A DNA stretch of 56,014 nucleotides from a virus: positions 1 to 56,014 of IMG/VR virus record IMGVR_UViG_3300049046_000063; one strand, 5' to 3'. The translations under genes and the position numbers were made by a program. The notes under the pieces are model-generated. The model saw nothing but the letters and a program-made list of their open reading frames with translations. It did not search any database and had not been told where the DNA came from. Shown here one piece after another: positions 1 to 56,014 of this stretch. The stretch's first letter is position 1, and the number at the start of each line of letters is the position of its first letter.

Positions 1-126
1 GGCTGGCAAGTGCGCAAACACTTGTCGGCCCGCTCCGAAGTGGAGCGCATCCTAACACCGAAGAGACAGAGGGAAACCGACAAAGAGGCGTCAACACAGA
101 ATTAAGCCACTATCTCTTCGTTCCCT
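1..126. repeat. Left copy of the terminal direct repeat
   Basis: Bases 1-126 are identical to 55887-56012; the match ends at base 127 (t here, a at 56013). This shows that the contig ends overlap. It is either an assembly overlap of a circular or circularly permuted genome, or a genuine short terminal redundancy. The repeat is non-coding and holds a perfect 6-bp hairpin (CGCTCC/GGAGCG, 31-47) and an 8-bp inverted repeat (CGAAGAGA at 59-66, TCTCTTCG at 113-120). Confidence 0.9.
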
Positions 127-209
127 TAGTCGACTTTTGAGCCATCCCGGAGATCTCCTTTCTCATAAGATGCCGCGCAGTGTAGCACTGGAAAGGCGCC
201 TTGAGATGA

Positions 210-416
210 CTAAATCCATTGCTTACCTGGAACCATTGATTCATCCCAACCAGTCTGAGGATCTGAAACTAATCGATAGAGATTCATTTCATCCAGTCTG
301 ACGCGCACCTCGTTTCCGCTACCTACTCCTTTGAGATAGACGAACTCACCGTCGACTCTTACTATCTTGTAGCGATAGGGAATCTCCCAGACTTGATTTG
401 GCCGTGTTTCTGGCAT
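210..416 (-). CDS. Small phage protein of unknown function (68 aa)
   Basis: No family is recognised. The protein is short and soluble, with a beta-rich look around residues 12-42 (a VDGEFVYLKG turn followed by charged strands). It is the last gene of the leftward operon, 23 bases after the zinc-ribbon gene at 440-697. Upstream of the ATG at 416 there is only a weak purine stretch (GCGAGAAAA), so translation may be coupled to the gene before it. It has the character of the many small early proteins in this operon, not of a structural protein. Confidence 0.55.
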   Translation of the reverse strand: MPETRPNQVWEIPYRYKIVRVDGEFVYLKGVGSGNEVRVRLDEMNLYRLVSDPQTGWDESMVPGKQWI

Positions 417-439
417 CGGTTTTCTCGCTGGGTGTGTTC

Positions 440-697
440 TTAGCTGAAGTGGCCTTTGAATCGATCTTCAAACTGGCGTCGGAGCTTATCCATATCGACG
501 TTGATCCGGAGGCGCTCTGATGGTGCGCTCGTCACTTCTTGCGTGTCTGCGTCGCGCCCCTTCGCTCTCTGCGCTGCGATCTCAGCCTGATCCCATGAGT
601 GACCATTGCCGCAGATAGAAAGCTTCTTCCCGGCGCTGTAGCGATGCGTTGATTCTGGTCTACCGCAGTCTGGTTTTGGACAGTTATTCTCTTCCAC
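440..697 (-). CDS. Small zinc-ribbon-like protein (85 aa)
   Basis: The N-terminal third has four candidate metal ligands: C6 and C11 (CPKPDC), C29 and H33 (CGNGH), a single small zinc-binding knuckle. The C-terminal half is charged and probably helical (RINVDMDKLRRQFEDRF). It lies 7 bases downstream of the gene at 705-911 in the same leftward operon. Zinc ribbons of this size are frequent in phage early regions, where most have no assigned job. Function here is unknown; nucleic-acid or protein binding is only an inference from the fold. Confidence 0.6.
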   Translation of the reverse strand: MEENNCPKPDCGRPESTHRYSAGKKLSICGNGHSWDQAEIAAQRAKGRDADTQEVTSAPSERLRINVDMDKLRRQFEDRFKGHFS

Positions 698-704
698 GAT
701 TCTC

Positions 705-911
705 CTACCTCTTCATCTCATGTGGCGGTGTACGCCAGATCGTAAACGACTTGATTAAACTCAGCGCTACTACACGCGAAGCAAACACAACGTCCTTCGA
801 TCTGTGTTCGATAAACTTATCAACGAATACTGAGCCATCCTTTAAGACGACTCTGATTCGCTTCCCTCTTGGTGCGTGAGTGTGAGGCATCGTCAACATG
901 CTCTTGAGCAC
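705..911 (-). CDS. Small phage protein (up to 68 aa)
   Basis: The protein reads like a compact beta-barrel (KRIRVVLKDGSVFVDKFIEH, then a helix-free C-terminus). The longest form starts with GTG at 911. In-frame ATG codons at 899 and 890 are alternatives, and the 890 start (MPHTHAPRGK) is the most natural because the recognisable part begins there. No Shine-Dalgarno clearly decides the start. It belongs to the leftward early operon, with a 69-base gap to the gene upstream. No family is recognised. Confidence 0.5.
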   Translation of the reverse strand: MLKSMLTMPHTHAPRGKRIRVVLKDGSVFVDKFIEHRSKDVVFASRVVALSLIKSFTIWRTPPHEMKR

Positions 912-980
912 ACAAGGACCACGGTCGCAAAAACAACCGCAAGAGCCACTGCAACCTCGGTTAAAGTTGGACCACCGGTT

Positions 981-1436
981 TCAAACTGATTCATCGAATT
1001 CGCCTGCTAAGAGTTGCCGCACTATCGCTTCAACTTCCTTGGAGTAGTCTCGCAACTCGCGCCACTCCCAGCCGCTATCCTTTCGAGCGCAGCCCGCGTG
1101 TTCCATCAACTGAGCTACCGCCTCGTCAATTTCTTGGTCTGACAGGTGACGTTGACGCTCGCGCGCAAGCCGCTCCTTCAATTGTTCGATCTCTTCGCCC
1201 AGTTCACATACAGCGCAGTCCGGCCCGTCATTGTGTCCGATGCTTTCATGCTCACAATTTGGGAAATCTTTATGGCACGGGCACGCACACACCTTTGGAG
1301 AGTCAGATCCCGTTTTGCAGTCGACCGCGCATTCTGCGGCGTCCATATATCGGCAAGGATAAAAACGCGTACAGCGCCACGGCCGCTCCTCAGTAAGCAG
1401 CCTGTCGGCCGGGATGGTGTCAGATAGCTCAGGCAT
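981..1436 (-). CDS. Cysteine-rich protein with coiled coil (151 aa)
   Basis: The start is taken as the ATG at 1436, which overlaps the previous stop by eight bases (ATGCCTGA), a normal coupled arrangement; an upstream ATG at 1469 would overlap by 41 bases. Residues about 20-80 carry nine cysteines and several histidines (CACPCHKDFPNCEHES, then CAVC), consistent with two zinc sites. They are followed by a charged coiled-coil stretch (EEIEQLKERLARERQRH) and a helical tail. Function is unknown; the layout suggests a zinc-stabilised adaptor that forms oligomers. Confidence 0.6.
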   Translation of the reverse strand: MPELSDTIPADRLLTEERPWRCTRFYPCRYMDAAECAVDCKTGSDSPKVCACPCHKDFPNCEHESIGHNDGPDCAVCELGEEIEQLKERLARERQRHLSDQEIDEAVAQLMEHAGCARKDSGWEWRELRDYSKEVEAIVRQLLAGEFDESV

Positions 1437-1656
1437 GGTCCACCAATAGCTTTCGTACTTGAGGTTCAAGATTGTCGGGCACGTCGATCACCCAATGGCG
1501 CGGATCGGAAAAGTCAACCTTAGCGCCGTAGTCTGCTGTTGCCTTCGAGGCGGCGCAGAACAGCGCAGTTAAAAAGTCTTGGCGCTCCTGCTGCGTTGCC
1601 GCCATCTGCTTCTCGGGATCAATGTCGATCTGAATCCTCACGCTGTTTTCTCCCAC
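1429..1656 (-). CDS. Small acidic protein of unknown function (75 aa)
   Basis: A short soluble protein with an amphipathic helix in the first half and a WVIDVPDNLEPQVRKLL segment at the C-terminus. No family or motif is recognised. It sits between the 1663-2007 gene (6-base gap) and the cysteine-rich 981-1436 gene (8-base overlap), so it is translated as part of the leftward early operon. Its reading frame is supported by this tight spacing more than by any domain. Confidence 0.55.
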   Translation of the reverse strand: MGENSVRIQIDIDPEKQMAATQQERQDFLTALFCAASKATADYGAKVDFSDPRHWVIDVPDNLEPQVRKLLVDHA

Positions 1657-1662
1657 GGTGGT

Positions 1663-2007
1663 CTAACACTGGCCGCCCGGCCCGGTCGCTTTGTGCGCTT
1701 CCTTTTCGGTCTGTTCCCACGCTTTCAGATCAACCTTGTCGGTCACGTCGTACATCTGACCATCGACCCACACGAATGCGCTTTTGCACTTAACGCAGAT
1801 CGCGACCGCAACGTCTTCCACGCCCATGCGCTTGTCTGAGTTTGGCTTCATCCACGGCACCATGATTTTCATGTAGCCCGCGTGCCTAAAGTGTTGGTGT
1901 CCGTCCTTTGGGCACTTCCAAAGAAATAGATCTTCAGGCAACTTTGGCGTTACTTTCTCAACGAAGCCCTCTGCCTCGGGATGGACCAATGCGGGCTTGT
2001 CGCTCAT
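1663..2007 (-). CDS. Zinc-ribbon-like early protein (114 aa)
   Basis: An ATG at 2031 overlaps the rusA stop, but the internal ATG at 2007 has a strong Shine-Dalgarno (AAAGGAG, 7-8 bases upstream) and is the preferred start, giving MSDKPALVHPE. The protein has a C-x5-H-x-H segment near residue 31 and a C-x2-C knuckle near residue 73 (CVKCKSAFVWVDG), so a single bound zinc is likely. The middle and tail are helical and charged. Directly after the RusA resolvase gene, it may be a DNA-metabolism accessory, but the function is not known. Confidence 0.6.
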   Translation of the reverse strand: MSDKPALVHPEAEGFVEKVTPKLPEDLFLWKCPKDGHQHFRHAGYMKIMVPWMKPNSDKRMGVEDVAVAICVKCKSAFVWVDGQMYDVTDKVDLKAWEQTEKEAHKATGPGGQC

Positions 2008-2027
2008 GGATTCTCCTTTATGCTTGC

Positions 2028-2552
2028 TCATGCTGTCTTTTCCTTTCTATCATCAACTCTCGTTTCGAATAACAACACTTCACTTTCAACCATCTGTTTA
2101 ATCTCAACTTCTAACCTTGCTGGTTCGCCCCAGTGTTTGAATAAATGCTCTTCAACGATCTGTGAATCATCTGGATAGACGACGTCGATCAGGGCATCTT
2201 CGGCGGCTCGCGCCAATTTCAAAACGTCTGGCCTGGTATCCGGCGCTAACGACTCTCTCCCGGCCTTCGTTAACCCGAGTTTGCCAAGATGGTTCTTTGG
2301 ACGTGGCCGATAGAATCGGAATGTTGCGATCAATGGTCCTTCAAGTAATGGTCCACGAAACACTTCCTTTGCCGCTTTCGCTACGGTCTTTTTCCAGCCC
2401 TTGCCCTTTGGGTTGTCATCAACAGTCGAGACAACGATCCCGCCACCCTCACGTCGATAGGGTTCCTTTGTCTTTGGGTGGAGCGGCACAAAGGACTGCT
2501 TGCTGCCAGCAGTTTGCGGTGAGCCGTAGACTGTGAAGGTGATCGTGGTCAT
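2028..2552 (-). CDS. rusA: RusA-family Holliday junction resolvase
   Basis: RusA proteins are dimeric endonucleases that cut Holliday junctions during phage recombination and genome maturation. The signature is in the second half: PDTRPDVLKL near 104-113, then the DAL helix (D119) and YPDDSQI (126-132). The aspartates at about 105, 109, 119, 128 and 129 are the metal ligands and catalytic residues of the family. Length (174 aa) is somewhat longer than E. coli RusA (120 aa) because of an N-terminal insert. The ATG at 2552 overlaps the previous TGA by one base (TGATG), which decides the start. It works naturally with the Redbeta and YqaJ genes of the same operon. Confidence 0.88.
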   Translation of the reverse strand: MTTITFTVYGSPQTAGSKQSFVPLHPKTKEPYRREGGGIVVSTVDDNPKGKGWKKTVAKAAKEVFRGPLLEGPLIATFRFYRPRPKNHLGKLGLTKAGRESLAPDTRPDVLKLARAAEDALIDVVYPDDSQIVEEHLFKHWGEPARLEVEIKQMVESEVLLFETRVDDRKEKTA

Positions 2553-3283
2553 CACAATTCGTTCAGGTTCAAGTGCCACGCGATCAGAAAGTTGACGCGC
2601 TTCTGTGTGTAGCCTTCTTTCTTGCCGAGTATCTGACCGATGATCAATGGATCTGCCTTGCGCTCTGCCGGGCAGATGCCAATCTGATCGAACACCTGCA
2701 AGGCCATCGCGGCGGCGGTTGCGCTCATCACTTCCGGCCGCGCCGCGCGGATCGGAAACTCGACCGCGGCAAACTGATCTGGATCGGCATAGCGCACGAG
2801 CGATTTCTTGTCGCCTTCGCCGCGCTCGAAAGTGCCGCGATCGACCTTTGGGATAGGTGAAGCATACTCACCGTAGCCGACTGGTAAGATGTCGGGCGCT
2901 TCAAGGTTCGGTGCGGGATTTCCCCATGTGGATTCAGTTCGCCCGCCCGTTGGGTAGTCCCGAAGCACGCGAATCGCGAACAGGTCAACCGGGAATTCCG
3001 GAACAATGGTATAACCAGCTTCCACGGCCGCCAGCACCTTCGCGTAAAACTCCTGTCGTGCGACTTCCTTGTTTCGCTGACGTGTTAACGCGCTCACGCT
3101 CCAGTTATTTGTCTTGGCCTCTTGAATCGACGCGTTCAGCGCGGTTATTTCCGGATCGAACGAATCGATCTTCTGTCTCAGCCATGTTGCCAGATCCGCT
3201 TGCGCGGCTTTCATCTCAACCGGATCACGCGCTACCAAGTGAATCGATGATTTCGGTTGTTGAACCACTAATGCTTCGTCCAT
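2552..3283 (-). CDS. Conserved early phage protein of unknown function (243 aa)
   Basis: The start is the ATG at 3283 with a very strong Shine-Dalgarno (GGGAGG, 5-6 bases upstream); the longer reading from 3325 has none. The N-terminal half is a helical, probably coiled-coil region (DLATWLRQKIDSFDPEITAL and following). It leads into a mixed region with conserved-looking tryptophans, prolines and a GYGEYASP turn, and the C-terminus is helical. The gene is coupled to rusA by a TGATG overlap, so a role in replication or recombination is likely, but I do not recognise the family. Confidence 0.7.
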   Translation of the reverse strand: MDEALVVQQPKSSIHLVARDPVEMKAAQADLATWLRQKIDSFDPEITALNASIQEAKTNNWSVSALTRQRNKEVARQEFYAKVLAAVEAGYTIVPEFPVDLFAIRVLRDYPTGGRTESTWGNPAPNLEAPDILPVGYGEYASPIPKVDRGTFERGEGDKKSLVRYADPDQFAAVEFPIRAARPEVMSATAAAMALQVFDQIGICPAERKADPLIIGQILGKKEGYTQKRVNFLIAWHLNLNEL

Positions 3284-3332
3284 GTTTTCCTCCCTTTCAG
3301 CGGGCACAAAAGATCCCGCAGTCACACTATAG

Positions 3333-3806
3333 TCACCAGCGCCAAGTAGATTTCATGGCACCTGGCGAAGACCTCGAGGTATCAAAAACGTCGCTTAAGA
3401 ATTTGATTGATTTATCCGGCGGGCCAAACGGATGATCATGCCGCTCTGCTAAAGCGGCCGCTTGCGCAAGTCGGCGCCGACTGAACCGATCAGCGTCATT
3501 GCCTCTGACGTCGACTGAGTTGAATGCCCCGACAACGGCTCCGGGCTTTCTTATTTGGAGGCCAATGAACTCGACCAAGTAAGGCGCGGGATAGAACCAC
3601 TCGCCATGCAGCCTGTAGGCAAGGAACTTCTCGTGAGTAATCGCCTCGTCCATTTGATCCTCGACGGGCCAACTACCAAGCCATCGAACCGGGAACGGGC
3701 CTCCGCAATAATGCTTAATACGATCTTCGGGGTTCAGCGAGTAGCCAATTTTGACAGGATTAAAGTAGTCAGGAATCAACATCTGAACTGCATACAGGTG
3801 CGGCAT
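3333..3806 (-). CDS. GIY-YIG / T5orf172-type nuclease-like protein
   Basis: The start is the ATG at 3806, preceded by GGAGAC at 6 bases; a far longer open frame running upstream (to 5387) is only the antisense of the integrase. The first 90 residues match the T5orf172/MUG113 group of the GIY-YIG superfamily: LYAVQM strand, VKIGYS.NPEDRIKHY core, then HEKF and a HGEWFYP segment. In the family these domains are small single-strand-nicking nuclease modules. The last 60 residues are basic and unrelated. The gene lies beside attP and is the first leftward gene beyond it, so it may be read separately in the prophage. Confidence 0.72.
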   Translation of the reverse strand: MPHLYAVQMLIPDYFNPVKIGYSLNPEDRIKHYCGGPFPVRWLGSWPVEDQMDEAITHEKFLAYRLHGEWFYPAPYLVEFIGLQIRKPGAVVGAFNSVDVRGNDADRFSRRRLAQAAALAERHDHPFGPPDKSIKFLSDVFDTSRSSPGAMKSTWRW

Positions 3807-3836
3807 AGAAGTCTCCGATCTCGAGAATTCCGCGTC

Positions 3837-3861
3837 AAATCTGGATGCTGAATCTGGCAGT
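3837..3861. repeat. Left pair of candidate integrase arm sites
   Basis: Two direct repeats of AATCTGG lie 13 bases apart: AATCTGGATG at 3838-3847 and AATCTGGCAG at 3851-3860. The same two words occur in swapped order on the other side of the attP core (4083-4105). Paired short direct repeats flanking a core are the usual form of integrase arm-type binding sites, so this is the likely P' or P arm. Confidence 0.6.
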
Positions 3862-3894
3862 AAGAACGTGAGACTTTCAGGAAGTGCTTGTTTT

Positions 3895-3941
3895 TGGCAT
3901 GAGCCGAGCAGGACTCGAACCTGCGACCCACTGGTTAAAAG
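3895..3941 (-). other. attP: attP core: 3' half of a tRNA-Lys(UUU) gene
   Basis: Read on the minus strand, this stretch contains an anticodon loop (CUUUUAA, anticodon UUU), the 3' strand of the anticodon stem (CCAGT), a full T arm (GCAGG / TTCGAGT / CCTGC) and the 3' acceptor strand TCGGCTC plus discriminator A. The matching 5' anticodon strand, D arm and a regular 5' acceptor are missing. It is therefore not a functional tRNA but the identity block that tRNA-integrating phages carry in attP. Its place 165 bases from the integrase start fits. The expected bacterial attB is the 3' half of a tRNA-Lys gene. Confidence 0.85.
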
Positions 3942-4081
3942 CACTTGACGCGCTTTTGTGACACCGTCAGACAGCGCGTGACAGATTACCGATTCAGCCC
4001 AATTTTCCGCGGATAAAACACGCCTCATTATAGCAGCCGTTGTGACATCACGGGACATTGATATACCATCCTGATTCTCAC

Positions 4082-4106
4082 AAATCTGGCAGTTGAATCT
4101 GGATGT
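4082..4106. repeat. Right pair of candidate integrase arm sites
   Basis: AATCTGGCAG (4083-4092) and AATCTGGATG (4096-4105) repeat the words seen at 3838-3860 in reverse order. They end one base before the integrase ATG, so integrase bound here would also cover its own translation start. Autoregulation of int is therefore a reasonable inference. No separate Shine-Dalgarno is visible in front of int. Confidence 0.6.
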
Positions 4107-5228
4107 ATGCCCCGAGCTCGCACTGGAAGTTTTTGGTATGACCGCAACGGCGATCTGTATGCGCGCGTAACCTGGACCGACTCTAAGGGGAAGGTGCGCG
4201 AGAAACGCAGGAAGTCGATCAGCGGCACGAAGCGCGAGGCGCGCGAGCACATAAAGGAAATTCTCGAAGAGATCGAAGAGCAGGGCGATCAGGCAATCGA
4301 CGCCGCCGGTCTCACCTTCAAACAACTGGTCGACCACTACAAAAACAACTACGCGATCGAGGCTGAATACGATCGCAAGGGAATTAAGACTGCAGGAATG
4401 CGTTCGTGGAAAGATGCGCGCCGAAAGGCTGAGGCCTTGCTTGATTACTTTGGCCCAAAGAAGCGCGTTCGAGATTTTACCTATGGCGACCTCTCGCGAT
4501 TCAAAGCCGCGCGCATTAGAACTCCAAAGCGAACCGGCGGCGCGCGTCAGATCGCCAGCGTTCATCGGGAGCTCGAAATCCTCAGACGAATGTTTCGCAT
4601 TGCTGTTCAAAGCAGATGGTTGCGGCTCAGCCCGTTCAATGAAGGAGATCCACTGATTGAGCAGGCCGAAGAGCACCAGCGCGAGCGCATCGCGACGAAG
4701 GAAGAAGAAAGCGCCTTGCTCGCAGCCTGCGACGAAGACGAACGCCGCAAGCACCTCAGGCCGTTTTTGATCCTGGCCTTCGATACCGGCTTTCGACCGA
4801 TTGAAATGAAGTCGCTCACGGTCAAAGATGTCGACTTTGAAGATAACTGTATTTGGGCCGTGTCCTACAAAGGCAAGCGCATGAAACGCCGGCCGTTCGA
4901 CATGACCGCGCGCCTGCGAACGGAAATGCAAAAACTCTGCGCGGGGAAAAGACCCGGCCAACTGGTATTTGGATTCAAGTCCGTGAAGCGATCCTTTGCG
5001 ACCGCCAAACGCGTTGCGGCAGAGAGAGGCATTGACATGAAAGGCTTTCGCCTGTACGACGCGCGCCACACGGCGACTACGCGACTGGTGCGCCGGGGAA
5101 TGAGTCTCGAAGAAACTGGAAAGCTGATGGGCCATTCTCAACCTAAAACCACCTGGCGTTACATGCACGTCGACAAGTCGCGTCGGCGCCGCGCGGCTGA
5201 ATTGCTCGAGCAGGAAGATGAAGATTAA
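4107..5228 (+). CDS. int: Tyrosine integrase (site-specific recombinase)
   Basis: This enzyme catalyses attP x attB recombination into tRNA-Lys. Residues 1-60 form an arm-binding AP2-like domain (GSFWYDRNGDLYARVTW). Residues about 70-190 are the SAM-like core-binding domain, and 195-365 the catalytic domain. Catalytic residues seen: R230 in TGFRPIEM, the second box YDARHT (R320, H321; tyrosine replaces the first histidine, as in many integrases), LMGH near 343 and the nucleophile Y352 in WRYMH. Length (373 aa) is normal and nothing is truncated. It is the only plus-strand gene in the left arm and converges with the excisionase-like gene, overlapping it by 4 bases. Confidence 0.95.
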   Translation: MPRARTGSFWYDRNGDLYARVTWTDSKGKVREKRRKSISGTKREAREHIKEILEEIEEQGDQAIDAAGLTFKQLVDHYKNNYAIEAEYDRKGIKTAGMRSWKDARRKAEALLDYFGPKKRVRDFTYGDLSRFKAARIRTPKRTGGARQIASVHRELEILRRMFRIAVQSRWLRLSPFNEGDPLIEQAEEHQRERIATKEEESALLAACDEDERRKHLRPFLILAFDTGFRPIEMKSLTVKDVDFEDNCIWAVSYKGKRMKRRPFDMTARLRTEMQKLCAGKRPGQLVFGFKSVKRSFATAKRVAAERGIDMKGFRLYDARHTATTRLVRRGMSLEETGKLMGHSQPKTTWRYMHVDKSRRRRAAELLEQEDED

Positions 5229-5428
5229 GCCGCTTTCTTTCGGGCGTTTTTTTCGCCGCGCTTGTCGTATTCGTCTATATGCCGCTGGAGATAGAAGATC
5301 CTGCCGCTCGGCGTTTTGATGAAGTTGATGTATCGCCTCTCTCGCCAGCGTTTCGAGGTTCGGCGCGTGATGCCATACATCTCGCAAAACTGTTCGTCTG
5401 TGTATCTCTTTTCAAGTTGTTCACTCAT
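5225..5428 (-). CDS. Excisionase-like MerR/AlpA-type helix-turn-helix protein
   Basis: The start is ATG 5428, fixed by an ATGA overlap with the preceding gene. The 67-residue protein is a single winged HTH: YTDEQFCEMYGITRRTSKRW is the helix-turn-helix, then a wing (SGRIFYLQRHIDEYD) and a basic tail. This is the form of excisionases and AlpA-like regulators that bend DNA at att sites or regulate int. Being head-to-tail convergent with int supports an excisionase role. It could instead be a transcription factor of the early operon. Confidence 0.75.
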   Translation of the reverse strand: MSEQLEKRYTDEQFCEMYGITRRTSKRWRERRYINFIKTPSGRIFYLQRHIDEYDKRGEKNARKKAA

Positions 5429-5712
5429 ACTGCCCACCATTTCTGATCGTCATTCCCTGTCTGCGTAACTCTTACATGGCCTAACGTCACAAGCTCCGGC
5501 AAACGTCTCGCGAGTTGGTATCTGTCGAGCGTGCCAAGTTTCGCTAGTTCCTTCGAGCTGCGACCGGGAAACTGTTTCACCAACTCCAAGGCAATAAGTC
5601 TCTGCCCTTTCAGTGCTCCACTTCGACGCATCTGATCCTCTGCACGTTTGGAAGACAGAGGATCTGTTCGACGGGAGCGCGGGACTTCGAAGTTGAAAGA
5701 GGGTTGGATCAT
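5425..5712 (-). CDS. Winged-helix DNA-binding protein (95 aa)
   Basis: The protein begins with a disordered, serine- and arginine-rich stretch (RSRRTDPLSSKRAEDQMRRS). It continues as a winged helix: ALELVKQFPGRSSKELAKLG, DRYQLARRLPELVTLGHVRV. The pattern ELA...DRY.LARRLPEL is shared by a common family of small phage regulators. It is joined to both neighbours by ATGA overlaps. It probably regulates the early operon or acts with the excisionase-like protein; the target is unknown. Confidence 0.75.
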   Translation of the reverse strand: MIQPSFNFEVPRSRRTDPLSSKRAEDQMRRSGALKGQRLIALELVKQFPGRSSKELAKLGTLDRYQLARRLPELVTLGHVRVTQTGNDDQKWWAV

Positions 5713-6149
5713 GCGATCAGCTTTTGATCTTCTTTGATTCGCGCTATCGGGTGCTGATGCCGGATCTCCGAGACTTGGATCAGCTTCGCGGTCATCGCGT
5801 CGCGATCAACGTCTTCGGCCTTCTTGCGCAGGCGTTTCGCCTTCTTCTTTAGCGCCGACACGCGCTCGCCATCTGGCAGCGCGGAGTTGACCACATCGTC
5901 CAGATGCGTCGCGCCGTGAACGAACTCGCCAGCGTAACCGCCGAATGAAACTTGTAATTGCATTGCTGGCTTGTCTGGCCCGGCGTATACCTTCTGTGCT
6001 TCTACCTCTATAGTTAGGCGGGCGGAATAAACCGCCCGTGGAAGCATCTCTGCCACCAGTGCAGTCAGGTCAAAGACTTCACCGCTGTCTGGGTCTTCCG
6101 GCCCGTAGTCGAGCATAACCAATACACGTTGGACTTTTCGTTTGCTCAT
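5709..6149 (-). CDS. Early phage protein of unknown function (146 aa)
   Basis: Residues 1-90 look like an alpha/beta fold opening with a strand KVQRVLVMLDYGPED; residues 95-120 are strongly basic and helical (ALKKKAKRLRKKAEDVDRDA). No family is recognised. The basic helix could bind nucleic acid. It overlaps the next gene by ATGA and is separated by 7 bases from the previous one, so it is clearly part of the operon. Confidence 0.6.
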   Translation of the reverse strand: MSKRKVQRVLVMLDYGPEDPDSGEVFDLTALVAEMLPRAVYSARLTIEVEAQKVYAGPDKPAMQLQVSFGGYAGEFVHGATHLDDVVNSALPDGERVSALKKKAKRLRKKAEDVDRDAMTAKLIQVSEIRHQHPIARIKEDQKLIA

Positions 6150-6156
6150 ACTGCTG

Positions 6157-6603
6157 CTACCGCCTCTCTGTGTTTACGCGTGCACGCCGAAGGACTTGAT
6201 TGGTTGGTGGAACGGCGTGACGACCGCAATAGTAGAAGAACGAAATGCCATTCGTATTTCCCGTATTCCACTCAACCGTCTTGCAGAATTCGGCCTGTGC
6301 GCGACAGTCGACCGATCCGCAAACGATTCTCTTTGAATCGCACTTTTTTAGCTTTCGAAGCGTTCCGTTGCCGTCGCGCTGGTTGCCACTGACGTTCAGC
6401 CCTGAAGGACGCGGCACGTAGTTGCGACACGCCCCGCATGCGCAGGCGCCAACAACTATAGGCTGCTCATTGAAGGCATGCGCCCATTTTGGACAGTGGC
6501 AGTTGTCACAACGCGATCTCCATCCCGCAGTGTTGGCGAGTGCTTCATAGAACGCACCGGGCGTGGTCTGATAACTTGCTTTGCTGTCGACGTGTACGCT
6601 CAT
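6157..6603 (-). CDS. Cysteine-rich zinc-binding early protein (148 aa)
   Basis: The start at ATG 6603 is set by the ATGA overlap with the DUF5131 gene; an upstream in-frame ATG (6645) lies well inside that gene. Two metal knots are visible: CDNCHCPKWAH near residue 32 and CACGAC near 54. A further C-x-CGSVDC and a final CGRH segment lie in the second half. Such a density of cysteines indicates at least two bound zinc ions. Function is unknown. Confidence 0.6.
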   Translation of the reverse strand: MSVHVDSKASYQTTPGAFYEALANTAGWRSRCDNCHCPKWAHAFNEQPIVVGACACGACRNYVPRPSGLNVSGNQRDGNGTLRKLKKCDSKRIVCGSVDCRAQAEFCKTVEWNTGNTNGISFFYYCGRHAVPPTNQVLRRARVNTERR

Positions 6604-7712
6604 ACCTCTGCTGCTACCGCCCTTGCTTTCGGGTATTCGTTCCACTCACGACCGTCGAGTAATCGGCCTGCTGCTTTCTTGCCGACCGACTTGAACCGCA
6701 CCGCCACTTGTTCAGGATCAACCTCGTAATCATTGCTGCAACAGTCGGGCAATATGCGTTCGCCTTCCTGATCGTAAACAGCCGTTCCGTTGATGACCTC
6801 GTCACCGTCGCGAACAATACCGACGGGCTCAAGTTGACCCCACTGTTTGAAGAAAAACGGCACATCGGCCGCAACACATTGATCGCGGAGAGATCTGGCC
6901 CAGTCTGGATGTATCGGTCGCGCCTTTGGTCCGGATTCGCCGCCGCACACAACCCAATCAATCGAGCCTTCCATCGTCGGCACGGATTCCAGATCAATCA
7001 GCCCTAACAATGGTTCCGCACTAATCCAACGAACAGCAGCGAGCGTCTCCATTAGTAGCGGGATTCTTTCGTCTGCGGTCTTTTGATCTTCTACTGAGAC
7101 ACCAAGCCAGACATTCGGAAGCGTGAACGTTGAGGCGGGCCACCATCGCATACCCCCAATCCAGTCGAAGGTAGGCCATGCGCATCCTGGCGGCGGTGTG
7201 GTTCCCAGCGTTTCGAGGTATTCAGCGAACATCTGCCCGCGCGGTGACGGGTGCGCTTTGCGTTGTTCCTTCGGACCGCGCACTAACTGCGGCTCCCGTG
7301 GTTCGCCCTCCGTGTTGGCCCATCTCTTAAACCAGTCGAGCATCCTCGCTGGCCGTTTCGTAAGAATCTGAAACGTATGCTGTGGGCACTGTCGCATCAC
7401 GTCGAAAACGCGGAGAATCGCGCCATCAGAAAGCGACTCGTGAAACAAATCCGACATTGAGTTCACGAAGATCATTGCTGGCTTGCGCCAGCGCAGGGGA
7501 TCGTTAACGTGTTCCTCAATCAGTCGGACTTTGCCTGTCCAATGCGCCCCCGAATCGTTTCGATAGGCCAGCCCTTCGTATGGCATCCCCGGCCCTGAGA
7601 AACGAGCGGCTGCGGTTTCGGCATAGCAGTGCTCACAGCCGCGACTGACACGACTACATCCGCGAATTGGATTCCAAACCTTGTCACACCACTCGATCTT
7701 CGTATCGCCCAT
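6600..7712 (-). CDS. DUF5131 (phage Gp37/Gp68) family protein
   Basis: The family hallmark is at the N-terminus: TKIEWCDKVWNPIRGCSRVS followed by GCEHCYAE. The cysteines C19, C26 and C29 (CX6CX2C) resemble the iron-sulphur ligands of radical-SAM enzymes. The rest is a 370-residue alpha/beta fold with WIGGMRWWPAS and SAEPLLG segments typical of the family. The biochemical role of DUF5131 proteins is not established. The start ATG at 7712 has GAGG upstream and lies within the HNH gene (29-base overlap). Confidence 0.85.
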   Translation of the reverse strand: MGDTKIEWCDKVWNPIRGCSRVSRGCEHCYAETAAARFSGPGMPYEGLAYRNDSGAHWTGKVRLIEEHVNDPLRWRKPAMIFVNSMSDLFHESLSDGAILRVFDVMRQCPQHTFQILTKRPARMLDWFKRWANTEGEPREPQLVRGPKEQRKAHPSPRGQMFAEYLETLGTTPPPGCAWPTFDWIGGMRWWPASTFTLPNVWLGVSVEDQKTADERIPLLMETLAAVRWISAEPLLGLIDLESVPTMEGSIDWVVCGGESGPKARPIHPDWARSLRDQCVAADVPFFFKQWGQLEPVGIVRDGDEVINGTAVYDQEGERILPDCCSNDYEVDPEQVAVRFKSVGKKAAGRLLDGREWNEYPKARAVAAEV

Positions 7713-8130
7713 ATCGCCTCACGTTCATGTTGTGGCCGGTGATGAATACTCGCGCACGACCGCTTCGGTCATACTTCGGAAAGGAATGCCCGCAGCCGCA
7801 GCCGCACGGGATTACAGGATTAGGATCGCCCTTCCTGCGCCGGTCTCGCGCGGTTGGATGGTGCAGCCTCATATGCGCCGAGCGGTTCGGGAGAGGCTCT
7901 ATATTTGACGGCGAGTTATTGTTCTTAATCTCATCCTCGTGGTGGGCTATTTCTTCTGACGTAAGGTAGCGGCCCATCTTTTCAGCGGCTACCAAACGAT
8001 GCTCGTATGCGTAGCCGCGCACGTCGGCCATCGGGTGATCTTTACCTACGCGGATGAGTACGTAACCGTCCTGTGTGACGGTTCGCCCGCCCTTCCAATT
8101 CCCGTTTGCTGGTCCTGTTGCTTTGCCCAT
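7684..8130 (-). CDS. HNH endonuclease (free-standing)
   Basis: The core YEHRLVAAEKMGRYLTSEE leads into HHEDEIKNNNSPSNIEPL and then HMRLHH. This matches the HNH family common in phages, where the motif supplies the beta-beta-alpha-metal catalytic site. An N-terminal NUMOD-like strand region (GYVLIRVGKDHP) precedes it. The C-terminus adds a CGCGCGHSFP zinc knot and the phrase FITGHNM seen in such nucleases. Start ATG 8130 with GGGGAA upstream. Being free-standing within an operon, it may be a homing nuclease; there is no sign of an intron. Confidence 0.8.
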   Translation of the reverse strand: MGKATGPANGNWKGGRTVTQDGYVLIRVGKDHPMADVRGYAYEHRLVAAEKMGRYLTSEEIAHHEDEIKNNNSPSNIEPLPNRSAHMRLHHPTARDRRRKGDPNPVIPCGCGCGHSFPKYDRSGRARVFITGHNMNVRRYGRYEDRVV

Positions 8131-8134
8131 GATT

Positions 8135-8776
8135 TTAATTCCCCGCTCTATGCGCTCGTGAACGACTGCCCTTCTGTTTGGCGTGGTCCGTGATAGAAGG
8201 AAGATCAGGCTTTGGTGCTTCAGGCGCTACGGGCTCAACTGCTTTGCCGTTCCCGGCCTTAACAACCTTTACTTCCCGCTCAGCTTTTGGTTTGCCATTC
8301 TCTTCGAATAGTGGGAGGTCTTTGGTTGCTTTCAGAACGCGTTCAATTTCATCGTTCCATGCTCCGTAGTGCGCAAGGTTCGCATTGAAGAGTCTCGCAT
8401 CGTATTCCATGATCGACGGTCTGCCGGTTTCATCGTCATAGATAAGTCGACACAGTTGAGAATCGATCAAGGCTTCGCGGATGTCGGCCTTCAGGTTCAT
8501 CCACGGCATTCGATAGACCTTCAAGACAACTACGGGCATTGGTCCATCATCATCAGTACGGGCCTCACCGGAAATCAAAAACGCTGCATCGCTGCTCAAT
8601 ACTTTAATTTCGGCGAATACCTGGTGGCCTTTGCTCTTTTTGGAAACTGACGATCCTTTATCGTCTTTCTTGTCCAGCATTAGATAGTGAATTCTTTTCG
8701 AGTAAAGATCCGGGTGATGTCGCTTGATTACTCCCTCTGCTACTTTTGCGACTTCAGAACTTATTTCGTATTGCAT
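8135..8776 (-). CDS. Degenerate phage metallopeptidase-like protein, probably inactive
   Basis: Residues 1-150 follow the plan of the putative phage metallopeptidase family: an N-terminal helix with HHPDL, beta strands, then a zinc helix and a closing HD...F...G.W block. The active plus-strand relative at 28454-29065 reads HELYH and HDVSEF. Here the corresponding positions are SQLCR (about 106-110) and YDARLF (125-130), so the HExxH zinc site is lost. Residues 150-213 form a charged proline-rich tail. The fold probably survives as a binding protein. RBS GAAAGGATGG in front of ATG 8776. Confidence 0.7.
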   Translation of the reverse strand: MQYEISSEVAKVAEGVIKRHHPDLYSKRIHYLMLDKKDDKGSSVSKKSKGHQVFAEIKVLSSDAAFLISGEARTDDDGPMPVVVLKVYRMPWMNLKADIREALIDSQLCRLIYDDETGRPSIMEYDARLFNANLAHYGAWNDEIERVLKATKDLPLFEENGKPKAEREVKVVKAGNGKAVEPVAPEAPKPDLPSITDHAKQKGSRSRAHRAGN

Positions 8777-8794
8777 GGTCCATCCTTTCGTTTG

Positions 8795-10189
8795 TTAGGC
8801 TGTGGCGAATAACAATCCCTGTTTCGTAACTGCTTCAATTCTTCGCTGGGCTAACTGGCAATACTCCGCGCTCAATTCGATTCCTATAAACTTCAACCCT
8901 TCCAGCATTGCTGCTTTGCCAGTGCTTCCCGATCCGCAGAATGGATCTAGAACGATGCCGCCCGGCGGCGTAACCAGTCGGCAGAGATACCGCATTAGAT
9001 CAACCGGCTTCACTGTTGGATGATGATTCTTGCGAAGACCTAAACCGCGATTGCGAGGATTATCGCCGCCTGGGTTTCCCTCTTTGCGGCTGTCGTCTTG
9101 CTGGCGTGATGTGAGACTTTCCAGCCCTTCCTCGCGATCTTCTTGACTTGCCTTCGCCGCGTAGAAGAACCGTGCTGCAGATCCCGAATCCAAACGGGCC
9201 ATCGCATCGCGGGCCGCTTTCATATCGCCAAAGACGCCTTTGGATAATCGATCTTTGCCGTGCCCGTTTAGATCGCCTTGCTGCCCCGGCGCATCAGGGA
9301 ACGCAGCCAGCACTTCATCTGATCCGTCCGTGATGACGTTCGCGGGCCAGCGCCCTAATTCGTTTTGCTCTGTGCGCTGTTCGGTCCAGCCGCCCTCGTA
9401 AACATCTTCTGGCCGCTGCTCGCATGCGCCGCGCCAGTTGCCATTTCCCTTCGCGCCGTCGACGCGGCATCCGTCGATATTCAATCCACCCGTTCCGTGC
9501 TGTAAGACGTTTTCAGCAACGGTTCCGATCAGTGGTTTGCGCGCCAACACAATTGGCTCGTGTGCGGGTTTTAATGCTGTGCCCCAGCCGTTCCATTGCT
9601 TCGCTGCTTCCGTCGCTGGAGCGCTTAGCAGACGATCATCCTGAGAACGAACGAACGTTCCGATTGGCGGTGCCAACCTGTCTTCACTGCTGCGCTGGAT
9701 GTGACCGCCAGCGTATTCACGGATGCCCGTTACTTCACGATTCGCGCCCGCTGCTGCATCAATCGCCTTGCTCACGTCCAGCGATTTAGGAAATCCCGAT
9801 CCGTAAAGCCATTGAATCTGATCGCGGATCTCAAACCCTGCTTCTTCAATCGCACAAGCTAAGCGGTGGTAAGTACGGGAGCCTCCGAATGCGAGCAAGT
9901 GACCGCCGGGCTTCAGAACGCGCAAAACCTCAGCCCACGTTTCCGGCATAAACGGAACGCCTGATCCGTCCCACGCCTTCCCCATAAATCCTGTAGTGAT
10001 GCGGGCGCGACCTTGCGGCGTATTCAGATTCACGGATGCCTCTCCGGTGCCGCCGCGCTTGTTCGCGGTCAGTTCATAGGGCGGATCGCACACAACAGAA
10101 TCAACCGAACAGTCGGACAGGTCTCGAAGCACGATCCGGCAATCGCCCTCGTACAAGCTAAATCGATCTGACTCGTAATACGGTTTCAC
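8795..10189 (-). CDS. Orphan DNA methyltransferase (beta-class, N4C/N6A type)
   Basis: Catalytic motif IV DPPY lies at residues 35-38. The SAM-binding motif I (DPFCGSG) comes near the C-terminus at about 415-421. This order is typical of the beta class that methylates exocyclic amino groups. A large middle section (about 150-370) should contain the target-recognition region. No restriction enzyme is nearby, so it is an orphan, likely protecting phage DNA from host restriction. The start is GTG 10189, overlapping the previous TGA as GTGA. Target sequence cannot be read from the protein. Confidence 0.92.
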   Translation of the reverse strand: MKPYYESDRFSLYEGDCRIVLRDLSDCSVDSVVCDPPYELTANKRGGTGEASVNLNTPQGRARITTGFMGKAWDGSGVPFMPETWAEVLRVLKPGGHLLAFGGSRTYHRLACAIEEAGFEIRDQIQWLYGSGFPKSLDVSKAIDAAAGANREVTGIREYAGGHIQRSSEDRLAPPIGTFVRSQDDRLLSAPATEAAKQWNGWGTALKPAHEPIVLARKPLIGTVAENVLQHGTGGLNIDGCRVDGAKGNGNWRGACEQRPEDVYEGGWTEQRTEQNELGRWPANVITDGSDEVLAAFPDAPGQQGDLNGHGKDRLSKGVFGDMKAARDAMARLDSGSAARFFYAAKASQEDREEGLESLTSRQQDDSRKEGNPGGDNPRNRGLGLRKNHHPTVKPVDLMRYLCRLVTPPGGIVLDPFCGSGSTGKAAMLEGLKFIGIELSAEYCQLAQRRIEAVTKQGLLFATA

Positions 10190-10704
10190 GCAACCCTCTC
10201 GTGTTTAATCAACAGGCCAAAACTACTGAGACTCAACACTGAATCTTTTCGCTTTGGCTGCTCTTGAACTTTTCGAATGAAGTAGTAACGATTATCTCCG
10301 TCAGACTTCGTTTCGATCTCGTTGGTCCACAGAAGCAGATGCGCGATTGCGTCGCAGATCGTGTCTTTGTCGAGCTTGGTTTCCTGTTGAATCTCGCGCT
10401 GCGTCCGCGCGCCGTTGTGGATCGCTTCCTTCACGCGTTCAACGGGAGACAGCCTGGATAAAGGTAGGACCAGTAGCTTTTCGTCGAACTGCGGATCTCG
10501 CAACTGCTCAAGTAGCTTCACCTGCTTAGCCTTCTGCACTTGTCGCCAGTTCTTCTTTCCTATCCTGCTCTGCGCAACTTTTTTGCGAATGTCCTCTTTG
10601 CAATAAAGATTTCGACCATCCTTGCGAGCTCGGCAGATACCGAATTCAGAGACAGGAAGATCGTTGTCGCAGATCGGACAGTGTTTTAAGTTAGGGGGGT
10701 TCAT
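10186..10704 (-). CDS. Zinc-finger plus winged-helix protein (172 aa)
   Basis: The N-terminus is a CPICDNDLPVSEFG zinc finger with a KDGRN...YCK second half, a form often found next to phage nucleases and primase-associated genes. Residues 85-150 form a winged helix (RVKEAIHNGARTQREIQQET, then DAIAHLLLW). It sits between the DnaC-like loader (TAATG overlap) and the methyltransferase (GTGA overlap). A DNA-binding replication or regulatory role is likely; the exact function is unknown. Confidence 0.7.
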   Translation of the reverse strand: MNPPNLKHCPICDNDLPVSEFGICRARKDGRNLYCKEDIRKKVAQSRIGKKNWRQVQKAKQVKLLEQLRDPQFDEKLLVLPLSRLSPVERVKEAIHNGARTQREIQQETKLDKDTICDAIAHLLLWTNEIETKSDGDNRYYFIRKVQEQPKRKDSVLSLSSFGLLIKHERVA

Positions 10705-11486
10705 TAAAAGAATTCAATTCGATGGCAGTCCCAAAGCCTCGTCATTATCGAGTTGCCCCACACTTCATCTATGCGGCCCCAGTGCGAGCGCAGTTTTTCC
10801 GCGTCGAAGTTGCTTGTTATTACGAGCTGGTGACCAAACGATTTCGCGGCATCAAGAAGATTGAATAATTGCTCTGAAGCAAACTCACTCGGACGCGCCT
10901 TTTCGAATTCATCAAGAAAGATCAGCCAGGGCTTTCCCTGTTTTCTTAAATCAATCGCTCGTACTCGCGGCGTCCATGGATCGCCTTCTTTGATCGATAG
11001 TTCCAGGCGCCGGAATTCATCAAGTAGATCGCGCACACTTGAAGCTACGGCTGGACGTCGAGACGCGAGCGCGTGGCGGTAGATGGCCCAAGCAATATGA
11101 CTCTTTCCTGATCCGTTCCTGCCGGTGAATAGATAAGATTCATCTGGTTTATTTCTAACTAAATCGATGGCTGCCGCCTGCTTGTGATGGTGTGCGGAAC
11201 TCGGTTTCAACCTTCCAAGTCGCGGCATCCCGAACACCGGAGGAATTACAGATAGTTGGGCTTGAATGGTTTTCCTGCGAACGCACAGACAACGCTCCGA
11301 AGCTTTGGCGGCTTTAGCGTTTTCAAGACTTAACTCGCGGATGAATTCGCCCGTCTCCGCGTCGCGAAGCCTCATGCCGGTTCCGTAGCACCGCCAACAA
11401 TTAGCGGACGACCGATTTTGATTTGAATTCGTAAACTCCGGCGCCTGCTCTTGAGCCCGGCGGAGTATTTTGCTGATAGCTTCCAT
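10704..11486 (-). CDS. DnaC-like helicase loader (AAA+ ATPase)
   Basis: An N-terminal zinc region (C30WRC33, C66LC68) is followed by an AAA+ core. Walker A is GRNGSGKSH (122-130), Walker B LIFLDEF (188-194) and sensor-like VITSNFD near 230. These are the features of DnaC/DnaI/phage P-type loaders that place the replicative helicase at the origin. The N-terminal 28 codons overlap the end of the DUF1376 gene in another frame; no better start follows, so the overlap is probably real. The gene order initiator-loader copies lambda O-P. Confidence 0.85.
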   Translation of the reverse strand: MEAISKILRRAQEQAPEFTNSNQNRSSANCWRCYGTGMRLRDAETGEFIRELSLENAKAAKASERCLCVRRKTIQAQLSVIPPVFGMPRLGRLKPSSAHHHKQAAAIDLVRNKPDESYLFTGRNGSGKSHIAWAIYRHALASRRPAVASSVRDLLDEFRRLELSIKEGDPWTPRVRAIDLRKQGKPWLIFLDEFEKARPSEFASEQLFNLLDAAKSFGHQLVITSNFDAEKLRSHWGRIDEVWGNSIMTRLWDCHRIEFF

Positions 11487-12231
11487 TCCCGTTCCCCATT
11501 GGCGGATCTTCGTTGTTGAGCCAGTAGATGAGCCGATTTTGTGTTGCTTGCTTGCCCTTGCGGTGACAGTGGACCAACATCTTGTTGTAAACGTTCCGCA
11601 CGTTCAGGTGTTTGTAGGCCTCGTTGGACTGCATCTCGGCTATGAACTCATCGTCACAGACTCTCTTGCGCGGTTGGCGCGCGGTCACGCGCGCTTCACT
11701 GCTTTTCTGTGATTTGTGATCTGTGTTTTGTGTATTGTGGTTTGTAGATCTCTGATCTGTGATCTGTGCATGCAATTGCATTGCATTTGCATCTACATTT
11801 GCAGTGCTTTTGCTGTGCAATTGCACCTGCATTTGCAGATCGTTTGCTGCAATAATACGTTCACCTTCGACCTTCTCTTCTTCGGCTATGCCTTCTGAGT
11901 TGGTCACTTCGGATTTTCCGTATCGTGTGCGAGCTGCGGTTGATCGAACGGCTGAAATCTCCTTCGCTTTCGCGATCTCTTGATCGGCACGCTTCTGATG
12001 CCAGCCGTCTGATTGTTCGTTGAAAAACTGAGTGAGTACGTTTCTGACCGCGCCTTGCTCTTCCGGTGTGAACGCGCGACATATTCGGTAGAGGGCCAGG
12101 TCGTCGAGCGGGAGCGCCTTTCGCTTGGCGTAGTAGTAATCCAATAGCCGGTTGTATGCTCCGTTTTCCATGAGCGATAAATGCTGAGTGTCGCGGTCGT
12201 AGTCGTCCATGAAACGTGGATACCAGTGCAT
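11401..12231 (-). CDS. DUF1376 (YdaU-like) replication initiator-type protein
   Basis: Residues 1-85 match DUF1376: WYPRFMDDYDRDTQHLSLME, GAYNRLLDYYYAKRKALPLD. The middle (about 115-185) is a low-complexity Q/N/H/S linker whose DNA is full of short repeats. Residues 185-240 form a second helical domain (HLNVRNVYNKMLVHCHRKGK). Phage proteins of this family sit directly upstream of helicase loaders and are taken as O-like initiators. The repeats in the linker DNA (11709-11837) fit an origin inside the gene, as in lambda O. RBS before ATG 12231 is weak. Confidence 0.8.
   Translation of the reverse strand: MHWYPRFMDDYDRDTQHLSLMENGAYNRLLDYYYAKRKALPLDDLALYRICRAFTPEEQGAVRNVLTQFFNEQSDGWHQKRADQEIAKAKEISAVRSTAARTRYGKSEVTNSEGIAEEEKVEGERIIAANDLQMQVQLHSKSTANVDANAMQLHAQITDQRSTNHNTQNTDHKSQKSSEARVTARQPRKRVCDDEFIAEMQSNEAYKHLNVRNVYNKMLVHCHRKGKQATQNRLIYWLNNEDPPMGNGNGSYQQNTPPGSRAGAGVYEFKSKSVVR
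11709..11837. repeat. Candidate replication origin: iterons inside the initiator gene
   Basis: Within 130 bases there are three copies of GATCTGTG (11718, 11754, 11761). There are also two perfect palindromes TGCAATTGCA (11771-11780, 11816-11825) and three copies of CATTTGCA (11784, 11796, 11830). The stretch encodes the low-complexity linker of the DUF1376 protein, exactly where lambda O carries its iterons. The repeats are not in register with codons, so they are not a by-product of a peptide repeat. Origin function is inferred. Confidence 0.55.
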
Positions 12232-12264
12232 TTGACTTGTCGATTTAACCGCCGGAAGAGTTTT

Positions 12265-12429
12265 CTACGCCGCCTTGTTCTTTACCGCTCGCCCAAGATC
12301 TCTCGGACACTGCTGTCCTACCCTGTACTTATTGCCGAACGTTTCGCCGCAGTGCATACACACAAGAACATCGGCCGCATCTTGGCTCTTGTCGTTTGTG
12401 ATTAATCTGCCCGGACAGCGACGATTCAT
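12265..12429 (-). CDS. 54-residue zinc-ribbon protein
   Basis: A short open frame from ATG 12429 to TAG at 12265. It has cysteines at 5, 24, 27 and 41 (CPGRL, CMHC, QQCPRD), the spacing of a small zinc ribbon, and a basic C-terminus ending in GRAVKNKAA. It lies between bet and the DUF1376 gene in the leftward operon. No Shine-Dalgarno is visible; instead a 10-bp stem-loop (12442-12478) lies just upstream. It is very likely a real gene because the cysteines are regularly spaced, but the role is unknown. Confidence 0.6.
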   Translation of the reverse strand: MNRRCPGRLITNDKSQDAADVLVCMHCGETFGNKYRVGQQCPRDLGRAVKNKAA

Positions 12430-12441
12430 GGTTTTGTTAAA

Positions 12442-12478
12442 GGCGAGCCAGCCCCAGGAGGTCCAGCACTGGCCCGCC
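12442..12478 (-). other. RNA stem-loop in the leader of the 54-aa gene
   Basis: On the minus strand, GGCGGGCCAG pairs with CTGGCTCGCC over 10 bp with a single G-U pair and a 17-base loop; on the plus strand the same site has an A-C mismatch, so the minus-strand RNA is the stable form. The word GCGAGCCAGCCCCA is shared with the stem-loop at 14710-14758. Confidence 0.55.
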
Positions 12479-12510
12479 GGTGTCCGCGCTGCCTCGTCTG
12501 CGCAGACAAA

Positions 12511-13392
12511 TCAATCCTTGTATTCCGAAAGCGCGTCTTTTAGCTGGACCAACTCATCAAGATTGAGAGCATTAATATCTCGCCCGCCGGTCTGCTTCTC
12601 GATTTGGGCCTCCGTGAACATGTCTTTGATCGACCCGCGGAGCTTCTTCTTTTCCGCTTTTTCATCGATCACGGCAGGCTCTACCACCGCGCTCTGTGTT
12701 GATTCAGAGGAAGCGGCTTCAGTCTCAATAATCTCCGCTTCCACAACCGCAGGATGGTGTTGTAGTTGTGCGGCCATCCGCTCAGCCTTCGATTGCTGAC
12801 CGTTCGCTGGTCCAAGCGGAACGCCCTCAGTTTCCGCGATCCTCTCTGCTTCGTCAGGGTCGTAAATCCCAGCTAGGCCAAAAGCCACGCGTGCGCACTG
12901 AATTAACGCTTTATGTCGCAGCATCCGTGCAGGCCACTTGGTCCACGGCTCCGTGTTGCGCGCGCACTCACTCATGTATTCGGTGACTTTGGTAGGGTGA
13001 GCGCGATCTTTGCGATAGATGACCGCTGTCACACCGCGTAGCTCGCCAGCGTCGTTGAATTGGTCGTTGAACTCAATACCGTCTAAAGCCGTCTGCCGAT
13101 TGATAAGAGTGCTCCATCCGTCAATCGAGACAATCGGGACAATGCCACCGCCCTTCGCCGGGAACGCGTAGATCTCTTTAATGAACGGATTGAGATCGTA
13201 TTGCTTGGCAACCGCCAGGAACGCGGCAACCTGTTCGTTGCTGGGGTTTTGTTTGTCCGAAGGGAAAACCGTTTTAATAAGAGTACTCAGAAACTTTGTG
13301 GGCTCAAGGCCGTGACGGTTTGCCATGAAACCTATCAGCGATGTTCCCGCTACTACCGCAGGCTTTGTTTCCGCGGGTGCTGGTGTTGTCAT
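12511..13392 (-). CDS. bet: Redbeta/Bet-type single-strand annealing recombinase
   Basis: Bet proteins anneal complementary single strands with a partner 5'-3' exonuclease. The core block is typical: NPFIKEIYAFPAKGGG, VSIDGW, VTAVIYRKDRAHPTKVTEY, then WPARMLRHKALIQCARVAFG and the DPDEA end at about 190. The C-terminal 90 residues are acidic, variable and alanine/glutamate-rich, ending in a short helical DELVQLKDAL tail. The ATGA overlap with the upstream-transcribed YqaJ nuclease gene makes the classic exo-bet pair. Confidence 0.92.
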   Translation of the reverse strand: MTTPAPAETKPAVVAGTSLIGFMANRHGLEPTKFLSTLIKTVFPSDKQNPSNEQVAAFLAVAKQYDLNPFIKEIYAFPAKGGGIVPIVSIDGWSTLINRQTALDGIEFNDQFNDAGELRGVTAVIYRKDRAHPTKVTEYMSECARNTEPWTKWPARMLRHKALIQCARVAFGLAGIYDPDEAERIAETEGVPLGPANGQQSKAERMAAQLQHHPAVVEAEIIETEAASSESTQSAVVEPAVIDEKAEKKKLRGSIKDMFTEAQIEKQTGGRDINALNLDELVQLKDALSEYKD

Positions 13393-14258
13393 TTGCTACC
13401 TTTCATTTTGCGAAGGACTCGAAATTTCGTCGGCGCCACTGTGTAGCCGCTTCTGCTCTGCTCAAAATAAGTGAGACAGCCAGCGCCGTATCTCGCGCCT
13501 TCGGCGTCATCCATTGCGGCCAGAATCGCGGCCTGGGTATCTTCAACGCGCTTCTTTGCCTTCGACAGAGCCGCTGTGGCCTCAAACCACTCCATCACGA
13601 GACGGTCTGCAACCGTAACTGTCTTATTTGGCTCGCGCCGGACTCGCTTAACCACATCGAGCGAAGGGATAAACGTCTGTGGCGGCGTGTCGGTTAAGAC
13701 GTGCTCGCGCCAGAATTGATCTCCGATTGCTATCGCGCTTTCCATCAGCGCGTCGTTGCGCTTGATCTCGTAAACACGTATTTCAAAGTGACGAAACGCA
13801 GGCAGCAGCACTGGAATCCAAGCTACGCGGCATTCTTTTCCCGTCGCCTTCGTTACCACGTACATTTGTTCGTGAACCTGAATCAGAACGCGCTCGGGAA
13901 TCTCGTCGGTTCCGAGCGGTCCCCACTCTTCACCCAGGCCGCTCGTCTTAGCCTCGACAATTTCCGGCAAAGACCCGTCGATAAATCCATCCAGGTTTGA
14001 GCAAAAGTGCCCGTTTGTAAAAAACAGGTGCCGCTGAAGAGTTACGCCGCGCTTCTTCTCAAAGTGATCTAATACCGCTCCTTCGAAGGTTGTGCCGAAA
14101 TCCTGGACTGCCGACTCCTTTTCATCAACAACTACGCGTCCGGTCTTCTCGAGCCAGACGTCGCCGATTGTTCGCCATGAATCCATTCCCAACACAGAGG
14201 GAAGGTCGGACGATCCGAGGTATTTTTTGCGCAGTTGGCGCTGCTCGTTGGTGATCAT
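13389..14258 (-). CDS. YqaJ/lambda-exo type viral recombinase nuclease
   Basis: This is the exonuclease partner of Bet, resecting 5' ends at double-strand breaks. Family motifs: LGSSDLPSVLGM (14-25), the metal-binding glutamate E59 in TTFEGAV, D90 in NLDGFID, the catalytic pair in EAKTSG (E102, K104), and Q127 in IQVHEQM. Together these form the PD-(D/E)XK core of YqaJ/lambda exonuclease. The C-terminal 100 residues are helical. Start ATG 14258 overlaps the previous stop as ATGA. Length (289 aa) is normal. Confidence 0.9.
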   Translation of the reverse strand: MITNEQRQLRKKYLGSSDLPSVLGMDSWRTIGDVWLEKTGRVVVDEKESAVQDFGTTFEGAVLDHFEKKRGVTLQRHLFFTNGHFCSNLDGFIDGSLPEIVEAKTSGLGEEWGPLGTDEIPERVLIQVHEQMYVVTKATGKECRVAWIPVLLPAFRHFEIRVYEIKRNDALMESAIAIGDQFWREHVLTDTPPQTFIPSLDVVKRVRREPNKTVTVADRLVMEWFEATAALSKAKKRVEDTQAAILAAMDDAEGARYGAGCLTYFEQSRSGYTVAPTKFRVLRKMKGSK

Positions 14259-14425
14259 CTCAACGCCCTGTCCGCTTTCTCTTCAGCCACTTGCTCGCGT
14301 ATCAGATCGCCCAAATCCATGAACCGCCCACAGGATTCGCACAAGCACATCAGATCGTGCTCTTCGACTTCCTCACCTAAGCGGTCAAACTCTTCGAGCA
14401 TTAGAATTTCAATATCGGCGCTCAC
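14255..14425 (-). CDS. 56-residue protein with a CxCxxC knot
   Basis: A GTG start at 14425 overlaps the upstream TGA (GTGA), and the TGA at 14255 overlaps the nuclease ATG (ATGA). This double coupling strongly supports the frame. The protein is acidic and helical with MCLCESCGRFMD in the middle, probably binding one zinc. It is located between the membrane protein and the exo-bet pair of the leftward operon. Function is unknown. Confidence 0.65.
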   Translation of the reverse strand: MSADIEILMLEEFDRLGEEVEEHDLMCLCESCGRFMDLGDLIREQVAEEKADRALR

Positions 14426-14643
14426 TTGACAGCCTCCGCAATCACGAACAAAGAGGCGAGCCCGACGATCAGCACGATCAGAACCAACACTGCATACAAA
14501 GCCTCTTGTCTTCGGAATGAACTACGCTGCCGTTGCTCATTGAGGGTGTCGCGCCCGCGCACGGCTGTGATCATCTGAGCGTGATTAGGCGGAAAGTATC
14601 TTGTCGAGAGTTTTGATGGCGTGCTATTCTGTTGCTGGTCCAT
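14422..14643 (-). CDS. Small single-pass membrane protein (73 aa)
   Basis: Residues 1-45 are polar with an arginine/glutamine-rich stretch, and residues 47-69 are a clear transmembrane helix (YAVLVLIVLIVGLASLFVIA). The topology is probably N-in because of the positive charge before the helix. It is the second gene after PL apart from regulators, so it is made early. Early phage membrane proteins of this shape often act in superinfection exclusion, but nothing here proves that. A strong hairpin (14663-14696) lies 20 bases upstream. Confidence 0.65.
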   Translation of the reverse strand: MDQQQNSTPSKLSTRYFPPNHAQMITAVRGRDTLNEQRQRSSFRRQEALYAVLVLIVLIVGLASLFVIAEAVK

Positions 14644-14662
14644 AAAGCCACTCTGTTAGTTG

Positions 14663-14696
14663 ATCCGGCGTTTCTCTTTCAGGGAGAGCGCCGGAT
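14663..14696 (-). other. Hairpin in the leader of the small membrane protein gene
   Basis: ATCCGGCG and CGCCGGAT form a perfect 8-bp stem, extended inside by a second short TCTC/GAGA pairing. On the plus strand it is followed by TTTAGTTTTT, resembling an intrinsic terminator. On the minus strand, which carries the genes here, it forms a leader hairpin 20 bases before ATG 14643. Confidence 0.6.
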
Positions 14697-14709
14697 TTAG
14701 TTTTTCAAA

Positions 14710-14758
14710 GGGAAGCGAGCCAGCCCCAAGCCCCAATTTTAGAGACCGGCCCGCTCCC
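14710..14758 (-). other. Second RNA stem-loop of the repeated family
   Basis: On the minus strand GGGAGCGGGCCGG pairs with CTGGCTCGCTTCCC (13 bp, one bulged U, two G-U pairs). On the plus strand two A-C mismatches break the stem, which points to a leftward transcript. The plus-strand word CGGCCCGCTCC is shared with the terminal repeat, and GCGAGCCAGCCCCA with the stem at 12442-12478. Confidence 0.55.
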
Positions 14759-14764
14759 ACAAAC

Positions 14765-15199
14765 TCACCCGGCTTTTCTCAGCGAGACCGCCTCAATATG
14801 CGCCAGTCTTCGTTTGCTGTAAGCAATTGACTGCGCCAGCTCCATGCCCTTGCGAGCGGGCGGCGCATCTTGCAGCTCAGCCGATACGTAGTCGCTCTGC
14901 TCCTTTGCAACCTGAGCCGCGCTCGGAACAGGGAGTTTCCCTTGCGTTTCCCACTCATCCCAAAGGCTTTCAATGTAGGCTCGCAGCACCGGCCATTGGT
15001 CCGGACACGTTTCGATAACGTGGAATTGCTCCAAGAGCCCTTCGGCGGTCGCCAGCTTTCGCTCATCATTTGGATTGAGACGTCTTGATATGTCGCCATC
15101 ACTTACGCCCATGCCGTGAGCAATCAGCTTTTGTGCTCCACGAGGTATCACCAGCGAGAACAGCGACTTTACTTCGTACTGTGTAGGGGCCGGTTTCAT
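14765..15199 (-). CDS. CII-like / regulatory HTH candidate (144 aa)
   Basis: The start is ATG 15199 with AAGGAA nine bases upstream; a TTG six bases earlier is less likely. Residues 8-60 resemble the HTH domain of CII/YmfL-type phage activators (KSLFSLVIPRGAQKLIAHGM, then GVSDGDISRRLNPNDERKL). The tail is helical and ends in a basic segment. Its place as the second gene from PL matches early transcription regulators such as CII. No target site is known, so the activator role is an inference. Confidence 0.6.
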   Translation of the reverse strand: MKPAPTQYEVKSLFSLVIPRGAQKLIAHGMGVSDGDISRRLNPNDERKLATAEGLLEQFHVIETCPDQWPVLRAYIESLWDEWETQGKLPVPSAAQVAKEQSDYVSAELQDAPPARKGMELAQSIAYSKRRLAHIEAVSLRKAG

Positions 15200-15285
15200 G
15201 CTCAAAATTCCTTCGTTTCAATACTTGAGCCGATAGTTATCCCTCAGGTAACGTTCGTGATCGAACGCAACCTCTCTCCAACCGA

Positions 15286-15459
15286 TTAGGCTGCTTTTGC
15301 CAGTTCTGGATAACGCCTTGCCAGCTTTGAAAGCTTTTCCTCGATTGCCTTTCGGACAAACTCGGAAGCGGGCACTTCGAGAATTTCAGCGGCCCTTTCA
15401 AGCCGCTCCATTTGTTCGCTGCTGGCGCGTAGATGTAAGCGTGTGTCCTTTTTTCTCAT
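15286..15459 (-). CDS. Ribbon-helix-helix regulator, first gene of the leftward operon
   Basis: The start is the ATG at 15459. The protein (57 aa) begins with a basic strand (MRKKDTRLHLRASSEQ) followed by two helices (MERLERAAEILEVPASEFVR, then KAIEEKLSKLARR). This is the RHH fold of Arc, CopG and DUF1778-like antitoxins, which bind short palindromes as dimers. It is the first product of PL, the position of lambda N or of a Cro-like repressor. A Cro-like role is plausible because the PL operator is a 10-bp palindrome of RHH size. No partner toxin is visible. Confidence 0.75.
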   Translation of the reverse strand: MRKKDTRLHLRASSEQMERLERAAEILEVPASEFVRKAIEEKLSKLARRYPELAKAA

Positions 15460-15495
15460 AACGTTTGCACGTTCAGTGTAAGTACAGCGGGAGTA

Positions 15496-15524
15496 CATAT
15501 AGCACTGTGTACGTACACTGTCAA
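15496..15524 (-). promoter_or_regulatory. PL: leftward early promoter with embedded operator
   Basis: On the minus strand: -35 TTGACA (15519-15524), 17-bp spacer, -10 TATATG (15496-15501). The spacer contains the perfect palindrome TGTACGTACA (15508-15517). Half-site-like words TGTAAGTAC lie on both sides (15477-15485 and 15567-15575). The layout is almost identical to PR at 16816, which argues that one repressor closes both. Confidence 0.8.
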
Positions 15525-15581
15525 CACCTATTTCCGAGAATTCATTGTTTTCTTCTGTGCGGTTGATGTAAGTACGATGTC

Positions 15582-15920
15582 ATGGCAACCGAAGAACGCG
15601 TAAATATCCGCATTTCTCCAGAAGTAAAGCTTGATGGCATTGCTTTGGGTGTAATGCACGGGTGGGATCTCAGTACGCTTCTGCGAACCCTCATTATTCA
15701 CGAAACGCAAAAAGAAACGAAGGAACGACCTGGCGTGTTTAAGGACGCTCGGAAGAAAGCGCTTGAAATTGTCGAGCGTGAAAAACAGAAGGCCGCTCAG
15801 CGCAACGGTAAGAAAAGACGGGTAGCAATAACCAATGTCAAGGCCAATGAAGATGATCGATCCTCTCGAATACAAGACAGTGCCGGTAGAAGGGCAAGTG
15901 GCGGCGGGCGCAAGCGTTGA
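15582..15920 (+). CDS. Ribbon-helix-helix protein, probable DNA-binding part of the immunity repressor
   Basis: Residues 5-48 read as an RHH domain: strand EERVNIRISPEVKLDGIALG, then helices WDLSTLLRTLIIHETQKE. Residues 60-85 are a long basic helix (KKALEIVEREKQKAAQR), and the tail is basic and disordered. It lies between the outward promoters PL and PR, the position of a prophage repressor. There is no Shine-Dalgarno in front of ATG 15582. A TACGAT -10-like box only 3 bases upstream suggests a leaderless message, as for lambda cI. Its last 28 codons overlap the S24 peptidase gene in the +1 frame. Confidence 0.7.
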   Translation: MATEERVNIRISPEVKLDGIALGVMHGWDLSTLLRTLIIHETQKETKERPGVFKDARKKALEIVEREKQKAAQRNGKKRRVAITNVKANEDDRSSRIQDSAGRRASGGGRKR

Positions 15921-16257
15921 GTTTCTGCCAACGGTACGGACGCGCGAGGTTCGGCTGCCAAACTGGGCGGACGACTCTGATCGGTTCGTGCTTACTGAAG
16001 TGTGCGGAGACTCGCTCTGCGATGCCGGTATATTCAGCGGTGACTACGCCCTTATCCACCTCAACCCAAACGAAATCAAAGACGGTGATCTGATCGCGGC
16101 CTTCACGCCGGACGGGATGTTGATCAAGTTTTACTTCAACAACGATGATGGTCGTATCCGACTCGAGGGAGCAAACCCGAGCCGACCAGCACGCTACTAC
16201 GATCCCGAAGACATAAGCGTACAAGGAAAGGTGATCCGCACAGAGCGAGATCGCTGA
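15835..16257 (+). CDS. LexA/S24-type autopeptidase (UmuD-sized)
   Basis: The 140-residue protein is a stand-alone LexA-fold peptidase. A probable self-cleavage site is VAAG (A24-G25) in VPVEGQVAAGASVEF. The catalytic serine is in CGDSL (S60) and the lysine in LIKFYF (K98). It has no DNA-binding domain of its own; the preceding RHH gene overlaps it and would supply one as a partner, or through a +1 frameshift. Possible ATG starts are at 15835, 15847 and 15853. In known systems RecA filaments trigger such cleavage, so it probably makes this prophage inducible by DNA damage. Confidence 0.85.
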   Translation: MSRPMKMIDPLEYKTVPVEGQVAAGASVEFLPTVRTREVRLPNWADDSDRFVLTEVCGDSLCDAGIFSGDYALIHLNPNEIKDGDLIAAFTPDGMLIKFYFNNDDGRIRLEGANPSRPARYYDPEDISVQGKVIRTERDR

Positions 16258-16270
16258 AAGGCAAAACCTC

Positions 16271-16774
16271 ATGTTGAAAACAATCCTGCTCGCCGCCCTC
16301 ATTCTTGCCGTCTGCGCTCCCGCGGTTGCACAGAAATCGCCGCAGGCCGAGAAGTCGGCCAATGCGGTAAAATGGGCCTTTCCAAAAGCAGGACAGACAC
16401 CCTCAAGCATCAACGGCGAAGTCTATTACGAGTTGGCCGAAGGAATACTCGCCAAACGCACCACTCTTGGCGAAAGTAAAAACATTGAAGCTTCGGCGGT
16501 TTACTTCAGCCCAAAGGCGCTGGCAGTGTTCCGCCTGGTGCAGGTAACAGAACCCAAAGAAATCCCGAACTTAGACCGATTCCTGATAATGATGGCCGTC
16601 CATCTCTCCGTCGAAGATCCGCTTAACAAAGGCTTCCATAAATACATCGGCCCTAACATGATGTACGGTGAACTCTTTTACTTCTACCAATTGAAAAACG
16701 GGCAGTTCATAGCGGCGCGCATCGCTGACGATCAAAGCCACGTCCTTATCCTGCCCGGCCCAGCCACGAACTAG
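16271..16774 (+). CDS. Secreted protein of unknown function in the repressor transcript
   Basis: The N-terminus is a typical signal peptide, MLKTILLAALILAVCAPAVA, with cleavage after AQ. The mature part (about 146 aa) has a YYELAEGILAKRTTLGESKN segment and alternating beta strands; no family is recognised. It follows the S24 gene by 13 bases with no separate promoter, so it should be expressed from the prophage. That makes it a candidate lysogenic-conversion factor acting in the periplasm or outside the cell. Translation starts at the ATG right after an AACCTC word. Confidence 0.7.
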   Translation: MLKTILLAALILAVCAPAVAQKSPQAEKSANAVKWAFPKAGQTPSSINGEVYYELAEGILAKRTTLGESKNIEASAVYFSPKALAVFRLVQVTEPKEIPNLDRFLIMMAVHLSVEDPLNKGFHKYIGPNMMYGELFYFYQLKNGQFIAARIADDQSHVLILPGPATN

Positions 16775-16815
16775 CAGCTAACAATCCGCCCTAAAAACAA
16801 TTCGCACGATTATGC

Positions 16816-16848
16816 TTGACGTGTACGTACATTGAGCGTACAGTGTAC
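16816..16848 (+). promoter_or_regulatory. PR: rightward early promoter with two operators
   Basis: -35 TTGACG (16816-16821), 17-bp spacer, -10 TACAGT (16839-16844). The palindrome TGTACGTACA fills the start of the spacer (16822-16831), exactly as in PL. A second dyad GTACAGTGTAC (16838-16848) covers the -10. A repressor dimer on either would block RNA polymerase. Transcription should begin near 16851 and read the whole rightward early region. Confidence 0.8.
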
Positions 16849-16868
16849 TCGTTGTGGAGGCGAAGACA

Positions 16869-17012
16869 ATGCAAAGAGATTCACTAATGCTAACGCTGGT
16901 AGTCCTGGCAATGATTCTTGCTCTGGCTATTTCAGTAGGGCCGGCAGCAAAGAAACGATTGGGAGAGATGCTTACCGATCCACTCAAGGTTGAACAGATG
17001 GTGAAGGCGTAA
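16869..17012 (+). CDS. 47-residue membrane peptide, first gene after PR
   Basis: A short frame from ATG 16869 with a strong Shine-Dalgarno (GGAGG, 7 bases upstream) to TAA 17010-17012. Residues 7-25 are hydrophobic (MLTLVVLAMILALAISVG), followed by a basic turn (AAKKRLGEM) and an amphipathic tail. It is the first product of PR, so it should appear within the first minutes after induction. Function is unknown; an early membrane effector is possible. Confidence 0.65.
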   Translation: MQRDSLMLTLVVLAMILALAISVGPAAKKRLGEMLTDPLKVEQMVKA

Positions 17013-17028
17013 GGGAAGGGGAGACGCA

Positions 17029-17268
17029 ATGGCAAACAGAGAAACACGAACTGGTTACACAGCAGAAGAAGTGAAGACGATGGCTGACGCTAAAGGGTTG
17101 CCCTGCGAGCTTCGGAAGATTGGCCGCTATCGCTCACACGGCAAGCTGGTGCAGATGGAAGTTGTTTACCCGCGCTCCACGGTAGAGGCTTTGAGTTTGG
17201 ATCGCGAATGGTCACTTTACTACCCGCATCAGTATCCCTCCAAGGCGTTGAAGGGGGAATTGTCGTGA
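17029..17268 (+). CDS. Early protein of unknown function (79 aa)
   Basis: ATG 17029 with GGGGAGACGC upstream. The fold looks like a small alpha/beta domain: a helix (TAEEVKTMADAKGLPCELRK) followed by strands (LVQMEVVYPR). The C-terminal part is aromatic (WSLYYPHQYPSK). It overlaps the next gene by GTGA, so the frame is secure. The same ribosome-binding stretch, AGACGCAATGGCAAA, recurs at 18071-18085, hinting at an old duplication of gene starts. Confidence 0.6.
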   Translation: MANRETRTGYTAEEVKTMADAKGLPCELRKIGRYRSHGKLVQMEVVYPRSTVEALSLDREWSLYYPHQYPSKALKGELS

Positions 17269-18065
17269 ACGCGCCAACACATTGCATCTTTTGTCGCAGC
17301 CATAAATTGCGGATGTATCGCCTGCCGGATTCAAAAAGCCGTCATGTGTTTTGTGATGAATGCGGCGCTGCTGGCCCGTGGGGTGAATGTGATAACGAGG
17401 CGCGATCCCTCTACACCATGGCTAACGTCGGGCTCGTCAATAAAGTCGGAGACGGAGTCTTCGCTATCGCCGACGAACGCATACGCCAGATCACCGTTAA
17501 GGGTTACACACCACAGCATGATGACGAACACGATCTTGGCGAGTTAGGGCTAGCCGCCGCGCTCTACGCGTTGCCTTACGACGCGAAGCAGGGCAATGAT
17601 CCGCTGATCACTCAAGACGATTTCATCAATCTGCACATCGCGCTCGAAACAGGTTGTGGGTTTTACGTCGATCCTGAGCCTGACAAGTTGAAGCGACTTG
17701 CTAAGGCGGGTGCCCTGATCGCCGCAGAATTCGATAGGGTAAAACGCGCCGCTAACAACGCGATCGATTCCAGCGGCGACTGTGATTCGTGCGGCAAGTC
17801 CGTTCCTGAATCCGAAATCAAGGGCGCAATGACTAGCGCGGGAGTTGAGGGATTGTTCTGCCACGAATGCAGACACGGGAAGAATTGCGACTGCCCGCCG
17901 TCATCAGATCCCGGCACGATAGTCGAGTGCGACGTCTGCGACAACACGGAGACGCTTGGTGGCGAAATTTCAGAGCGCACGCTTGAAGATGCGGGGTGGT
18001 ATCTCGGCGACATTTCGATCCTTTGTCCGGACCACGCAGCAGCAGGATTTAATAGATTCGAATAA
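17265..18065 (+). CDS. Zinc-ribbon (Lar-like) multidomain early protein
   Basis: The start is GTG 17265, overlapping the previous TGA and preceded by GGGGGAA. Residues 4-36 form a Lar-like zinc ribbon (CIFCRSHKLRMYRL, CDECGAAGPWG). Residues 62-115 hold the phage module IADERIRQITVKGYTPQHDD followed by GELGLAAALYALPY, often found in small regulatory phage proteins. The C-terminus carries more cysteine pairs (CDSCGK, CHECRHGKNCDC, CDVCDN). Lar-type proteins can modulate type I restriction, but that function is not shown here. Confidence 0.7.
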   Translation: MNAPTHCIFCRSHKLRMYRLPDSKSRHVFCDECGAAGPWGECDNEARSLYTMANVGLVNKVGDGVFAIADERIRQITVKGYTPQHDDEHDLGELGLAAALYALPYDAKQGNDPLITQDDFINLHIALETGCGFYVDPEPDKLKRLAKAGALIAAEFDRVKRAANNAIDSSGDCDSCGKSVPESEIKGAMTSAGVEGLFCHECRHGKNCDCPPSSDPGTIVECDVCDNTETLGGEISERTLEDAGWYLGDISILCPDHAAAGFNRFE

Positions 18066-18077
18066 GCAGGAGACGCA

Positions 18078-18138
18078 ATGGCAAATACAACCTACCGGCA
18101 AGGCTGATCGTTCTTACGATCCAAAGGAACGGTTCTAG
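18078..18138 (+). pseudogene. Remnant of a very small gene, frameshifted
   Basis: A good ribosome site (AGGAGACGCA) leads to ATG 18078, but the frame stops after nine codons. One base further on, the +1 frame continues as GKADRSYDPKERF and ends with TAG 18136-18138, three bases before the next ATG. Dropping one base would give a continuous peptide of about 20 residues. It may be a broken gene, an indel in the assembly, or simply chance. Confidence 0.35.
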
Positions 18139-18141
18139 GCG

Positions 18142-18429
18142 ATGCTGACGACCCACCTAAAAACATTTGAGGCAGCAGCAGTCGGCCCTGTTCAGTTGAG
18201 GCGCGTCGCGTGGCAGAACCTCTGGAACTGGACGCAGGAAGAGAGCGGAACCACGCGGTTTCACCTGACAGACACTCGCGGACGATCTGGCAAAACGCTT
18301 TGCGGACGATCATTTCCAGTGGAGAAGGGTTATCCGGTTTCGCTACGCGTCTGTAAGCGATGCGCAACTAAGGCAGCGGCGGGCGGTTATTCCCGTGAAC
18401 AGATGTATCGACTTGCGAGCGTTGCCTAG
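18142..18429 (+). CDS. Early protein with a CxxC knot (95 aa)
   Basis: The protein is basic, with an aromatic N-terminal half (VAWQNLWNWTQEES) and a later metal-knot pattern TLCGRSFP...VCKRCA, suggesting one zinc site built from two separated cysteine pairs. A helical tail follows (GGYSREQMYRLASV). It is plus-strand, in the PR operon. No family is recognised. Confidence 0.6.
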   Translation: MLTTHLKTFEAAAVGPVQLRRVAWQNLWNWTQEESGTTRFHLTDTRGRSGKTLCGRSFPVEKGYPVSLRVCKRCATKAAAGGYSREQMYRLASVA

Positions 18430-18467
18430 ACGAGAATTCGAGAAAGTACCGGAGAAAGATTTCGGCA

Positions 18468-18722
18468 ATGACTACACGCAACACAGAAACAGACATAACC
18501 GTAAACGCCGCGCTAGTTGAATTGCGGGAGATGTTTCCGGGTAAAGCGATCATGGTTCGACGCGAAGATAGTTTCTATCCGTCCGATTGTCGAGACTCGG
18601 CAGAGACGAATTCAATGGTAGCGATCAAGATTGGCTATCTGAGGTCAGAACCAAAGTTTCGGAGCTTCAGATCGCTCGCTGACTGCATGGCCCAAGTCCG
18701 CAAGTGGAAGGAATCGCAATGA
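18468..18722 (+). CDS. Early protein of unknown function (84 aa)
   Basis: A soluble small protein with an N-terminal helix (ITVNAALVELREMFPGKAIM) and a C-terminal helix (FRSLADCMAQVRKWKES). GGAGAAAG lies 12 bases upstream of ATG 18468. Its stop overlaps the next gene start (ATGA), supporting the frame. No motif points to a function. Confidence 0.55.
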   Translation: MTTRNTETDITVNAALVELREMFPGKAIMVRREDSFYPSDCRDSAETNSMVAIKIGYLRSEPKFRSFRSLADCMAQVRKWKESQ

Positions 18723-18961
18723 CTAAAGACGAAATAAAAGATCTAAAAGACGTACTACGTGACGCCGCGTGGTCCATTGTTCGAGACTCCGCACTCTACA
18801 GGGATCAACTTCTCAGCAATGATGAATGCGACGGCAAAGCAGACTTCTTAGCAGACTACTTACACTCAACCGCCATTGTCTGGATCGTTGATCAGGAGTG
18901 CGCAGAGATAGCACGCAAAGAGGAAAGCGAGCGTGAGGCTCAGATGGAGGATGCAGCGTAA
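18719..18961 (+). CDS. Acidic helical early protein (80 aa)
   Basis: The start is ATG 18719, overlapping the previous stop (ATGA) and preceded by GGAAGGAA; an ATG 15 bases earlier is less likely. The whole protein is alpha-helical and acidic (TKDEIKDLKDVLRDAAWSIV ... EESEREAQMEDAA). Its last base pair overlaps the next ATG (TAATG). Function is unknown. Confidence 0.55.
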   Translation: MTKDEIKDLKDVLRDAAWSIVRDSALYRDQLLSNDECDGKADFLADYLHSTAIVWIVDQECAEIARKEESEREAQMEDAA

Positions 18962-19248
18962 TGGGAGTTCCTGATTTCAGGGCAATGCGCGAACAGTGCG
19001 AGCAGATTCGAGAAGAGAAGGCGCGAGTGTTCCCGCCGGGCATCATGGTCATCGTTGGGAGTGATCGCTTTCACGGCATCGGCTATGTGGTCAAAGACGA
19101 GTCATGTCCGATCGAGAAGTTGGCGGTGCGTGTCGAGAGTTTTAATGTGTGGTGGTATCCGACTGAGGACTGCCAGCCATACCACGGCAGAATGCCGAGT
19201 TGGATACGCTCACTTTTCCGCAGCTACAAAATGAAACGAATCGGCTGA
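18961..19248 (+). CDS. Early protein of unknown function (95 aa)
   Basis: ATG 18961 overlaps the previous stop. The N-terminus is a charged helix (FRAMREQCEQIREEKARVFP). The middle reads like a small beta-barrel (IMVIVGSDRFHGIGYVV, then LAVRVESFNVWWYP) with a basic tail, resembling the SH3-like domains of small phage proteins. No family is recognised. Confidence 0.55.
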   Translation: MGVPDFRAMREQCEQIREEKARVFPPGIMVIVGSDRFHGIGYVVKDESCPIEKLAVRVESFNVWWYPTEDCQPYHGRMPSWIRSLFRSYKMKRIG

Positions 19249-19283
19249 TTCTCTTGATCCCATAGAGAAGAAAGGGGAAGTAG

Positions 19284-19496
19284 ATGGGATGGTGTAGCGC
19301 AACAGTAATCTTTGATCAAATCGCCAAGATCGTACTGAGCGATCAGCCGATTGATAAAAAGGCGGTACTGAAGACCGTCATTAAAGCCCTTGAGGACGGA
19401 GATTGGGATTGCCAGCAGGATAGTGATTATTGGGACGATCCTATTGTTCAAAGTGTCATGCGCGAACTTCATCCGCGCTGGTTTGAGGATCAATAA
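19284..19496 (+). CDS. Conserved small phage protein (70 aa)
   Basis: The pattern GWCSATVIFDQIAKIVL ... ALEDGDWDCQQDSDYWDDP ... VMRELHPRWF is that of a widespread small protein of phages and mobile elements. Its members share the opening G(W/Y).SA..IFD and the closing ELHP.W. The protein is acidic and helical; its role is not known. AGGGGA lies 9 bases before ATG 19284. It is intact, unlike the next two reading frames. Confidence 0.7.
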   Translation: MGWCSATVIFDQIAKIVLSDQPIDKKAVLKTVIKALEDGDWDCQQDSDYWDDPIVQSVMRELHPRWFEDQ

Positions 19497-19499
19497 ACG

Positions 19500-19689
19500 A
19501 TGGCAATTCTTAAATGGGCATCCTTTCACGAGATCTCAGTAGCGCTCACAGATGAAGAAATGAGCGAAGTAGAAATCGGTCTATCGGGATTCGAATCAAA
19601 GTACATGGTCTATTTTTCTACATTTTGAAGTAGCGATTAAAGATCTAAGAGCTGCGGCAGACTGGCTTGAAGGGGAGAAAGAAGCGTAG
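19500..19689 (+). pseudogene. Small gene interrupted by a +1 frameshift
   Basis: From ATG 19500 the frame codes for 42 residues (MAILKWASFHEISVALTDEE and on) and stops at TGA 19626-19628. The +1 frame then continues as HFEVAIKDLRAAADWLEGEK to TAG 19687-19689, which abuts the next start. Removing one T from the five-T run at 19612-19616 would restore a single 62-residue protein. This is either a true mutation or a homopolymer error. Confidence 0.55.
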
Positions 19690-20137
19690 GTGCTGGAGAT
19701 CGTTCCAATGACCATCAAGGACGCGAAGCGGTATTTGAAAAAGCATCACCGCACGCATACGCCATGTCAGGGCGGACTGTTTGCGCTTGGCGTTGCTGAT
19801 GATGGCCGCGTGTGCGGCGTCGCGGTAGTTGGCCGGCCGATCTCGCGCATTCGCCAAGTAAATGAGCCGTTCACCGTCGAGTTGACTAGATGCGCAACTG
19901 ATGGAACGCGGAACGCGAATTCAAAACTCTATCGCGCCGCATGGCGCGCAGCTCGGCAGTTAAGGATGGCGCAAGATCTTCACGAAGACATTGCCAGAAG
20001 AGAGCGGCGATTCGTTACGCGGCGCGGGCTACAGGTGTTTGGGTATTGTGCCCGGCGGTAAGTGGCATCGTGAGTCTCGCCCGCGCGCAGATGATCACCC
20101 GACTGGTGACAAGGTTCTATGGGAACTAACGGCATGA
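19690..20137 (+). pseudogene. XF1762-like phage protein, interrupted by a +1 frameshift
   Basis: Residues 1-90 are a clear match to the GNAT-like XF1762 family: KYLKKHHRTHTP-type start (here RYLKKHHRTHT), GVAVVGRPISR, VELTRCATDGT and NSKLYRAAWRAARQL. The expected C-terminus then appears in the +1 frame (GWRKIFTKTLPEESGDSLRG, GYRCLGIVPGGKW and RPRADDHPTG). It ends in TGA 20135-20137, overlapping the next ATG as ATGA. Deleting one A in the ttaagg at 19959-19964 joins them. The GTG start at 19690 follows GGGGAG. The 123-residue product read without the shift has a meaningless tail. Confidence 0.8.
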
Positions 20138-20535
20138 ACTACCACAACTCCACTTTCAAAATCCGAGAAGACGCTAAGCCGCTTCGATCTAAAACAGCGA
20201 TGAAGCGCAGCAGGATCAAGAGATCTCTGCGTCCGACTTTGAAGAAGCGTCGCGAGTCCCCGGCAGAAACGAAGTTTAAGCGAGCGGTCAGAATCCGTGA
20301 TGATTACAGATGTCAGTTTCCAAGTTGCGACGTCCAGTCAAAACGCATTGATGTTCATCACATCGCAAAGCGCTCGCAGCGCCCTGACCTGAAATTTGAG
20401 GTAAGCAACGGCATCTGCCTCTGCCGCAAGCACCATTCATGGACAGATCATAATCACGATAAAGCGGTGAGCATGGGCCTATTATCAACTGATAGTTACG
20501 AACTGGCGAAGAAGCAAGGGCGCGAAGCAGCATGA
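20134..20535 (+). CDS. HNH endonuclease (133 aa)
   Basis: The start is ATG 20134, overlapping the XF1762-like stop. The N-terminal 45 residues are strongly basic (SKTAMKRSRIKRSLRPTLKK). The nuclease core follows: FKRAVRIRDDYRCQFPSC, IDVHHIAKRSQRPDL, SNGICLCRKHHSW, with the two cysteine pairs holding zinc and the HH-N-H triad for catalysis. In many phages an HNH protein assists terminase; this one is far from terL, so a role in DNA processing or homing is equally possible. Confidence 0.85.
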   Translation: MNYHNSTFKIREDAKPLRSKTAMKRSRIKRSLRPTLKKRRESPAETKFKRAVRIRDDYRCQFPSCDVQSKRIDVHHIAKRSQRPDLKFEVSNGICLCRKHHSWTDHNHDKAVSMGLLSTDSYELAKKQGREAA

Positions 20536-20702
20536 AGAAAGCCGATTACATTCCGTGCTCGCATTGCGATGGCGAAGGATACGTTGAGTTGACTGGCGTT
20601 CACGCAGATACGCTGACGCTTCTGCGCAATCAACCGGCGCCATTGAACGGCGTCGAACTGGCAAAGCTCGCTAACTGTAATCCAACATCCGGTCTGGCAT
20701 AA
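20532..20702 (+). CDS. Small zinc-knuckle protein, possibly truncated by frameshift
   Basis: ATG 20532 overlaps the HNH stop (ATGA). The 56 residues contain a DnaJ-like knuckle (PCSHCDGEGYVELTG) and the start of a winged-helix-like region (LTLLRNQPAPLNGVELAKLA). The frame stops at TAA 20700-20702. The +1 frame remains open and continues with HPVWHKVTAQPAKDQDPERA to TAA 20761-20763, just before the next ATG. The original protein may therefore have been about 20 residues longer; this is less certain than for the XF1762-like gene. Confidence 0.5.
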   Translation: MKKADYIPCSHCDGEGYVELTGVHADTLTLLRNQPAPLNGVELAKLANCNPTSGLA

Positions 20703-20765
20703 GGTCACGGCGCAACCGGCGAAAGATCAAGATCCTGAACGCGCTGGTATCGAAGGAGATTAACC

Positions 20766-21155
20766 ATGACTCTCGCCCCTGCACAACTACCAGTTGGCAC
20801 GAAGATTCGATTTACGCAAACGATTGAGTGTGACGCGAACGAGGATCATCCTGCGTTTACTTATGCCGTGAAGGGCGGCCTCGGTGAGATTACCGGACAC
20901 GGTTGTCGTGAAGGTTACTGGGTGACGTGGGAACATTGGCCCACGCCGTTTGGTGCCAGCCGAGAGGAGTTTGAGCCAGTATGCGTGTACCATCTCGAAG
21001 CCAACGAACGCAACATGATCAGATACGTCCGCGCTGACCTTCCCCGCGCTACTTCCTGTTACTTTTTCACACACTCTGCTATTGTCCCTGTTGGTCCCCC
21101 GGCTTGGGAAGTGCGGCCTCTCAAGTCCGAATTCTTTTTAACAATAAAGCCTTGA
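20766..21155 (+). CDS. Early protein of unknown function (129 aa)
   Basis: AAGGAG lies 7 bases before ATG 20766. The first 80 residues form a probable beta-barrel (LPVGTKIRFTQTIECDANED, GLGEITGHGCREGYWVTWEH), a common type of small phage protein with an SH3-like fold. The last 45 residues, rich in aromatics and prolines, do not resemble the first part and could be read-through beyond a lost stop. Function is unknown. Confidence 0.55.
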   Translation: MTLAPAQLPVGTKIRFTQTIECDANEDHPAFTYAVKGGLGEITGHGCREGYWVTWEHWPTPFGASREEFEPVCVYHLEANERNMIRYVRADLPRATSCYFFTHSAIVPVGPPAWEVRPLKSEFFLTIKP

Positions 21156-21192
21156 TCACGCGAGAGGCGGCGCCTTTTGTGTTAACGACTGC

Positions 21193-21549
21193 TTGAACCC
21201 GACTGTCTGCATCGACTGCGGTGAATCCCACTCACGGACCATTCGCGGGCGGCCCTCAATTATGTGTGGGCCATGCGCTCGCCGATTTGCCCGCAAGCAG
21301 CAACAACTTCGTGTTATCAGGTTGGCTCGTGGTCTATGCGTGAGATGTGGCGCAAGACGCGATCGAACTCAACTGTGTAAGCGCTGCCGCAAGGGCTACA
21401 ACGAGCGTCGACGTAGTTGGCGAGCAAAACAAAAAGGTTCCATACAAACGAATTTATTACCGCGCAGACCGGAGTTAGTGTATTACTCCAGTCAATCGGG
21501 GCGGGGACTCACCCCTGCCAGGTATTTTGAAACCACGAGAAAAGGTTGA
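21193..21549 (+). CDS. Cysteine-rich zinc-finger protein (118 aa)
   Basis: The likely start is the TTG at 21193. Three cysteine-pair groups are visible: CIDCGESHS...CGPC, GLCVRCGARR and LCKRCRKGYNERRRSW. Arginine-rich spacers lie between them, as in DNA- or RNA-binding zinc-ribbon proteins. The last 35 residues are polar and unstructured. It could recognise nucleic acid, perhaps as a late regulator, since it lies near the end of the early operon; this is inference only. Confidence 0.6.
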   Translation: MNPTVCIDCGESHSRTIRGRPSIMCGPCARRFARKQQQLRVIRLARGLCVRCGARRDRTQLCKRCRKGYNERRRSWRAKQKGSIQTNLLPRRPELVYYSSQSGRGLTPARYFETTRKG

Positions 21550-21715
21550 AACAGACCATAGCACAGCCCTTCCTTGATGAACTTTCCCGCCACAAAAACT
21601 TCACTTCTCTCTTTTCGCCGTTGAGTAGTTGACGGAGAATTGTCGTTCGCAGTGCGTCTTTAGCCCCGACTCCAGTGTTGAAAACTTCGCTTTACTCCGT
21701 TCTGGAAAACCTTCG
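21550..21715. other. Intergenic stretch, nothing recognised
   Basis: This 166-base gap separates the zinc-finger gene from the conserved gene before the endolysin. It contains a TTGACG at about 21635 but no well-spaced -10 and no convincing hairpin. A longer reading of the next gene through it (from 21629) lacks conservation-like features. Confidence 0.4.
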
Positions 21716-21964
21716 ATGAAACCTCAAACGCCGATTATTCCCGGTCACGAACTACCCGTTACGAACTTCGCTGAGAGTCAAGACGAATACCAGACCTTGC
21801 CAGCCTTTCGGCAGGACGACGGAACGGTATTAACGCGGTGGCGGCTCACATGGAAGGAGCGGCTGACGATCCTTTTACGCGGCGATCTTTATCTGTTCAC
21901 TCTCACTTTCAATCATCCGTTGCAGCCGATAAGTCTGCAGGTTGAGCGGCCCAAAGTCGCTTAA
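21716..21964 (+). CDS. Conserved phage protein preceding the endolysin (82 aa)
   Basis: The start is taken at ATG 21716. The protein opens MKPQTPIIPGHELPVTNFAE and continues with TVLTRWRLTWKERLTILLRG and DLYLFTLTFNHPLQP. This matches a small family frequent in phage and prophage genomes with the phrase TRWRLTWRERL...GDLYL.QLTF. The role is not known. A longer in-frame form from 21629 has a non-conserved leader. Confidence 0.7.
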   Translation: MKPQTPIIPGHELPVTNFAESQDEYQTLPAFRQDDGTVLTRWRLTWKERLTILLRGDLYLFTLTFNHPLQPISLQVERPKVA

Positions 21965-21984
21965 ACCTCAAAACCTCATAGACC

Positions 21985-23004
21985 ATGAAACCTCTTGTAA
22001 ACGTAGATGAATTGCGAAGGCTGATGCCGCGCTTATCGCTGATGAAAGCGGTTGAATACGCACCGATGTTGTCTGCGTCGATGATCGAATTCAGCATCGT
22101 CAGCAAGAAGCGCCGCTGTGCTTACCTCTCACAGTTAGCGGTTGAATCCGAGCAACTCAACCACTGGACAGAGAACCTGAATTACTCCGCTCACCGCCTC
22201 ACCCAAGTCTGGCCGCATCGGTTTCCGTCAGTCGCCGCCGCCGCGCCGTACGCGATGAATGCCGAAGCCCTCGCTAATAAGGTGTACGGCGGGCGCATGG
22301 GTAATACGAAACAAGGCGACGGATGGAAGTATCGTGGGCGCTTCCCGATCCAGGCCACCGGCGGCGAGATGTACCGGAAGCTGGCCCGCGCGTTGAGGGT
22401 GCCCGGGCTGATTACGAATCCAGATTCATGTTTGGCGGATAAGCTGATCGGATTTCGAGCTTCAGCATGGATATTCGCGGTGGAAAAGGGCTGCAACCAA
22501 CTGGCAGACAAACTCCGGATGGATGGCAGCGCACATGATCGTTCAATCCTCACGGAAATCTGCGAGCGCATCAACGGCGGCCACACGGGATTATCAGAAC
22601 GCCTCAACTACTTCCGCATCGCAAAACAAGTGCTGCACAATGACGATGATTCAAACTCACCAATCGCCCCACCTACAGCACGACCCGCCGAATCAGTACA
22701 TGAACAAGAAGAATCAGAATCAGCGGCAAATAGCCAAGCAGACCCGGCAATAGTCTCAGCAGAACCCGGTCAAGATCTGCTTGGCGCCGCTGTGCATTCA
22801 GATAAAGCGAAGAAGGTTGGTTTGAGTCTCGGCGCGCGCGTTATGAAGCATTCGAGTGCCGGCGCCACATGGCTGTGGGCGTTGTACGAGGCCAACAAGA
22901 CCGGATTCATTGTTGTGGTCCTGGTCCTGATTGCTGGTGTTTTGTGGCTGGCCTATCACAACCGCAAGAAGCTCGCGCCGCATGTTTTGAAGCTGTTGAA
23001 ATAG
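21985..23004 (+). CDS. GH19 (chitinase-like) endolysin with C-terminal membrane anchor
   Basis: Residues 45-215 are a glycoside hydrolase 19 domain that cuts the peptidoglycan glycan chain. AYLSQLAVESEQ holds the proton donor E54, TENLNYSAHRL supplies E63, and KVYGGRMGN, GDGWKYRGR and INGGHTGLSERL follow. A proline/glutamate-rich linker (220-265) leads to a C-terminal transmembrane helix (about 306-326, TGFIVVVLVLIAGVLWLAYH) with a basic end. The anchor is at the C-terminus, unlike SAR endolysins. Two tandem AAACCTCA words lie before the start. Small membrane peptides follow, completing a lysis cassette. Confidence 0.88.
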   Translation: MKPLVNVDELRRLMPRLSLMKAVEYAPMLSASMIEFSIVSKKRRCAYLSQLAVESEQLNHWTENLNYSAHRLTQVWPHRFPSVAAAAPYAMNAEALANKVYGGRMGNTKQGDGWKYRGRFPIQATGGEMYRKLARALRVPGLITNPDSCLADKLIGFRASAWIFAVEKGCNQLADKLRMDGSAHDRSILTEICERINGGHTGLSERLNYFRIAKQVLHNDDDSNSPIAPPTARPAESVHEQEESESAANSQADPAIVSAEPGQDLLGAAVHSDKAKKVGLSLGARVMKHSSAGATWLWALYEANKTGFIVVVLVLIAGVLWLAYHNRKKLAPHVLKLLK

Positions 23005-23024
23005 GTTGAGGAAGAGGATTATTG

Positions 23025-23105
23025 ATGGATAGAGACGTGTTTGTTGGATTAACTTCAGTCGGCGCTTTGTGGCTCTTTCTTGTGCTGGTGGTTTTAACTC
23101 ATTGA
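23025..23105 (+). CDS. 26-residue membrane peptide
   Basis: A tiny frame from ATG 23025 to TGA 23103-23105. It is preceded by GAAGAGGATTATTG, nearly the same leader as that of the next small gene. Residues 5-25 are one hydrophobic helix (VFVGLTSVGALWLFLVLVVL). Directly after the endolysin, a holin or antiholin-like accessory is likely, but size alone does not prove it. Confidence 0.55.
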   Translation: MDRDVFVGLTSVGALWLFLVLVVLTH

Positions 23106-23125
23106 TCGAAAGAAGAGGATTACTG

Positions 23126-23242
23126 ATGGACGGTTTTGAAGAGGCTATTAAGGCCGCAATAAGAGTCACGTTCGCAGTCGGTTTCGTGTCCGCATTGATC
23201 CTTGTTGCCTGCGGATTCATTCTCGCTCGGTTGCTGTTCTGA
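23126..23242 (+). CDS. 38-residue membrane peptide, holin candidate
   Basis: From ATG 23126 (leader GAAGAGGATTACTG) to TGA 23240-23242. An amphipathic start (DGFEEAIKAAIRV) precedes a transmembrane helix (FAVGFVSALILVACGFILAR). The duplicated ribosome site with the previous gene suggests both are expressed together at lysis. Pinholin-like or regulatory roles are possible; the larger holin candidate is at 25911. Confidence 0.55.
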   Translation: MDGFEEAIKAAIRVTFAVGFVSALILVACGFILARLLF

Positions 23243-23251
23243 AAGTAAAAA

Positions 23252-23329
23252 CAGGCCCACCGGCGCGTAGTGCTTTCCGGTAGACCTGCGTGACTGAAAA
23301 CTTAACCGTCAGCAAGCGCCGAGACGGTT
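23252..23329. terminator. Two stem-loops between convergent genes
   Basis: The first hairpin (23252-23288) has CAGG/CCTG and ACCGG/CCGGT stems around a 3x3 internal loop. The second (23304-23329) is a perfect 7-bp stem, AACCGTC/GACGGTT, followed by GTT. They separate the plus-strand lysis genes from the minus-strand gene at 23331-23639 and probably terminate both. Confidence 0.6.
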
Positions 23330-23330
23330 G

Positions 23331-23639
23331 TTAGGCAGCACTAGCACCAGCAGCGGTTGTGCTGGCGGTTTTCTCCCAATGATCGAAATGACCTTCGTCA
23401 TTGAAATAGAGCGTGATGGGCGAGTGTCCATCCCAACCAGTGACCTTCTCACCGATGAACGAATCAAGCGGCATGTCTTCGTATCTCACTGTTGCCGTTG
23501 ATTGCGGAATGTCCTTTAGATTGCTGATCACCGATATCTGGGTGAGCTTGTCAGTGTCCTCATTGAACCTTCGCAGCAAACGATAGCCCTGCGTGATCTG
23601 GTCCACGGTGACGTTGACGGGAAGTAAATCAGGATTCAT
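23331..23639 (-). CDS. Minus-strand moron of unknown function (102 aa)
   Basis: A single gene facing against the rightward operon. ATG 23639 has GAGG at about 7 bases. The promoter at 23705-23733 and terminators at 23252-23329 make it an independent unit. The protein is soluble: a helical N-terminus (VTVDQITQGYRLLRRFNEDT) followed by a beta-rich part (PLDSFIGEKVTGWDGHSPIT, LYFNDEGHFDHWE) and an alanine/threonine tail. No family is recognised. Autonomous minus-strand genes in late regions are typically expressed in the lysogen. Confidence 0.65.
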   Translation of the reverse strand: MNPDLLPVNVTVDQITQGYRLLRRFNEDTDKLTQISVISNLKDIPQSTATVRYEDMPLDSFIGEKVTGWDGHSPITLYFNDEGHFDHWEKTASTTAAGASAA

Positions 23640-23704
23640 CGCAATACCTCATCTTTCAAAATGTGGCCCGTAGTGGGCAAATGTGGGGTGTAACTTTTCC
23701 ACAC

Positions 23705-23733
23705 ACTATAGACCAAGCCGGAATTCCCGCCAA
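23705..23733 (-). promoter_or_regulatory. Promoter of the minus-strand moron
   Basis: On the minus strand: -35 TTGGCG (23728-23733), 17-bp spacer, -10 TATAGT (23705-23710). It has the right distance and direction for the gene at 23331-23639 (about 60-base leader). Confidence 0.6.
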
Positions 23734-23743
23734 TAGAAAACTT

Positions 23744-23980
23744 ATGATCGACACTTCCCGCCAGCTTGCGCCCGCACCGAAGCGCCTCGAAAGGCGATTC
23801 AACAAAGATCAGCACGCCAACGACATTAAGAAGCTTCACGAACGAGGCGCCGAGTTGTTGCCCGCCGATTACCTCGTTTGCCATCAGAGCGAATCGGATC
23901 GCGCTCACAAGATCCGGGCGCTCGCGAAGCAGAAGATCGCGATTCGCAACGCCAAAAGACTCACACGCTCACGGAGTTAA
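23744..23980 (+). CDS. Small basic helical protein (78 aa)
   Basis: The start is taken as ATG 23744 because the moron promoter occupies the longer upstream frame. The protein is basic and helical throughout (KRLERRFNKDQHANDIKKLH, ALAKQKIAIRNAKRLTRSRS) with a single CHQSESD turn. No family is recognised. It is followed after 3 bases by the metallopeptidase gene, so the two are probably translated together. Confidence 0.5.
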   Translation: MIDTSRQLAPAPKRLERRFNKDQHANDIKKLHERGAELLPADYLVCHQSESDRAHKIRALAKQKIAIRNAKRLTRSRS

Positions 23981-23983
23981 CGC

Positions 23984-24646
23984 ATGTCCTTACAAGTCAT
24001 CCCGATCAACGATGCTGATATTCAGTGGGGTTTCACCGACACGATGCCCTCGTTTCACACGAAGCACGGCACGTATGGAAGCCGTGAACGGGTTGATCCG
24101 TTCCCCTGCTACGCTCACGATCTCGCGCTTGTCGAATGCGAACTGAAGCGCACGGCTGGCCTGTTTCCGTTGACGTTTCCGGTTTACCTCTACGTGTCGG
24201 CTTTTGAGTGCGAGGGTCGCACCAATGCTCACGCGAGTACAGGCCCCGACTACGACGCCAAGATGGTCGATGGTGAATATCCGATAGGCAACGGCGCCAT
24301 CGTGTTCTCAGGTAAGCGAATTCCGATCATGCCTTCGATGACTCGCTATCTCGTTTCCCACGAATACGGCCACCTGGTTGAAACCGCGCTCACGAAAGCA
24401 AAGCGACTGGACATCAACGAATACGCAAAAATGCGCGGCTGTGAACCTCGCAACACGGAGTTCTACGGCGGTCGGACGTGGCACAAAGCCTTTGGTGAAA
24501 TCTTCGCCAACGACTTCCGGATCATCGTTTGTGATCGCGAGCCGGAATTCTGGCCGCATCCTGCTGTTCACCCCCTTAAAGCTCGCAGGGTGATCAACTG
24601 GTGGCGCAAACAGCAGGCGAAACCGCTCACGAAACTATCACTATAG
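23984..24646 (+). CDS. HExxH metallopeptidase-like phage protein
   Basis: The zinc-binding helix is SHEYGHLVETAL (H126, E127, H130), and a third ligand could be E167 in the GEIFANDFR helix, as in gluzincin-type peptidases. Residues 40-120 hold beta strands and a TGPDYDAKMVDGEYP loop. It has no signal peptide, so it should work in the cytoplasm or be injected or released at lysis. The location in the lysis region suggests action on the envelope or on a host protein. The substrate is unknown. Confidence 0.75.
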   Translation: MSLQVIPINDADIQWGFTDTMPSFHTKHGTYGSRERVDPFPCYAHDLALVECELKRTAGLFPLTFPVYLYVSAFECEGRTNAHASTGPDYDAKMVDGEYPIGNGAIVFSGKRIPIMPSMTRYLVSHEYGHLVETALTKAKRLDINEYAKMRGCEPRNTEFYGGRTWHKAFGEIFANDFRIIVCDREPEFWPHPAVHPLKARRVINWWRKQQAKPLTKLSL

Positions 24647-25080
24647 TATCTATAGATACCCTATCTATAGAGCACCTAACCTCATTGAGTTGTCCCGCCC
24701 TACAGTTGGAATCCTCACGACCAAAACGTAATCGTTTCTCTCAGAAGCACAGAAGCGAAGGTCAACGTCTGGCCGATGCGCTGCGCAGATACCGGAGACA
24801 CTACCCATCATTCAGCGAACAGCTCGACGAGTTGATAAGTCGGGTGACCGGTTTCGCCCAGAGAACGCGCCAGTCAGATCGGGAGAACGTTTTAACTGTT
24901 CTCAACGAATGGGGTGCGCTGACGATGCGGGAGTTAATCGAAGAAACCAATCTGAGCAGTTGGGATCTCCGGCAGGTGCTCGGTGAACTTATAACGTCCG
25001 GCAAAGTGGTTGAAACCAGACCGCCAGTTCCAAGGACGCCGCCGAATGCCTGGCCTTCGGTGTATCGGCTGAAGGGATAA
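24601..25080 (+). CDS. Winged-helix protein, start uncertain (up to 159 aa)
   Basis: The recognisable part is C-terminal: VLTVLNEWGALTMRELIEET, SSWDLRQVLGELITSGKVVE, a MarR-like winged helix. Before it lies a basic region (PKRNRFSQKHRSEGQRLADA). The GTG at 24601 gives a 46-base overlap with the metallopeptidase gene; later TTG codons at 24687 or 24706 are alternatives. The N-terminal codons lie over a palindromic CTATAG cluster that could be its own operator. It may be a late regulator. Confidence 0.55.
   Translation: MAQTAGETAHETITIVSIDTLSIEHLTSLSCPALQLESSRPKRNRFSQKHRSEGQRLADALRRYRRHYPSFSEQLDELISRVTGFAQRTRQSDRENVLTVLNEWGALTMRELIEETNLSSWDLRQVLGELITSGKVVETRPPVPRTPPNAWPSVYRLKG
24641..24670. 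promoter_or_regulatory. CTATAG palindrome cluster
   Basis: GTATCTATAGATAC (24646-24659) is a perfect 14-bp palindrome. CTATAG occurs three times within 30 bases (24641, 24650, 24665). The cluster lies at the junction of two genes, where a transcription-factor site for the following winged-helix gene would be expected. Function is inferred. Confidence 0.4.
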
Positions 25081-25132
25081 GTCACAAGCTGGCAGATTTG
25101 CTTCCGAAGAATCTCAAAGGGGCGAGATGGCT

Positions 25133-25558
25133 ATGAAACGAGTACTCGAGCTTGCTGAAAAACACCCAACGGCGGTTGCGGTCGTGCTGGGCGCGATCCT
25201 CATTGGCGCACTGCTTTGGATCTTCGTGCCGATGATCGGAACTTCAATAAACGAGTCTCGCATCAACGCGCTCGAAACCGAGAAACAGCAAGCCTTGAAA
25301 GAGCGCGACGAAGCCCGGGCCCGGGATCTCATCCTGCAAGGGAGGATCGAAGCCAAAGACGAACAGATCAATTCCTTGACCTCACAGATAGCCGAATCAA
25401 ACGAGAGAGTTATCAATGCTCACAATGAAACACAAGGCGCACGGTCCACGGTTAACAAAGTTCGCGCTGATAAGCCTCACTTCGATAGTGCTGATGATGC
25501 TGGCCGCATCCGTGAGCTACAGTCAGGTCTGCACGGACTGTATCCCGATTCCCCGTAG
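25133..25558 (+). CDS. Inner-membrane spanin-like protein
   Basis: The preferred start is ATG 25133 (AGGGG 9-10 bases upstream; another ATG at 25127 is too close to it). Topology is that of an Rz-type i-spanin: a short cytoplasmic start, one transmembrane helix (about 12-32, AVAVVLGAILIGALLWIFVP), then a coiled coil (ALETEKQQALKERDEARARD, AKDEQINSLTSQIAESNERV). The C-terminus overlaps the following gene in the +2 frame by about 140 bases, as Rz and Rz1 do. Spanins fuse the inner and outer membranes at lysis. Confidence 0.6.
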   Translation: MKRVLELAEKHPTAVAVVLGAILIGALLWIFVPMIGTSINESRINALETEKQQALKERDEARARDLILQGRIEAKDEQINSLTSQIAESNERVINAHNETQGARSTVNKVRADKPHFDSADDAGRIRELQSGLHGLYPDSP

Positions 25559-25898
25559 CACCTTCGAGCTTTCGAAAAAAGCGGTCGACGAGGTTAAGGC
25601 CTCACGAGTTCTGATCGACAAGCAAGCTACGGAGATTGATCTGCTGCGCGAAAACGTTGCACTCAAAGATCAGGTCATCAAGCTACTGACTGAGAATGGT
25701 CAACTGAAAGACGAACGCGGCGCCGAAAAGGACAAACAGATCGCCGCCGAGAAATCTGCGCGGGAAGCCACGGAGAAACAACTGACAATCGAAACCAAAG
25801 AGAAAGAGAAGGCTCAACGCTCTGCAAAGTTCTGGCGAAAGATTGGAACGGCAGCAGGCGCGGCACTCGCGGCAGTCTTTCTGCCGAAGCTCTTGTAA
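25416..25898 (+). CDS. Overlapping second spanin-like coiled-coil protein
   Basis: ATG 25416 (GAGAGAG, 7 bases upstream) or ATG 25425. A signal-like helix (FALISLTSIVLMMLAASVSY) is followed by SQVCTDC, then a long coiled coil (residues 45-135, DEVKASRVLIDKQATEIDLL and on) and a hydrophobic C-terminal end (IGTAAGAALAAVFLPKLL). Overlap with the i-spanin-like gene copies the Rz/Rz1 arrangement, but no proper lipobox precedes the cysteine, and the C-terminal membrane segment is unusual. It could be the outer partner or a membrane-tethered coiled-coil of another function. Confidence 0.5.
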   Translation: MLTMKHKAHGPRLTKFALISLTSIVLMMLAASVSYSQVCTDCIPIPRSTFELSKKAVDEVKASRVLIDKQATEIDLLRENVALKDQVIKLLTENGQLKDERGAEKDKQIAAEKSAREATEKQLTIETKEKEKAQRSAKFWRKIGTAAGAALAAVFLPKLL

Positions 25899-25910
25899 CC
25901 CCTCACAGCC

Positions 25911-26135
25911 ATGAATCCCTCACAGGTAACTACTCACATGTTCAACCCCTTCGATGGCGTCACTTTCGCCACAGGCACAGTTCTCATGTCGGCGCTCGGC
26001 ATCATCAACGGGAATTCCCCGGTCCTCGCAACCGCAGTTGGCGCAACTGTAACTGGCCTTTTTGTGTTACTCGCAAAGGTGCTTGAACTCTGGTGGAAAG
26101 ACAGGAAGGCCAATGGGCAGCAAAAAAATAGCTAA
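25911..26135 (+). CDS. Two-helix membrane protein, holin candidate (74 aa)
   Basis: Two predicted transmembrane helices (about 18-35, FATGTVLMSALGIINGN, and 41-61, ATAVGATVTGLFVLLAKVLE) are followed by a charged tail (LWWKDRKANGQQKNS). This is the size and topology of class II holins. It lies in the lysis cassette after the spanin-like pair. The CCCTCACAGCC word precedes ATG 25911. A holin role is likely but rests on topology and position only. Confidence 0.6.
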   Translation: MNPSQVTTHMFNPFDGVTFATGTVLMSALGIINGNSPVLATAVGATVTGLFVLLAKVLELWWKDRKANGQQKNS

Positions 26136-26262
26136 GCGTCCCCCTTTCGCCGGTCAACCTAAGCACTCGCGCATTCGCGCGCGCTCAAGAACAACCGGTC
26201 AATTCGTCTCACTCGAATACGCCCAAAAGCACCGCTACGCCGTAAGAATCGAACGCTGGTAA
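26113..26262 (+). CDS. 49-residue basic protein
   Basis: The start is ATG 26113 with AGGAAGGC just upstream, overlapping the holin candidate by 23 bases. The peptide is very basic (KKIAKRPPFAGQPKHSRIRA, RSRTTGQFVSLEYAQKHR); the phrase RSRTTGQFVS is seen in small phage and bacterial proteins that bind nucleic acids. Function is unknown. Confidence 0.5.
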   Translation: MGSKKIAKRPPFAGQPKHSRIRARSRTTGQFVSLEYAQKHRYAVRIERW

Positions 26263-26280
26263 CAGCCTCACGGAGATTTA

Positions 26281-28224
26281 ATGCGAAACGTTTTACTGAT
26301 CCTCGCCATTGTCATTGGTGGACTATTCTTTTTCGCCTTGCGCCCTACGCAAGCGGACACTTCCAGCCTCGTAGTCTTTCCTTCGGCTGAAGTCGAATTC
26401 ATCATTGGCCCACAAGTTAAGAGCGGCACCAGTATGATCGCTGGAGCGGCGTGGTTTGATCAGAACGCGATTGATCGCGGTCTTTCTCTGTGCGTAGAGT
26501 TTCCCGACGAGGCACACACACCGGGCAATGTCCTGATCTCTGGAACGGTCTCAGTTACCAACGGCAGCAAGACTGTAAAGGGCGTCGGCACTCACTTCCT
26601 CACTGAGGTTAAAGACTACGCTATCATTTCGAACGGCCCAAAAGGCCGAATTATCAAGATCAAGGCATCGGTCCAGAGCGATACGGAGCTGACGTTAACC
26701 CTGCCCTGGGAGGGCGACACCGTAACGAGCCAGACAATTTCGTCTCCGAGCGGAACGGAAGTCGATGAGTACCAAGGCTACAAGGGTTATTACGACTTCG
26801 CTTTTACTCAGTACATCAATGCCTATCGAACGGGAGACAGCAGGTTCCTGCAGTGCGCGCGCAAAGCCGCTGATTCATGGTGGTCGCAACCGATCATCGA
26901 CTATGGCCGCAACCTGATCTCAAAAACCGGAGACGGACTGGCGCCGCGCTCGATTGCGCTGAATGGCTTGATACTCCGCGCGCTGGATGGCCGGCCGGAA
27001 ATGTGGCCATGGATCACCGATTACGTTAATTATCAATTTCACAACTGGGATGAAGTACCTAAAAGCTGGTCCGGACTCTATTTCGGTATCCGTGACGGCG
27101 GCTTCATGCTCCTTTACGCCGCGGAACTAGGCGCGGTGCATCCTGATCCGGCAGTAAGAGCCGACTTCAAGGCCCGAGCGCTCGACGTCGCTCAGAACTA
27201 CTACGCCCGACTCCAGCAAACAGACGGTTCCTATCGTTGGAACGTCGATGACTCGGCGCCGGGAACGCTCGACGGTTTCACGGGAATGGAGCAGCCCTTC
27301 ATGGTTGGCATCCTCAACGAAGGCATGATCGCGGTTCACCGACTCACCAATGATGAAAGAGTGAAGGCCGCAGTTCTCAAATCGGTTGAGCACGAGTATC
27401 TGAGAAGCTACAACGCAAACGGCTGGCGCTCTTCCTACTATTTCATTCATGGGCAATTCAACACTGGCTTTTCGTGTGAGAGCGGGTGCGGTAACGCCGC
27501 GAATCCGTTCCCGCCCGGCGACACCAGCCAGATCACTGAGGCTCGCCAGTTAAACCCGACCAGCATCCACCAGTTTGGCTACGCCTATGCTGTTACTCTC
27601 GACACGAAATACATAATGTGGGGCGATGAGATCTTCGACGCTACCTACTCAGGAAATGACGGATATCGCGGGCTCGCGTACTACCGCGGCAAGGAATATG
27701 ACGAGTCCTACAGATCGGGCGGCACATATCTGGCGAGACGCGGAAATGTGACGTCGCTGCCGACAGTCTCACCAACGCCAACACCGACACCAACGCCCTC
27801 GCCATCTCCGAGCCCTTCAGCAACTCCCACGGGAAGCACCTCTGCTGAGGGCACGAAGGCCGCAACGATTACGGATAACGCTGGCGCTATGTGGACGCTC
27901 GGATCAAACCACGAGACTCTTCGCGACAACGTTCACATCGGCAACGGCTACGGGTTGATTTACAAATGGCACGCCTCAACTGTCTACGTGCTGGGAACCA
28001 ATAATGCCTGGTATCGGTGGACAGGATCTTCATGGGCTGGATACGGAGAAACAGAACCAGGAATTTCGGTTTCTGACCCGACTCCGACGCCGACACCCAA
28101 CGCCACGCCTACGCCGTCTCCGAGCCCGACGCCGAGCCCAACACCAGTGCCTTCACCCACGCCAACACCAACGCCGCGTTGTGTGAAATGGAATCCCAAA
28201 GGCAAATGCTTGAAGTGGACTTAA
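26281..28224 (+). CDS. Secreted enzyme-like protein with alpha/alpha-toroid domain and PT-rich linkers
   Basis: An N-terminal signal/anchor helix (residues 3-25) is followed by a small beta domain of the kind used in phage tail fibres (about 85-155, GTVSVTNGSKTVKGVGTHFL). Residues 165-490 form a helical-toroid-like catalytic region with many aromatic and acidic residues, as in polysaccharide-active enzymes. A PT/PS linker (500-525), a second beta domain (about 535-600, TITDNAGAMWTLGSNHETLR ... YRWTGSSW), another PT linker and a CVKWNPKGKCLKW tail complete it. It is probably exported and acts on a glycan. The substrate is unknown. Confidence 0.65.
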   Translation: MRNVLLILAIVIGGLFFFALRPTQADTSSLVVFPSAEVEFIIGPQVKSGTSMIAGAAWFDQNAIDRGLSLCVEFPDEAHTPGNVLISGTVSVTNGSKTVKGVGTHFLTEVKDYAIISNGPKGRIIKIKASVQSDTELTLTLPWEGDTVTSQTISSPSGTEVDEYQGYKGYYDFAFTQYINAYRTGDSRFLQCARKAADSWWSQPIIDYGRNLISKTGDGLAPRSIALNGLILRALDGRPEMWPWITDYVNYQFHNWDEVPKSWSGLYFGIRDGGFMLLYAAELGAVHPDPAVRADFKARALDVAQNYYARLQQTDGSYRWNVDDSAPGTLDGFTGMEQPFMVGILNEGMIAVHRLTNDERVKAAVLKSVEHEYLRSYNANGWRSSYYFIHGQFNTGFSCESGCGNAANPFPPGDTSQITEARQLNPTSIHQFGYAYAVTLDTKYIMWGDEIFDATYSGNDGYRGLAYYRGKEYDESYRSGGTYLARRGNVTSLPTVSPTPTPTPTPSPSPSPSATPTGSTSAEGTKAATITDNAGAMWTLGSNHETLRDNVHIGNGYGLIYKWHASTVYVLGTNNAWYRWTGSSWAGYGETEPGISVSDPTPTPTPNATPTPSPSPTPSPTPVPSPTPTPTPRCVKWNPKGKCLKWT

Positions 28225-28457
28225 AACCAGAAGCTCCGGAAGTATCGGAGCTTGACCGCGTACTGATTGCTTTCGGCGCCATCGGCCACGGTCGCCTGTT
28301 CTGTACCTGTGGCTATTTGATTTGGTCGTGTCCGTGCACGAAGGATTGCAACTTCATCCCGCGCATGATTGAAACAGACCACATGCTCTGCGAGGAAGCA
28401 CGAAAGAAACTCGAAGCAGAGAAAGCCAAAAGAGAAGCGGCAGCAAAAGCAAAGTGA
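28206..28457 (+). CDS. Small cysteine-rich protein (83 aa)
   Basis: The start is taken as ATG 28206 (AAAGG close upstream), overlapping the previous gene by 19 bases; ATG 28188 is the alternative. The middle has FCTCGYLIWSCPCTKDCN, five cysteines that could form a zinc or iron site. The C-terminal third is a charged coiled coil (EEARKKLEAEKAKREAAAKA). The stop overlaps the next gene as GTGA. Function is unknown. Confidence 0.55.
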   Translation: MLEVDLKPEAPEVSELDRVLIAFGAIGHGRLFCTCGYLIWSCPCTKDCNFIPRMIETDHMLCEEARKKLEAEKAKREAAAKAK

Positions 28458-29065
28458 TTCGACCTCAGCCCTCACACGAACTGCGCACGCCGGGATTCCA
28501 AATCGAGCCGTCAACCGAGCTTGGTGACTGGCTGATGAACAGTTTTGTACACGAAGACGGAGAGCTTTCGAACGAAGACCACGCGCACCTTCGAACGGCC
28601 AACATTGCGGCAATCTGGACGAACGTAGAATTTGAAGATGGATTGATGCCAGTGGCGGGAATGGCTGAGATCGTCAGAGTCAACGGTAAACCGTGGCCGC
28701 GCGCGGAACGAACCGATCATCTTTGCCTGCTACACGGAAACATCCCACAAGCTCGAATCTGGCTCTACGCACCGTATGTAGCGATTCTTGACGACGCTTC
28801 ATTCTGTGCCCTCGTGGAGCATGAGCTTTATCACCTTGCTCACAAACACGACAAGAACAACGAACCAATGTTCGATGACGAAGGCAGACCGGTCCTGACT
28901 ACTCGAGCGCATGACGTCTCGGAATTCATACCGGTTGTCGAGCGCTACGGAGTTGGCGCTGTTCATTCAAACGTCAAACGAATGGTGGAAGCAGCGAAGA
29001 AGAAACCGTTGCTCATGGGCGAATCGATTCGAGCGGCTTGTGGCACTTGTGCGGCCTCGGCCTGA
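28454..29065 (+). CDS. Putative phage metallop eptidase with intact HExxH
   Basis: The zinc site is VEHELYHLAHKHD (H123, E124, H127), and the closing block HDVSEFIPVVERYG (from about 153) is diagnostic of the putative phage metallopeptidase family. It has no export signal. The start is GTG 28454 (GTGA overlap). It directly precedes the small terminase; in other phages these proteins lie near packaging or early genes and their substrate is unknown. A degenerate relative without the zinc residues is encoded at 8135-8776. Confidence 0.8.
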   Translation: MIRPQPSHELRTPGFQIEPSTELGDWLMNSFVHEDGELSNEDHAHLRTANIAAIWTNVEFEDGLMPVAGMAEIVRVNGKPWPRAERTDHLCLLHGNIPQARIWLYAPYVAILDDASFCALVEHELYHLAHKHDKNNEPMFDDEGRPVLTTRAHDVSEFIPVVERYGVGAVHSNVKRMVEAAKKKPLLMGESIRAACGTCAASA

Positions 29066-29095
29066 AAAGTCGATTAATCAAAAGAATTCAAAGAG

Positions 29096-29413
29096 ATGGC
29101 GAAACGTGGAGGAAAACGAGCGGGAGCGGGTAGAAAGTCTCGAGTTATCGAGCAGAATCTGAATGCTCTGTTACAGGCCTGTGTACCCGGTTCGAAGCGT
29201 GAATCAATCATCCGGAAGTTGGCTGAAGACGCTGAACATCCATCGTTTCGGATCCGGAACGAAGCTCGAAAGGTTTTGCTTGCCTACATGTACGGCAAAC
29301 CGGTTGAGCGCCATGAAGTCGAGGCCAATGTCGACGTTAACATCCCCTCACCCGAAGAGTTGAAAAAGAAGTTTGCCGAGCGTCGCAAGTCCGTTGAGGC
29401 ACTGGATGATTGA
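29096..29413 (+). CDS. terS: Terminase small subunit
   Basis: The first 15 residues, MAKRGGKRAGAGRKS, are the usual start of one class of small terminases. A helical region (NALLQACVPGSKRESIIRKL, NEARKVLLAYMYGKPVERHE) and an acidic C-terminus follow. The subunit recognises the packaging site and regulates the large subunit. It overlaps terL by one base (TGATG). Length (105 aa) is short but normal for this class. Confidence 0.75.
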   Translation: MAKRGGKRAGAGRKSRVIEQNLNALLQACVPGSKRESIIRKLAEDAEHPSFRIRNEARKVLLAYMYGKPVERHEVEANVDVNIPSPEELKKKFAERRKSVEALDD

Positions 29414-30852
29414 TGCGCGCCCTCACAGATCGAGCGCAACTCCTGACGGAGTATTTGAACCTTCCGAATGCAACCGGAGTCGACGATGCCCGCTGGGAGC
29501 GATTTCAGGTTGCGCACCTGAACGATGATTCGACGTTCAGGCTTGAAAACAAGAGTCGACAGATAGCGTGGTCATGGCTTATTGCAGCCGAAGCAATCGC
29601 GGAAGCAATTCTTGATGACCAATCTTCGATCTTCGTTTCGATCACGTTAGACGAGGCGAAAGAGAAGATTCGCTACGCAAGACAGGTCTTTGAAAACTTA
29701 GAGGGTATTCAACTCCCGAAGATTAAGACGGACAACCAGCTCGAGATCGAATTCGATAACGGGGCACGGTTGATCTCGCACTCTTCGAAGGCGCCGCGCG
29801 GCAAGGCGCGGTTCAACGTTTATTTGGATGAATTCGCGCACGTTCAGCGAGATCGACAAATCTACACCGGCACGCTGCCAATCATTTCGAAGGGTGGTCG
29901 ACTTCGGATCGGTTCGTCACCAATGGGCGCTTCCGGTGTGTTTTGGGAGATCGATACACAGTCGATGCGCGAGTATCCCGGTTACACCCGCAGGCGTACG
30001 CCGTGGTGGGAAGTCGAAGCGTTCTGTCTGAATGTAAAAGAAGCTCGGCACATGGCTCCGACAATGCTGACGTCAGAGCGCGTCGGGATGTTTGGCAATG
30101 ATCGGATCAAAGCGATCTACGCCAATATGCCGCTCGAAGACTTTCAGCAGGAGTACGAGGCTGAATACGTCGACGAAACTACTGCTTGGATCCCGTGGGC
30201 AGAAATCAAACAGAACCAAGACGCGGATTTACTTTGTGCTATGGGTCAGATGCGCGGCTCGGAGATGAGTCGAGTCAACGAAGCTATTGAGAAGCTGAAG
30301 CGCTGGTTAGCCGAAAAGAAAGTCGAAACGGTTTTCTCTGGTGGAATGGATATCGGTCGGACTCGAAACACTTCCGAGCTTTACCTGGTGGGCGAGACGA
30401 CAACACAGACCTACCCGCTGCGCTTGGCGCTGACAATGGACAACACGGAATTTGATGATCAGCAGTCAGTGGTCTCGAACGTAATGGCGAATCTGCCTGT
30501 CAAGAAGCTGCTGATTGACCAGACCGGCATTGGTCGAAACCTCGCAGAGAACGCTACTAAGAAGTTCGGTCAGAAGGTCGAAGGCGTTGATTTCACGAAC
30601 GCCACGAAAGCATTCTGGGCGGGGAACACAAAGATGGTGATGCAGCAGCAAAAAGCGCCAATCCCGGTGGATCGAGAGATGGCCTATCAGATTCACTCGA
30701 TCAAAAAGAATATAACCCCCTCTAAGAACGTGGTGTTTGACACTGATCGAAATGAAAAGCACCACGCCGACAAGTTTTGGGCGCTCGCGCTCGCTCACAG
30801 CGCCGCGTTGACTCCAAAGATGACCGTCACCTTTGGACGCTTCAGAATGTAG
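29413..30852 (+). CDS. terL: Terminase large subunit (ATPase-nuclease)
   Basis: This motor pumps DNA into the prohead and cuts it. The ATPase part has a deviant Walker A KSRQIAWSW (about 48-56), Walker B VYLDEFAH (about 136-143) and a coupling motif GSSPMGASG. The RNase H-like nuclease begins at GMDIGRTRNTSELY (about 313) and contains LLIDQTGIGRN and the final aspartate in HHADKFWALALAH. ATG 29413 is chosen over the TTG at 29410 because of the TGATG overlap with terS. Length 479 aa is typical. Confidence 0.93.
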   Translation: MRALTDRAQLLTEYLNLPNATGVDDARWERFQVAHLNDDSTFRLENKSRQIAWSWLIAAEAIAEAILDDQSSIFVSITLDEAKEKIRYARQVFENLEGIQLPKIKTDNQLEIEFDNGARLISHSSKAPRGKARFNVYLDEFAHVQRDRQIYTGTLPIISKGGRLRIGSSPMGASGVFWEIDTQSMREYPGYTRRRTPWWEVEAFCLNVKEARHMAPTMLTSERVGMFGNDRIKAIYANMPLEDFQQEYEAEYVDETTAWIPWAEIKQNQDADLLCAMGQMRGSEMSRVNEAIEKLKRWLAEKKVETVFSGGMDIGRTRNTSELYLVGETTTQTYPLRLALTMDNTEFDDQQSVVSNVMANLPVKKLLIDQTGIGRNLAENATKKFGQKVEGVDFTNATKAFWAGNTKMVMQQQKAPIPVDREMAYQIHSIKKNITPSKNVVFDTDRNEKHHADKFWALALAHSAALTPKMTVTFGRFRM

Positions 30853-30903
30853 TTTTATATCTTTTTTGATATACCGCAGACCTCACGAAAGAAACCTCAC
30901 GAG

Positions 30904-32370
30904 ATGTCAACAGAGAAACACGATACCCCCGACTTCACCAATGCCGCCCACGATTCCATGTGTCCAGGCTGGACGCTTTGGTCCGATGTACTTGGTGGAC
31001 AGGACACAATCAAAGCAAAGGGTGAAACATATCTCCCGAAGGAACCAGCCGAAGATGACGAAGACTATAAACGTCGACTCGCCCGGTCTATCTTTTTCGA
31101 AGATCCGCGTGATTGCACGATCAACCTCTCTGGCATCGTGTTCCGCAAGAAGCCAACGTTAGGTGAAGACGTTCCGGAATTTCTCAGGGAACTCTACGAA
31201 AACATCGACAACGCAGGTACTCACGGCGATGTGTTTCTGCAACGTCTGTTCGAGGATGGATTCTTTGGGCATGCGTTCATTGTCGTTGAGCAGCCGCCCC
31301 AAGATCCAAACGTGAGGACAGCCGCAGATGAGATTGCGGCCGGCAACCGTTCTTACTGGTGTCTGCGCCAGGCTAAAGACGCGGTGAACTTTCGCCCGCT
31401 CATCATGAGAGGCAAAACCCAGATCGGGCAGATCAGCTTCAAGGAATGCACTAAGGAGGCTGACGGACGATTTGGTGAGAAAGAAGTGGTCCGGTATCGA
31501 GTGTACTTGCTCGATGAACTTGGAAATGCACAGTGGGAAGTGTGGCGTGAAATCGAGAAGACGGACGCGCAGGGCAAAAAGGAAGTCGTGCTCGAGGACA
31601 GCGGCCCAATTCTAACGAAGCGCGGTCGACCGATGAAGCGACTGCCGATCGCGGTGCATTACGGTGAGCGTGAAGGATTCCTGGAATCCCGGCCGCCGTT
31701 AAAAGGCATTGCCGATATCAGCGTTTCGATCTACCAAAAGTATTCAGACCTATCGAACATTGAGCACTTTACCTGCGTCCCGGTGCTGGTGATCATCGGT
31801 GACGACGATCAAAAGAAAACGCTCGTGATGGGCGGCAACCGCGCCATCTTCCTGCCCTTAGGTGCTGACGCAAAGTTTCTCCAAGTCGACGGGAAATCAA
31901 TCGAGCACTTGGAAAGAGACCTCGACAACCTCAACAAACGACTCGTAGCAAAAGGTCTCGACTTCGTTAATGATGATCACTACGTCCCACCAACAGCTAC
32001 CGAAGTAATTCTTTCCTACACCGAACGCACGTCAAAGCTGGCGAAGATGGTCCGGAGTTTAATCGATTGCGCCGAAGAAGCTTTGGACATTACCGCCGAA
32101 ATGGAAGGCTTGGACGAAGGCGGATCGATTACGGTTGGCGTTGACGAAACGAGTTTGACGCTTTCGCCCGAGCAAATGCGCATCTTGTCGGATATGAACG
32201 AAAAGGGCCAGCTCAGCTTACAAACATTATGGTCGATTCTGGACCGCGCCGATCAATTACCTGACGACTTTGATCCGGTGAAAGAAGAGGCGCTGGTGAT
32301 CGCAGCAGCGGAGCGGCAAATGGAATTGAACGCGAAACAGTTTGACGCTGGAGTGGAGTCAACACCGTGA
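30904..32370 (+). CDS. Portal protein (DUF4055 family)
   Basis: The DUF4055 pattern is clear: GWTLWSDVLGGQDTIKAKGE, YLPKE, DYKRRLARSIFFEDPRDCTI, GIVFRKKPTL, then GYREREGF-like segments (IAVHYGEREGFLESRPPLKG) and a helical C-terminus with glutamate-rich stretches. Portal forms the dodecameric ring for DNA entry and tail attachment. It follows terL, as usual. The leader holds two ACCTCACGA words, and a TATATC/GATATA hairpin with a T6 loop lies at 30855-30872. Confidence 0.9.
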   Translation: MSTEKHDTPDFTNAAHDSMCPGWTLWSDVLGGQDTIKAKGETYLPKEPAEDDEDYKRRLARSIFFEDPRDCTINLSGIVFRKKPTLGEDVPEFLRELYENIDNAGTHGDVFLQRLFEDGFFGHAFIVVEQPPQDPNVRTAADEIAAGNRSYWCLRQAKDAVNFRPLIMRGKTQIGQISFKECTKEADGRFGEKEVVRYRVYLLDELGNAQWEVWREIEKTDAQGKKEVVLEDSGPILTKRGRPMKRLPIAVHYGEREGFLESRPPLKGIADISVSIYQKYSDLSNIEHFTCVPVLVIIGDDDQKKTLVMGGNRAIFLPLGADAKFLQVDGKSIEHLERDLDNLNKRLVAKGLDFVNDDHYVPPTATEVILSYTERTSKLAKMVRSLIDCAEEALDITAEMEGLDEGGSITVGVDETSLTLSPEQMRILSDMNEKGQLSLQTLWSILDRADQLPDDFDPVKEEALVIAAAERQMELNAKQFDAGVESTP

Positions 32371-32597
32371 TCGCCTTACTAATTTTCTTCGCTGTAATTG
32401 CAACCGGCGCAGTTACAATTAACCTTGGTCTGTTGGCCCTTGTGGTCTATCTCTGCCGGTCACGAAGGAAGGCTCTAAGCGCGGTTCAGACACTTAGCAA
32501 CGCGTATCAATCGCTACTCGTTGATCGGGCGTGTTGGATCGCAAGGGAAGAGGCAGCGAGACCGTTTTATGTGAACAAGGGCAGCGCGATTCATTGA
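32367..32597 (+). CDS. Small single-pass membrane protein (76 aa)
   Basis: GTG 32367 overlaps the portal stop (GTGA). Residues 3-31 are hydrophobic (ALLIFFAVIATGAVTINLGL, LALVVYLC). A basic turn (RSRRKA) and a helical cytoplasmic tail follow. Membrane proteins between portal and minor head are sometimes superinfection-exclusion factors, but no family is recognised. Confidence 0.55.
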   Translation: MIALLIFFAVIATGAVTINLGLLALVVYLCRSRRKALSAVQTLSNAYQSLLVDRACWIAREEAARPFYVNKGSAIH

Positions 32598-32598
32598 A

Positions 32599-32841
32599 AT
32601 GACGATCTACGTGCTCACATTCAAAGCAACCGCAAGCCATGACGCAGAACGTCGCGCCGGGCTGAATCGATTTTTGAAAGCAGCATTGAGATCGTATGGG
32701 CTAAGATTAGTGGGAATGGAGAAGAGAGATGAACCCGCTCAAGCCACACTTGCCACACTTCGAGATCAACGTTCACCGAGTGCGACTCGTGAGAGACGAC
32801 TCGGCGCCAATAATGCCACATCTTTCAGTGATACTAACTGA
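32599..32841 (+). CDS. Small conserved phage protein with extended tail (80 aa)
   Basis: The first 45 residues (MTIYVLTFKATASHDAERRA, LKAALRSYGLRLVGM) match a widespread small phage protein whose members normally end there. The remaining 35 residues, polar and low in hydrophobics, overlap the next gene by 113 bases. An expected TGA lies in another frame at the ATGA of the next gene, so a single-base indel may have lost the original stop. The role is unknown. Confidence 0.55.
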   Translation: MTIYVLTFKATASHDAERRAGLNRFLKAALRSYGLRLVGMEKRDEPAQATLATLRDQRSPSATRERRLGANNATSFSDTN

Positions 32842-33037
32842 CGGTGAGAATAACTATGCGTGCGTGAACGTTCCCCTTTCTGAGTTCAAGAGGGCCAGCC
32901 AAGAAGAAGTATTGGCCTACATATTTCAATGTGCCGAGTCTCGTCTACGCGAGCAGCGCGGCGAGCAGTTAAAGCGCAAAATAAACGAACGTTTCAGCTC
33001 TGCCGCCGGCCGATCAATCTTCCGCAGCCTCTTTTAG
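32729..33037 (+). CDS. Protein of unknown function before the minor head gene (102 aa)
   Basis: ATG 32729 has GGAGAAGAGAG directly upstream. The N-terminal half is beta-rich (HFEINVHRVRLVRDDSAPIM, LSVILTDGENNYACVNVPLS) and the C-terminal half helical and charged (REQRGEQLKRKINERFSS). It abuts the minor head gene without a gap, so it is part of the structural operon. No family is recognised. Confidence 0.55.
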   Translation: MNPLKPHLPHFEINVHRVRLVRDDSAPIMPHLSVILTDGENNYACVNVPLSEFKRASQEEVLAYIFQCAESRLREQRGEQLKRKINERFSSAAGRSIFRSLF

Positions 33038-34033
33038 ATGTCTTCAATCCTCTCAGTAGCTCGTGACTTTCGCGCCGAAGTCTTACGCGGCGACAGAGAC
33101 ATGCTGCGTCAACTCTCACAAGCGTATTCACGGATTGATAAATCACTGACTCGTCAGCTTCGTGAGTTACAACGCGAGATCGAACAGGCGCAAAAAGAAG
33201 GCAAGACGGTTAACCGTGATTGGCTCAGGCGATCATTCCGGTATCAATCTCTCATTCGACAGGTAAAGGCCGAAGTCTCGGGATACTCTGCCGGCGTTTC
33301 ACAATTCATCGAAGCGAAGCAGCAGCAAGCATTTGACCTGGGCCAGCTTCACGCAACCTCGCTAATAACTGCGGCGATGCCTGAGATCACCTTTGCTCGC
33401 TTACCTACAGAAGCGATTAATGAACTTGTGGGAGTGATGCAGGATGGTACACCGCTTTCTAAGGTGCTCGACAGGCTGGGCGGTGAAGCAGCACGAGACA
33501 TTCGCGAGGCTCTGATCACTGGATTAGGTTCGGGCCACGGCGCCGCGAAAATAGGTCGATCAATTCGGCAGATAATAGATATACCTCGTTGGAACGCGCT
33601 TCGTTTGGCACGCACAGAAGTAATGCGAGCGTATCGCCAAAGCAGTCTGGAAACGTATGCCGCGAACGATGATGTTTTGGATGGATGGTACTGGCTGAGC
33701 GCGAAATCGACACGCACATGCGCGGCCTGCTGGGATCTGCACGGCACATTCTTCCCGCTTTCGAAGACCTTTTTCCCTGCCCATGTCGCATGCCGGTGCA
33801 CGTCCGTCCCCGCTGTCAAAGGATCGCATCCAGACATTCAAACTGGCTCAGTAGCGTTTGCGAATCTACCCGCTGACGAACAGCAAACAATACTCGGTCC
33901 ATCGCGTTATGAGATGTACGTGAGCGGAACTTCACTTGATGATTTCGTTATTCTAACGAGAGATAAAGACTGGGGTGGAGCGTATCAGGTGAGACCATTG
34001 TATCGGATGAAGGAGCGGAAGAAAGCGGCTTAG
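33038..34033 (+). CDS. Minor head protein (Mu F / SPP1 gp7-like)
   Basis: Residues 170-265 hold the family signature: WNALRLARTEVMRAYRQSSL, DVLDGWYWLSAKSTRTCAAC, WDLHGTFFPL and HVACRCTSVPA, whose cysteines and histidines probably bind zinc. The N-terminal third is a coiled coil. SPP1 gp7-like proteins are few per capsid, bind portal and help DNA ejection. Start ATG 33038 directly follows the previous stop. Confidence 0.88.
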   Translation: MSSILSVARDFRAEVLRGDRDMLRQLSQAYSRIDKSLTRQLRELQREIEQAQKEGKTVNRDWLRRSFRYQSLIRQVKAEVSGYSAGVSQFIEAKQQQAFDLGQLHATSLITAAMPEITFARLPTEAINELVGVMQDGTPLSKVLDRLGGEAARDIREALITGLGSGHGAAKIGRSIRQIIDIPRWNALRLARTEVMRAYRQSSLETYAANDDVLDGWYWLSAKSTRTCAACWDLHGTFFPLSKTFFPAHVACRCTSVPAVKGSHPDIQTGSVAFANLPADEQQTILGPSRYEMYVSGTSLDDFVILTRDKDWGGAYQVRPLYRMKERKKAA

Positions 34034-34052
34034 ACCATTGCGCTTTCGTGGC

Positions 34053-34442
34053 TCACCGGTAGTCCGTGCCATAATCTAGCGCCACTAATCGACCCTCATA
34101 ATAGCCAAAGTTAAAGTAATAGTTATCAAACGGCATTCCCTGCCTGTTCCAAAACTGCCATTCGACCGGACACATGGCCATCGACGCCAGATCGCGGTAA
34201 GGTTCCAAGGGCGTCGCCGGTTCGCAGCGCGGCATGATCACGAGCAATCCGAACCGATCCGCAAACAGGACAGGGCATAGCCTAGAATGGCCCAGACATC
34301 CGAACCGCCGCTCCATTCGATTACAGTGGAAGCCGAGACGGAACAAAATCCAAGACCACGGAAAGAAACGAGGCACTTTGAAAGCATAACGCCGCGTCAG
34401 CAGTACGTTCCGTGTTGCCCCTCGTGTAAATCTCCAAGCCAT
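34053..34442 (-). CDS. Conserved phage protein with LCPVLF...VALDYG signature (129 aa)
   Basis: The protein matches a family scattered in phages whose members share G...N..E....W..LCPV, a V(V/I)MPR(A/C) strand and a C-terminal GR.VA.DYG. Here these are SRLCPVLFADRFGLLVIMPR and FGYYEGRLVALDYG. The closing G-R-x-V-A-x-D-Y-G recalls the metal-binding loop of kinase folds, but no activity is known. It is the last gene of the minus-strand cassette inside the head operon. Confidence 0.65.
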   Translation of the reverse strand: MAWRFTRGATRNVLLTRRYAFKVPRFFPWSWILFRLGFHCNRMERRFGCLGHSRLCPVLFADRFGLLVIMPRCEPATPLEPYRDLASMAMCPVEWQFWNRQGMPFDNYYFNFGYYEGRLVALDYGTDYR

Positions 34443-34447
34443 CCCGA

Positions 34448-34849
34448 TCAGACCTCTTTGGAAGATGAAGAGTCACAGACGGGCTGCGTAATTGCAGAGT
34501 CTATGCGGTTGATGCAGCATTCAGCGATGCGTCCGCAACGCGGGCACGTGCCAACGTGAAATACATCGCAAACCTTATCAAGCGGGACCATTGCGCCGCA
34601 GTCGGCACACTGGAAAGAGTCATCTCCGCAGTAGGGACATTTCATAGTTTTCAGATCACCCGGGAAGGCTTCAGTAGGCACTATAAGTTCACCGTTACGA
34701 TCTGCGAGCGGGATAACCATTGGCCCAGCATGGCTCTCTATGAATAACTGAGCGGCCTTAATGCCCGCCGCAAAGCCTTCGTTGTATCCGTCGCGGCGTC
34801 CGCGCTGATATTCAACGACTTCAATTGTTGGGCGTTGGTGTTCGGTCAT
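34448..34849 (-). CDS. Double zinc-ribbon moron protein (133 aa)
   Basis: After a helical start (GRRDGYNEGFAAGIKAAQLF), residues 67-112 carry three cysteine groups: CPYCGDDSFQCADC and then CPRCGRIAECC, so at least two zinc ions are expected. It lies 5 bases before the last gene of the cassette and 3 bases after the Tat-signal gene. Function is unknown; the ribbon type is common in nucleic-acid binding proteins. Confidence 0.6.
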   Translation of the reverse strand: MTEHQRPTIEVVEYQRGRRDGYNEGFAAGIKAAQLFIESHAGPMVIPLADRNGELIVPTEAFPGDLKTMKCPYCGDDSFQCADCGAMVPLDKVCDVFHVGTCPRCGRIAECCINRIDSAITQPVCDSSSSKEV

Positions 34850-34852
34850 TGT

Positions 34853-35104
34853 TTAAGATGAAGCAGAGGAAAACGAATCGGGCAGAGCATCGGCGCGTTC
34901 AAGGAGTTGCTTCCACACTTCTGCCTGACTTTGCGCGGTGGCATGATCGTCCACAAAGACGAAGCGGTGCTTGACGTACGGCAACGGCCCGCTCATCTGT
35001 GGCAGCGTCTTGACCGCATTAACAGGCTCTCCGGCCAACTTACCCAACGCTGGGATCGCTGCTATTCCTGCGAGTGCTTTAGTAATGAATGATCGTCTGT
35101 TCAT
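34853..35104 (-). CDS. Short protein with twin-arginine (Tat) signal
   Basis: The N-terminus MNRRSFITKALAGIAAIPAL has the twin-arginine motif RRSFI, a hydrophobic core and a likely cleavage before GKLAGEP, as in Tat-exported proteins. The mature part is only about 55 residues (YVKHRFVFVDDHATAQSQAE, LLERADALPDSF). A phage-encoded Tat substrate of this size is uncommon. It probably acts in the periplasm of the lysogen. The ATG overlaps the previous stop (ATGA). Confidence 0.65.
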   Translation of the reverse strand: MNRRSFITKALAGIAAIPALGKLAGEPVNAVKTLPQMSGPLPYVKHRFVFVDDHATAQSQAEVWKQLLERADALPDSFSSASS

Positions 35105-35202
35105 TTCTTGCCCATGTGGTGGAGTTTAACCATGATGCCGACAAGCATTATCATGATGGCGAAGAAAAACGCTGCCATTGCTGCTTTGTCCTGAGACGTC
35201 AC
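35101..35202 (-). CDS. 33-residue membrane peptide
   Basis: GTG 35202 overlaps the upstream stop (GTGA), and TGA 35101-35103 overlaps the next ATG (ATGA). Residues 9-26 are one transmembrane helix (MAAFFFAIMIMLVGIMVK), ending in KLHHMGKK. The double coupling with its neighbours strongly supports this tiny gene. Function is unknown. Confidence 0.55.
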   Translation of the reverse strand: MTSQDKAAMAAFFFAIMIMLVGIMVKLHHMGKK

Positions 35203-35543
35203 TCTCCAATAACCTCCGGCCAATCCATTGCTTCTACTTCCGCACTGATGCGGATGTCGTTCGCCATCTCGTATTGATCCGTCACGGTTACGCCGTGGGA
35301 CCGCAAGCGTTCGCCTGTGGCGCGGCAGATAACTATCCGACCGTCATGGCGAGCGATAATCGCAAGGCCATGCTCTGCACACCAATCATTGATTTGTGAA
35401 TGCTCCCAGCCCGCGAACGCGTTCGACAGATCGGCTGAGCATCGATCAGTTTCTCCGTGCAGTATGACGTCGCTCAGAATTTCAGCGCGATAGGCGGCGG
35501 GAAAATCCCACTTGCATTCTGGCGCTACGTATTCGTCAGGCAT
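35199..35543 (-). CDS. Moron protein of unknown function (114 aa)
   Basis: A soluble protein with an acidic N-terminus (ECKWDFPAAYRAEILSDVIL), a helical middle with two cysteines and a beta-rich part (GLAIIARHDGRIVICRATGE). No family is recognised. It is the second gene of the minus-strand cassette, 21 bases after the first. Tight overlaps downstream (GTGA) place it in the same transcript. Confidence 0.55.
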   Translation of the reverse strand: MPDEYVAPECKWDFPAAYRAEILSDVILHGETDRCSADLSNAFAGWEHSQINDWCAEHGLAIIARHDGRIVICRATGERLRSHGVTVTDQYEMANDIRISAEVEAMDWPEVIGE

Positions 35544-35564
35544 CTGTAACCTATCCCGTTAGAA

Positions 35565-35771
35565 TTAAGTATCATCCCAACAACGGCAAGTTGGATCTTT
35601 CGAGCCACAATAGCGGCAATACTCCGCAAACAAGTCTGCGCGCTGGTCATCGGATAGACGCTCTAATGATGATCGGGCTGTTTGGAGGGCATCCACACAG
35701 TTGCAGGTCATTTCGCTGTCGCATCGCGCGCATCTCATCGCCTCGCATTCTACCTGAATCCAATAAATCAC
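35565..35771 (-). CDS. First gene of the minus-strand cassette: cysteine-rich protein (57-68 aa)
   Basis: Two starts are possible, ATG 35771 and ATG 35738 (MRCARCDSEM, with GAGGCG close upstream). The protein has four cysteine groups: CARC, CNC, CRYC and CRC, so it should bind two metals. A helix (LERLSDDQRADLFAEY) separates them. A TTGTGA/TAGAAT pair with 15-bp spacing lies just upstream and could be the cassette promoter, though the spacing is short. Confidence 0.55.
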   Translation of the reverse strand: MIYWIQVECEAMRCARCDSEMTCNCVDALQTARSSLERLSDDQRADLFAEYCRYCGSKDPTCRCWDDT

Positions 35772-35871
35772 AAGCTGGAAATTTCAATAGCTAAGAATTC
35801 AGTCTGACCGCGCAAGCCTCACCGTTGCGCCCTCATAGATTCCGATCCGATGCAAGGCAAAGGAGCATTGA

Positions 35872-36639
35872 ATGCCAGAGTTTGTAGTTGATTCGCTCGA
35901 TACGGTCGACGAGTCCATCCGAGGCGCTTACGTTGAAAAAGACGGCAAGTTCACCCTCGACGTTGATAAGTACGCGGAAGTCTCACCCAAGACTCAGGGT
36001 CTTAAAAAGAAAAATGCTGAGCTTCTAACGAAGAACAAAGCGGCCAGCGATGGCCTGAAAAAGTTTGAAAAGTTCGCGGAGTTTGACGAGTCCGACCTCG
36101 AAGAGTTGTTGGAGTTGCGCGCGAACAAAGACAAGCCGGGCAAAGATAATCCTGCTGACGATGAGCGACTTGCGCAGCTCGAGAAGCAGCACAAGAAAGC
36201 TCTCGACAAACTGACCGGCGAAAAGACGTCGACCGAAACGCGAGCCTCAGAGCTCGAAAAGGAACTGAAGCATTACAAATTGACAGTTCCGGTCCGCGAC
36301 GCAGCGGCTAAAGCCGGAGTCATCGCAGAAGACCTTGACCTGGTCATCCTCGACACGCAGAAACGATTTGCGTTGAACGATGAAAGCAAGATCGTGGTGC
36401 TCGATGAAGACGGCGATCCAACGGATATCACGCTGGCAAAGTTTTTTGAGCTCTACAAAGAGCAGCGACCAAAGTTTTACGCAGCCTCAGGCGCGGGCGG
36501 CAGCGGCGCTCCGGCTAACACCAGCAGCGGCACTGCTGGCAAGTCCATGAAGATGGCGGACTTTCATAATCTCGGTCGTGAACAGCAAAAGGCGTTTATG
36601 ACTGAGGTCAGCGCCGGTAAAGCCAAGCTCATCGATTAA
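35872..36639 (+). CDS. Scaffolding protein
   Basis: The protein is almost entirely charged helix and coiled coil (residues 45-145, KKKNAELLTKNKAASDGLKK, RLAQLEKQHKKALDKLTGEK). A small C-terminal part is rich in glycine and serine, ending in a basic helix (QQKAFMTEVSAGKAKLID). This composition, with position directly before the major coat protein, is that of phage scaffolds that template prohead assembly and then leave. AAAGGAG lies 8 bases before ATG 35872. Confidence 0.8.
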   Translation: MPEFVVDSLDTVDESIRGAYVEKDGKFTLDVDKYAEVSPKTQGLKKKNAELLTKNKAASDGLKKFEKFAEFDESDLEELLELRANKDKPGKDNPADDERLAQLEKQHKKALDKLTGEKTSTETRASELEKELKHYKLTVPVRDAAAKAGVIAEDLDLVILDTQKRFALNDESKIVVLDEDGDPTDITLAKFFELYKEQRPKFYAASGAGGSGAPANTSSGTAGKSMKMADFHNLGREQQKAFMTEVSAGKAKLID

Positions 36640-36640
36640 A

Positions 36641-36657
36641 GAACGCTTAGGGCGTTC
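36641..36657 (+). other. Hairpin between scaffold and coat genes
   Basis: GAACGC and GCGTTC form a perfect 6-bp stem with a TTAGG loop, directly after the scaffold stop. Two weaker dyads follow (CACC/GGTG and ATGAG/CTCAT). It may adjust transcript stability or partial termination so that coat is made more than scaffold. Confidence 0.45.
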
Positions 36658-36740
36658 GCACGAAATTCTCACTCTCACCTGATTAGGTCTGGTGATGAGA
36701 CGGCTCATCAACCCTTAACAATCAGGAGACATTTTCTCAC

Positions 36741-37910
36741 ATGGGTAATACCCTCACCGATCTATATCCGACAATTTACGAGTCCTTGGATGAAGTCTCG
36801 CGCGAGCGAGTCGGACTCATTTCAGCGGTCAGCCGCAATTCAAGTGCGGAGCGTGCCGCACTCAATGAGTCAATCAAGGTTCCCATCGTTCCTGCGACCA
36901 CTGCCGAAGCGGCCAACACTCCAGCAGTTACAGCGCCGGACACTGGCGATCAGACAATCGGCAACGTTGAGATTCTGATCTCGAAGTCCTACCACATCCC
37001 GGTGCGCTGGAATGGTGAAGAGACTAAGGGACTGAAAAACGCTGGCACCTTTGGAACGATCAACAAAGACCGTTTCAAACAAGCCTTTCGGCGTCTTGGT
37101 AACCTGATCGAAACCGACCTCGCCTCAGTTTACAAATACGCTTCACGCGGTTTTGGAATTCCAGGCACGACTCCCTTTGGCACTGCCGCAGTCCTAACCG
37201 GCTTCGCTGGTCCTTTGAGAATCCTCGAGGATAACGGCGCGCCTTCCACGGAACTGAAACTCGTTCTTTCCAATGCCGCAATGTACAACTTGCGCGGCGT
37301 TCACTCGGAACTATTCAAAGTGAATGAAGCAGGCACCGAAGAGCTTCTTCGCGACGGCAAGCTGGCCCGTTTGATGGGTTTCGATCTTCACCAGTCCGGC
37401 TTCGTTGCGAATCACACCAAAGGCACGACCACTGATGCTACGTTGACCTCGACGGACTACGCGGTTGGGTCAACCTCATTGACTCTTGCGAGCGCTGGCA
37501 CCGGAACGATTGTCGAAGGTGACATGGTGAACATTGCGGGTGAGAACAACGGGATTTATTACGGTGTTCGCACTGGTGACGCAGATGTTTCAAACGCTGG
37601 GACTGTTGTACTCAACGCGCCTGGCCTAACCATCGCGCAAACCACCAACACATCGGTTATTGCGCCAGCAGCCAGCTATTCAGCCAACCTCGCGTTCCAC
37701 AAAAACGCTGTTCAGCTTGTTACGCGCGCTCCGGCCATGCCTGAAGGTGGCGACGCAGCGGTGGAAGTCCAAATGGTCACCGATCCTGTGACTGGCATCA
37801 CTTACGAAATCGCACTCTACAAGCAGTTTCGTCAGAACGTGATTCACGTCTCCCTGGCGTGGGGCTGGAAAGCAATCAAGCAAGAGCACATCGCTGTTCT
37901 CTTTGGTTAA
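36741..37910 (+). CDS. Major capsid protein (P22 coat-like, HK97 fold)
   Basis: The 389-residue protein follows the P22 gp5-like pattern: an N-terminal helix (LYPTIYESLDEVSRERVGLI), SIKVPIVPATTAEA, NVEILISKSYHIPVRWNGEE, a LSNAAMYNLRGVHSE helix and a C-terminal VQMVTDPVTGITYEIALYKQ strand block ending in the HVSLAWGWKAI phrase. It assembles the icosahedral shell. An Ig-like/telokin-type insertion is likely around 225-290 (ATLTSTDYAVGSTSLTLASA). AGGAGAC lies 12 bases before ATG 36741. Confidence 0.88.
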   Translation: MGNTLTDLYPTIYESLDEVSRERVGLISAVSRNSSAERAALNESIKVPIVPATTAEAANTPAVTAPDTGDQTIGNVEILISKSYHIPVRWNGEETKGLKNAGTFGTINKDRFKQAFRRLGNLIETDLASVYKYASRGFGIPGTTPFGTAAVLTGFAGPLRILEDNGAPSTELKLVLSNAAMYNLRGVHSELFKVNEAGTEELLRDGKLARLMGFDLHQSGFVANHTKGTTTDATLTSTDYAVGSTSLTLASAGTGTIVEGDMVNIAGENNGIYYGVRTGDADVSNAGTVVLNAPGLTIAQTTNTSVIAPAASYSANLAFHKNAVQLVTRAPAMPEGGDAAVEVQMVTDPVTGITYEIALYKQFRQNVIHVSLAWGWKAIKQEHIAVLFG

Positions 37911-37923
37911 TGAATCGGGTGGT

Positions 37924-37944
37924 GCTTCGGTGGGGAACCGAAGC
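37924..37944 (+). other. Strong hairpin after the coat gene
   Basis: GCTTCGGT and ACCGAAGC form a perfect 8-bp stem with a GGGGA loop, 13 bases after the coat stop. There is no U-run, so it is more likely an RNA-stabilising or partial-termination element than a full terminator. A similar 8-bp stem follows the tail-tube gene. Confidence 0.55.
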
Positions 37945-38005
37945 CGTAAGGTGGGCATACAACTCCCGCGCCGCCCTTTTCCCTACTAATCGCGAGAGGA
38001 CTCCC

Positions 38006-38230
38006 ATGAATTCAATTATCAAAATGTTTGGACCGGCTTTGAGTGGTCCAGCGCGCCTCGTTAATCGCGACGTCCCGGCTTGTGACGAGCTCGCCTACAA
38101 AGCAGCGGGCTACAAACGCGGTTCGATTCCTGAAGTGGCGGATCTCGTCGACACTCCCGCGGTATCTGAGGCCGCGGCTAACCCGGAGCAAAAACCAAAA
38201 CTTCGGAAAAAGAAAACCGAGGCCGTTTAA
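38006..38230 (+). CDS. Small head-region protein (74 aa)
   Basis: ATG 38006 with GAGAGGA at 6 bases. The protein is short, with a DVPACDELAYKAAGYKRGSI segment and a lysine-rich disordered tail (PEQKPKLRKKKTEAV). Its stop overlaps the next ATG (TAATG). Position after coat suggests a head accessory; no family is recognised. Confidence 0.55.
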   Translation: MNSIIKMFGPALSGPARLVNRDVPACDELAYKAAGYKRGSIPEVADLVDTPAVSEAAANPEQKPKLRKKKTEAV

Positions 38231-39030
38231 TGCAGTTTGTAAACACAGAAGTGCCATCGTTCTCAGGTGGTGTTCGATCTGATGGCTCTCCCGCAATCGT
38301 TGAGACGATGGAACTCAAGGATCACGACGGGAACGTGCTGTTTACGTTTCGCAAAAATGCCGAGGGCGGGTTTTCGCTAGAGCCAACGGGCACGATCAGC
38401 GGCTCGCTTGAGATTGCCGACAGTTATTCGGAGGAGGGTCACAGCCATCAAAGTGTGGCTGCCGATCTCGAGATTTCCGCAACAGTCGGCAGCGACGTTG
38501 GCACCGATCCGAAATTCATCGCGCCAATCATGGGGAACCTGGTTGGCGAAAAACCGACAAACGACTCTAACTATCTCGCGGGAGTAATCGGCGCCAACTC
38601 ACTCGATTGTGGTGACAGCGACTATCCCACAGCGGCAGTCATGGGCGTTCTGTTCGATGGCGCTCAAGTCGACTCAATCGTACTTGCCGATCTCGATGGC
38701 GACGACGGTGGCGCGGCAACAAACGCGCGCGCGGCTTTCGGCGTCAAGGTCAATAACAACAATCCTTCGTCTGGCTGTGAGTTTGGTCTAAGCCTGAAGG
38801 ACGCAGGTAACGCCAACTACACCGGCGGCGGCAATGCCTTCGTGCCGAGCAAGGCCGACGTAGAGTTCAGCAACGGGCTCTATATCGTCGCGCTCGACAC
38901 GGCAATCACCGCGAACTCAACCACAACTGACGCTCCGGCCGGATCGCCCGGCATCACCTCTCATGCCACGGGCCGCGGAAAACTATTCATGTCTGACGGT
39001 AGTAAGTGGCAGTTCGCAGTCGTCGCGTAA
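38230..39030 (+). CDS. Structural protein, probably capsid decoration (266 aa)
   Basis: The sequence is glycine-, serine- and alanine-rich with many short strands (DGNVLFTFRKNAEGGFSLEP, AAVMGVLFDGAQVDSIVLAD) and no helices, as in surface-exposed beta-structured virion proteins. It lies between coat and connector genes, where decoration proteins and head fibres are found. The role is inferred from position and composition. TAATG overlap with the previous gene fixes the start. Confidence 0.6.
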   Translation: MQFVNTEVPSFSGGVRSDGSPAIVETMELKDHDGNVLFTFRKNAEGGFSLEPTGTISGSLEIADSYSEEGHSHQSVAADLEISATVGSDVGTDPKFIAPIMGNLVGEKPTNDSNYLAGVIGANSLDCGDSDYPTAAVMGVLFDGAQVDSIVLADLDGDDGGAATNARAAFGVKVNNNNPSSGCEFGLSLKDAGNANYTGGGNAFVPSKADVEFSNGLYIVALDTAITANSTTTDAPAGSPGITSHATGRGKLFMSDGSKWQFAVVA

Positions 39031-39033
39031 TCA

Positions 39034-39525
39034 ATGGCCCTCACCGCCACCATCGGAGGATCCACCTCAAACTCTTACGTCACGCTTACCGAAGCGAATG
39101 ACTATTTTGCTGATCGACTGAATACAACTCAGTGGGATGCCGCAACCAGCGAAACGAAAGAGAAGGCGCTGATCACGGCGACTCGCCGAATCGATGAAGA
39201 GCAGTTCTTTGGGTACAAGGTTTCGACGACTCAGGCGCTCAAATGGCCGCGCTACAACGTCCGTGATGAAGACGGCTTCTTTTTCTTACCTTCCGATTCG
39301 ATTCCCGAACGAGTGAAGCAGGCGGTTTTCGTAACCGCACGAGAACTTTTAAGAGCTGATTTCCTGGATGAAAACTATCTTGACAACCTCCAGTCGATCT
39401 CAGCGGGAAACACGAAGATTGTGCAGTTCAGCCCCCGATCAGCAGGAAGATTGCCTGCCGACGCAATGCGTCTGCTACAGCGCTTTATGACCTCTGGCAA
39501 TGGTGCTCGATTGGTGCGCGCATGA
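39034..39525 (+). CDS. Head-tail connector / adaptor protein (DnaT-like family)
   Basis: The pattern NSYVTLTEANDYFADRLNTT, then KEKALITATRRIDEEQFFGY, ALKWPRYNV, and VKQAVFVTARELLRA is that of a common phage adaptor family annotated as DnaT-like or head completion protein. The helical bundle sits under the portal and joins head and tail. Its last 4 bases overlap the next gene (ATGA). Length 163 aa is typical. Confidence 0.8.
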   Translation: MALTATIGGSTSNSYVTLTEANDYFADRLNTTQWDAATSETKEKALITATRRIDEEQFFGYKVSTTQALKWPRYNVRDEDGFFFLPSDSIPERVKQAVFVTARELLRADFLDENYLDNLQSISAGNTKIVQFSPRSAGRLPADAMRLLQRFMTSGNGARLVRA

Positions 39526-39896
39526 CCACGCCGATCGGCATAGCTTTGAGCCAACTCGCAGGTTTTGGCGACGTGATCTTTGAGAATGTCTATCCGGATG
39601 TTGGCAGAGTCGAAAGGCCGGAATTCAACCCCGCGCCTGAATACTTTCCCATTGCTGATTCGATTGGTTGCTCCTGGGCACCAGCGAGCAAAACAGGGAT
39701 GGAGTACATGCGGGCCGGACAGATCAATGCAGTCGTGGCTTACGAAATAACGATGTCAGGCTCAGTCGATATCAAGCCGCAAGACCGATTCATCGTCGAA
39801 GCTCGAGGGGAAGAGCCCGAACACACATTTGAAGTAAAGGCGATCTTGAGAAACGCAGGCTTGCCAATGACAGTTCTTTGCACACTGGAAGGATAG
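39522..39896 (+). CDS. Head closure / stopper-type protein (124 aa)
   Basis: A beta-rich protein (YPDVGRVERPEFNPAPEYFP, VVAYEITMSGSVDIKPQDRF, HTFEVKAILRNAGLPMTVLC) with the barrel-like pattern DIKPQDRF...HTFEVKAI. It occupies the usual position of the head-closure protein between adaptor and gp10-like gene. The family is not certain; function is inferred from order. Confidence 0.65.
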   Translation: MTTPIGIALSQLAGFGDVIFENVYPDVGRVERPEFNPAPEYFPIADSIGCSWAPASKTGMEYMRAGQINAVVAYEITMSGSVDIKPQDRFIVEARGEEPEHTFEVKAILRNAGLPMTVLCTLEG

Positions 39897-40220
39897 ATGT
39901 CAGTTCAATCGAAAAATAATCTTCCGCGCATTCAGGTCAACGTTCAAAAGGCGTTGTCCCAATTGATCCGCAGGACTGCTTTTGCAATTGAGGCGCGGGC
40001 GAAACAGTTAGCGCCTGTTGATACCGGACTCCTGCGCAATTCAATACAGACAGAGATGAAGGGGCCATTGAAAGCGACCGTCGGCACCAATGTTGAATAC
40101 GCGGAGTATCAGGAATTTGGGACGCGACACCAAAAAGGAACGCCGTTCTTAACTCCCGCCTTTGATGAGGAAGTCTCGAAATTTACGAAGCAGGTGATTG
40201 ATTTGAAGATTGGCAATTGA
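39897..40220 (+). CDS. HK97 gp10-like tail completion protein
   Basis: The signature is complete: AIEARAKQLAPVDTGLLRNS, then ATVGTNVEYAEYQEFGTRHQ and KGTPFLTPAFDEE. HK97 gp10-like proteins participate in neck and tail completion. Length 107 aa is normal. ATG 39897 directly follows the previous stop. Confidence 0.88.
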   Translation: MSVQSKNNLPRIQVNVQKALSQLIRRTAFAIEARAKQLAPVDTGLLRNSIQTEMKGPLKATVGTNVEYAEYQEFGTRHQKGTPFLTPAFDEEVSKFTKQVIDLKIGN

Positions 40221-40236
40221 AAGGTCTTTGAGATAG

Positions 40237-40656
40237 ATGGGCCACGAAGCAGCAGCCGCAAAACTCGCAGTCGAAGCAGTGTTGCCGGGCACCTTCTTTG
40301 AGTCGGCGCCACAAAACGCCGGAGTGCCGTTCAAGGTCTGCCGACAGCGCAGTCCGGGCACGGACTCACAGGTTATTGGCGGCGTCCGCGCCATGACCTC
40401 TCCGCTTGTCGATGTTGGTATCTGGGTCGAATGGAATCCTTACTCAGATGTAGCGCAAGCCGGCGCAAAGGAAATTGACGACGCTATGGAGTCGCTCAGC
40501 AGTTACCAGGTGACCGACGCGAACGGAGATGTTTGGGAAGTCAGTTCACGAAGCGAAGGCGGCGCTTGGATCAGAGAAGAAGTGGATCTTAAAGCCGGTG
40601 GCAAGAAGTTCTATTGGGTAGGCAGAAGCTATCGCCTCTCAATTTCAGCAGCGTAA
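40237..40656 (+). CDS. Tail terminator-like protein (139 aa)
   Basis: The fold looks like the DUF3168/gpU alpha-beta class (VCRQRSPGTDSQVIGGVRAM, LVDVGIWVEWNPYSDVAQAG, KEIDDAMESLSSY, YWVGRSYRLSISA). It lies directly before the tail genes, where the terminator that caps the tail tube is expected. Assignment is by order and strand pattern, not by a diagnostic motif. GAGATAG lies close to ATG 40237. Confidence 0.65.
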   Translation: MGHEAAAAKLAVEAVLPGTFFESAPQNAGVPFKVCRQRSPGTDSQVIGGVRAMTSPLVDVGIWVEWNPYSDVAQAGAKEIDDAMESLSSYQVTDANGDVWEVSSRSEGGAWIREEVDLKAGGKKFYWVGRSYRLSISAA

Positions 40657-40671
40657 AGAAGGAGATAGAAA

Positions 40672-41073
40672 TTGGCTTACACACATACATGGGGACTCAC
40701 ATTCAGGTCTGGCGGGCAAAGCGTCTCGTCTACCACTGAGACCGTAACCGCATCGGGCGAGGCAAACATTTCTGAAACGATCCCACTGGACTCTGAGGAT
40801 TTCGTGATCAATATGGCGATCGATATTTCGGTGCTCAAGTCGATCTTCATGCTGGCGTCGAAAGATATGACGCTTTACACCAACGATGATCACGACGGCA
40901 CTCCGGCCCACACAATCGAATTGAAAGCCGGCCAAGCGCTCAGGTGGACCGTTAACAGTGCCGAGGCGAGCCCCTTCGCTGCCGATCCGGCGGACGTGAC
41001 TGATGTTCGTGTCACCAATGTTGGCGCGGCCGGTACGCTGCAAATCTGGACGCTGCAAGACGCTACTCCGTAA
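40672..41073 (+). CDS. Tail-associated beta protein of unknown role (133 aa)
   Basis: The start is TTG 40672 with an AAGGAGAT ribosome site at 7 bases. The protein is all beta (VSSTTETVTASGEANISETI, DFVINMAIDISVLKSIFMLA, LRWTVNSAEASPFAADPADV) and reads like a virion Ig-like or bracelet protein. It could be a tail-tube neighbour or decoration. Its TAATG overlap with the zinc-finger gene keeps the frame certain. Confidence 0.6.
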   Translation: MAYTHTWGLTFRSGGQSVSSTTETVTASGEANISETIPLDSEDFVINMAIDISVLKSIFMLASKDMTLYTNDDHDGTPAHTIELKAGQALRWTVNSAEASPFAADPADVTDVRVTNVGAAGTLQIWTLQDATP

Positions 41074-41306
41074 TGAGACACGTTTGCCCGAAATGCGCTT
41101 TGTCCTATCGGCACGCACCCGGTCTTAACGAACACAAAAGGGTCGGCTGTCGCGTTGACTCCGCTAAGGGTGAGTCGCTCATAGCTGAAGACGTGGAAGA
41201 AGAACTCGAGCAACCATTCGGGACTCCGTCACCGGTCGAGACCGATGCGGCCTCACTAGAATTTTCAGGCTACGCGAACTCACCCGAACCTGAACCGCAA
41301 GAATAA
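41073..41306 (+). CDS. C2H2-like zinc-finger protein inside the tail operon (77 aa)
   Basis: Residues 4-26 form CPKCALSYRHAPGLNEHKRVGC, very near a C2H2 finger (C5, C8, H21, with H14 and C26 as alternatives). The rest is acidic and disordered. A finger protein between tail genes is unusual; it might be a structural peptide stabilised by zinc or a small regulator. ATG 41073 overlaps the previous stop. Confidence 0.6.
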   Translation: MRHVCPKCALSYRHAPGLNEHKRVGCRVDSAKGESLIAEDVEEELEQPFGTPSPVETDAASLEFSGYANSPEPEPQE

Positions 41307-41349
41307 CTAACCGCCCGCCTCACGGGCACTCACAAAAGGAATCCTCACT

Positions 41350-42339
41350 ATGAGTCGCGCAGATGTAAATATTGTTAGTCAACTCGGAGTAGAAACCACT
41401 CCCGGTACTCAGGTTGCTGGAGACTTGCGGCTTCCCTCAGTCGATATTGAGATCTCTCCCGAGCACCAAAAGCAGTTCTACCGCGGCGCCGGATACAAGT
41501 TCAACACGATCGGCGTGATGAATAAAAGCTGGTCCGTAGGTTCCTTCAAAGGCCCGCTGAACTTCACTGAACTAGCAGTCATCCTGTCGAGCTATTCCAA
41601 CTATGCCGCGCCTTCGAACGTCGGCACCGGTGGCAAAGGCTGGACGTTTAGTCCGGGCATTGGTGGCACGGCTGACATATTCAAAACCTTTACGATTGAA
41701 CGCGGTGACTCTACCTCGGCAGCCGTGGCAACGAACGCCTTCTTTAATTCACTTGATATTGAGATTACTCGCGAGAGCGGAAACATTTCAGGTGAAGTGA
41801 TCGCAAAGGCTTTCGAAGTTGGGCAATCGCTGACTGCTTCGCCAACTACGCTGGCTAACACTCCGGTCGCGATGGGTGACATGTCGCTGTTTCTTGATGC
41901 GGCCTCCGCTGACTTGGGCGAAACGCAGTTGGCGAAGGTGTACCGAGTCTCGATCAAGCTGCCGAAGAAGTACGAGCTTGAATGGTGTCTTGATGCCACA
42001 GAAACAAGCTGGTCCGACACCGTAGAACAGGCCATGACGCCCAAGCTCACTTTCGAGGCGCAGTTCACCTCACAGATGGAAACCCTCTATTCCGCGCTGA
42101 AAGCGGACAACGTTGACAACTATTTCCTCAGAGCGCTGGCTGTCGGTAACAACATCGGCGCTGGCGCGGATTACACCTTCCAGGGCGACTTCGCGTTGCA
42201 GTTCACGGATGCGAAAGAACAGAGAAAAGGTAACGGCGATGTCTATGCCTACACGTTTGAATTCGAGATCATGGCCGATCCGACCTGGGGCAAGGCATGG
42301 GAGATTTACCTCGTTAACGCTCTTGCCGATTACGCTTAA
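41350..42339 (+). CDS. Major tail tube protein
   Basis: The 329-residue protein starts MSRADVNIVSQLGVETTPGT, shared with large tail-tube proteins, and continues with PSVDIEISPEHQKQFYRGAG, KGPLNFTELAVILSSYSN and DLGETQLAKVYRVSIKLPKK. It has tandem beta domains as in lambda gpV-like tubes. It is placed directly before the tail chaperone and tape measure genes. The leader has a CCTCACTATG start context, and an 8-bp hairpin follows the gene. Confidence 0.85.
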   Translation: MSRADVNIVSQLGVETTPGTQVAGDLRLPSVDIEISPEHQKQFYRGAGYKFNTIGVMNKSWSVGSFKGPLNFTELAVILSSYSNYAAPSNVGTGGKGWTFSPGIGGTADIFKTFTIERGDSTSAAVATNAFFNSLDIEITRESGNISGEVIAKAFEVGQSLTASPTTLANTPVAMGDMSLFLDAASADLGETQLAKVYRVSIKLPKKYELEWCLDATETSWSDTVEQAMTPKLTFEAQFTSQMETLYSALKADNVDNYFLRALAVGNNIGAGADYTFQGDFALQFTDAKEQRKGNGDVYAYTFEFEIMADPTWGKAWEIYLVNALADYA

Positions 42340-42368
42340 TTCTCAACTTACCTGACTGACCAACTCCC

Positions 42369-42402
42369 GGCGGGCGATTCGAAAACAAATCGGACGCCCG
42401 CC
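42369..42402 (+). other. Strong hairpin after the tail-tube gene
   Basis: GGCGGGCG and CGCCCGCC form a perfect 8-bp GC stem around an 18-base A-rich loop, 29 bases after the stop. No U-run follows. It may protect the upstream message or lower expression of the following chaperone, as seen after the coat gene. Confidence 0.55.
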
Positions 42403-42423
42403 AATTTACTAAAAGGAACCTCA

Positions 42424-42837
42424 ATGGCGATTAAGATTTCCTCACTCATGAAACCGCGGCGGGACGGCAAGGCCGAGTTCACTTACGTTGCCGACGATGG
42501 CGAAATCCGAACCGAAGAAATCCCGATCTCTTTCCTCAAACCAACTGAAGAGCTTTGGGATGAACTTGTCGCAATGGAAAAGAGCGTAGGCGCAGACGAA
42601 GAGGCGCAAAAGGGTTTGTTTGTGCGCCGCCTGGTCCGCGTTGAGATTCAGAGCACCGCAATCGTTGAAGATGACGGCCGACCTTACAACATCACGGATG
42701 ATGATCTACGTGCGCTTGACTACATGCAAGTGGCCCAACTTTGGGAGGGAGTTAAGACCCATTTTTTTCTCCGGACGCCAGCGTCGATGTCCGAGACGAA
42801 TACGAACTCTACCTCAGAACCGGCGTCGGCGGCTTAG
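42424..42837 (+). CDS. Tail assembly chaperone, short form (gpG-like)
   Basis: The 137-residue protein opens IKISSLMKPRRDGKAEFTYV and has the mixed alpha/beta pattern of tail chaperones (EEIPISFLKPTEELWDELVA, RRLVRVEIQSTAIVEDDGRP, LDYMQVAQLWEGVKTHFFLR). It lies between tube and tape measure, where chaperones coat the tape measure during assembly. A -1 shift at 42762-42768 makes a longer form. Confidence 0.8.
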   Translation: MAIKISSLMKPRRDGKAEFTYVADDGEIRTEEIPISFLKPTEELWDELVAMEKSVGADEEAQKGLFVRRLVRVEIQSTAIVEDDGRPYNITDDDLRALDYMQVAQLWEGVKTHFFLRTPASMSETNTNSTSEPASAA

Positions 42838-43013
42838 GTTCCTGCCCCTGGTACGAACCATTTGTTGATCTCGGTCTGATGTTTCATCGGCCACCCGAAG
42901 AAATTTATGCAGGATGGGACAAGGTTTGGTTGGACCGGACGAGAGTGATTTTGCAAGGGCGGCAGCAAGCAGCAATTGATACCACTGAAAAGAAATCCTT
43001 AGATGGCGATTAA
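42424..43013 (+). CDS. Tail assembly chaperone, frameshifted long form (gpGT-like)
   Basis: After codons CAT TTT TTT the ribosome can slip back one base on T TTT TTT (42762-42768). The -1 frame then continues without a stop as SPDASVDVRDEYELYLRTG, GLGSCPWYEPFVDLGLMFH, RPPEEIYAGWDKVWLDRTRV, ending at TAA 43011-43013. The extension looks like a typical T domain (helical, with a YxGWxKVW end). Its end overlaps the tape-measure start by 11 bases, as in lambda-like phages. The fusion product is an inference from this layout, which is conserved in most siphoviruses. Confidence 0.8.
42762..42768 (+). promoter_or_regulatory. Programmed -1 frameshift site (T TTT TTT)
   Basis: A perfect X XXY YYZ-type slippery heptamer in the zero frame (CAT TTT TTT). 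It is followed by an open -1 frame of about 80 codons, and the zero frame closes only 67 bases later. No clear downstream stem or pseudoknot was checked. Confidence 0.8.
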
Positions 43014-45993
43014 AGCATTCGAACTGTTTGGCGATATTGAGTTACGCACTGCGAAGCTCAAGACAGGCATGCGCGAGGCCAACAAAGACTTCGACAGCCT
43101 CCGGACTAAAGCCAAGTCAACAGTCGACGGCGTCGAACGAGACCTCGGCCGCATGGCTAAGTTCAAAACCGGACTCAACCAGGGCTTCATGTCGTCTTTT
43201 GGCATTCAGGGCGGCGGCGGTTTTGGCTCACTGATTGGCAATGCAGCAGGAAATCTATTGCAGACCGGCGTTAAGGCTCTGACCGGAGTCGTCAAGGACG
43301 CCGCGCAGCAGGGGCTTGATTACGCCGACATGCTGCAAAGAACAAAGATCGGTTTCATCAATTTACTCGGTGATAAAGAAAAGGGCTTGTCTCACGTTCG
43401 CGAACTCGTGAAGTACGGCGTCGAGTCGTCTTTTGAAACTGCGGACGTGTTGAAATTCGCTAACAGCTTGGAAGCGCTAAAGGTGAAGACCTCGGAAGTG
43501 ATTCCGATGCTCGAGGGTTTGGGCGGTTGGGCGGCGGGCGCTGGCAACTTCGACAAAATGCAGAACGCCGTGATGGCGATCACGCAGATGCTTTCAAAGA
43601 ATAAAGTATCAGCGGAAGAGATGAATCAACAGCTCGCAGAAGTCACTCCGGATCCTTACGGCATGATGATGCGCGGCTATGAATCGGCCGGTTACAAGTT
43701 CAAGGACCGGGGTGAATTCCAGGCAAAGGCTGAAGGCGGTGAACTGAACGCGCAAGTCGCAGTGCGGTTGATGCTGGCGCAGGCGCGCAAGGAAAAAGGT
43801 TCGCTGCTTGAAGAGATCGTTGGTGGGACCATCCAAGGTCAAACAGCAATTCTCAACGACAAAAGGTCGATGCTTTACGCGCTGGGCATGATGGGTGTCG
43901 ATGATCTCGTCGCCGATCCAACTGAAGCGAGCGCGTATGCGGCAAAGAAGCGCAATATCGCAACCCTTTCAAATCTCTATGATCCACAAAAGAGCCCGCA
44001 AGCATTAAAGATTGCGCAGAACCTCGGAGCGGGCGCGTCAAACATCTTCAAGGTCGAAGACTTCCTTGAGTCGCAGACTTTCGCCGAAGACAACTTTGGC
44101 GACACGCTTCGATCAGCCGTGTCCGGAGACTGGAAAGGCGCCGAAGAGAGTTTTAAGAAGATGGCCACTACTCTCGGCGGCTACATTCCCCAAGGCTTGA
44201 AAGATGGTATTGCAGCCGGAGCTTCGGCAGTCAGCGATACAGCAACGTCGGTTATGGGTTCAAGTGTTTGGGATTCGCTTTCGGCGTTTTGGGAAACGAA
44301 TTCACCTTCGGAAAGAGCCAAGAGATTAGGAAGATGGATTCGCGAGGGCTTCGACCTCGGAATGAACAAGCAGCAGGCAGGCAACTACGCCAACATGAAG
44401 GCTCTGTCTGAGAAGGATCCGGAGTTTCTCCGGACGCTCGGAATTGAAGCCGGCAAACGCGGCGTGAATCCCGATGACATGCTCAACCTGATTGGCATTG
44501 AGTCGAGTTTCAACAAGTCCGTGATGAACAAGTGGGGTTACGGCGGGCTCTCGCAAGTCGGACGGAAAGAACGAGCATCCATCGGCTTTGAGAACATGAG
44601 CGATGCCGAGTTTCAGAAACTACTCGCAGAGAAAAGCGCGTCTTGGCAACTTTCCAATGTGACGTTTCCACTCCTTGATCAGAAGCTTCGCGAAAACCCA
44701 CATGTTCGTAGCGGCGGAATTACAGGCGCGGAACTTTACGCAATGTGGGGCTCAGGCCATGCGACTGGCGATCCGAACGCTGTGCACATGGCGAAGGGCG
44801 GCAAACGAGCGGCGGCCTATGCCAACAATCCTCTTTGGGACGTAAACAAAGATGGCGTCGTCCGTGAAGCTGAGTTTGGACAAGCAGCAATGGCATCGCT
44901 GGGCGCAGGCAGGGCTTTTTCGGTCAACGGGCAGGCGGCGGTATCGCAATCGAATCCGATGCCGGTCACTATCATTGACGCTGGCAATGGCGTTGACTTT
45001 CGTAGTGGACCTTCGTTTTACAACACCGCCGATCCGGAAATGACGCGTCGTGCGGATGCGGCGCGAGGTATGTACGCCTCACGTCGCGCAGCGCAATCAC
45101 AGAAATCCGGAACCATCAACGACTCCGTTCCTGTAAATGTCGACGTGTTAATTCAGAAAACAGAGCAGCCGCTAAAGACGTTCGCCATAGTGCTCAACGA
45201 AAACGCGCTGCAACTTAAAAAGCTGACTCCGCTTTTGGGTGATGCCGCAACCGCGGCAGCAGGTGTGGTCGATCCATTCAAAGCGATCGATCAGGAATTC
45301 GGCGGCGGCTTCGTCACAAAGAAGGGTGATAAGAAGAAGAAACGCGACAAGCTCTTCGGTGAGGCTTTGACTTGGGAAGGTGCGGCAGGCGATTTTCAAG
45401 GCGGCTTGCAGTCCGCACTGATGGACCCGTTCAAAAAAGAATCGTGGGGAAACTTTGGAATGGGTTTCCTGAAAGACATCCAAGGCCGGGCTGCACACGA
45501 TCTCAGCTCGTCGATCACACAACTCTTGTTTGGCGGCCGGAAAGATCCGAACGATCCTTCGAGCGGTCTGACTGGTGGACTGTTTGGATCGCTATTCGGT
45601 GGCTTCCTGGGCGGCAGCAAGAAGGGCTGGGGCGACTTCAAGTTGCCCTCGATCGGCGGCGTCGATGCTGGGAGTGGCGGCGGCGGCTTTGGTGGATTCT
45701 TCGCAAAGCTGTTCGGCTCAATCTTCGGCGGCTTTCGAGAATCAGGTGGTGGAATGTCAGCCGGACGGTTTTATGTCGCTGGCGAACGCGGGCCTGAGAT
45801 CGTCGCTGGTCCAGGACACGTCTACAACGCAAGTCAAACGCGGCAAATGATGTCAGGAGGCGGTGGTGGGCGTGAACAGCGGTTCATCTTCGTCGACAGT
45901 GAGCGCGAAGCTCAACGGCATCGCTCAGCGCGCGCCGACAACTTCATTATGCAGTGGCGTGCTAATCGCCACATCATCAGCCGGTTCACCTAA
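43003..45993 (+). CDS. Tape measure protein with lytic transglycosylase domain
   Basis: The 996-residue protein is the tail-length ruler and would give a tail of roughly 150 nm by the usual 1.5 angstrom per residue. The N-terminus (FELFGDIELRTAKLKTGMRE) is the common tape-measure start, with long helical and glycine-rich stretches. Residues about 490-610 form an SLT-like lytic domain (MLNLIGIESSFNKSVMNKWG with the catalytic glutamate near 503, then YGGLSQVGR). It is followed by an EF-hand-like loop (DVNKDGVVREAEF, about 613). The C-terminus is glycine-rich. The domain probably opens peptidoglycan during DNA injection. Confidence 0.9.
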   Translation: MAIKAFELFGDIELRTAKLKTGMREANKDFDSLRTKAKSTVDGVERDLGRMAKFKTGLNQGFMSSFGIQGGGGFGSLIGNAAGNLLQTGVKALTGVVKDAAQQGLDYADMLQRTKIGFINLLGDKEKGLSHVRELVKYGVESSFETADVLKFANSLEALKVKTSEVIPMLEGLGGWAAGAGNFDKMQNAVMAITQMLSKNKVSAEEMNQQLAEVTPDPYGMMMRGYESAGYKFKDRGEFQAKAEGGELNAQVAVRLMLAQARKEKGSLLEEIVGGTIQGQTAILNDKRSMLYALGMMGVDDLVADPTEASAYAAKKRNIATLSNLYDPQKSPQALKIAQNLGAGASNIFKVEDFLESQTFAEDNFGDTLRSAVSGDWKGAEESFKKMATTLGGYIPQGLKDGIAAGASAVSDTATSVMGSSVWDSLSAFWETNSPSERAKRLGRWIREGFDLGMNKQQAGNYANMKALSEKDPEFLRTLGIEAGKRGVNPDDMLNLIGIESSFNKSVMNKWGYGGLSQVGRKERASIGFENMSDAEFQKLLAEKSASWQLSNVTFPLLDQKLRENPHVRSGGITGAELYAMWGSGHATGDPNAVHMAKGGKRAAAYANNPLWDVNKDGVVREAEFGQAAMASLGAGRAFSVNGQAAVSQSNPMPVTIIDAGNGVDFRSGPSFYNTADPEMTRRADAARGMYASRRAAQSQKSGTINDSVPVNVDVLIQKTEQPLKTFAIVLNENALQLKKLTPLLGDAATAAAGVVDPFKAIDQEFGGGFVTKKGDKKKKRDKLFGEALTWEGAAGDFQGGLQSALMDPFKKESWGNFGMGFLKDIQGRAAHDLSSSITQLLFGGRKDPNDPSSGLTGGLFGSLFGGFLGGSKKGWGDFKLPSIGGVDAGSGGGGFGGFFAKLFGSIFGGFRESGGGMSAGRFYVAGERGPEIVAGPGHVYNASQTRQMMSGGGGGREQRFIFVDSEREAQRHRSARADNFIMQWRANRHIISRFT

Positions 45994-45999
45994 AACCTC

Positions 46000-47241
46000 A
46001 TGCCTGTAGTTTTTCCTTTTCTTCACAACTGGGAACAAATGATCGGAGGCGGCTCTGTGCCGGTGGTAGAACGACTGGAGTTTCTCACCGACATCATGCC
46101 TGCGCATAAAGATTACGAGCAGCGCGTAGCCAACAGACCGTATGGTCCGCGGCGTATCTTCGAGTATCAAATTCCATTACCAGACGCGCGCTCGCGCCAG
46201 ATCTTTAACAACGTAACTTTTACTCCGAACCAGTCCTACTACGTGCCGGTCTGTTCGGATCTGACTTTAACCACTGGAACGGCGACGGACTCCGGAGTCG
46301 ATCTGGCCGCGCAATACAGAGACTTTGACACTGACGGGTTTGCGATGCTTTGGTCAAATCCCTGGACTTACGACTTTGTAACGATTGAGGGCACAACCTC
46401 AACCTCTATTTCTTACACAACGACGCTGGCAAACAGTTGGCCCGAGGGGTCAGTAATAGTGCCGATGCGGCGCGCGTATCTTGAGCAGAAAGTTCCCGGA
46501 CGGCACCACGCGTCGAACATCGAAACCGTGTCGTGTGAGTTTCACGTGCTTGCTGAAGAGTTATCTACTAACAGATACAAAACCTACTCGCGAAGCGCTC
46601 ACAAGGGTTTCTATCAGTTTGACTTTGCCAAAGCGTCCGTCAGCTGGGTAGATGAAAAGCCATACACGATCGAGTATCGCGGTGCCAACATTGATTTTGA
46701 ATCCGGGGTCTTTTCGCAGCGAAGTCAGGACACGGGACCATCGAAAACTATGCGTGTCCGCGTTCTCTTCGATACTCGAGCGGACATGGGCGAGTTCCTT
46801 GACTGGCTTCGACAAGTCAGAGGGCGGCAAAAACTCACCTGGGTTCCGTCCTACCAGTCTGACCTTGCTTATGTTTCCGGAACCGGATTCTCCATTAAGG
46901 TTCGGGATGATGGTTACTTGAATGTTTGGGAGGCGTCACCAACTCACCGAGAGATCAAAGCCTTCTATACCGCTATATCTGGTTTCGCCGCACAAACGAC
47001 GTCAGCCAAAGACGCAGACACTGACGGATCCAATGGCGTGGACTTAACGCTTTCCGCAACCGTCATCGGCGCAAGTATTGAGTTCATCTCGTTTCTTCAT
47101 CTCTGCCGCCTTAATTCCGACACCGTTGAACTGCAATGGCACTCGCGCGGCAGACTGCTCGAAGTAATGCTCGAGTTCAAAGAGGTTCAGCGTTCCGAAC
47201 GCCTCGATTCCGCTAATACGATCCTTGGACACCCGCTCTAA
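46000..47241 (+). CDS. Tail tip assembly protein (413 aa)
   Basis: The protein is beta-rich and follows the tape measure, where distal tail proteins are encoded. Segments such as NWEQMIGGGSVPVVERLEFL, RRIFEYQIPLPDARSRQIFN and DWLRQVRGRQKLTWVPSYQS recur in tip proteins that stand next to DUF2163-like genes. It is probably the distal tail ring. AACCTC precedes ATG 46000 in place of a Shine-Dalgarno. Confidence 0.7.
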   Translation: MPVVFPFLHNWEQMIGGGSVPVVERLEFLTDIMPAHKDYEQRVANRPYGPRRIFEYQIPLPDARSRQIFNNVTFTPNQSYYVPVCSDLTLTTGTATDSGVDLAAQYRDFDTDGFAMLWSNPWTYDFVTIEGTTSTSISYTTTLANSWPEGSVIVPMRRAYLEQKVPGRHHASNIETVSCEFHVLAEELSTNRYKTYSRSAHKGFYQFDFAKASVSWVDEKPYTIEYRGANIDFESGVFSQRSQDTGPSKTMRVRVLFDTRADMGEFLDWLRQVRGRQKLTWVPSYQSDLAYVSGTGFSIKVRDDGYLNVWEASPTHREIKAFYTAISGFAAQTTSAKDADTDGSNGVDLTLSATVIGASIEFISFLHLCRLNSDTVELQWHSRGRLLEVMLEFKEVQRSERLDSANTILGHPL

Positions 47242-47251
47242 GGACTGATCA

Positions 47252-48100
47252 ATGCCAACAACTTTCGAAAAACAAGAAGACACTGGCGGAAAGATAGAAC
47301 TGTTTCGCTTCGTGGTTACCAACGAAGCTGGGACAACTGAGTATACCTATGCTGGCGCAGGGGCAGGCCCGGAAACTGTTACTCGAACGATCAGCGGAGA
47401 CGATATCGACTTCATCCCGATCGAGGTCAGCAGTCCTGATCTTGAAACGGTGCGCGCAGGGCAGGAAGGCGAGATTGAATTTAATGTCGCTTTCGACAAC
47501 GCGATCGCGCAACTGAACATTGACCTACCCCACCCGGCGCCAATCGCGCTCACGATTTACCACACGCATTACGGTGACACGGGACACGATGTTGTCTGGA
47601 CCGGAGTTGTCACCGCGGTTGACCTGAAAGGTCTTATGGCGACCGTGCGATGTGAATCCCACTTGGCGCGGCTCCGTAAACGAGGCTTGCAATATGAATG
47701 CGGCAAGAACTGCCAGTACTCACCGTATAGCCCTCCCTGTCCGCTCACACGCGCCGCAAACGCGCAAACCTTAACAGTCACCGCAGGAGAAGGAACAAAC
47801 GAACTGACGGTCACCGGCTACTCAGGAGATCTAACCGGGGGCGAGATTAAGACGGCGAACGGCGACGGCCGCGACATTCAATTGCATTCCGGCGGCACGC
47901 TGACTTTGTACGCGCGCTTTCCAATTTCATCGCTCGAGGATGGCGAGTCTGTAACGGCATATCCGTCATGTGACCTCACCTTCACCGGCAACGCCAGGAG
48001 TTGCGACACGTTCCCGGAAACTGACGATGGACGCCTCTTCGGTGGTTATCCACACGTTCCGCCAGAAGGCAAAGATCCCCAAGAACACGGACTCTCATAA
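47252..48100 (+). CDS. DUF2163 / BR0599-type tail tip protein
   Basis: Residues 1-135 are beta strands (FRFVVTNEAGTTEYTYAGAG, IEVSSPDLETVRAGQEGEIE). The diagnostic block is RLRKRGLQYECGKNCQYSPY with SPPCPLTRAA, four cysteines that in this family lie in a compact C-terminal domain. The family member sits between the distal tail protein and the tip protein in gene-transfer-agent-like and siphovirus tails. It is probably part of the hub. Confidence 0.8.
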   Translation: MPTTFEKQEDTGGKIELFRFVVTNEAGTTEYTYAGAGAGPETVTRTISGDDIDFIPIEVSSPDLETVRAGQEGEIEFNVAFDNAIAQLNIDLPHPAPIALTIYHTHYGDTGHDVVWTGVVTAVDLKGLMATVRCESHLARLRKRGLQYECGKNCQYSPYSPPCPLTRAANAQTLTVTAGEGTNELTVTGYSGDLTGGEIKTANGDGRDIQLHSGGTLTLYARFPISSLEDGESVTAYPSCDLTFTGNARSCDTFPETDDGRLFGGYPHVPPEGKDPQEHGLS

Positions 48101-50758
48101 ATGTTTGATCCTGTCTCACTCGGGGTAAACCTCGGCATCTCCATTATCAGCGCCTCGATCACCGCCAGGGCGCACCGGCTGAAGTCTGTCTCGCAGTTTC
48201 AGAGACCGACAGCTTCAGAGTCGCGAAAGCTTCCGTACATCGCCGGCACAGTTCTACACAAGTCTGCAAATCTCGTTTGGTGGGGCGACTTCAAACGCTC
48301 ATCCGTCAATCTTGATCTCCCCGGTCCATCATGGGTTTGGGGGCCGGTTGCCTTGGCTCTGCAAAGTCTTCCCTTTGGCTATCGCTATTACATTGGAATG
48401 GCTTTCGCTCTTAGTCACGGCGGTGACGATGTAGGCGGTTTTGAATCCAGCTACTCGCTGCAGGAGATCCGGGTTGGAGGAAAAACTGTCTGGTCGGGCA
48501 CGGTTGGCAATTCCGGAGCTTTTACCGTCGAAGCGCCGGGCAAATTCGGTAATGAAGGCGGTGTGTACGCTACCGGAAGATTCGAGCGCGGCGCCGGATC
48601 CTCACAAGCCAGAAACACTTATCTTGATGGTCAAGTCACCAACACGCCAGCCTATCAGAACACCGCAATGGTGTACTGGCATGGTCCTTCGGTCGGTGCG
48701 GCAGCGTTAGGCAAAATTAAATACTCCGGCTACGTCAGCCGCAGTGCTTATATAAAACCCTTCGCGTTTCGTGTTAAGCGACTGCCGTGGGCTATTCAGC
48801 CGCTCGGCTACTTCCCCAACGTGGGGACTGATGACGCTAACCCAGCTCATGTTATTTGGGACCTGCTGACGTCGAACACCTACGGAGCCGGCATCCCGGC
48901 AGCGCAACTTGATTTTGGGTCTTTCAACACTACCGCTTTGCAGTTGCGAGATACTGACGGTATCGGCTGTTCATTCTTGTGGGACACGGATGACGAGGTT
49001 TTACAGATCGTGCAGGCGCTCGTTGACCTCGGCGATCTGGCCCTATACACAGATCCTTCAGACGGAAAGATTCACCTTGATCGGATTCGCGAATACACCG
49101 GCTCTGTCTCGGCTCTCACGCTCTTCGATGAAACGAATTCCACGGTCTTACGCTACGGCACCAGACCGCCGGATAAAGTCGCGAATGAAATAAAGATTAA
49201 GTACACGGATATTGCCGCCGGCTTTGTCGAACGATCAGCCGAATGGCGCTCGATCGCAATGAGGCGAGTCGGGGATAACCGCGAGCCTCTGACGATTCAG
49301 CACCTTGGCATATCGAATGCCGCAGTTGCGCAGAAGATAGCCAGCAGAGACGGACTTGCCTACGCCCTGCCGTTGAAAGAAATCATCCTGCGCACGAACC
49401 GCGACGGCTGGGACAAAGTACCAGGCGAACCAGTGAGATTTTCATGGGCTGACTACGGGGTCACCGATATGGTTTGCCGCGTTGCACATGTTGACCGTGG
49501 CAATGCGACTGATGGCATGTGCGAAGTCACGCTTGTCGAGGACAGGTTCCGCTACGGTCAGTCAGTCTTTGGTGAAGCGACTGTTTCATCGTTTGAAGAA
49601 ACGCGGCCGGACGTCCCGGTTGACTCTGGCGTCCAAAACGTTCTTGGCACGGTTACAACTCTGCCAGGCTCACCATCAACAGGCGATAGCTACATGCTCT
49701 CTGCTTCCAACGTTGACGCGCCAAACGGCCTTGCAACGTGGAATGGTACTGAGTGGGTCTATCGTGAAGAAGACGATCTTCAGAATACCGTTGTTTATGA
49801 CACCGATGCCGAAGAGTGGAGTCAGCATGACGGATCCGGGTGGACCTCTTTCAACCTCAACGTAATTCAAGAAGTACAAGACGAGGGAGTTGCGGTCACG
49901 GCGCGCAGCAAGATCAACTTTATCGGCACCTCAGTCACCGCGGCAGACGATGCGGGCAACGCGCGCACCAACGTCACTGTACAGGCTTACAACCGAGTCC
50001 AGGATGAGGGATCGGATGTCACTCAACGCGACAAGTTAAATTTCATCGGTTCCGCCGTCTCGGTTGCTGATGATGCGGGTAATGGACGGACCAACGTAAC
50101 CATCACCACCTCAACTCCGGACTTCGACTACAAAAACAGCGTCCGTGCGGCCTCTACGGCTGACGTGACTGTCAGTTCTGCACCAGTCGCGATAGATGGC
50201 GTTACGCTCGCGAGCACCGATCGCGTTCTTCTCAAAAACCAGTCAACCGGATCTCAAAACGGGATCTACGTTTTCAACGGCGCCGGCTCCGCGCTCACGC
50301 GCGCCACTGATGCTGATACCTCCGCGGAAGTAACTGCCGGGATGCTTGTTCCGGTTTCCGAAGGAACGACCAACGCCGATACGTTCTGGTTACTCACCAC
50401 TAACGATCCGATCACTCTTGGCACTACAGCGCTTGTGTTCGCACAGTTCGGAGCCTCCTCCGGCGTCAGCGACGGGGATAAGGGCGACATTGTTGTATCA
50501 GGTTCCGGCGCAACATGGACCATTGATACCGATGCGGTCACGTATTCAAAGATGCAAGATGTTAGTGCCGCGTCGCGAATACTCGGAAGAGGATCTGCCG
50601 GAGGTTCTGGAAACGTGCAGGAACTCACCGTCGGACCAGGCTTTTCAATTATCGGAACGGAAATCCGCGTCGATGGATCAGGCGGAGGCGGAACGACCAT
50701 CGTCCAAACGGCCCTTGGCTTAATCGAAATGATCCGCGGGACCAACTACCAACCTTAA
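48101..50758 (+). CDS. Tail tip / central fibre protein (gpJ-like)
   Basis: Residues 1-500 look like the tip hub (KSVSQFQRPTASESRKLPYI, NPAHVIWDLLTSNTYGAGIP, RWSIAMRRVGDN-like segments) found in gpJ and GTA tip proteins. From about 590 two tandem 39-residue repeats follow (VQDEGVAVTARSKINFIGTS and VQDEGSDVTQRDKLNFIGSA). They lead to a fibre-like module (YKNSVRAASTADVTVSSAPV, VLLKNQSTGSQNGIYVFNGA) and a GDKGDIVVSGSGATWTID segment. The C-terminal half is probably the receptor-binding or fibre-attachment part. Confidence 0.82.
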   Translation: MFDPVSLGVNLGISIISASITARAHRLKSVSQFQRPTASESRKLPYIAGTVLHKSANLVWWGDFKRSSVNLDLPGPSWVWGPVALALQSLPFGYRYYIGMAFALSHGGDDVGGFESSYSLQEIRVGGKTVWSGTVGNSGAFTVEAPGKFGNEGGVYATGRFERGAGSSQARNTYLDGQVTNTPAYQNTAMVYWHGPSVGAAALGKIKYSGYVSRSAYIKPFAFRVKRLPWAIQPLGYFPNVGTDDANPAHVIWDLLTSNTYGAGIPAAQLDFGSFNTTALQLRDTDGIGCSFLWDTDDEVLQIVQALVDLGDLALYTDPSDGKIHLDRIREYTGSVSALTLFDETNSTVLRYGTRPPDKVANEIKIKYTDIAAGFVERSAEWRSIAMRRVGDNREPLTIQHLGISNAAVAQKIASRDGLAYALPLKEIILRTNRDGWDKVPGEPVRFSWADYGVTDMVCRVAHVDRGNATDGMCEVTLVEDRFRYGQSVFGEATVSSFEETRPDVPVDSGVQNVLGTVTTLPGSPSTGDSYMLSASNVDAPNGLATWNGTEWVYREEDDLQNTVVYDTDAEEWSQHDGSGWTSFNLNVIQEVQDEGVAVTARSKINFIGTSVTAADDAGNARTNVTVQAYNRVQDEGSDVTQRDKLNFIGSAVSVADDAGNGRTNVTITTSTPDFDYKNSVRAASTADVTVSSAPVAIDGVTLASTDRVLLKNQSTGSQNGIYVFNGAGSALTRATDADTSAEVTAGMLVPVSEGTTNADTFWLLTTNDPITLGTTALVFAQFGASSGVSDGDKGDIVVSGSGATWTIDTDAVTYSKMQDVSAASRILGRGSAGGSGNVQELTVGPGFSIIGTEIRVDGSGGGGTTIVQTALGLIEMIRGTNYQP

Positions 50759-50782
50759 AAAACAAGAAACTCGAGATAAGAG

Positions 50783-51235
50783 ATGCCAGCAAACACAGCC
50801 CCTATTTTTTCTGTTACCCCGAACGTTACGTCGGTCACGATCACTACTACCGCAGCAAGCGCTAAATCCAATGGCGCGGGCACGGTGGGCACCGACATGT
50901 TCAAAGCATTCACGGCAGGGGCGAACGGCAGTTTCGTACAACGACTGCGCTTTATGTCCGTGGCCTCAGCCGCCGCGGTTACCGGAGTCGCGACGGTGTT
51001 GCGCATTTTTCTGAGTACAGTTGGCTCAGGATCGACAACGGCGGCCGATACATTTCTTTTTGCTGAAGTATCAGTGCCTGCGATCTCATCCGGTCACTCG
51101 ACCAACGCGACTAACTTTTATGATGTTCCGCTCAACATTCCTATCCCCTCGGGAATGTTTATTCACGTCTCACAACACGCGGCACAAACAACAAACCAGA
51201 ACTGGATCGCGACCGTGTTCGGTGGGGATTACTAA
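50783..51235 (+). CDS. Virion beta protein, tail fibre accessory (150 aa)
   Basis: A serine/threonine/alanine-rich, strand-only protein (VTSVTITTTAASAKSNGAGT, RLRFMSVASAAAVTGVATVL, VPLNIPIPSGMFIHVSQHAA) with no charged clusters, typical of trimeric fibre or tip-attached proteins. It lies between the tip protein and the glycine-rich adhesin. It may connect them. No family is recognised. Confidence 0.65.
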   Translation: MPANTAPIFSVTPNVTSVTITTTAASAKSNGAGTVGTDMFKAFTAGANGSFVQRLRFMSVASAAAVTGVATVLRIFLSTVGSGSTTAADTFLFAEVSVPAISSGHSTNATNFYDVPLNIPIPSGMFIHVSQHAAQTTNQNWIATVFGGDY

Positions 51236-51240
51236 AAAGC

Positions 51241-52167
51241 GTGCACCTTCCAACTCCGATCGACATGATGCACTTGCCTGCTTTGCAACGAGCAGACGTA
51301 CAAGTGTTCACGACCGACAATCGAAACCTCAACTGGCAGTCATGGGTTAAACCGCGCGGGATTACAATGTGCTTCATGTTTGTCGTTTCTGGCGGTGGTG
51401 GTGGTGGTGGTGGTTGTACCAGGGTAGCAGGAAACGCGGGCGGCGGCGGTGGTGGTGGTGCTGGAGGTGCATCTACTCGACTGCTGCTCCCTGCATATTT
51501 CCTTCCGGATGAGTTATACATTCAGATCGGCCTTGGCGGTCCGGGCGGCGCTCCCGGCGCTCTCGCGGGTAACGGGACAAACGGCGGCGACACGGCAATC
51601 TCACTCGGACGTAGTAATGCGTCACCTAATGTCATCCTCGCCACAAACAGCGGCACGGCGGCCGGGGGAACCGGAGGTAATACCGGCGCAGGCGGCGGCG
51701 GTGGCAGTGCGCCATCAGCGCCAAACGCCACAGCTCGAGCAACGTGGGGCTTTGTAGGCTCAGTAGCGGGAATCGCTGGCGGAAGTGGCGGCGCTCAGAC
51801 CGGAGCGATAGGCTCTGCTGTTTCTACTGTTTGGAATGCAACATTGATTAGTGGCGGTGCTGGCGGTGCTGGCTGTACGTCGAGCGACTTCGCCGGCGGT
51901 GCAATTACACTTCAGGGAACACCGGACTTTTCGGCAACATCATTGACCGGCGGTGCAGCAGGCGGTGGCGATGGCAGTGCGGGAATTCAACTCTGGCAGC
52001 CGTTACTTATGACTGGTGGCTCGGGTGGTGGATCAAACAACTCTGGAGTCGCTGGGAACGGCGGCAAGGGTGGTATCGGCTGTGGCGGCGGTGGCGGTGG
52101 CGCGGGAGCCACTGGCGGTCGCGGAGGCGATGGCGGCAACGGAATGGCCGTAATTATTAGCTGGTAA
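51241..52167 (+). CDS. Polyglycine-rich adhesin (308 aa)
   Basis: Start GTG 51241. After an N-terminal domain (about 1-48, HLPALQRADVQVFTTDNRNL) the sequence alternates glycine runs (GGGGGGGG near 51, GGGGGGGAGG near 67, and about six more) with short hydrophobic loops. This is the pattern of phage receptor-binding tips with a polyglycine-II helix sandwich, such as the S16 gp38 adhesin. In such proteins the loops between glycine runs contact the receptor and vary quickly. As the last tail gene it is the best candidate for the host-range determinant. Confidence 0.75.
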   Translation: MHLPTPIDMMHLPALQRADVQVFTTDNRNLNWQSWVKPRGITMCFMFVVSGGGGGGGGCTRVAGNAGGGGGGGAGGASTRLLLPAYFLPDELYIQIGLGGPGGAPGALAGNGTNGGDTAISLGRSNASPNVILATNSGTAAGGTGGNTGAGGGGGSAPSAPNATARATWGFVGSVAGIAGGSGGAQTGAIGSAVSTVWNATLISGGAGGAGCTSSDFAGGAITLQGTPDFSATSLTGGAAGGGDGSAGIQLWQPLLMTGGSGGGSNNSGVAGNGGKGGIGCGGGGGGAGATGGRGGDGGNGMAVIISW

Positions 52168-52176
52168 TTAAAACTC

Positions 52177-52282
52177 GCGCCCACTCCCCCAAACCATGCG
52201 GCATGTCCCGGAGATAGGCTCAATGCAGATAAGCCATATAAAAAGGACAAGCTTCAACCCGCAGACTTGAAAAGTGGGCGCG
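52177..52282. other. Multibranched inverted-repeat element
   Basis: CGCGCCCACT (52177-52186) and AGTGGGCGCG (52273-52282) are perfect 10-bp inverted repeats. Inside lie three further stems: CATG/CATG, GGCT/AGCC and TTCAA/TTGAA, which together resemble a four-way RNA fold. On the minus strand it follows the pilin gene at 52303 and is succeeded by AGTTTT. It may be the shared terminator of the converging tail and pilin transcripts or a structured RNA. Confidence 0.5.
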
Positions 52283-52302
52283 GCGCGAGAGCGAGAGCGG
52301 CG

Positions 52303-52464
52303 CTAGCTTGCGTTAGTAGCGTTTAGCAGACGGGTAACGAGATTCGCCCCCCAAGTGCTCTGACTTCCATAAACAGCGATTGCCACAACTGCAATCAATC
52401 CGGCAATCATCGCGTACTCGAGGGTCTCCATGCCGCTCTCATCCTGTAAGAATTTCTTGATCAT
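52303..52464 (-). CDS. Flp/Tad-type pilin 1 (53 aa)
   Basis: The prepilin pattern is exact: a charged leader with KKFLQDESG, the G-XXXX-EY cleavage signature (G11, then METLEY) and a hydrophobic helix (AMIAGLIAVVAIAVY). Flp pilins have the glutamate at +5 of the mature chain, here E16, which is needed for assembly. Mature length would be 42 residues. It shares DESG(M/I)ET(L/I)EYA(M/I)IAG with the second pilin at 52680. No prepilin peptidase or Tad secretion gene is in the window, so the host would have to supply them. AGAAAG lies upstream of ATG 52464. Confidence 0.85.
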   Translation of the reverse strand: MIKKFLQDESGMETLEYAMIAGLIAVVAIAVYGSQSTWGANLVTRLLNATNAS

Positions 52465-52615
52465 GATCCACTTTCTCTCTTTCTGAAATTGAGTTAAACC
52501 GAGTGGGAAGCGTTAGAGCAACGATCATGCCATGTGGAAATACCCAGGAAAATGCAGAGTCGCGCAAGCCCTGCTCAGGGATGGTGAGCGCCAGCGAGCA
52601 GTTGTTGTAATTCGC

Positions 52616-52649
52616 CGCAAAAAGGCGGTCAACCGAAGCTGACCGCCTT
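52616..52649 (-). terminator. Intrinsic terminator after pilin 2
   Basis: Read on the minus strand, AAGGCGGTCA and TGACCGCCTT form a perfect 10-bp stem (52622-52649) with an 8-base loop, followed by TTTTTGCGG. It lies 30 bases beyond the stop of the gene at 52680-52874 and separates the two pilin genes, so pilin 1 needs its own promoter within 52465-52615; I see no strong one there. Confidence 0.85.
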
Positions 52650-52679
52650 AGCCCAAACGGACGCACAACGCCCAGGGAT

Positions 52680-52874
52680 TTATAACCCGGCCCCGCTTAT
52701 GTCCGCGCTCGCCGCGCTCACGAGCTTGTCCTTAATCGCTTGGCCCCAGCCGCTACCGTAAACCGCAACGGCCACGATCGCGACGATCCCCGCGATAATC
52801 GCGTACTCAATTGTCTCAATTCCCGACTCGTCTTTAAGGAAGACAGTGATTGGTCGTAGTATGTGTTTAGACAT
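52680..52874 (-). CDS. Flp/Tad-type pilin 2 (64 aa)
   Basis: A leader of 18 residues (MSKHILRPITVFLKDESG) ends in the class III prepilin cleavage glycine G18, followed by IETIEY and a hydrophobic helix (AIIAGIVAIVAVAVYGS). The glutamate E23 is at +5. The tail (GWGQAIKDKLVSAASADISG) resembles normal Flp pilins, so this copy is the more complete of the two. GGAG lies 7 bases before ATG 52874. The divergent XRE gene and its palindrome suggest regulated expression. Confidence 0.88.
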   Translation of the reverse strand: MSKHILRPITVFLKDESGIETIEYAIIAGIVAIVAVAVYGSGWGQAIKDKLVSAASADISGAGL

Positions 52875-52940
52875 CTTTCTTCTCCTATTCAGAAGTTGGT
52901 GTTTAGGCTCGGTAGGGTGTTGATAGCACCTTGGCGGGCC

Positions 52941-53000
52941 GCTTTATTGAACGATGCCAATGGTATCAAACTATACCAATGGCGTCAAGCGTGTTATTAT
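52941..53000. promoter_or_regulatory. Divergent pilin/XRE promoter region with operator
   Basis: A 28-bp dyad lies at 52956-52983: GCCAATGGTAT, six bases, ATACCAATGGC (10 of 11 pairs). On the minus strand TTGATA (52964-52969) with a weak TAAAGC (52941-52946) at 17 bp could drive pilin 2. On the plus strand a TATTAT -10 (52995-53000) lies 7 bases from the GTG of the XRE gene. The operator covers both -35 regions, so the XRE protein probably controls pilins and itself. Confidence 0.65.
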
Positions 53001-53006
53001 CGCCGC

Positions 53007-53192
53007 GTGGATGGAGACGAACTCAAAGCCTTTCGCGCCAAGGTTGAGATCACGCAGCAGGAATTAGCTGAAGCTCTTGGTGTTGACCGGAACACTATCG
53101 CTCGGTGGGAGCGTAACGAGCGGGCAATCCCGCCCTTTCTTCACTTGGCTCTTCAAACTCTCGAACGACAGAAGAAGTCCTCCAAAAAGTAA
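53007..53192 (+). CDS. XRE-family HTH regulator (61 aa)
   Basis: The start is GTG 53007; the longer frame upstream would run through the operator and pilin leader. The protein is a bare XRE domain: ELKAFRAKVEITQQELAEAL, GVDRNTIARWERNERAIPPF, then a helical end. Such minimal domains bind palindromes as dimers. It is divergent from the pilin 2 gene, and its probable -10 is so near that the message may be leaderless. It is the only regulator near the pilins. Confidence 0.8.
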   Translation: MDGDELKAFRAKVEITQQELAEALGVDRNTIARWERNERAIPPFLHLALQTLERQKKSSKK

Positions 53193-53220
53193 AGACCGCC
53201 AGCCCCGACGCTGACGGTCT
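53193..53220. terminator. Hairpin after the XRE gene
   Basis: AGACCG/CGGTCT and CAGC/GCTG pair around single mismatches, right after the XRE stop (which ends at 53192). On the minus strand TTTACTTTTT follows, so it would terminate leftward transcription as well as close the XRE unit. Confidence 0.6.
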
Positions 53221-53453
53221 CAAAGGATTTCCACCCGGTAACGAAGGATTCACTTTTTCTTGCCTGTCGGCTTTGCTTTCGCCTTCGGCTTTGTAGTGGT
53301 CTTCGTTGACAGTGTCTGAATTCTGTGTGTATGCTGCGCCTAGTTATTTGAAGGCAGGGCGGGCATCGTTCCTTGCCAGTCATGAACAGATGGACCACGC
53401 ACCAACGGATGCGCATCGCAACGGCGAATGCGAACTAGATCAGACGATCCCGG

Positions 53454-53548
53454 CTCTAGGCAGTATAAGCCATCTCTAGGTAGCAATAGGCGTCTCCAGA
53501 TAACATCTAGACATTGTCTAGACAAGTTTTTTCTAGATTTTTCTAGAA
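53454..53548. repeat. Array of TCTAG sites
   Basis: CTAG occurs at 53456, 53476, 53507, 53518, 53533 and 53543, with a degenerate copy at 53496. Most spacings are near 10, 11 or 20 bases, that is, whole turns of the helix. GTCTAGAC (53516-53523) and TTCTAGAA (53541-53548) are perfect palindromes. A cooperative protein-binding site is likely. Confidence 0.55.
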
Positions 53549-53564
53549 AATCTTTACGCGCACA

Positions 53565-53627
53565 AGTGTATATCTGTATACACTTTAGCGTTCGCTACGC
53601 CGAACAGAGGCCGTTAGCATTGCTAAC
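53565..53627. repeat. Two perfect palindromes
   Basis: AGTGTATA-tctg-TATACACT (53565-53584) and GTTAGC-att-GCTAAC (53613-53627). Between them TAGCG-tt-CGCTA is a third, smaller dyad. They lie between the TCTAG and GCAA arrays and belong to the same regulatory or maintenance region. Confidence 0.6.
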
Positions 53628-53688
53628 AATGTGCGCACGTTTTAGTTGACAAAGGTGTCCTTTAAGGATACTTAAGGTGCTTAAGGTT

Positions 53689-53772
53689 GCAACCAAACGC
53701 AATCAGATGCAACCAAATGCAACTTGGCGCAATCTATCGCAACTTGCGACAAGTTGTCGCAATCTGCGGCAA
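53689..53772. repeat. GCAA iterons with exact 10-bp period
   Basis: GCAA begins at 53689, 53699, 53709, 53719, 53729, 53739, 53759 and 53769; at 53749 the copy is ACAA. Units read (T/C)GCAA(C/T) plus four variable bases. A period of exactly ten is not a multiple of three and so is not driven by a peptide repeat. It places every copy on nearly one face of the helix, as in phased binding arrays. Confidence 0.75.
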
Positions 53773-53825
53773 CCTTGCTGCGAGTCGCAGCAAATGGGTA
53801 GCAACAAGACTTTTGACAAAAGAAA

Positions 53826-53876
53826 GGGGCCGGTCTTAAAGACCCGACCCCAGCATGATGTAGGGCCGAAGCCCTA
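53826..53876 (-). terminator. Double-hairpin terminator of the 26-aa gene
   Basis: On the minus strand, TAGGGC-TTCG-GCCCTA (53861-53876; its first three bases are the stop codon) has a stable UUCG tetraloop. It is followed by a second hairpin with GGTCTT/AAGACC at its core and GGGG/CCCC at its base (53826-53851), then TTTCTTTTG. This is a strong terminator for the tiny gene at 53874-53954. Confidence 0.7.
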
Positions 53877-53954
53877 TATCGGAACCAACAGGATGGCGAT
53901 CACTCCGTCCGTAACGTAGATGATCATCACCCAGCCTCGTGGAACGTAACGCAT
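53874..53954 (-). CDS. 26-residue membrane peptide with consensus Shine-Dalgarno
   Basis: From ATG 53954 to TAG 53874-53876. The leader AAGGAGGT lies 8 bases from the start, the best ribosome site in the whole window. The peptide MRYVPRGWVMIIYVTDGVIA plus ILLVPI is a basic start and one hydrophobic helix. The stop codon is the first base-paired part of a UUCG hairpin terminator. Type I toxin peptides have this size, but there is no visible antisense RNA proof. Confidence 0.6.
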   Translation of the reverse strand: MRYVPRGWVMIIYVTDGVIAILLVPI

Positions 53955-53978
53955 AGACGTTACCTCCTTTTCAAGATA

Positions 53979-54035
53979 CGCCTCAAGTTGCTGGTAACAA
54001 CTTGGGGCGTTTCCCGTTTACATAGCAAACGGAAA
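53979..54035 (+). other. Two strong stem-loops upstream of the 26-aa gene
   Basis: CGCCTCAAGTTG and CAACTTGGGGCG (53979-54009) form a 12-bp stem that is perfect on the plus strand with one U-G pair and has an A-C mismatch on the minus strand. Next, TTTCC-GTTT and AAAC-GGAAA (54010-54035) form a 9-bp stem with one bulge. The plus-strand bias suggests a rightward RNA antisense to the leader of the 26-aa gene. Confidence 0.5.
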
Positions 54036-54134
54036 CCTTGTGGGGAGCGAAGACACCCCGTTGTGAGAACGCAGAGATACTAACACGCGCTAAAGAGCGT
54101 ATTGCAAGCGGAAACCGTTTTACAAAGAACTTTT

Positions 54135-54317
54135 TTATTTCGCTCGCGCTTTCTTTGATTGGCCTTTAACTCTCGCCCAGCGCGCCTTGACAGCGTTTCT
54201 AGCGCTCTCACTACGTTCTTCTGCGGTCATGCTGGCCGCTCTCGCAGGCCCGCCCTTCAAACCGCCTCTACGCCCTAAAGCCACAGCGGCAGGGTTCTTC
54301 TTTTGTATGTTCGGCAT
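54135..54317 (-). CDS. Small basic protein (60 aa), divergent from the transposase
   Basis: The pattern NPAAVALGRRGGLKGGPARA followed by MTAEERSESARNAVKARWAR is common in small bacterial and phage proteins with a basic, glycine-rich first half (AT-hook-like) and a helical second half. It is probably a nucleic-acid binder. The minus-strand -10 TATATT lies 7 bases from ATG 54317, so transcription should begin on the start codon (leaderless). The shared operator with the transposase promoter makes it a candidate regulator. Confidence 0.7.
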   Translation of the reverse strand: MPNIQKKNPAAVALGRRGGLKGGPARAASMTAEERSESARNAVKARWARVKGQSKKARAK

Positions 54318-54323
54318 GCGCTG

Positions 54324-54399
54324 AATATACGTGACCGCTCACGAAAAGTCTACCGCTATTTGCTTGACGATACGTGAGCGGTCACGTATAATCGTGAGC
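54324..54399. promoter_or_regulatory. Divergent promoters with the same operator in both spacers
   Basis: Plus strand: TTGACG (54364-54369), 17 bp, TATAAT (54387-54392), with CGTGAGCGGTCACG (54373-54386) filling the spacer. Minus strand: TAGACT (54347-54352), 17 bp, TATATT (54324-54329), with the inverted copy CGTGACCGCTCACG (54330-54343). Another CGTGAGC half-site lies at 54393-54399 and one GCTCACG at 54457-54463. One protein should close both promoters. Confidence 0.8.
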
Positions 54400-54483
54400 A
54401 TTGAAAAGGCCCTACCAGCGCTAACTGATAAGGCCCCTTTGAAAACAAACGCGATTGCTCACGTCTGAGTCCAAGCAGCCTGA

Positions 54484-54520
54484 TTTTGAGCCAATCGCCC
54501 ACGAAAGGCAAGGCTCAAAA
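54484..54520 (+). promoter_or_regulatory. Hairpin over the transposase start codon
   Basis: TTTTGAGCC (54484-54492) and GGCTCAAAA (54512-54520) form a perfect 9-bp stem whose last base is the A of the ATG. The purine-rich GAAAGG (54503-54508) lies in the loop. The fold would hide the start codon while exposing the ribosome site, so translation could be limited, as is common for transposases. Confidence 0.6.
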
Positions 54521-55470
54521 TGACCTGTCACAACTGCAAGATTGCTGCCGCCAAGTTTGGCAAAGACCGCTACGGTAATCAGCGTTACAAGTGCAAGCAA
54601 TGTCGAAAGACGTTTCAGGAAATCAAAGACAAGATGCTGGGCACGATGTATCTGCCCGAAGCAAAGGCGCTCATGGTCCTACACATGCTTGTCGAGGGTA
54701 ATTCTATCCGCTCAATCGAGCGTCTGACTGGCGTCAACCGAAACACGATTATGAGTTTGTTGGTACTCGCCGGTGAGAAGTGCGAGCGCGTAATGGATAC
54801 CTATCTCCGCAAGGTTCACGTTCAAGACGTACAGGCAGATGAGATCTGGAACTTTGTCGGCATGAAAGAAAAGACGAAAGTGCGCAAGGGTTACGCCAGC
54901 GACTATCTAGGCGACGCATACACCTATGTCGCCTTCGAGCGAAACACTAAACTCGTAATTACTTGGCACCTTGGCCGACGCACAGCCGCTCATACCTTCG
55001 CATTTACTGAGAAGCTATTTAACGCCGTGGACGGAACGACTAATCGCTTTCAGATGACAACCGATGGTCTAGCAAGCTATCCCGACGCGATCAACTGCTC
55101 GCTAGGAATGCGAACGGACTACGCGACTTTGGTCAAAGTTTACGGCGCGCCCGAAGATGACGATCACAAATACTCGCCCAGCAAGATTAAGGAAATAATA
55201 CCAACGCCCTTTTGGGGCAATCCTAATCCTGAAAAAATCTGCACGTCGCACGTTGAAAGGCAGAACCTCAATATCAGAATGGCAATGCGTAGATTCACGC
55301 GGCTGACTAATGGCTTTTCTAAGAAGTGGGAAAATCTGAAAGCTGCGCTCGCGCTATACTTCGCGTACTACAATTTTTGCCGCATTCATTCGAGTATCCG
55401 TTGCACTCCGGCAATGGAAAGCGGAATCACAAAAAGTGTGTGGACGTTGAAAGACTTGCTCGCCGCATAA
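54520..55470 (+). CDS. IS1-family-type transposase, single frame (316 aa)
   Basis: The N-terminus is an InsA-like zinc finger (MTCHNCKIAAAKFGK, then YKCKQCRKTFQE). A HTH follows (IRSIERLTGVNRNTIMSLLV), then the DDE core: D in VQADEIWNFVG, D in TTDGLASYPDA, E in SHVERQNLNIRM, and the final RRFTRLTNGFSKKWEN block. Classic IS1 makes this fusion by frameshift; here both halves are in one frame. No terminal inverted repeats or target duplication are seen, and it has its own promoter and terminator, so it may be domesticated or have lost its ends. Catalytic residues appear intact. Confidence 0.85.
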   Translation: MTCHNCKIAAAKFGKDRYGNQRYKCKQCRKTFQEIKDKMLGTMYLPEAKALMVLHMLVEGNSIRSIERLTGVNRNTIMSLLVLAGEKCERVMDTYLRKVHVQDVQADEIWNFVGMKEKTKVRKGYASDYLGDAYTYVAFERNTKLVITWHLGRRTAAHTFAFTEKLFNAVDGTTNRFQMTTDGLASYPDAINCSLGMRTDYATLVKVYGAPEDDDHKYSPSKIKEIIPTPFWGNPNPEKICTSHVERQNLNIRMAMRRFTRLTNGFSKKWENLKAALALYFAYYNFCRIHSSIRCTPAMESGITKSVWTLKDLLAA

Positions 55471-55503
55471 AACCAAAGGGCCGACGAATCGGCCCTTTCG
55501 GTT
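55471..55503. terminator. Bidirectional intrinsic terminator
   Basis: AAAGGGCCGA and TCGGCCCTTT (55475-55498) form a perfect 10-bp stem with a CGAA loop; AACC/GGTT extend it by four pairs. On the minus strand GGTTTTAT follows, on the plus strand CCCTTTCGGTT. It ends both the transposase gene and the converging gene at 55530-55841. Confidence 0.85.
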
Positions 55504-55529
55504 ATCTCACTTCCAGTAACTAAGCGCTA

Positions 55530-55841
55530 TCAAAACTTGATGCCAAACTTCTTTAGCGCCTCTTCCTCTTCAAGTGTAAGTTTGCCGCCGACTACCTTAT
55601 GGTACATGTCGTGACATACTCCGTGAAACTCCGTATACGGAAACAAAATCTCAACGGCAAGAGCAAGTGCCGCCATAGCTTCGTCAATCATACGTGGCTC
55701 AACTCCGATGTGGCTCGCCAAGATCGTCAAGTTGATCGCGAGTTGAAGTGCTTCGCTGGGATGGCCTTTGTATGCGTCAAAGGCAATTTCCCAGTCTTCA
55801 TTATCTAGTGGTGGATTTCCAATGTTAGGATGATTTGGCAT
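55530..55841 (-). CDS. Protein of unknown function (103 aa)
   Basis: The start is ATG 55841 (AAGGAA 7 bases upstream); the longer frame to 55907 runs into the terminal-repeat hairpins. The protein is soluble and helical (DWEIAFDAYKGHPSEALQLA, MIDEAMAALALAVEILFPYT) with a HGVCHDMYHK segment that could hold a metal. The tail is acidic (LTLEEEEALKKFGIKF). No family is recognised. It is read toward the transposase and shares its terminator. Confidence 0.6.
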   Translation of the reverse strand: MPNHPNIGNPPLDNEDWEIAFDAYKGHPSEALQLAINLTILASHIGVEPRMIDEAMAALALAVEILFPYTEFHGVCHDMYHKVVGGKLTLEEEEALKKFGIKF

Positions 55842-55885
55842 GGTCGATTCCTTTCTGCTTAACGGTAGTAGGATTCGGCTGTGTA

Positions 55886-55933
55886 GGGCTGGCAAGTGCG
55901 CAAACACTTGTCGGCCCGCTCCGAAGTGGAGCG
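55886..55933 (+). other. Tandem hairpins at the terminal repeat
   Basis: GGGCTGGCAAGTG and CACTTGTCGGCCC (55886-55917) form a 13-bp stem on the plus strand with two G-U pairs; on the minus strand two mismatches break it. CGCTCC-gaagt-GGAGCG (55917-55933) follows directly. The region is non-coding and lies between the last gene (starting at 55841) and, after circularisation, the end of the leftward operon. Confidence 0.6.
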
Positions 55934-56012
55934 CATCCTAACACCGAAGAGACAGAGGGAAACCGACAAAGAGGCGTCAACACAGAATTAAGCCACTATC
56001 TCTTCGTTCCCT
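55887..56012. repeat. Right copy of the terminal direct repeat
   Basis: It is identical to 1-126 over 126 bases; the last two bases of the window (ac) differ from 127-128 (ta). The contig therefore overlaps itself and represents a closed or terminally redundant molecule of about 55.9 kb. Confidence 0.9.
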
Positions 56013-56014
56013 AC

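Follow-up and report, generated by a model that had tools for sequence, protein, structure and literature searches.

Flp/Tad-type prepilin genes in a temperate phage, probably of Pyrinomonadaceae-like acidobacteria, suggest that a virus may alter its host's pili

Tad pili serve both as adhesins and as phage receptors. The Caulobacter Tad pilus is held together by the Glu and Tyr of the pilin signature, which form the hydrogen bonds of its core, and resistance to PhiCb5 could be due to residues at which the pilins of two strains differ (PMC11067988). Flp pilin genes are also listed in prophages of Vibrio harveyi (PMC12482185) and of Sinorhizobium meliloti (PMC12429752), so that an earlier annotation of the DNA studied here (the first-pass annotation), which knew of no described phage module of a pilin pair plus an XRE regulator, was too strong if taken to mean that nothing of the kind exists. 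Two virus records contain Flp genes as well: a 92-kb record (L103) has a lone Flp pilin gene (8001-8177) amid replication and recombination genes (UvsX-like, RuvC-like), and a 77-kb record (L107) places genes for a Flp pilin (8007-8165) and a TadE-like protein (9094-9510) within 1.1 kb. Together with the two prophage listings, these records indicate that the presence of Flp in a phage is in itself no novelty. Literature searches for phage-encoded pilins returned the two prophage listings alone, with no account of one that has a host-type sigma-54 promoter, and the sigma-54 pilin cassette described below appears to be new; its interest rests on promoter and conservation, and not on a pilin-XRE module. 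The phage pilins gave no tblastn match in 50,697 named phage records, a search that low-complexity filtering weakens for short helical queries, and a plasmid control search with an approximate Caulobacter-like pilin query matched 129 records.

Two Flp/Tad-type prepilin genes in a temperate phage

The DNA analyzed (hereafter the window) is 56,014 nucleotides long and spans all of the complete IMG/VR virus record IMGVR_UViG_3300049046_000063. It encodes terminase, portal, head, and tail genes, and its exact 126-bp terminal repeat (1-126 = 55887-56012) indicates that the assembly closes on itself, with a unit of ~55.9 kb. Because the probable attP is internal (Table 1), the record represents a temperate phage in its unintegrated state rather than a prophage with host flanks, and the earlier placement of the pilins in an integrated prophage had to be given up. 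We consider this phage a temperate siphovirus, probably infecting Pyrinomonadaceae-like Acidobacteriota.

Table 1 Features of the window and of matching host loci
Feature	Position	Strand	Evidence or detail
tRNA-Lys(UUU)-like 3' half, probable attP, adjoins integrase	~3900-3941	-	sequence
Tyrosine integrase	4107..5228	+	PF00589, 79.9 bits
Endolysin gene	21985-23004		
Gly-rich tail protein, end of tail module, left slot border	51241..52167	+	PF21722 Gly_rich_2
pil1, Flp/Tad prepilin, 53 aa, cleavage site DESG↓METLEY	52303..52464	-	PF04964, 35.9 bits
Predicted 5' leader of pil1, 42 nt, identical in L005	52465..52506	-	start from sigma-54 spacing
Sigma-54-type promoter of pil1 (putative), TGGCAT-GATCG-TTGCT	52517..52532	-	consensus match; sole TGGCAYN5TTGCW in window
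Intrinsic terminator between pil2 and pil1	52622..52649	-	perfect 10-bp stem (inverted repeat), -27 kcal/mol
pil2, Flp/Tad prepilin, 64 aa, cleavage site DESG↓IETIEY	52680..52874	-	PF04964, 39.3 bits
Imperfect dyad, 28 bp, probable XRE operator	52956..52983	.	11-nt arms, one mismatched pair, 6-nt spacer
XRE-family regulator, 61 aa, GTG start, divergent from pil2	53007..53192	+	HTH_3, 42.8 bits
Right slot border, DNA common to sister phage	53191..53307	.	75% identity to L061 10019-9890
~75-nt leader element of host pilin genes	L003 9830-9905; L004 12740-12815; L080 about 1325-1400	- (L080)	

The identification of pil1 and pil2 as Flp/Tad prepilins, which had first been read from the letters alone with a proposal to check it against Pfam, was borne out. 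Both proteins score above the curated cut-off of PF04964 Flp_Fap (32.2 bits), and a six-frame profile search of the window again placed the two genes over this value. The G↓xxxxEY prepilin signature is in register in both pilins with E+5 kept, hydropathy gives one hydrophobic stretch per pilin after the prepilin site, and no such ORF arose in 60 first-order Markov simulations of the window, compared with the 2 observed. The pilins are paralogues, as had been noted (28/49 aligned residues identical), and a structure model shows helices with medium confidence (pLDDT 69); the sequences are too short for a pilin tree to tell one acquisition of both genes from two. The phage also lacks TadV, TadA, and secretin genes, in agreement with the first-pass annotation: tblastn with ten Tad proteins of the Pyrinomonadaceae locus L003 recovered the two pilins only, all else being at E 0.4 or worse. 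With pilins only, the window was rejected as a Tad pilus system that would have TadV, TadA, TadB, secretin, CpaB, and TadE/F/G alongside. An Rfam search of the pilin block gave one sub-threshold match (R1162 antisense RNA, 32.8 bits vs 55), which we took as chance.

Small single-helix proteins adjoining tail genes might instead be membrane proteins that serve the phage itself, e.g., in lysis or as a part of the virion. We regard such a role as improbable, since both pilins retain a prepilin cleavage site and E+5 that a holin does not need, lie on the other strand from the late genes with promoters of their own, and are accompanied by an endolysin gene elsewhere in the genome (Table 1).

Accessory pilin genes in a variable cargo slot

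The first-pass annotation had put the pilins right after the tail adhesin. They do adjoin the end of the tail module, where the neighbor on which they converge is a Gly-rich tail protein. The tail genes preceding this protein match a sister phage (the record of L007; 70,439 bp, circular, with an exact 127-bp terminal overlap), which is colinear with the window on each side of the pilins, and the similarity picks up again exactly at 53191, i.e., at the XRE stop codon. From the tail module to the next shared module, the sister phage has ~1 kb vs ~4.2 kb in the window, the latter containing the pilin-XRE block and other genes, and its slot holds different small genes with no Flp gene above cut-off. 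Conserved phage DNA on both flanks (52167 and 53191) thus identifies the pilins as accessory cargo: they occupy a slot of variable content that separates the tail module from the next conserved one. Their presence or absence at one site in close phages, together with promoters and a terminator of their own, agrees with what defines such cargo (morons).

As the record is an assembled metagenome contig, the block could have arisen by chimeric joining of phage sequence to a host Tad fragment, which the first-pass annotation had named as an outcome that would undo its reading. Both flanks of the pilin block match the circular sister phage, and on these shared flanks and the terminal repeat, which closes the genome through the block, a host flank or chimera was rejected. 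With an independent contig carrying a pil1-type gene at the matching place (L005, below) and pilin GC3 close to that of other phage genes, we consider a chimera very improbable indeed.

The variable region that includes the pilins also has an IS1-like transposase gene (54520-55470; PF03400, barely over cut-off), which could have aided the arrival of cargo. Between it and the gene for a small basic protein is an imperfect inverted repeat (54320-54395) whose CGTGACCGCTCACG / CGTGAGCGGTCACG motifs are probably regulator binding sites.

An alignment search of IMG/VR recovered one further locus, L005, a 10.3-kb fragment of a distinct phage with distantly related tail genes (the large tail protein is 25% identical); a direct search of IMG/VR with pil2 gave no match, L005 having come from the alignment search only. 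Its pilin is a pil1 ortholog, likewise convergent with the end of the tail module, and the window phage and L005 are all the phages in which a pil1-type pilin was found. Over the first 32 codons, the two genes differ by 18 base changes, 14 of them in third positions and with 1 residue change, and none of 5000 random placements of these changes gave as few residue changes. That 18 base changes altered a single residue indicates that the protein, and not merely the DNA, has been kept, so this codon comparison shows protein-level conservation of pil1 across two phages; part of the selection may predate capture, in a host.

The same comparison bears on whether the pilins are passengers, i.e., host genes captured recently and without benefit. 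Mobile DNA sometimes moves tad clusters, the pilins are highly similar to host pilins (61-63% identity), and the sister phage does without them, all of which would suit passengers. The marked predominance of silent changes in the pil1-L005 comparison, even with some of it possibly dating from hosts, and the identical 42-nt leader described below argue the other way, and we think a passenger origin unlikely.

Separate control of the two pilins and the pilins of the probable host

A 28-bp dyad between pil2 and the divergent XRE gene, and a clean terminator between the pilin genes, had been reported earlier, and both were recovered (Table 1). The dyad overlaps the sigma-70-like promoter hexamers of pil2 and is the probable XRE operator, an arrangement which strongly suggests that pil2, unlike pil1, is repressible by the phage XRE protein. 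The XRE protein also passes PF08965 Aca2_YdiL (27.8 bits, cut-off 23.8), a family that includes anti-CRISPR-associated repressors. The proposal that the pilin pair and XRE gene form one module did not survive a search for the trio in related phages: L005 has the pil1 type only, with no XRE gene seen beside it, and the phages of six XRE relatives have no Flp gene. A conserved pilin-pair-plus-XRE module was rejected on both grounds.

The first-pass annotation overlooked a sigma-54-type promoter before pil1, which links this gene to host pilin promoters and not to XRE. The site begins 68 nt upstream of the gene and matches TGGCAC(G)-N4/5-TTGCW at 11/12 positions, and TGGCAYN5TTGCW occurs once in the 56-kb window against 0.1 expected. 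L005 has a perfect site (12/12), its sole one, likewise at -68 before the pilin, and pil2 has no sigma-54-type site upstream. From the usual sigma-54 spacing, transcription is predicted to start ~42 nt upstream of pil1. Both phages have the same 42 nt preceding the ATG, and the DNA immediately upstream differs; similarity between the phages starts at the -24 element, so that the unit common to both is promoter, leader, and gene. The leader core has its only exact match in IMG/VR in L005, and no copy with up to 3 mismatches was found among 396 Acidobacteriota genomes.

Several observations bear on the host. Patterns made from pil2 and run against 84,980 bacterial and archaeal species reached only two Pyrinomonadaceae genomes. 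The search for host Tad loci with matching pilins, as the first-pass annotation had proposed, was successful in this family, where the pilins precede genes for TadV, RcpC/CpaB, secretin, TadE, TadA, and TadB in a complete locus. With the Tad pilin of L003 (Pyrinomonadaceae), pil1 shares 63% identity and pil2 61% over 46 aa, compared with 44-52% for the next-best pilins among the 396 Acidobacteriota genomes. The attP core occurs with at most 1 mismatch in 39/119 Pyrinomonadaceae genomes, weak support for such a host given that tRNA-Lys is widely conserved. No prophage with the major head protein of the window phage was found in the 119 Pyrinomonadaceae genomes, and portal relatives in Acidobacteriota are only 24-27% identical. 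The host is probably a Pyrinomonadaceae-like soil acidobacterium.

Sigma-54-type sites (10-12/12 positions; shuffle P 0 to 0.02) also occur upstream of ETxEY-type pilins. Host pilins with strong upstream sites (10-11/12 positions) are those of L003, L004 (both copies), and L080, all of ETxEY type, and many GLELSEY-type pilins tested had no strong site. In L003 and L004, the Tad cluster is preceded by a gene for a sigma-54 activator (bEBP); RpoN was found in 2/3 genomes with ETxEY-type pilins, and the RpoN model had no match in G043, the MAG with the closest pilin. Promoter function at pil1, L005, and the host pilins is deduced from sequence. These matches strongly suggest that pil1 has a promoter like the ones before matching Tad pilins of the host, and with such a promoter pil1 would switch on with host pili.

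The leaders of host ETxEY-type pilin genes share a ~75-nt conserved element (GAAATGNTGCCGTGATC...TCAGGTTTCCTGAGATGACGCC) that is able to form two hairpins and is represented by three distinct sequences. No Rfam family matched it with an E value under 1, and a sub-threshold microRNA match falls outside the leader; the element is possibly a new regulatory RNA.

Proposed role and comparison with known pilins

Our full reading, to which we assign roughly an even chance, is that the phage adds host-type Flp prepilins to the host Tad pilus and thereby changes adhesion or phage reception. The host prepilin peptidase (TadV/CpaA) would cleave pil1 and pil2 C-terminal to the glycine, and their mature helices would be polymerized into the host Tad pilus to give mixed pili; we infer both cleavage and entry into the pilus because the prepilin site is kept and because of the work in Caulobacter (PMC11067988). 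pil1 would be made alongside host pili and pil2 when the phage repressor permits, and the prophage would benefit from altered adhesion or from a pilus surface that looks different to pilus-binding phages, i.e., lysogenic conversion or superinfection exclusion. The first-pass annotation had likewise suggested that the pilins may alter adhesion or keep out pilus phages, and also that they may act as decoys. More tentatively, and doubtful at present, the two genes may act as a two-step remodeling system, in which the host pilus programme would add phage subunits to every new Tad pilus through the sigma-54-type promoter of pil1, with the second pilin reserved under the phage repressor, which would shut out rival pilus-binding phages or alter attachment.

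The main rival to this reading, ahead of passenger genes, is a dominant-negative effect, in which the pilins would be processed and then poison or cap assembly or retraction of the Tad pilus, so that the lysogen loses its pili and phages their entry route. Such an effect would fit a phage that has pilins alone and none of the Tad machine, pilins that keep the assembly helix but have C-terminal ends unlike those of the host, and a divergent repressor that would permit dosing. However, no sign of blockage is apparent in the sequences, in which the assembly residues G, E+5, and Y+6 and the helix are all retained, and a sigma-54 promoter timed with the host pilin suits co-assembly equally well. 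We therefore rate a dominant-negative effect as possible but unlikely.

If the mixed-pilus reading is true, a phage could simply remake the entire receptor surface of its lysogen by supplying subunits in time with host pilus expression, with no pilus machinery of its own, and it would become possible to study how phages influence the attachment of soil acidobacteria, for which we know of few phages. The sigma-54-type promoter gives a clear prediction, open to a reporter assay.

Compared with known members of the Flp/Fap family (type IVb/IVc Tad pilins, e.g., Caulobacter PilA), the phage pilins have in common the size, G↓xxxxEY, E+5, and single helix, and Caulobacter PilA (PDB 8u1k) has a weak profile match to a phage pilin (E 0.036); unlike that family, pil1 and pil2 are phage-encoded and away from any Tad locus. 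The V. harveyi and S. meliloti entries resemble our locus in having a Flp gene within a prophage, but in the excerpted parts of these sources they appear as a virulence-factor homologue or COG entry only, without discussion of promoter, selection, or synteny (PMC12482185, PMC12429752). L103 and L107 are likewise Flp_Fap matches in virus records, but of other pilin types in unrelated phages, and L107 also has TadE. Host pilin genes of Pyrinomonadaceae have a long leader with the conserved RNA-like element and stand before TadV-CpaB-CpaC, whereas the phage leader is 42 nt long and is missing this element, so regulation would not be identical. Even so, the Tad pilins of Pyrinomonadaceae (L003, L004, and L080) are of the ETxEY type with upstream sigma-54-type sites, as in the phage.
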